A stretch of DNA of 20,148 nucleotides from Nitrospinota bacterium (lineage in GTDB: Bacteria > Nitrospinota > Nitrospinia > JACRGO01), in the NCBI GenBank assembly GCA_016212295.1, contig JACRGO010000058.1:1-20148 (forward strand). Reading direction: 5' to 3'. Position 1 is the stretch's first letter, and the number at the start of each line of letters is the position of its first letter. The notes beneath the pieces were generated by a model that did no database searches, was not told where the DNA came from, and saw only the letters and a list, made by a program, of their open reading frames with translations. Shown here in pieces: positions 1 through 20,148 of this stretch. The position numbers and the translations under genes are program-made.

Positions 1-14
1 TCTAACCTAGCCAT
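1..14 (-). CDS. Start of an unidentified gene running off the left edge
   Basis: Only the first codons (Met-Ala-Arg-Leu) lie in the window, so no function can be given. The start is supported by a strong Shine-Dalgarno stretch (GGAGGAGG) ending about five bases before the ATG at 12-14, and by a promoter-like sequence further upstream. Confidence 0.55.
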
Positions 15-88
15 TTTGCCCTCCTCCATCTTTTATAAGAGTATTTTTACTCTTGATATAAAATATAAAAAAACCACCCATTTGTCAA
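15..88 (-). promoter_or_regulatory. Promoter with a perfect 18-bp dyad at the likely start of transcription
   Basis: On the minus strand a perfect TTGACA (83-88) is followed after 17 bases by TATTTT (60-65). Just downstream at 37-54 is a perfect inverted repeat, AAGAGTA-TTTT-TACTCTT read on the plus strand. It lies between the -10 box and the Shine-Dalgarno sequence of the edge gene. This is where a repressor operator or a 5' UTR hairpin would sit. The promoter boxes are seen directly; the operator role is inferred. Confidence 0.5.
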
Positions 89-128
89 GATAATGGACGG
101 TATTAGAACAAAAAAGACACAGAAAGGG

Positions 129-329
129 CTAAACTGTTACGGACACTCCTGGCAGCGCCATGATATTTTGCCTTTGAGTCCACACCCACCACAGAGCTAC
201 GATAATAGCTATTACAAATATCCCCTTTTTCCCGAAGCGTCGAAAGACTGTTTCGACAAGAATCTTTTCAGTATCAGGAGGCTGAACTTCCTTTTGCGGT
301 TGCTGGCTTGCTGGTTCAGTGTTATCCAT
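129..329 (-). CDS. Small single-pass membrane protein
   Basis: Predicted protein of 66 residues. The first 33 residues are polar and rich in Gln, Pro and Glu. One hydrophobic segment spans about residues 35-51 (GIFVIAIIVALWWVW) after a basic patch (RRFGKKG), and a short tail follows. The basic patch before the segment suggests an N-in orientation. A good Shine-Dalgarno sequence (GGGAGAT) stands about seven bases before the ATG, which supports it as a real gene. It is separate from the signalling genes to its right and from the edge gene to its left. I do not recognise the family and assign no function. Confidence 0.5.
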   Translation of the reverse strand: MDNTEPASQQPQKEVQPPDTEKILVETVFRRFGKKGIFVIAIIVALWWVWTQRQNIMALPGVSVTV

Positions 330-331
330 TA

Positions 332-606
332 GATATCTCCCTCATTTAGAGGCTGTCTTGAAAAAATATTTATGCTGAGGCGTGAATATGAGGCTTGAAT
401 AATAAGCCCATTAACACCCATAGGTCTTAGGCTACCTCTCCCGATAGGGAATTGTTTCTGTAAGTTCTATTTTGCCACATTTTGTTTTTGTGTTGCCTCT
501 TCAGGGTAAAATTTTTATATGAAAACCTTTCCTCACACAAAGGCACGGAGGCACAAAGGGAAAAAATAATGGATGCAGAGAAACAACTTGAAAATTTTGT
601 AACTAT
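332..606. other. Intergenic stretch without a recognisable gene
   Basis: No convincing reading frame. It contains a short A/G-rich segment around 530-560 (cacaaaggcacggaggcacaaaggg) of the kind of low-complexity repeat found between genes in many environmental genomes. I see nothing else in it. Confidence 0.4.
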
Positions 607-624
607 TCAGCGTCTTTTTCTATT

Positions 625-759
625 CCCCAAAGGGGATATATAAAGTCCTGGAAAAACCTTATTTATGTATCCCCTCCGGGGAAAAATATTTTGTGGGTTT
701 CCCATACCCAGGGTGGCTCTTCGCTTACCCTGGGCTATCATATGTAACCCCTTCGGGGT
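625..759. repeat. Cluster of four short G/C-clamped hairpins (REP-like element)
   Basis: Four palindromes lie in 135 bases: CCCC-AAA-GGGG (625-635), CCCC-TCC-GGGG (671-681), CCCAGGGT paired with ACCCTGGG (707-714 and 727-734), and ACCCC-TTC-GGGGT (747-759). The segments between them are A/T rich. The layout resembles intergenic palindromic repeat units (REP/BIME type) mobilised by Y1 transposases in other bacteria. No transposase is in the window. Any reading frame through it is an artefact of the repeat. Confidence 0.6.
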
Positions 760-779
760 AGAATTGAGTAAATTACAAA

Positions 780-863
780 TAACAAACAAGGAAATGGAAT
801 TGTTTTGGACATTCGGTAATTGCGATTTGTAATTTATTTGTAATTTGCTATTTGTCATTTGGA
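780..863 (+). repeat. 84-bp dispersed repeat, copy 1
   Basis: A/T-rich segment beginning taacaaacaaggaaatgg and ending gctatttgtcatttgga. A second copy lies in inverted orientation at 4442-4525 with about five mismatches over 84 positions. Internally it carries attacaaat/atttgtaat complementarity, so it can fold as an imperfect hairpin. The pair flanks the three genes between 931 and 4383. It resembles small non-autonomous palindromic elements (inference). Confidence 0.75.
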
Positions 864-930
864 ATTTTGGTTGCCATTTCCTTTCGGTTGCAGGCAAAGG
901 CGGCAATAGAAATGCCAAACGACGATTTCT

Positions 931-1869
931 TTATGTCGCTTCCGCGATGGTGGGCAGTTTGGAGGCCATGAGGACCCTGACCAGAAGCTCGCTGTACTCG
1001 TCCCGGTTGGAAGGGCGGAGCATGGCCCCGTCCACTTTGTTTTCCGGTTTTTCCACCTCGCGGAGATTTTTTTCATCCGAGGTAAGGACCAGCAGGCGGA
1101 TTGTGCTGAGGCCCTTCTTCCCCCTGATCACCTTGTTCAGGTCCAATGCGGTGCCGTCCGGGAGGATGTAATCGGAAACTATTATTTCAGGGGCGCTTTC
1201 CAGGCAGTCCTCCTCGGCGGACTTCAAGGACGTGGCGAAGCTGATGGAGAAGGGGATGCCGGTTTCCATGAAAAAATCCTTGAACCTCTCGTACCGGTAT
1301 TTTGAGTTGGACAAAAACATCAGCCTGATCTCGCCAGGTTGAAGCTCGCCCAAGTGGTCAAGGATAAGCTGGTTTTTCTTCCTGTTAAGTTCCCATAGCC
1401 TTTGGCCGGCCCTTTCCAGGGCCGCTGTCTTTTTCCTGTTCAGCGCCAGTTCCCTGCCCTTGTCCTCGGTCTTGACCGCCGCCTGGGCCCGGTCGATCAG
1501 TTTTTTTACATAGTGGGCCAATTTTTTTTCCGGGACTTCCTTCCAGAGCAACCCCAAGGCCCCCTCGTTGACGCATGCCACGATGTGGTCGTTTGTCTCC
1601 TCGAAATCCCTCGATCCGGAAAAGAGAAAGACAAAGGGAATTTTCCTCTCCACCTTGCCTTGCAGGCTGCCCATGGTTTTAATGGACAAAAGGTCCTCCT
1701 CGATGAAATCCATGAAGACCATGCCGCAATATTTTTCGTAAATCCATTGGCAGTCCTTTCCCACGTCCCCGGACGGTTTGCCGGTGAACACCCTGTTCTG
1801 GGCGGAGGCGGCGATTTCCTCCAGCTTTTTCCCGAAGTCCTTGTCCTTTGTGAGGATGCCTATGTTCAT
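931..1869 (-). CDS. Tandem degenerate receiver (REC-REC) protein
   Basis: Predicted 312-residue signalling protein made of two receiver-like folds joined by a basic helical linker (about residues 120-178). In the first domain Asp54 (MVFMDF) is at the phospho-acceptor position, with Ser84 (FLFSGS) and Lys110 (LLWKEVP) in the switch positions. The acidic pair after strand 1 is weak (TKDKD). In the second, Asp233 (IIVSDYILPDG) is kept but the acidic pair is replaced by Asn-Ser and the conserved Lys by Arg (MLRPS). Phosphorylation of the second domain is therefore doubtful. There is no output domain. The start has a GAGGAAT ribosome site inside the end of the permuted CheA gene two bases upstream, so the two are probably cotranscribed and translationally linked. 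It is likely a partner or sink for that kinase (inference). Confidence 0.75.
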   Translation of the reverse strand: MNIGILTKDKDFGKKLEEIAASAQNRVFTGKPSGDVGKDCQWIYEKYCGMVFMDFIEEDLLSIKTMGSLQGKVERKIPFVFLFSGSRDFEETNDHIVACVNEGALGLLWKEVPEKKLAHYVKKLIDRAQAAVKTEDKGRELALNRKKTAALERAGQRLWELNRKKNQLILDHLGELQPGEIRLMFLSNSKYRYERFKDFFMETGIPFSISFATSLKSAEEDCLESAPEIIVSDYILPDGTALDLNKVIRGKKGLSTIRLLVLTSDEKNLREVEKPENKVDGAMLRPSNRDEYSELLVRVLMASKLPTIAEAT

Positions 1870-1871
1870 AA

Positions 1872-4007
1872 TTATTCCTCTACCTTAATGTATTCGAATC
1901 CGGTCACGTCATAATAGTTGCGAAGCCTCTCGGTAACGTAACGGCTTATTTTCTCAACTGAATGGGAGGTGGTGAGCAGTATCTTCATTGTGTCCAGCAC
2001 CAGCCCTTCCTCGATCTCTTCCATTGTGGGGAGCGTTGAATGGATAATCCCGATCCTGCTCAATTGCTTCAGAATGAGATAGGCCACAAGGAACGGCTCC
2101 TGGTAATCCGAGGAAAAGTTCAGCAGTATCTGGTAAGGGACGCTTCCCTTTGATATCTCCGAGTAAAAGGAAAACCGCGCCAAGTGGTCCATGGCAAAGG
2201 TTTTTTCCTTCAAATCGCCGAGGTCCATTTCCACCTGCGCGGTCTCCGCCGGGGCCTTGAACTTCTCCAGGCTCTCCCTGGCCTTCGGGCTGATCTCCTC
2301 AATGGGTTTCCCGGCGCGGATGGAGCCGTAGTTCGATTCCACGCACTTGACCGCGTCCAGCAGGATATCGATGGAGTCCTCATTTATCTCAACCTTCCCC
2401 TCCCGCATTCCCTCTATTACTGACTCCACCTCGTGTATATAATCGCCGAGGGCCTTTTGTCCGATCATCAATAAGTTTCCCTTGAGTGAGTGGAAGCTCC
2501 TGAAGGTGGAGTTGATCAGGCCGGAGTTTTTGGGGTCCGCCTCCAGGTCGAGAAGGACCTTGTCCAGGTCCTTTACCATGCTCTTGATCTCCTCGAAAAA
2601 CACGTCCAGGTGGTCGGCGGAAACCGCTTGGGCCTGTTGGGCTTGGTCCGCCGCGGGCCGGGCCGAAGGCCCTTTTTCCGTCGTCTTCACTTTTTCCGCC
2701 GCGGGTTTTTCCTCAATGCCTTGCGCCGCCTTTATGGCCGCCCCCTTTTTTTCCATCGCCTCGTATCCTTTCCTGTAACCCCTGGACAGGTTAATGATCT
2801 CCTGTATGTCCAGGATATAGCTGAAGCGGTTGCCGGAGAGGACCGAGACACCTGAGATGCCCTGGAGGGAAAAATAGTTGTCCAATGGAATGATGACCAG
2901 TTTTTGCGGGGAAAGAAACTCCGAAACCTTCAGGGCTATTTTTGAATTTTTGTATTCAATAATGATCACCGGAATGGCGCCGCCGGTGATTTCCACTTTC
3001 CTGCCGTAAAGGAGTTGCATCAAATCATACAGCGGGATGATCTTCCCCAGGTAAAGGATGTTTTCCCCCTGGCGCATCGTGGTCTGTATTTCGTTTCGGG
3101 TGATTCCGAGAGTGGTTGCGACGTTGGCTATGGGAACGGCGATATAGAGTTCGTTGATCCTGACCACAAGGGCGTCCGTGATGTTGACAGCGGCGATTTC
3201 AGGAATCTTGTAGGTAAAGGACGTCCCTTTGCCCTCCTCGGTCTCTATGAAGACCTCGCCGCCCAAATTGCCTATGCATTCCTTTACAACGTCCATCCCA
3301 ACTCCGCGGCCGGAGGTTTCAGTGGACTGCGCTGCCGTGCTGAATCCGGGAAAGAAAATAAAGTCCAGGGCCTTTTGCTTTTCCATGGACCTTGCTTCTT
3401 CCTCGCTGAGCAGCATTTTTTCAACGGCCTTTTTTTTCACCTTTTCAACGTCGATTCCCCTGCCGTCGTCGATTATCTGGATGAAGGTGAATTTTTCCTT
3501 GTTATATGCTTTCAGGGTCAGTACGCCGGTGGGGTCCTTTCCCTTCTGCTTTCTTTCCAGGGGGGACTCGATCCCGTGGTCGATGGCGTTCCGGATCTGG
3601 TGGGTGAGGACCTCGTTAAGGTGTTCCGCTATGCTTTTGTCCACTAGCGTGTCTTCCCCGACTATCTCCAATGCCACCTTTTTGTCCTTCTGCTTGCTTA
3701 GTTCCCTGGCCAGCCGCCGGAAGGACAGGAAGGTCTCCTTGATCTCCACCATCCTGATTTCCATGACCAGGTGGTGCAGGTCGGCTGAGATGCGGTCCGA
3801 GGTAATGGATGAAACCTTCACCTCCTCGAGCACGTCCTTGGAAAGGGGCTGGCGGTGGTCGGAGAACTCCGCGATCTTTCGCTGGATAAGATTGAGGTTG
3901 TTGGAAGCGATTATTACTTCGCCGGTGAGGTCCAACAGCCTGTCCAGGTGGGCGAGGCGGACCGCCATCCGGCTTGCTTCAATCTTGGAAAATTTGGATC
4001 CATCCAT
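1872..4007 (-). CDS. CheA-type histidine kinase with permuted domain order
   Basis: Predicted 711-residue cytoplasmic kinase. Domain order by motif: P3 dimerisation helices (about 10-105); P4 ATPase (about 119-270) with N box at Asn140 (RNAIDHGIE), G1 DDGRGID (180-186) and G2 SGRGVGMD (232-239); P5 CheW-like domain (about 272-410); a Lys/Ala/Pro linker (about 415-462); P1 histidine phosphotransfer domain (about 465-585) with phospho-His506 (FHSLKG); and a C-terminal P2-like domain (about 612-705). Canonical CheA runs P1-P2-P3-P4-P5, so the phosphotransfer half has moved to the C terminus. All catalytic motifs look intact. It overlaps the upstream receiver gene by 29 bases and is followed two bases later by the double-receiver gene. 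No receptor, CheW, CheR or CheB gene is in the window. It may use those receivers as substrates rather than drive classic chemotaxis (inference). Confidence 0.85.
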   Translation of the reverse strand: MDGSKFSKIEASRMAVRLAHLDRLLDLTGEVIIASNNLNLIQRKIAEFSDHRQPLSKDVLEEVKVSSITSDRISADLHHLVMEIRMVEIKETFLSFRRLARELSKQKDKKVALEIVGEDTLVDKSIAEHLNEVLTHQIRNAIDHGIESPLERKQKGKDPTGVLTLKAYNKEKFTFIQIIDDGRGIDVEKVKKKAVEKMLLSEEEARSMEKQKALDFIFFPGFSTAAQSTETSGRGVGMDVVKECIGNLGGEVFIETEEGKGTSFTYKIPEIAAVNITDALVVRINELYIAVPIANVATTLGITRNEIQTTMRQGENILYLGKIIPLYDLMQLLYGRKVEITGGAIPVIIIEYKNSKIALKVSEFLSPQKLVIIPLDNYFSLQGISGVSVLSGNRFSYILDIQEIINLSRGYRKGYEAMEKKGAAIKAAQGIEEKPAAEKVKTTEKGPSARPAADQAQQAQAVSADHLDVFFEEIKSMVKDLDKVLLDLEADPKNSGLINSTFRSFHSLKGNLLMIGQKALGDYIHEVESVIEGMREGKVEINEDSIDILLDAVKCVESNYGSIRAGKPIEEISPKARESLEKFKAPAETAQVEMDLGDLKEKTFAMDHLARFSFYSEISKGSVPYQILLNFSSDYQEPFLVAYLILKQLSRIGIIHSTLPTMEEIEEGLVLDTMKILLTTSHSVEKISRYVTERLRNYYDVTGFEYIKVEE

Positions 4008-4383
4008 TGTCGAAAAGCCTTTTTATCACTTTAGAAAGAAGCTGGAGGGCGATGGGCTTGGCGATAAAATCGTCCGCGCCGTTTTTCAATGCCTTGAAGG
4101 TATATTTGCTGTCCGAGAGGGTGGACATCACCACTATGGGAATGTGAAACCATTGTGACCGCTTTCTTACCGCTTCGCAGAAGTCGAACCCGTCCATCTG
4201 CGGCATGACTATATCGGAGAAAATAATGTCGACCTGGTTTTTCTCCAGCCTTTCAATCCCCTCCAGTCCGTGCTCGGCCTCCAGGACATTAAAGCCCAGC
4301 TTCGCCAGGCTTTCCTTGAGTATGAGCCTCATGGAAGGGAAGTCGTCTATTACCAGCGCCGTTTTGCCTTGATAGGAATCCAT
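3979..4383 (-). CDS. CheY-like single-domain response regulator
   Basis: Predicted 134 residues, almost exactly one receiver domain. The acidic pair is Asp13-Asp14 (LVIDDFPSMR), the phospho-acceptor is Asp57 (IIFSDIVMPQMDG), with Ser87 (VVMSTL) and Lys109 (IAKPIA) completing the active site. There is no output domain, so it probably signals by protein contact, like CheY. The ATG at 4381-4383 is preferred because an upstream in-frame start at 4446 would add residues encoded by the dispersed repeat. No strong Shine-Dalgarno sequence is visible. It is the first gene of the three-gene module and overlaps the permuted CheA gene by 29 bases, so that kinase is the likely phosphodonor. Confidence 0.85.
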   Translation of the reverse strand: MDSYQGKTALVIDDFPSMRLILKESLAKLGFNVLEAEHGLEGIERLEKNQVDIIFSDIVMPQMDGFDFCEAVRKRSQWFHIPIVVMSTLSDSKYTFKALKNGADDFIAKPIALQLLSKVIKRLFDNGWIQIFQD

Positions 4384-4441
4384 TATATTTATTAGATGAT
4401 GACATTGCGCGGCATGGCCGCAACTAAAAGAGAAATAAAAC

Positions 4442-4525
4442 TCCAAATGACAAATAGCAAATTACAAATAAATTCCAAACTACAATTACCGAATGTACAA
4501 AACAATTCCATTTCCTTGTTTGTTA
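4442..4525 (-). repeat. 84-bp dispersed repeat, copy 2 (inverted)
   Basis: Read on the minus strand this matches 780-863 at about 79 of 84 positions. A partly palindromic GCGCGGCATGGCCGCAAC-type segment lies beside it at about 4408-4426. The same motif recurs at 13647-13664, and partial forms at 10210-10230 and 11146-11155. No gene is visible between 4384 and 4626. Confidence 0.75.
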
Positions 4526-4626
4526 GTTGTAATTTTGGTTATTGGGATTTATTTGTTATTTGACAATTGTGATTTGGATTTTGATTCATGCTAATTATTA
4601 TCCTTCCTTATCCCGCCCTCTTACAA

Positions 4627-6099
4627 CTAATGAATGAATCTCCGCACCCTTGGGACCAGGTCCTCCATCTTGAAGGGCTTCATGACAAAGTCATTCGCGC
4701 CCAACCGGAAAGCCTTGTCGCGGATTTCAATATTATCGTCCCCGGTGACGACGATTACAGGCGTCGATTTTGTCGCCTGATTTTTCCGGATATGCTCCAA
4801 TACCTGAAAACCATCCATGCCAGGCAGATAGATATCCAGAATAAAAAGGTGAGGAGGGGCGGCATCCATTATTTCTATTGCTTTTTCCCCGCTCCCCGCT
4901 TCCAGGAACCCCAGTTTAAGTTCACTGAGAAAACCTTTTATCTCATCACAGGCTTTCTTGCTGTCATCTATAATTAACACCTTTGGCCTGACGAAAGGAA
5001 GAACGGCATGAAAGACGCTCCCTTTGCCTTCGACGGATTCCACGCGAAGGTCTCCGCCGTGCAGCTTCATGATGTCGTGGCTGATAGGCAGGCCGAATCC
5101 AGTGCCTTTTTCCCCTGCCGTTCCCATGGTGGATGTGACTTCTTCATGGTTAAAAATTTTTCCCAGCATTTTCGGGCTGATCCCCACACCCGTGTCCTTT
5201 ACCGCGATGGTTGCCTGTTCTCCGGGAGGCGCGAAAATCGTGATGGCGTCTCCCTTGCGGCAGAACTTGATGGCGTTGGACACGAGGTTTTGAATGACCT
5301 CCCTGAAAAGGCTTGGATCTCCGTATAACCGGAAATCCCTTGCAAGCTCATTCACTATCGTGATCTCCTTTTTTTTCGCGAGGTTTTTCAAAATCGCGGC
5401 CACCTCAAGGCTAATAAAATAACCGTCAAAAAATCTTTTCTCAAGAACGACCCTTCCTGTTTGAAGCCTGCTGATCTTCAGTAATTCCTCAATCATTTGA
5501 ACCAGCCGCTTCCCGCTCTCCATGGCGCGGCTGATCATTTTTTTGTGCTCCTCGTGGACGGGATTTTTCTCGTCATCATGAATCATGGTTAAAAACCCCA
5601 GTATCGAATTAAAAGGAGATTTCAAATCATGGGCTACCAGGGAGACGAATTTGTCCTTCAGCTTGGTGGCCTCCTCGGCCTCATTCTTGGCGCGCTCAAG
5701 CTCCTTCATGATTCCAGCCCTCTCCAGGGCGTAACGGATAACCCGAGGCAGGGCATTCAAATCCGCCTTGCCTTTGATGAGGTAGTCCTGCGCCCCGCTC
5801 TGAACGGCCTGTATGGCCACGTTTTCATCTTCCGTGCCGCTTAAAACCACTATGGGAAGGTACGGAGAGAATTTCCTTACTTTCCTCACTGTATCCATGC
5901 CTTTGGAATCCGGCAGGTTGAGATCCAAAAGGATGAGATCAAACTCCTGCTCCGCAAGCTTGTTTTCCACTTCCTTTAAATTGTCCGCATTGGCGCATGA
6001 AAAGGACATGGAAGCTGATGAACCCAGGATGGCCTCGACCAACTCGACCTGAAAGGGGTCGTCCTCAGCGAGGAGGATTCGCGCGTGATTCCTGTTCAT
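4627..6099 (-). CDS. Hybrid sensor histidine kinase, REC-HisKA-HATPase-REC
   Basis: Predicted 490-residue soluble protein. The N-terminal receiver has Asp13-Asp14, phospho-Asp59 (LILLDLNLPD) and Lys109. A helical linker (about 125-150) leads to HisKA with His157 (LVAHDLKSPFNSILGF). The ATPase has an N box at Asn271/Asn275 (NLVSNAIKF), G1 DTGVGIS and G2 GTGFGLPIS. The C-terminal receiver has Asp378-Asp379, phospho-Asp422 (FILDIYLPGMDG) and Lys474. There is no membrane segment, so its input probably arrives as a phosphoryl group or bound partner on the N-terminal receiver. A clear AAAGGA ribosome site stands nine bases before the ATG. It lies 34 bases after the large membrane hybrid kinase on the same strand, so the two probably form one operon and phosphorelay (inference). 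Confidence 0.88.
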   Translation of the reverse strand: MNRNHARILLAEDDPFQVELVEAILGSSASMSFSCANADNLKEVENKLAEQEFDLILLDLNLPDSKGMDTVRKVRKFSPYLPIVVLSGTEDENVAIQAVQSGAQDYLIKGKADLNALPRVIRYALERAGIMKELERAKNEAEEATKLKDKFVSLVAHDLKSPFNSILGFLTMIHDDEKNPVHEEHKKMISRAMESGKRLVQMIEELLKISRLQTGRVVLEKRFFDGYFISLEVAAILKNLAKKKEITIVNELARDFRLYGDPSLFREVIQNLVSNAIKFCRKGDAITIFAPPGEQATIAVKDTGVGISPKMLGKIFNHEEVTSTMGTAGEKGTGFGLPISHDIMKLHGGDLRVESVEGKGSVFHAVLPFVRPKVLIIDDSKKACDEIKGFLSELKLGFLEAGSGEKAIEIMDAAPPHLFILDIYLPGMDGFQVLEHIRKNQATKSTPVIVVTGDDNIEIRDKAFRLGANDFVMKPFKMEDLVPRVRRFIH

Positions 6100-6133
6100 T
6101 TATTTTTTCCTTTAAAATTAACTTCGCTGTCAT

Positions 6134-9100
6134 TTAATGGCGGTTTGCGGTCAATGCCGTTTTTAGTTCCTCATGCGCCTTCTTCAGCGCATTGAGTTTT
6201 TCCACCGCCCCGTCTAATTTTTTCTCCCTCCCCATTGCCTCTATTTCCTGCGAGAGCCGCTGAACTCCGGCCGCGCCCAATTGGCCCGCCGCCCCTTTGA
6301 TGGTATGGGCCAGGGCATAAATTTTTTCAGCGTCTTCCGCTCTCACGGCTTCTTCCAGGTCCGCCATGTTTTTGTCCGTGGTTTCCAGAAATTTTTGAAG
6401 GAGTTTTTCCAGCTTTGTCCGGTCATTATTCAGCAAGGCCAGGAGGTTGGATAAATCGTAAACAGGCCCATCAGCCAAGGCGGCTTTTTCCCGCGCCTCT
6501 TCCTGGCTCGGCGCGTCCGGTGATTTACCCGCTTGCGCGAACCGGCTTATCTTCGCTTTCAGTTGGTCCAGGCTTACGGGCTTGGAAATATAATCGTCCA
6601 TGCCGGCCTGAAGGCATTCTTCCCTGTCCCCGGACATGGCCCTGGCTGTCATGGCGATGACGGGGGTACGGAGTGACGAGTGACGAGTGACAAGTGACGA
6701 GTTAAGGTCATCTGTTTCCAGAGCTTTTTCCGTCTTTCGTCCTTCGTCCCTCCGCCTTTCCCGTTCCTTCTTCCGAATTTCCTTAGTCGCTTCCAATCCG
6801 CTCATCACCGGCATCTGCACATCCATGAGAATAAGATCAAAATCCCCCTTCTCCCATTTCTCAACCGCCTCCTTGCCATTGTTGGCCACTGACGCTTTAT
6901 GACCCAGCAATCTCAGAGCGGACAAGGCCACTTCCTGATTGACCGGATTGTCCTCCACCAGAAGGACGTCCAGACTCCTTTCCTTTTTCGTGGAAATTTT
7001 TGGCTTGCTCACGGCTTCCTCTGGCTTAATCCTAACAGCCGCCACTTCCTGGATTGTTTGTAAAAGGTCGGATTGCGCCACCGGCTTTTGGAGAACCGCG
7101 TTAATGCCCGCCTTCTCGCATTCGGTGGAAATGCCTGATCCAGAGGAGGTGAGCAGGATGATTTTCAGGTCCTTGTTTTCAGGCAATTCCCGGATTTTCC
7201 TGGCAGTTTCGATCCCTGAAATTCCAGGCATCTGATGGTCCAGAAGGAGCAATTTGAAAAAAGAAGACTTTTGATTGGCCTCCTCAATCCTGCGAAGGGC
7301 CTCTTCCCCGCTTTCCGCCCTTTCCGATGCCAGGTTCCAGCAGGACAGCATTTCCTCCAGGATGAGCCGGTTAGTGGAATTGTCGTCCGTAATCAATACC
7401 CGCAGTCCCTGAACGTCTTGCGGAAGCGACGGCGTTTTTTCCGGAGGGGCCTCGCATATCCCTAATTGCGCGGTAAAGTGAAAGACGCTCCCTTTGCCTA
7501 ACTCGCTTTCCAGCCAGATTTTTCCGCCCATCATCTCCACCAGTTCGCGGGAAATAGTGGCGCCTAGGCCGGTCCCGCCGTATTGCCGCGTGATGGAGGC
7601 GTCCACCTGTGTGAAACGTTCAAAGATTTCCTGCTGTTTTTCCTTGGGGACGCCGATGCCGGTATCCAGGACGAAGAAGTGGAGAGTGCAAATTTGCGAT
7701 TTCAGATTTGAGATTTCAGATTCAGAATCCTCGCTTTCCAACGCCTCTTCCATCTTCTGTCCTCCTCTCTCCGTCTTCCGCCCTCCGTCCTCCGCCTCTC
7801 GTCCCTTGTCCTTCAGCTTCACTCCCAAAACCACTTCTCCCTTTTCAGTGAATTTGATGGCGTTGCCTAATAAGTTAAGGACCACCTGTTTGAGTTTCGC
7901 CGGGTCCCCTGTCAAATATTCCGGGACGCCCTTGTCTATCTGGACCAGAAATTCCAGGTTCTTCGCGTGGGCCTTTGCCGCGGTTTGCTTGGCGGTGGTT
8001 TCCACAAGTCCCCTCAAATTGAAATCCACCCTGTCCAGTTCCATTTTGCCGGCTTCTATTTTCGATAAATCCAGGATGTCATTGACAAGGGTCAGCAAAT
8101 GCTCGCCGGACGAGTATATCAACTCAAGTTTCTTGCGTTGGTCGGTGGTCAAGCCATTATTCAGGATTATTTCCGTGAGACCGAGAATTCCGTTCAGAGG
8201 CGTGCGTAGTTCATGGCTCATATTGGCGATGAATTCGCTCTTGGCCTGATTGGCGATCTCCGCTTTTTCGAACAGTCTTTCAGCCAGTTCCCTGGCTTTG
8301 TCCGCCTCGTCCCGGATGGTTTCCGATACCTTCAGCGTTTTTTTCAATTCCTCCGCGGCGTACTCAGCGGCCTGGCGGGCCTGGGCCAGGTCCTTTTCCA
8401 TTTGAATCCGCTCGGTGACGTCGTGCTTAATGGCCACGAAATGGACAACTTTGCCTTCAGGGTTTTTTACCGGTGAAATGGTCATTTCCTCAGTGTAAAT
8501 ATCCCCGTTTTTCTTTTTATTGGTCATTCTTCCACGCCATATTTCTCCACGAAGAATGGTGTCCCATAAATTTTTATAAAAAATGGCGTCATGTTTCCCG
8601 GATTTCAAAATGCTGGTTTTTTGGCCGATAACCTCCTCTGGAGAATAAAAAGTCATGGCCGCCAGCGCCGGATTCGCATATTCAATGATCCCATCCGGGC
8701 CAGTGATGACCACGGAATCGCCGGACTGCTCAATCGCGTTTTTAAGCTTCTGCGACTCGCTTTGGGCCTTTTTTTGCCCTGTAATATCATGGAGGGCAGT
8801 GACCACCTCGCTTATCCCTCCCTCATCGAAAATCGCGGTTGTGGCGCACGCCACTGGGACCTTGCCGCCGTTCTTTCTAGTGAACAGGTATTCTGGTTCC
8901 CTGATGGTTTCACCTGAGTCCAGTATCCTTATGGCCGGACACTCCCCGGCGGACAAGGGGGTCCCATCGGATTTTTCCACGCGAATTTTATCCGTGATAA
9001 CTTCCCCCATTAGTTCGCCTTCGGTCCAGCCCAAGAGGTTTTCAGCTTCAGGATTCATGAACTTCAGGCGTCCTTCCCTGTCCGTCACCAGTATCCCTTC

Positions 9101-9886
9101 ACCCAAGGAGCAGGTTATGTCCCGCACCTTTTTCTCGCTTGAGGCCAGGCGGTGCGCCTCTTCACTGATGTGCCGGATCATTGGACGAAAAATACCAAGA
9201 CCGATAAGGGCCAAAGCGAGTAAAATGAGGCCGAAGGCGGCCTCTACGAATATCTCCTGTCTTCTGATTTTTTCCTCGGCTTCTTTTGCCTGCTGGTTTA
9301 CGATGGCGTCCAGCAAGGCCAATAAGTTTCCAGCGACGGCGTCGTCCGCCAGTTTTTTCACTGAGGGATTGCCATGGCCTAGTTCCTCTTCCGGCAGATT
9401 CGCCGCTTCCCTAGCGGCGGCCACAAAGGCCCGCACCCGTTTGTCCACATAGCAAGGACCTTGGAAAAACAGGGCGCGCATGGCTGGGGAAAGGTCGCCC
9501 GCCATGCCTATTTCCGGATTGCCGTTGAGAAGGCGGTTGTGGGATTCCTCCATCAAGTCGGCGGCTTTATGCAGTTCTTCGCGGTTTTGCGCCCTGCCGG
9601 ATTTATCGTTTGAATGAATGATTTCATCGGCGAGAATGTAAATGCGTTGTGTAAGCATACGCTGGCGGCCGCTGATGTTAATGAACGCGGCGCTGTCATG
9701 GCTGTGCTGAATGGTTTCAAAAATAAAAACCAGGCCGGCTATCAAAAGCGACGCGATCAAGGCCAGCGCTATAAAATAATTTCTTTTCGCCTTTTTCGCG
9801 AAGGCGTCAGCCACCGCCCGCGGCGAGCGTTGGGAAGCCCGGCTTGCATGCGGGGCATTGCTTGAGGAACTGAATTCGTTTTGCAT
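6134..9886 (-). CDS. Membrane hybrid histidine kinase, PilJ-PAS-PAS-HisKA-HATPase-REC-REC-HPt
   Basis: Predicted 1250 residues. TM1 (about 37-57) is followed by a periplasmic PilJ-type sensor (ISGRQRMLTQR) and TM2 (about 212-233). Two PAS domains (about 245-500) and a coiled coil lead to HisKA with His558 (MSHELRTPLNGILG), an ATPase (N box LLGNAIKF, G1 DTGIGVP, G2 GGTGLG), REC1 (Asp883, LLLDHQMPG), REC2 (Asp1022, LILMDVQMPVMSG) and a C-terminal HPt with His1194 (LAHTIKGAAGQLG). This is a complete internal phosphorelay of the BarA/ArcB type. The related PilJ N-terminal sensor family includes nitrate/nitrite sensors, but the ligand here is unknown. Two segments, about residues 695-732 in the ATPase and 1037-1074 in REC2, are low-complexity and look like in-frame repeat insertions. 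The start has no strong Shine-Dalgarno sequence. Confidence 0.88.
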   Translation of the reverse strand: MQNEFSSSSNAPHASRASQRSPRAVADAFAKKAKRNYFIALALIASLLIAGLVFIFETIQHSHDSAAFINISGRQRMLTQRIYILADEIIHSNDKSGRAQNREELHKAADLMEESHNRLLNGNPEIGMAGDLSPAMRALFFQGPCYVDKRVRAFVAAAREAANLPEEELGHGNPSVKKLADDAVAGNLLALLDAIVNQQAKEAEEKIRRQEIFVEAAFGLILLALALIGLGIFRPMIRHISEEAHRLASSEKKVRDITCSLGEGILVTDREGRLKFMNPEAENLLGWTEGELMGEVITDKIRVEKSDGTPLSAGECPAIRILDSGETIREPEYLFTRKNGGKVPVACATTAIFDEGGISEVVTALHDITGQKKAQSESQKLKNAIEQSGDSVVITGPDGIIEYANPALAAMTFYSPEEVIGQKTSILKSGKHDAIFYKNLWDTILRGEIWRGRMTNKKKNGDIYTEEMTISPVKNPEGKVVHFVAIKHDVTERIQMEKDLAQARQAAEYAAEELKKTLKVSETIRDEADKARELAERLFEKAEIANQAKSEFIANMSHELRTPLNGILGLTEIILNNGLTTDQRKKLELIYSSGEHLLTLVNDILDLSKIEAGKMELDRVDFNLRGLVETTAKQTAAKAHAKNLEFLVQIDKGVPEYLTGDPAKLKQVVLNLLGNAIKFTEKGEVVLGVKLKDKGREAEDGGRKTERGGQKMEEALESEDSESEISNLKSQICTLHFFVLDTGIGVPKEKQQEIFERFTQVDASITRQYGGTGLGATISRELVEMMGGKIWLESELGKGSVFHFTAQLGICEAPPEKTPSLPQDVQGLRVLITDDNSTNRLILEEMLSCWNLASERAESGEEALRRIEEANQKSSFFKLLLLDHQMPGISGIETARKIRELPENKDLKIILLTSSGSGISTECEKAGINAVLQKPVAQSDLLQTIQEVAAVRIKPEEAVSKPKISTKKERSLDVLLVEDNPVNQEVALSALRLLGHKASVANNGKEAVEKWEKGDFDLILMDVQMPVMSGLEATKEIRKKERERRRDEGRKTEKALETDDLNSSLVTRHSSLRTPVIAMTARAMSGDREECLQAGMDDYISKPVSLDQLKAKISRFAQAGKSPDAPSQEEAREKAALADGPVYDLSNLLALLNNDRTKLEKLLQKFLETTDKNMADLEEAVRAEDAEKIYALAHTIKGAAGQLGAAGVQRLSQEIEAMGREKKLDGAVEKLNALKKAHEELKTALTANRH
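6665..6775 (-). repeat. In-frame repeat insertion in the REC2 domain of the large kinase
   Basis: The plus strand shows tandem gtgacgagtgacgagtgac units (about 6672-6700), then a pyrimidine-rich ctttcgtccttcgtccctcc tract. It encodes a charged and Ser-rich insert (RRRDEGRKTEKALE... SSLVTRHSSL) between the GLEATKEIRK helix and the PVIAMTA strand, where related receivers have only a short loop. The reading frame is kept and the flanking motifs are intact. Confidence 0.6.
7688..7804 (-). repeat. In-frame repeat insertion in the ATPase domain of the large kinase
   Basis: It encodes a low-complexity segment (REAEDGGRKTERGGQKMEE, then SEISNLKSQIC) between the N box and the DTGIGVP motif. Homologous kinases normally pass directly from the VVLGVK strand to LHFFVLDTG. 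At the DNA level it joins a ctccgtcttccgccctccgt tract to a segment rich in gatttcagatttgag. That segment belongs to the same sequence class as the intergenic repeats at 780, 4442 and 10081. Confidence 0.6.
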
Positions 9887-9931
9887 GATTTTTTTTAAGT
9901 TATCGTATAGCTTGCCTGCATAAAAAAAATT

Positions 9932-9962
9932 AACCGTTCACGATGTGTCATGGTAAACGGTT
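9932..9962. promoter_or_regulatory. Dyad in the leader of the large kinase gene
   Basis: AACCGTT (9932-9938) and AACGGTT (9956-9962) form a 7-bp inverted repeat that extends to 9 of 10 bases with a 17-base centre. It lies 46-76 bases before the kinase start. It could be an operator or leader hairpin. A second pair, ACATCCC/GGGATGT (9987-9993 and 10014-10020), lies behind it. I see no gene between 9887 and 10238. Confidence 0.35.
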
Positions 9963-10080
9963 TCACGTTCAATTGCAGGGGAAACCACATCCCCCTTGGT
10001 CCCCCTTTGGTAAGGGATGTAAAACATAGCTAATGAGGCTTTATCTGGTTTTTCATGCAACTAGTTGAAAAATAAATTCG

Positions 10081-10209
10081 AAATCCGAATAACGAAATCC
10101 GAAACAATATTAAAATTCAAAGGTTCAAATTTCAAAATCCAGGCCAACGTGGTTTGGGATATTGGGATTTGGCTATTCGGATTTGTTTCGTATTTCGATA
10201 TCCGGATTT
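10081..10209. repeat. Palindromic intergenic repeat with 27-bp arms
   Basis: The arm at 10081-10107 (aaatccgaat... gaaacaa) matches the reverse complement of 10183-10209 with about three mismatches over 27 positions. The 75-base centre is A/T rich and repeats ttcaaattt and gggatttgg motifs. It ends next to a ggttgcggcgatgccgcgcc segment. It is a member of the same broad repeat class as 780-863 but not the same sequence. Confidence 0.6.
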
Positions 10210-10238
10210 TGGTTGCGGCGATGCCGCGCCATGAACAG

Positions 10239-10340
10239 TTAAAATTCTTTCCGGATTTCATTTTTAAGTTCCTCATACGCCTTCTTCAGGGCATTGAATT
10301 TTTCCGCCACGCCGTCTAATTTTTTTTCCCTTCCCATTAC
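10239..10340 (-). pseudogene. Fragment of an HPt C terminus (remnant of a hybrid kinase)
   Basis: Read on the minus strand from 10340, the frame gives VMGREKKLDGV, then NALKKAYEELK, ending at a TAA at 10239. This matches the last residues of the large kinase (AMGREKKLDGA, NALKKAHEELK). The DNA matches about 6160-6243 at roughly 70 of 82 positions by eye. It overlaps the end of the MHYT frame in another register. It therefore looks like the 3' end of the same lost hybrid kinase, left after an internal deletion. Confidence 0.7.
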
Positions 10341-11065
10341 CTCATGAGGATGTTTTCAAAAAGTTCTGACTGTTTCACCGGTTTCATCAGACTCGCGCTG
10401 ATTCCCAGTTCTTTCGATTTAATTGAAAGCGGCCGGGTCGCCGATGAAAGGAGAATGATTTTCAAATCCAGGCATTTGATGATCCGCAGCAACAAATGAA
10501 AAGGCGGGCCTTTTTGAGTTGCATTTTTCATGGCCTCAAGGGCCGCGCTTTCAGGACTTAAAGGGAAAAAGACGGCGGCCATCCCGGTATAGTGCACTCC
10601 GCATACGACAAGGCCCATGGCCAAGGCGCAACAGGCTTTTAAGGCCAAATATTGCCGGTCCATTTTTTGTGAAAATTCAGCCATGATCCAAAGGGCCGTT
10701 GTGGTCCCCTTTTTTTTCAGCAGGGAAAAGGCAGCTCCGGCAAAGAAGACAGCGACGAGCCAGGAGAACATGGTTATCATCCGGTCATAAGCCATTGGCA
10801 TGGGCAGCCGGAAGGCCATCATGCCGATAAAATGCATGGCCCATATTCCGCTCCCCATGTCAAAGGCCCCGGCAGTGAGCCATATATCCATAATCCTTTT
10901 ACCGGGTTTTTGAATGATAAAGCGGCTTGATATCTCCAGCGCCGAGAAGGAGGCAAAGGAAGCCACAAGGTAAGACAATAAGACGAGGACAAGGTCGTAT
11001 GAGCCCGTTAAAGGGGTTTCGTGGACCTCTGATGCGAGGAAAAAGTTTTTAAAAATATTTGGCAT
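10337..11065 (-). pseudogene. Truncated MHYT sensor joined to the second half of a receiver
   Basis: The 242-codon frame starts as an MHYT membrane sensor with about four hydrophobic segments and two motifs (AMHFIGM and GVHYTGMAA). Intact MHYT domains have three motifs and six or seven segments. After about residue 185 it switches abruptly to the C-terminal half of a receiver (LKIILLSSATRP, then ELGISASLMKPVKQSEL), which keeps the Lys but lacks the phospho-Asp and acidic pair. The PAS, HisKA, ATPase and second receiver expected in an MHYT hybrid kinase are absent, and an HPt fragment follows out of frame. At least two internal deletions are needed to explain this. The frame is open and might still make a membrane protein, but not a kinase. 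Confidence 0.75.
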
Positions 11066-11172
11066 AAAATAACCCGCGGAAGGACGGATAAAAAAAGGTC
11101 TGTCAGTTGAGGGTCAAATTGGCTGCCACGATTTTCCTTCATCAAGGCCGCGCCATGATTACAGGCCTTTCA

Positions 11173-13365
11173 TCAATCATTTTGCGAGGCCATGTTCTTC
11201 TTGTCAACTTGGTGTTTTTCCCGGTGAACGTCCACCACCCCTTTTACGGTCCGGATGCTTTTCACGACCTCGTTTAGGTGGTCAAGGCCCTTGACTTCTA
11301 TGGTAAAAACAAGACGGGCCGGGCCTTTTTCCGGGGTGCTGATGTCCGCCTTTGCTATATTGGCGTTGCCGGACGCGATAGCGTTGCTGATGCCGGCCAG
11401 GAGCCCTACCTTGTTTTCCGAGGTGACTGTGATGGCAACCTGCCGGTAGGTCTGGTCCTCAAGGTCCCAATCCACGTCCACCTGCCGGTCGCTATCTATG
11501 TTCAAGTCGATGCTGGGGCAGTCCATGTCATGGATCGATACCCCTTTCCCCCTGGTGATGAATCCAATGATAGGATCTCCTGGGATGGGGTTGCAACACC
11601 GGCAGAACCGGACAAGGATGTCATTGAGTCCTTTCACTCTTATCTTGGGCTCGGAAGTCCTTTTATGTTTTCCCTTGTCATGGGCTTTATGGGGTTCGGT
11701 CTCCTTGGTTTTCTTCCTCTCCTCCAGTAGTTCCTGTGGAATGATTTTCCCCATTAGGGAAGCCAGGGAAATCTTGCCGAAGCCTATCCCTTCCATGAGC
11801 TTTTCCTCGGAGTTGAACCCCATTTCCTTCATGGCATGCTGGAATTCCCTGGATTTAATAACCGCCTGCGGCTTCAAGTGGTAATTTTCCACCTCCCGCT
11901 GGAAGAGTTCCCGTCCCAGCAACATGCTCTTTTTCCTTTGGTCCGTCGTGAGCCAGGAGCGGATCTTGGCCTTTGCCCTGGAGGTCTTGGCGTAAGACAA
12001 CCAATCCCGGTGCGGCGTCTGCGTGGATGATGTAAGTATTTCAACTATATCTCCGCTATGCAGGGCATATTGCAGGGATACCATCTTGCCGCCGACCTTT
12101 GCGCCAACGCAATGGTTGCCGATATCCGTGTGGATAAGGTAGGCGAAATCTATTGGACTCGCCCCCCTGGGAAGCCCCTTCACGCTCCCTTGGGGGGTAA
12201 AAACATAGACCTCCTCCGGAAAGAGATCCACCTTTACTGTGTCTAAAAATTCCTTGGGATCATTAAGCTCCTGGTGCCATTCCAGCAGGCGGCGAAGCCA
12301 AAGAAATTTTTCATGGTCGCCCTTGATTTCCCGTTTTTCCTTGTACTTCCAGTGCGCGGCAATGCCTTCCTCGCATACCTCATGCATTTCCTTGGTCCTG
12401 ATTTGAAGTTCCACCCTATGGCCCTCTGGACCCAAAACCGTGGTATGGAGTGACTGATACATATTAGCCTTTGGCATGGCTATGTAGTCCTTGAATTTTC
12501 CAGGTATGGGCTTCCATAGGGAATGTATGATACCGAGGATTGAATAGCAGTCCTTAAGATCATCAGTAATAACGCGGATGCCGATGGTGTCATATAGTTC
12601 ATCAAAATTTATCCCCTGGCGCGCCATCTTGTTGTAAATGGAGTAATAGTGCTTGGGCCTGCCGGCAAGAGAAAAGGGGATTCCATTTTTCGCAAGCTCG
12701 GCCTCGAGGATTTTTGTCAGGTCGTTGATGTACTTGCATCTGGCCTCAAAGGTCGCCGACACTTTTTCCTCGATGGACCGGTACTCGTCAGGATAAAGAA
12801 ACTGGAAGGAATATTCCTCGAGGTCCCTCTTTATCCACCCGATCCCAAGGCGGTTGGCTATCGGGGCGTATATGTCCAATGTTTCCCTGGCGATCCGCTT
12901 CTGTTGCTCGGCGGACGCGTGCTGAAGGGTTTTGATGTTATGGTATCTGTCCGCCAGTTTGATAAGGATGACCCTGATGTCCTTGGTCATGGCCAGTATC
13001 ATCTTCCGGAAATTTTCCGCCTCCTTTTCTTCCCGGCTGGCGAATGCAATCTTGCTGATCTTGGTAAGGCCCTTGACCAGGGACAACACCTCTTGTCCGA
13101 AAAGCTCCTCTAACTCCCGCTCTGTGGCATAGGTGTCCTCCAGCGTATCGTGCAGCAGGCCGCCGGCTATGGCCACCGCGTCCAATTTCAATTGCACCAG
13201 GGTGTAGGCCACTTCCAGGGGATGGGACAAATAAGGCTCTCCTGAGAAACGAAGTTGGTCCTTATGCACCCTTGCGGAGAAGACATAGGCCGTGCTGATC
13301 AAATTTACGTCCCCATCCGGGCTGTATTTCTTGAAGCCTTCTATAATTTCCTCGATTCTTCTCAT
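11173..13365 (-). CDS. rel: Bifunctional (p)ppGpp synthetase/hydrolase (RelA/SpoT family)
   Basis: Predicted 730 residues, the full length of long Rel proteins. The HD hydrolase has His48, His72-Asp73 (LLHDTLEDT) and Asp139 (IKLADRYHN), so hydrolysis is probably active. The synthetase has the ATP-binding GRPKHYYSIYNKM segment (235-247), Asp259 (YDTIGIRV), the GKFKDYIAMPKANMYQSLHTT substrate loop, and Glu319 (ELQIRT). A TGS domain (about 385-450, EVYVFTPQGSV) and a C-terminal ACT domain (about 655-725, AITVTSENKVGLLAGIS) are present. The product makes and degrades the stringent-response alarmone. A GGAAGA ribosome site precedes the ATG, and a promoter with a perfect extended -10 lies about 60 bases upstream. 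It is monocistronic as far as the window shows. Confidence 0.95.
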   Translation of the reverse strand: MRRIEEIIEGFKKYSPDGDVNLISTAYVFSARVHKDQLRFSGEPYLSHPLEVAYTLVQLKLDAVAIAGGLLHDTLEDTYATERELEELFGQEVLSLVKGLTKISKIAFASREEKEAENFRKMILAMTKDIRVILIKLADRYHNIKTLQHASAEQQKRIARETLDIYAPIANRLGIGWIKRDLEEYSFQFLYPDEYRSIEEKVSATFEARCKYINDLTKILEAELAKNGIPFSLAGRPKHYYSIYNKMARQGINFDELYDTIGIRVITDDLKDCYSILGIIHSLWKPIPGKFKDYIAMPKANMYQSLHTTVLGPEGHRVELQIRTKEMHEVCEEGIAAHWKYKEKREIKGDHEKFLWLRRLLEWHQELNDPKEFLDTVKVDLFPEEVYVFTPQGSVKGLPRGASPIDFAYLIHTDIGNHCVGAKVGGKMVSLQYALHSGDIVEILTSSTQTPHRDWLSYAKTSRAKAKIRSWLTTDQRKKSMLLGRELFQREVENYHLKPQAVIKSREFQHAMKEMGFNSEEKLMEGIGFGKISLASLMGKIIPQELLEERKKTKETEPHKAHDKGKHKRTSEPKIRVKGLNDILVRFCRCCNPIPGDPIIGFITRGKGVSIHDMDCPSIDLNIDSDRQVDVDWDLEDQTYRQVAITVTSENKVGLLAGISNAIASGNANIAKADISTPEKGPARLVFTIEVKGLDHLNEVVKSIRTVKGVVDVHREKHQVDKKNMASQND

Positions 13366-13426
13366 GGTCTTCCGGCAACGCTCTATTTAAAAAAGTTTTA
13401 ATTTGCCCTACGCCTTTTTACATGAT

Positions 13427-13435
13427 ATTATAGCA
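13427..13435 (-). promoter_or_regulatory. Extended -10 promoter of rel
   Basis: On the minus strand, TGC-TATAAT is a perfect extended -10 element. Seventeen bases upstream the -35 region is poor (TCAATG), as is usual for extended -10 promoters. It gives a leader of roughly 55 bases to the rel start. The interval to the tRNA gene is otherwise A/T rich with nothing else recognised. Confidence 0.55.
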
Positions 13436-13534
13436 TACAGTGTTTTTTTCATTGAAATTATTGGATTTTGGTTCTCATTTATTTATTCCATTTGACTTTC
13501 CGGACCAAAAATTTTTAAAATAAATGGTTTTAGT

Positions 13535-13610
13535 GGGCCGCTAGCTCAGTAGGTAGAGCAACGCCCTTTTAAGGCGTGGGTCGAAGGTTCGAATCCTTCG
13601 CGGCTCACCA
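13535..13610 (+). tRNA. tRNA-Lys (anticodon UUU)
   Basis: A 76-base cloverleaf: acceptor GGGCCGC pairs with GCGGCTC (one G-U), D arm GCTC/GAGC, anticodon stem ACGCC/GGCGT with loop CTTTTAA (anticodon TTT), T arm GAAGG/CCTTC with TTCGAAT, and an encoded CCA. It charges lysine for AAA/AAG codons. It lies divergently from rel and upstream of tRNA-Glu in the same direction. Confidence 0.95.
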
Positions 13611-13641
13611 CTTTAAGCTAGCGGTTTGTAACTCGAAACCC

Positions 13642-13849
13642 GGAGCGCGGCATGGCCGCAACCAAAATAAATTGCGATGTATTCAAACGTTCGATGATAT
13701 TATTACGTTCAGAAATTTACGCTTTCCGCTTGAAATAAAACCGGCATTGAATGCTTCAAGAGAAATTTATTTTGGTTGCGGCCATGTGCGCTCCAGGAAG
13801 CGGTTGAAAAACTTGCGCGGAAAACGCAAATTTCTGAACGTAATAATAT
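13642..13849. repeat. Two interleaved long inverted repeats between the tRNA genes
   Basis: Pair A: 13642-13673 (GGAGCGCGGCATGGCCGCAA...) matches the reverse complement of 13764-13794 nearly throughout. Pair B: 13697-13729 (ATATTATTACGTTCAGAAAT...) matches the reverse complement of 13817-13849 with about two mismatches over 33 positions. The order is A, B, A', B', so the two stems cannot form together in simple nested fashion. Pair A carries the GCGGCATGGCCGCAAC motif seen elsewhere in the window. No reading frame here is convincing. Confidence 0.75.
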
Positions 13850-13869
13850 AACTCTTGATTTTATTTGCT

Positions 13870-13947
13870 GTCCCCATCGTCTAGCCCGGCCCAGGACACC
13901 GCCCTTTCACGGCGGCGACGGGGGTTCGAATCCCCCTGGGGACGCCA
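13870..13947 (+). tRNA. tRNA-Glu (anticodon UUC), integration target
   Basis: A 78-base cloverleaf: acceptor GTCCCCA/TGGGGAC, anticodon stem CCGCC/GGCGG with loop CTTTCAC (anticodon TTC), T arm GGGGG/CCCCC with TTCGAAT, discriminator G and encoded CCA. The gene is complete. Its 3' part from the anticodon loop onward is repeated exactly at 19930-19977, which marks it as the attachment site of the element to its right. Confidence 0.95.
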
Positions 13948-13951
13948 TTTA
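13904..13951. repeat. attL core (48-bp direct repeat)
   Basis: It starts CTTTCACGGCGG at the anticodon loop of tRNA-Glu and runs past the encoded CCA to ATTTA. It is identical to 19930-19977 over all 48 bases; the flanking bases differ. Integration therefore restored an intact tRNA gene. Confidence 0.93.
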
Positions 13952-13977
13952 AAACAATGAGTTACAAGAAAAACCCG

Positions 13978-14395
13978 TTAACTCCCACTGGCCACTGTGT
14001 CCAAATTGTGTCCAGGATTTTCTTTTCCCAGGTCAAGAACCTTAATTGCCTGCCTGAGATTTTCCCCGGATAAGTGAGCATACCGCTGGGTCATACGCCC
14101 ATCTTTATGCCCCAAAAGCCTTTGGACGGTATAAATATCCGTTCCTCCCTGGACCAGCATGGAAGCGAAGTCATGCCTTAGATTGTGCCAATGGAAATCT
14201 TCAAGCCCTGCCTTAACGCAGGCTTCTTTAAAGGCCCGCTGGACCCTCCGTTGGAAACTCCTGTAGTCAAGCTGGCTTGGAAATACCCTTTTATTGATAT
14301 CCACCACCTTGTTCAACTGGAGTTTTTTTAGACACTCCAACAGGGTTTCGCAAATAGGGACTCCAATAGCTTCATCGTTTTTCATGACCTCTTCC
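13978..14395 (-). pseudogene. C-terminal remnant of a tyrosine recombinase (integrase)
   Basis: The last about 135 residues carry the catalytic motifs His-x-x-Arg (HNLRHDFAS), His (RLLGHKD) and the nucleophile Tyr (MTQRYAHL). They end near the tRNA as element integrases usually do. The N-terminal DNA-binding domains and the box with the first catalytic Arg are missing. Instead the frame runs straight back into the ATPase of the primase/helicase at about 14385-14396 (TLCRGGREE to VMKNDEAIGVP). Without the first Arg it should not recombine. The coding end overlaps the tandem arm-type sites at 13994-14014. Confidence 0.8.
13994..14014 (+). promoter_or_regulatory. Tandem arm-type integrase sites, left end
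   Basis: ACTGTGTCCAA followed by ATTGTGTCCA gives two TGTGTCCA units with an 11-bp period. The same 21-base sequence occurs in the same orientation at 19769-19789, near the other end. Tandem direct repeats flanking the core are typical of arm sites bound by the N-terminal domain of lambda-type integrases; that assignment is inferred. Confidence 0.65.
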
Positions 14396-15720
14396 CTCCC
14401 TCCCCTGCAAAGTGTGCTTATGTTATCCACGATTACAAGAGATATGCCCGCCAAGTGGTCTTCAATTGCCCTTTGGTCTTCAAGGTCCGCTAAATTAAGA
14501 TTCCCGCGCATTTGCAAGTCCGGCGTAATTATATTTAGGGGGGCCACGGGTCCTTTATCCACGGCGTAGATGATCTTTGCAAGGCGTTCCTGTAGGACCG
14601 CCTGGCATTTCGCCGTCACAAAGCAAAACCCCACACGGCTTTGGGGCCTGGAACCGCAGGAATTGGCCCCCGCTTGCTACCGCCACAGCGGCATTAAGGG
14701 AAAAAAATGTTTTGCCCACGCCACGTGGAGCATGGACCATGCAAAGGCCCTGGGTAGGAAGCCAAGGAGACAAGATATTTTCTCGTGGTGGAAATTGCAT
14801 TAAGAGAAATTCACGGACAGACACGGCCCTTACCTTGGGTTCTTTTTGTGGAACTTCTGTGGGCTTTTCAGCAAGCGGCTTATATTCCGCCGTGGAGTCA
14901 ACCAAGGAAAGCAATTCTGCTTTAATTGTTTCGAGGTCTTTTCCCTCTCCCTTGCGGGCTTCTATCCAGTCGCTTACATCGCCCTTTTCCGGCAAGCCTG
15001 GGAGGGTAACAACCTTAACGGACTTGGCGATACCACAAAGGGAACGGGCCACGTCCTGGCCATGCTGTTGTCCAGGTGTGTCATTATGGGGAAAAATTGC
15101 AACGTCTTTATCCTTGAGAGATTCGGCGTACTCCTTGCGCCACTTTCCCGCGCCGCCGCTATTGCATGTAGCGGTAAGGCCAAGGGAGCGGAGATTATCA
15201 ACGTCCTTTTCTCCTTCGCAAATATAGACCGTTTCAGCCTTGAGAACTTCGGAAAGGTGGTAGAGCGTCGGCGTGATTCCTTCAAGGTTCCAAATCCATC
15301 CGCCCTTGCCGTCCGGCCTTCGTTGGCTAAAAGACTTTGGATTGTAACGGACAACCTGATAAAGCAGCTTTCCGCTTACGCCCATATAATTATAAGTGGC
15401 CTCAATTTTTCGCTCTGGTTTTGGATGGTGGCCGTTTCCATTTCCGCCTGGGAAGGAAATGGCTTTCTCCGCAAGGGCTTGGCGGGCAGTAGGAAAACCA
15501 ACGGCATGAATTTTTTGATAAAGCGCAAAAACATCTAAATTCCCTTCCTTAGCGCATTTGCTTTTACAAGCTCCAAACTTTCCCCCGGCGAAAACGGAAA
15601 ACGAGGGATTCTTATCTTCATGGCCTGGGATCGGACAGCGTATCAGTTTAGCCGTCCTGTCAACGCCAGGTAGTATGTCGTAAATTGTGAGCCGCTCCTT
15701 GATCCGTCTTTTGATTTCAT
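14396..15720 (-). pseudogene. Broken primase/helicase: CHC2 zinc finger, TOPRIM, AAA ATPase
   Basis: Reading down the minus strand, one frame is open from about 15719 to 14610. It encodes a CHC2 zinc finger (IRCPIPGHEDKNPSFSVF and ACKSKC, about 15585-15650), a TOPRIM domain (YICEGEKD; FPHNDTPGQQHG) and a RepA-like ATPase with Walker A APRGVGKTF. The frame then shifts near 14605-14612 and continues as LQERLAKIIYAV to VIVDNISTLCRGG before fusing to the integrase. At the 5' end the ATG with the best ribosome site (15718-15720) is one base out of frame, and an alternative start at 15736 meets a TAA after four codons. The TOPRIM Asp-x-Asp has become His-x-Asp. The protein would have primed and unwound DNA for element replication. 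Confidence 0.78.
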
Positions 15721-15721
15721 T

Positions 15722-15870
15722 TTATCTTCCATTCATTTCCTTCCTTTCGGTTATGCGCTCCTGAAACCTTTCCAGCATCGATAAATAATCCGCGCCACAA
15801 TCAGCTTATGCAACGGCGCAATGTGAGCACTGCAAAGAACGTCGTTAACCCGTGACTTGAGCTTTGATTT
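15722..15870 (-). pseudogene. Possible remnant of a small zinc-ribbon-like gene
   Basis: One minus-strand frame reads SLQCSHCAVA, a stop, then ADCGADYLSMLERFQER and a second stop at 15722. The CxxC and the following Cys, with a well-formed helix after them, suggest a broken small metal-binding protein between the repressor and the primase. The internal stop is TAA at 15806-15808, where CAA would restore the frame. The evidence is weak because the whole stretch contains stops in every frame. Confidence 0.3.
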
Positions 15871-16101
15871 CATCGGCAAGTCCCTCCACAGCACGGACCG
15901 TCTTTGCCGCATTGACAAGGGAATATATCTTCCACGGAGCAATTCAGCGCATTTGCTATTTTTGATTTTTCATCATCCCTGGGTGCTTTGAAGCCGCGCT
16001 CGATCAGAGATATCTTTGGCTGGATCAATCCCGGTTGTTTTCCCAAGCTGATAAATTGACAGTTGGGAGTAGAACCGCTTTCCCCTCATTGGCGTAATCA
16101 T
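15870..16101 (-). pseudogene. Frameshifted XRE-family (Cro/CI-type) regulator
   Basis: It starts at an ATG preceded by a strong GAGGAGG ribosome site and reads SIYQLGKTTGIDPAK. A one-base shift near 16012-16016 is then needed to continue as ISLIERGFKAP and IANALNCSVEDIF. The two halves together form a helix-turn-helix domain of the XRE type, with a Cys-rich tail in that frame. A second shift would instead give a longer helical tail (VRAVEGLADEIKAQVTG). In the present frame translation stops early (at STQG). It is probably the former master repressor of the element, reading toward the primase and integrase. Confidence 0.65.
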
Positions 16102-16111
16102 GATGAAACCT

Positions 16112-16165
16112 CCTCAACAATGTTATTAATGAGGAAATTAAACCACAATTATTCTGTTTTGTCAG
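16112..16165 (-). promoter_or_regulatory. Promoter and dyad operator of the XRE regulator
   Basis: The minus strand has CTGACA (16160-16165), 17 bases, then TTTAAT (16137-16142). A 23-bp dyad at 16112-16134, CCTCA-nn-AAT-nnn-ATT-nn-TGAGG, overlaps the ribosome site and follows the -10 box. The position suits autoregulation by the XRE protein (inference). Between this and 16213 lies an A- and G-rich tract, with T8 on the minus strand after the gene that ends at 16213, perhaps a weak terminator. Confidence 0.5.
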
Positions 16166-16212
16166 TGGAATATCTTAAGGTTTTTTTGAAAAAAAAGGGG
16201 GAGATTTTCCGG

Positions 16213-16932
16213 CTATGAAATTAAATCTTGCAGGGGGGGAAATAAGGTATCGCATTCGCGGATAAGTTCTTGGTCGAAACATTTTGAAAAGATACTCCCT
16301 TGGTGTAATACACTTTCAGGTAGGATGCTTGACATTTTGAAATCGTCATACAGTTTTTCCAACTTCTTTGGCTTTAGATGCCTATATCGATCCTTAAGAC
16401 TGAATTCATCATAATCATAATTATTAATCAATTCTTGTTCCTCCAGAAAACCGCAAATTAATTTCCAATTTGGTTTTTTGGTTTTTCTTTTTAAAAGTTC
16501 AGCTAAGCAATATACCGCAAGATTTAAACCAAGGTCTGACGGCCTTGTTTCATTTTTTGATGTTACCTCTTTGGCATCTGCCCTTAATGCGGTTTTTCCC
16601 TTGGGAGAATTGCTGAATTTTATCCAAATAAATTCCATAATGCTTATCACATCCCCTTTCTCAATCCATCCGTTTTTTACAACCATCTTACTGCCTTTTT
16701 TTATCTGCTTCGTTTGATGTTTTTCCAATAAATTTCTTATCTTTTCAATATCACTATTGGGAAATTTGTCTTTCTTTGGAAGGTTTTTATAGCGATCTAC
16801 CTTGCCTTTATCAGATTTAATTGACCTGGAAACTTGCAAGATCATCTCTATTTTTTTTTGGGGAAGGATTTCCAGGATTGCTGTTGTGCTCTTACCTGAT
16901 AAAATACCAACCTGTTTTAATTTTTCGTTCAT
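16213..16932 (-). CDS. Element-borne protein of unknown function
   Basis: Predicted 239 residues from the ATG at 16930-16932, which has AGGAG eight bases upstream; another ATG at 16938 is too close to that site. The protein is Lys-rich (about residues 35-90 highly basic) with a more hydrophobic centre (VISIMEFIWIKF; LGLNLAVYCLAELL) and a C-terminal part rich in aromatic and charged residues (YDYDEFSLKDRYRHLKPKK). There is no signal peptide or clear membrane segment. Base composition is clearly more A/T rich than its neighbours, which suggests a separate origin. I recognise no family. It is the only unbroken gene next to the decayed repressor-primase segment. Confidence 0.7.
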   Translation of the reverse strand: MNEKLKQVGILSGKSTTAILEILPQKKIEMILQVSRSIKSDKGKVDRYKNLPKKDKFPNSDIEKIRNLLEKHQTKQIKKGSKMVVKNGWIEKGDVISIMEFIWIKFSNSPKGKTALRADAKEVTSKNETRPSDLGLNLAVYCLAELLKRKTKKPNWKLICGFLEEQELINNYDYDEFSLKDRYRHLKPKKLEKLYDDFKMSSILPESVLHQGSIFSKCFDQELIRECDTLFPPLQDLIS

Positions 16933-17023
16933 TGCCATTTCTCCTTTTGGCTCTCCGTTAAAGTTCGGGGGAAGGCGGTGGAGATTCCGCTTTTCAGGAG
17001 CTACCCTATCCCCCGTTGATGGT

Positions 17024-17548
17024 TTAAAACCCTATCCGCTTTTTTGGTTTTAGTGGCGGTTCCAGCAACTGCCTTATTGCGTCAAAGACAACTCTGAATT
17101 GAGCGTCATATTTTCTTTCAATGCCTTCGATCTTCCTTTTTAGGTCCGCATGTTCTGAAAGAAGCTCTCTCATACGGACAAAGGCCCGCATGATTTGGAT
17201 GTTGACCTCTATTGCTCTATCGCTATTCAAAACGCTGGAAAGCATGGCAACGCCTTGCTCTGTGAAGGCATAGGAAAGATATTTTTGATGCTGCCCACGG
17301 CCTTTCTTTAAGGTCACAAATTGTGACCTTAGAGATTCCTCTTCTTTTGTGAGTTGAAACATAAAATCATCAGGGAATCTCTTTATATTGCGCTTTACCG
17401 CCTGGTTTAGAACCTTTGTTCCAACCCCATAAAGCTCCGCCAAGTCCCTGTCCAGCATAACTTTTTTCCCACGGAGTATAAGTATTCTGCCTTCAATGCT
17501 CTCCTGGGGAACCAAGCTTGTGGTTTCCGGTTTCTTCTTTTTTGACAT
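17024..17548 (-). CDS. ORF6N domain protein
   Basis: Predicted 174 residues. Residues 18-110 match the ORF6N fold ([63 protein letters not shown]), followed by a long helix ([18 protein letters not shown]) and a coiled-coil tail. ORF6N domains belong to the KilA-N/Bro group, are common on phages and mobile elements and are thought to bind DNA, but their exact role is unclear. The start at 17546-17548 is chosen because GAAGGAG stands at good distance; a longer frame from 17587 lacks such a site. It seems intact, unlike the replication genes of the element. Confidence 0.85.
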
Positions 17549-17692
17549 ACCCTTCTCCTTCTGGCAACCATGATTTTTTAAAACCACGGGAATCCCTTGC
17601 CGTTATTGAGTCCGGCAGTTTGTTCCCCCTATATACCCGTTGACAAACTGACATACTCCCCTTCATGTTTCCCCTGTCCCTAAATCTAAAGT

Positions 17693-17708
17693 TTTTGGTC
17701 CACCAAAA
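17693..17708. repeat. Short perfect palindrome between ORF6N and recombinase genes
   Basis: TTTTGGT-CC-ACCAAAA, two 7-base arms with a 2-base centre, 25 bases beyond the 3' end of the recombinase gene. No T-run follows on the minus strand, so a terminator role is doubtful; it could be a protein-binding site. Confidence 0.4.
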
Positions 17709-17732
17709 TAGTAAATTTCATGCCCTTAAAAA

Positions 17733-18350
17733 TCAAGCATTTACGACGGCGTAATTTCCGGGGTTTTTGGGACACCCCAAAAGACGGCTTAAAGTGGACC
17801 GGGGAACACCCATTGCCGTTGCCGTCTCTCTTAAGGAAAGACCGTCCTTTTGCATCCTCTTGGCCTTTTTCGGGTCCACCGATACCCTTGGCCGTCCAAG
17901 CTGTGTTCCTTTCTCCCTGGCCCGTCTGAGGCCGCTCTTGACCCTCTCCTTGATGATATCCCTTTCGAGTTGGCTAATGGCTGAAATAATGGTGAATATG
18001 GCCTCTCCCAAGGGACTTCCGGTGTCTATGTTCTCCTGGAAGGAAATGAAAGATATCCCAATATGCCGGAAGGTGTGCAAGGACTCCACAAGATGCTTTG
18101 TGGACCTGGCGAAGCGGTCGAACCTCCAGACCAGGACAGCATCAAACCGTTTCTTCCCGGCATCCTCCATAAGCTTGTCCAGGGCTGGACGCTTTTCAAT
18201 GGTCCCTGATAGCCTGTCAACGTATTCCTGAAAGACCTTAAATCCTCTCTCCTTTGCATAGCGTCGAAGGTCCAGGAGTTGGGCTTCCGGGTTCTGGTGT
18301 CCGTTACTGGTTGAGACCCTGGCGTATAAGGCAACTCGTTTTTTATTCAC
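17733..18350 (-). CDS. Serine recombinase (resolvase/invertase family)
   Basis: Predicted 205 residues. The catalytic domain (about 1-140) has the nucleophile Ser13 (YARVSTSNG), the conserved RPALDKLMEDA and DRFARS segments and the QLERDIIKERVKSGL helix. A C-terminal helix-turn-helix (LSLRETATAMGVPRSTLSRLL, about 170-190) completes the small resolvase/invertase layout. Such enzymes resolve dimers or invert segments by a 5'-phosphoserine link. The start is GTG (18348-18350) with AAAGG five bases upstream, and it overlaps the end of a small ribbon-helix-helix gene by eight bases, so translation is coupled. No matched inverted crossover sites were found close by, so its substrate is unknown. Confidence 0.9.
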   Translation of the reverse strand: MNKKRVALYARVSTSNGHQNPEAQLLDLRRYAKERGFKVFQEYVDRLSGTIEKRPALDKLMEDAGKKRFDAVLVWRFDRFARSTKHLVESLHTFRHIGISFISFQENIDTGSPLGEAIFTIISAISQLERDIIKERVKSGLRRAREKGTQLGRPRVSVDPKKAKRMQKDGLSLRETATAMGVPRSTLSRLLGCPKNPGNYAVVNA

Positions 18351-18495
18351 TTTTACCTTTCCCTTTCTTCTTAAGATATTCCTTGATTTGAGCCGTAAGC
18401 CACTCCTTGTATTTTAGTTTTTCATCAATTAACCTCTTCTTAAGCTCTCTTACCAACTTGTCATCTATGTCCGCAAGCAATCTCAATTTTTCCAT
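18343..18495 (-). CDS. Small ribbon-helix-helix regulator
   Basis: Predicted 50 residues: MEKLRLLADIDDKLVRELKK followed by a turn and a second helix (YKEWLTAQIKEYLKKK). One short strand then two helices is the MetJ/Arc/CopG (ribbon-helix-helix) pattern. GGAG stands eight bases before the ATG. Its stop overlaps the GTG start of the serine recombinase by eight bases. A strong promoter with an inverted repeat across the -10 box stands directly upstream, so it probably represses its own operon and thereby the recombinase. Confidence 0.72.
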   Translation of the reverse strand: MEKLRLLADIDDKLVRELKKRLIDEKLKYKEWLTAQIKEYLKKKGKGKSE

Positions 18496-18525
18496 TATTA
18501 TCTCCAGTTAGAATGTACATTTAAA

Positions 18526-18557
18526 CTTTAATATAACAGATTAAAGCTATTTGTCAA
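18526..18557 (-). promoter_or_regulatory. Promoter with operator-like dyad for the RHH-recombinase operon
   Basis: TTGACA (18552-18557) and TATATT (18530-18535) on the minus strand are 16 bases apart. CTTTAAT (18526-18532) and ATTAAAG (18540-18546) form a perfect inverted repeat with a 7-base centre that covers the -10 box, a good position for a dimeric repressor. Confidence 0.6.
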
Positions 18558-18719
18558 CAATTTTTTTCAGGAATCTTTAATACCTCCAAAGCAAAGGACC
18601 ACGGCAAGGCATGGCATGGGCAATACATATAGGCATGGCCTGGGGAGATCGTTGAACGTAGGTAAGAATGGCGAAAGCCCGCGCCCACTGGGAATGGATA
18701 AAAGCCTTGGCGCAAAAGC

Positions 18720-18762
18720 AATACGTATAACTACGTATTTTGAGTAAGCAGAACTACGTATA
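18720..18762. promoter_or_regulatory. Cluster of TACGTA sites
   Basis: AATACGTA (18720-18727) and TACGTATT (18732-18739) form a perfect inverted repeat with a 4-base centre. A further TACGTAT lies at 18755-18761, so that AACTACGTAT occurs twice 23 bases apart. They may be binding sites of an element protein (repressor, recombinase or excisionase). The rest of 18558-18986 has no convincing gene and is rich in ggcatgg and gggg runs. Confidence 0.4.
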
Positions 18763-18986
18763 TAACCTAAACCGGATAAATTTGGTAAAACAGAAATGGC
18801 AATGCAATGGGGGAGGGAAGTAAGGCCGTAAATCAGCCGTTCACCATACCCGGCCCCCTGTCTAAGGGAATCAGGCACGGTGGGTGAGGGGAGAAGGAAG
18901 GGCGCGGCGCATCTTGCCGCCTTGTTTATGCTTGGGAAAAATTTACGGCTTGAAATGGTGGTACGATTTCGGGTGGGAAAAATAGT

Positions 18987-19202
18987 TTACTTGTGGCAGA
19001 CCTCCACATTTTCAATGGCCAGGCAAATAAGCTTTTGAATGTCCGTTTTTTGGGAAGCAAACAAAATTTCAATGGCGACCGCGTTTCCTTCTGAATCATA
19101 ATCCACTATCATATTGGGTGCGACTTCATCCGAATCTTTTATTTCCGCCTCTCTAAGCTGAATGTAAAGGACATCTTCTTCTTTTTCGTATTCCATCCTC
19201 AT
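18987..19202 (-). CDS. DUF2283 protein, probable antitoxin partner
   Basis: Predicted 71 residues matching the DUF2283 pattern: YEKEEDVLYIQLREAEI, an acidic turn, VAPNMIVDYDSEGNAVAIEI, then a short helical tail. The start overlaps the stop of the DUF4258 gene by four bases (ATGA), a sign of translational coupling; a GGGGGAA ribosome site lies inside that gene. DUF2283 is often found next to DUF4258 on mobile elements, where the pair is thought to act as a toxin-antitoxin system. That role is inferred from the pairing. Confidence 0.82.
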   Translation of the reverse strand: MRMEYEKEEDVLYIQLREAEIKDSDEVAPNMIVDYDSEGNAVAIEILFASQKTDIQKLICLAIENVEVCHK

Positions 19203-19438
19203 TTGCCGTTCCCCCTTTTCAGATATTTTTTAATCTTGCTTGTTTGATACACGGTAAGGATTCGATCCTTGAAAGTAACCACCCTCAAAAGTTTATTGTC
19301 TATCACCTTCTGATAAATGACCGTACCCTCTTCTCCCCTAACGGCTTCCCCGTCTTTCAAAACCTCCCAAATCCGTTCTTCACGGATGTTTCTTTTTTCC
19401 AGTCTTGATTTTATGTGCTTTGTAAGGAACCACGCCAT
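19199..19438 (-). CDS. DUF4258 protein, probable toxin
   Basis: Predicted 79 residues from the ATG at 19436-19438: LTKHIKSRLEKRNIREERIW, EVLKDGEA, then two strands (GTVIYQKVIDNKLLRVVTF; ILTVYQTSKIKKYL). His8, Arg12 and the paired strands fit the DUF4258 (RelE/BrnT-like) fold with a basic active-site face. An upstream in-frame ATG at 19492 would add an unrelated hydrophobic stretch and is not preferred. No Shine-Dalgarno sequence is seen; a TACAAT box ends seven bases before the ATG, so a leaderless transcript is possible. The DUF2283 gene follows with a four-base overlap. Confidence 0.8.
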   Translation of the reverse strand: MAWFLTKHIKSRLEKRNIREERIWEVLKDGEAVRGEEGTVIYQKVIDNKLLRVVTFKDRILTVYQTSKIKKYLKRGNGK

Positions 19439-19768
19439 ATAAAATATTGTAACAGAAAAAAGCCCATAATGCGCGATGCTGGAAAGGTGCATGGATATGA
19501 CGGCCTTGAAAATGAGAAATAATTGAACCTGGGGAAGCCTGGGAAGGTTTTCTTGATGGTTGGTTGGTGAGGCTTGCTTAGGCTTGGGTGAGTTGCGGAG
19601 GAAGAGGGGAAGGCATGGCCGGCCCCCCTGGGGTAGGGGATAAACGTTGAAACCCGATAAAATATATATGCCTCAATACTGGCGGAGAAAAATAAAAAGG
19701 AGGTCAGGAAGGCGACAATTTCGCGAACACTCGAATGCTCGAATTCCTCTTAAAAAGATCAACAATGT
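19439..19768. other. Non-coding right-hand segment of the element
   Basis: No convincing gene. It holds G-rich, partly repeated sequence (aggcttgcttaggcttggg at about 19570-19588; ggcatggcc followed by C6 and ctgggg at about 19612-19632) and a short direct repeat, ctcgaatgctcgaatt (19730-19745). It resembles 18590-18660 in its ggcatgg motifs and may hold regulatory or former replication-origin sequence; I cannot show which. Confidence 0.35.
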
Positions 19769-19802
19769 ACTGTGTCCAAATTGTGTCCAAACCCATCCAA
19801 AC
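19769..19802 (+). promoter_or_regulatory. Tandem arm-type integrase sites, right end
   Basis: Two TGTGTCCAA units with an 11-bp period (19771-19792), followed by a degenerate third, CCATCCAAAC (19793-19802). The first 21 bases equal 13994-14014. They lie about 140 bases inside the right core repeat. An aatcagccgt motif just beyond (about 19809-19819) also occurs, as aaatcagccgt, at 18830-18840. Confidence 0.65.
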
Positions 19803-19929
19803 CGGCCTTAATCAGCCGTAATCACCGTAATTGACTTTTTTACAAAACTCTTTATAATACAAATAGATAGCGGCCAAATGCCGTATTATCAAGCGGTTAG
19901 GGAAATTAATAAAAAACGCCTTTTTAGCG

Positions 19930-19977
19930 CTTTCACGGCGGCGACGGGGGTTCGAATCCCCCTGGGGACGCCATTTA
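19930..19977. repeat. attR core (48-bp direct repeat)
   Basis: Exact copy of 13904-13951, i.e. the 3' part of tRNA-Glu from the anticodon loop on. It lacks the 5' half and is not a functional tRNA gene. It marks the right end of the element. Confidence 0.93.
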
Positions 19978-20148
19978 TCAAGGATTTATCGCTCTTATGG
20001 CGAGATTTAAATAAAATGCCTATCCAGTTAGCTCCTAAAAACTTGGAGAAAACTCATTGAACTCCGAGTGCGGTGGCTTTATCGTTATTTTTTGCTTTTT
20101 TTCAGTAGCTTTATATTAAAAAATGGTGTTGTAAACGTTGGTATTCCA
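19978..20148. other. Host sequence beyond the element
   Basis: 171 A/T-rich bases with no supported gene; a frame that crosses attR from 19878 reads through the tRNA repeat and is not credible. Confidence 0.4.

Follow-up and report, generated by a model that had tools for sequence, protein, structure and literature searches.

In this study, we analysed a window of 20,148 nt, the whole of contig JACRGO010000058.1 of a Nitrospinota draft genome (assembly GCA_016212295.1), and characterized a cluster of three genes consisting of a cheY-type gene, a cheA gene and a gene whose product has a degenerate receiver-like half (Table 1). The cheA gene, which the initial annotation had positioned correctly, lies on the minus strand, with its ATG at 4007 and its stop codon at 1872-1874. 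Its product contains the five domains of a CheA histidine kinase, and the canonical order P1-(P2)-P3-P4-P5 is not kept, as P1 and P2 stand after P5.

Table 1. Features of the permuted cheA locus (positions are those of the window)
Feature	Residues	Position	Strand	Basis and remarks
Permuted cheA		1872..4007	(-)	ORF, 711 aa; P3-P4-P5-P1-P2; five Pfam domains; full-length orthologue, 74% identity
P3 dimerisation domain	16-84	3756..3962	(-)	PF02895 H-kinase_dim, 28.1 bits (cut-off 23)
P4 HATPase_c	128-270	3198..3626	(-)	PF02518, 60.9 bits (cut-off 26.4)
P5 CheW-like domain	279-406	2790..3173	(-)	PF01584, 53 bits (cut-off 23.5)
New P5-P1 tether	409-464	2616..2783	(-)	Ala/Glu/Lys/Gln-rich; little conserved; predicted disordered
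P1 HPt domain	467-553	2349..2609	(-)	PF01627 Hpt, 35 bits (cut-off 24.6)
Predicted phosphoacceptor (HSLKG)	His506	2490..2492	(-)	Motif position and alignment to T. maritima P1
P2 response-regulator docking domain	625-690	1938..2135	(-)	PF07194, 29.4 bits (cut-off 23)
CheY-type single receiver, 134 aa		3979..4383	(-)	PF00072, 98.5 bits; orthologue 81% identical, same place
312-aa protein, degenerate receiver-like C-terminal half		931..1869	(-)	PF00072 sub-threshold, 23.2 bits at 197-291
Hybrid histidine kinases		4627-6099 and 6134-9886		Directly upstream in the window

The domain order P3-P4-P5-P1-P2 had been proposed from the sequence and was borne out by a Pfam scan with the curated cut-off of each domain, which all five domains exceeded, the scores for P3 and P2 being modest. 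Both the Hpt and the P2 domain expected between residues 465 and 705 were recovered there (467-553 and 625-690), and P1, P3, P4 and P5, the core domains of CheA, also passed their cut-offs in the orthologue described below. No Pfam match to HisKA was found ahead of HATPase_c; the CheA-type H-kinase_dim takes its place. The N (NAIDHG, residue 140), G1 (DDGRG, 180) and G2 (GRGVGMD, 233) boxes of the P4 ATP site are intact, GFST is found at 221, and the sequence matches solved P4 structures. Residues 15-404 match the P3-P4-P5 structure of T. maritima (1b3q, E=4e-69), while residues 465-555 match the solved CheA P1 domains 1tqg and 2ld6. When aligned to T. maritima P1 (1tqg, E=9e-13), His506 of the HSLKG motif pairs with the histidine of HTLKG, which agrees with the phospho-histidine originally assigned, and His525 and Glu528 likewise pair with a His and a Glu, residues that we take to make up the hydrogen-bond network surrounding the phosphoacceptor. 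The statement that the catalytic motifs are kept thus holds for both the ATP-site boxes and the HSLKG histidine.

An AlphaFold model of the C-terminal half gave a confident helical P1 (pLDDT about 70-90) and, at low confidence, a P2 with the expected beta-alpha-beta-beta-alpha-beta order. In a Foldseek search with this model, the P1-CheY/P2 structure 2lp4 ranked first, P1 structures were matched with a TM of up to 0.89 (T. maritima P1, 1tqg), and a CheA P2 (1u0s_A) was matched with a probability of 1.00 and a TM of 0.67 by target length, the latter from the low-confidence part of the model. A full-length AlphaFold model from two sequences had a mean pLDDT of 36 and was too poor for use.

A search for the same architecture in other genomes, which the initial annotation had suggested, yielded one full-length orthologue (P0002, locus L026) in the Nitrospinia genome OFTM173. 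It aligns over residues 1-711 with 74% identity and carries all five Pfam domains above cut-off in the same order. Both species also have the gene order cheY-cheA-degenerate receiver and the same in-frame P5-P1 junction. Between the two proteins, identity is 76% in P3, 77% in P4, 74% in P5, 81% in P1 and 83% in P2, and falls to 21% in the P5-P1 tether. The ratio pN/pS is 0.14 for P1, 0.15 for P2, 0.18 for P4, 0.25 for P5 and 0.66 for the tether (409-464); synonymous sites are near saturation and these figures are therefore comparative, segment against segment, rather than exact. Since the relocated P1 and P2 combine the highest identity with the lowest pN/pS, they are the most constrained parts of the protein; purifying selection is strongest there, whereas the tether drifts freely. 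The segment between P1 and P2 (residues 561-622, window 2142-2327) is 77% identical between the orthologues, unlike the normally floppy P1-P2 linkers of CheA, and could represent an additional helix or a segment for docking.

Could the gene be an artefact, in which two neighbouring partial cheA genes were wrongly joined by assembly or gene fusion? The source genome (3.74 Mb, 90.5% complete) is a draft of 237 contigs with nine Pfam matches to H-kinase_dim, and its CheA-type genes, at least nine in number, could confuse an assembler. Nevertheless, the in-frame junction and the flanking genes recur in a second species, independently assembled, whose protein is 74% identical; a divergence of this size means that two different species are involved, so that one assembly error common to both is not a credible explanation. 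Moreover, P1 and P2 have no close match among the canonical paralogues that do exist in the genome (about 33% at best) and thus did not come from a paralogue through misassembly. We therefore rejected misassembly, which we consider extremely improbable. Given the retention of the rearrangement in a second species, together with the strong constraint on P1 and P2, the permuted CheA is probably a natural, working variant rather than debris, as had been supposed.

To judge how widespread the architecture is, we scanned 77 genomes of the phylum, 398 genomes of Pseudomonadota and 369 genomes of the class to which the Methylococcaceae genome G077 belongs, and read the best 30 loci from each of the latter two sets; plasmids were also searched, with domain order left unchecked there, and other phyla were sampled by a single contig scan for close relatives only, which returned two relatives, one of them full length. 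Ordering by contig matches merged the core and P1 of the window gene into one match, and we therefore relied on an HMM ordering test, which recovered the window gene. Among the fetched loci (the rest of the phylum and the Pseudomonadota sample, including the 30 loci from each of the two larger sets), a subset of the CheAs of those genomes in which some loci overlap, P1 preceded the core in 150 open frames and followed it only in the window gene and its orthologue, which appeared repeatedly through overlapping loci. P1 is also in front in the other orderable CheAs of the source genome. Within the phylum (77 genomes), a closely similar P1-P2 block in the permuted arrangement was confined to the source genome and its one congener (OFTM173, also G001), and no further permuted CheA was present among the loci read from the phylum, the Pseudomonadota and the Methylococcaceae-class samples. 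As far as tested, the permuted CheA is thus confined to two genomes of one genus; with part of the CheAs read and other phyla covered by that single scan, rarity outside the sampled groups is only suggested.

In the literature, a survey of 13,673 CheA sequences covers loss, duplication and fusion of domains (P2 lost or doubled, several Hpt domains, additional CheW or receiver domains) as well as split CheA, and its main text does not contain 'permut' or describe an architecture with P1 after P5 (PMC10782961). We found no paper on a permuted or rearranged CheA in the openly licensed literature. The core domains are what CheA is defined by in the survey (PMC10782961). Domain order is the usual pattern and not a defining criterion. 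The conserved permuted CheA is probably new, as a variant of a known enzyme.

How the arrangement arose can be read in two ways. Circular permutation would proceed by tandem duplication of cheA followed by loss of the outer parts. The alternative, to which we give somewhat less than an even chance, is that a P1-less CheA core was fused with a separate P1-P2 protein of a split system. Bipartite CheA with a separate Hpt gene is known from the main text of the survey (PMC10782961), a P1-less core cut by a contig end is found in the sister genome OFTM173 (L139), and the P5-P1 linker resembles a joint that lacks conservation. Yet P1 and P2 have kept their usual order side by side, the analysis recovered no free P1-P2 protein, and the trees give no sister for either the core or P1. 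In core trees (P3-P5) built from 40 and 79 proteins, a long stem of 1.68 changes per column leads to the orthologue pair, for which no sister is supported, and P1 was too short for a resolved tree; as a consequence, the data favour neither permutation nor fusion, and 'circularly permuted' refers to the outcome rather than to a proven route. FastTree grouped the pair with the CheA on contig C145 of the source genome (0.89), a grouping that was gone in the careful tree. The ORF in the sister genome (G001:C560, minus strand, 718 aa) comprises P3-P4, two CheW-like domains and the start of a receiver; no P1 was detectable before its P3, and this core may need a separate Hpt protein.

Returning to the permuted CheA itself, we consider it quite likely to be a functional CheA-type histidine kinase in which P1 and P2 have been transferred together from the N-terminal to the C-terminal end and which would follow ordinary CheA chemistry. 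We infer its activity, choice of partner and coupling as follows. P3 would dimerise the protein, and P4 would bind ATP and phosphorylate His506 of a P1 that some 56 residues of tether connect to the C-terminal end of P5; this step would probably take place in trans between the two subunits of the dimer. P2 would dock the neighbouring 134-aa CheY, to whose Asp57 P1-P2 would pass the phosphate, and P5 could, in principle, join an array of receptors and CheW whose genes lie elsewhere in the genome. CheA generally has a compact dimeric P3-P4-P5 core to which long, disordered linkers attach P1 and P2 (PMC10653900), and the Hpt domain, when liberated, is reported in the survey to retain full function (PMC10782961); moving the tether should therefore be tolerated. 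Tentatively, we also propose that, with the tether to P1 leaving from the array-binding P5 and not from P3, receptor control of P1 access may be geometrically unlike that of every described CheA, forming a small class in one Nitrospinia genus.

The initial annotation had paired the kinase with two receiver proteins, a description that fits one neighbour well and the other in part. The gene for the 134-aa CheY lies upstream of cheA, its frame overlapping that of cheA by 29 bp in both species, and its product is a strong receiver in which Asp13, Asp14, Asp57 and Lys109 are kept in both; by analogy with the CheY family, these are the acidic pair, the phospho-Asp and the conserved Lys. The 312-aa protein encoded downstream, in contrast, is a degenerate receiver that falls short of the Pfam cut-off (30.2 bits). 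Its orthologue in the same place in OFTM173 is 67% identical, and no full-length relative was found elsewhere in the phylum. Asp233 is kept in both species, while the acidic pair is missing and Arg replaces the conserved Lys, suggesting that the protein is a pseudo-receiver partner rather than a second phosphate acceptor; it may act as a binding partner while itself taking no phosphate. Its N-terminal half may be a second pseudo-receiver.

It had also been noted that no chemoreceptor genes accompany the kinase, which is true of the contig; that contig ends 930 bp past the cluster, so that the neighbourhood is cut short, and 15 receptor genes lie elsewhere in the genome. Among the scanned window proteins and at the OFTM173 locus, no receptor, CheW, CheB or CheR gene is adjacent to the permuted cheA, and none of the 15 receptor genes stands beside it. 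This absence of receptor, CheW and adaptation genes, on both the window contig and that of the orthologue, fits another reading of a genuine permuted CheA, in which receptor coupling has been lost, P5 is structural only and the protein is a soluble relay for neighbouring kinases and receivers; two hybrid histidine kinases are indeed encoded directly upstream, and the cluster otherwise contains receivers only. We consider this reading rather unlikely. P5 is still CheW-like (53 bits), 74% conserved and under constraint (pN/pS 0.25), as expected if it binds partners. The hybrid kinases upstream in the window are missing from that position at the OFTM173 locus, and the receptor genes, together with many CheW matches in the genome (25 by Pfam), could serve the permuted CheA. 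The chemosensory set is large for a 3.7 Mb draft genome, and contig C90 carries an apparently decayed cheA with several stop codons.

CheA is among the best-studied signalling enzymes. Like the canonical CheA of E. coli, B. subtilis and T. maritima, the permuted protein has P1-P5, the ATP-site boxes, the HxxKG motif and P1 followed by P2; in the canonical protein, however, P1-P2 precedes P3, whereas here P3 is N-terminal, P1-P2 follows P5 and the tether runs from P5 to P1. In split CheA (CheA3/CheA4 of Cereibacter sphaeroides, and bipartite operons of Hpt and core) P1 is likewise not in front of P3-P4-P5, and in both arrangements the P1 detached from the front is still expected to be phosphorylated by the core, but in the permuted CheA P1-P2 and the core form one polypeptide, joined via the C terminus. 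CheA-CheY fusions (CheA of the ACF, Tfp and F5 classes) share the presence of extra material after P5, although in these it is a receiver and P1 is N-terminal, whereas the permuted CheA has P1-P2 there. ArcB-type hybrid kinases also have a C-terminal HPt phosphotransfer domain; in these, HisKA is the first phosphoacceptor and HPt the second relay, while in the permuted CheA, with its CheA-specific P3 and P5, HPt is the sole predicted phosphoacceptor. The permuted variant shows that the order of the tethered parts of CheA is not fixed, and it is a natural experiment that probes the extent to which the kinase needs P1/P2 to be linked to the dimerisation domain. It is also relevant to the rival models of P1 sequestration and P4 control (PMC10653900): if P1 is indeed tethered to P5, it would provide a natural test of whether sequestration of P1 in the kinase-OFF state needs the P1-P2-P3 connection.

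Several other genes of the window deserve mention. The hybrid kinase at 6134-9886 (1250 aa) has a PilJ-type N-terminal sensor, two PAS domains, HisKA, HATPase, receivers and a C-terminal HPt. Its HATPase part contains inserts rich in charged residues (DKGREAEDGGRKTERGGQKMEEALESEDSESEISNLKSQI), and the last receiver holds a similar one, as if a repeat had been inserted in frame. At 10337-11065, a 242-aa MHYT-domain protein ends in an apparent receiver-domain tail (ILLSSATRPLSIKSKELGISASLMKPVKQSELFENIL) and is probably the remnant of an MHYT hybrid kinase whose middle was deleted. At 13978-15385, what remains of a phage-type integrase (PF00589) overlaps the remnant of an AAA_25/primase-like protein; these are apparently broken copies of an integrated element and are followed by an ORF6N protein and a resolvase (17024-18350).
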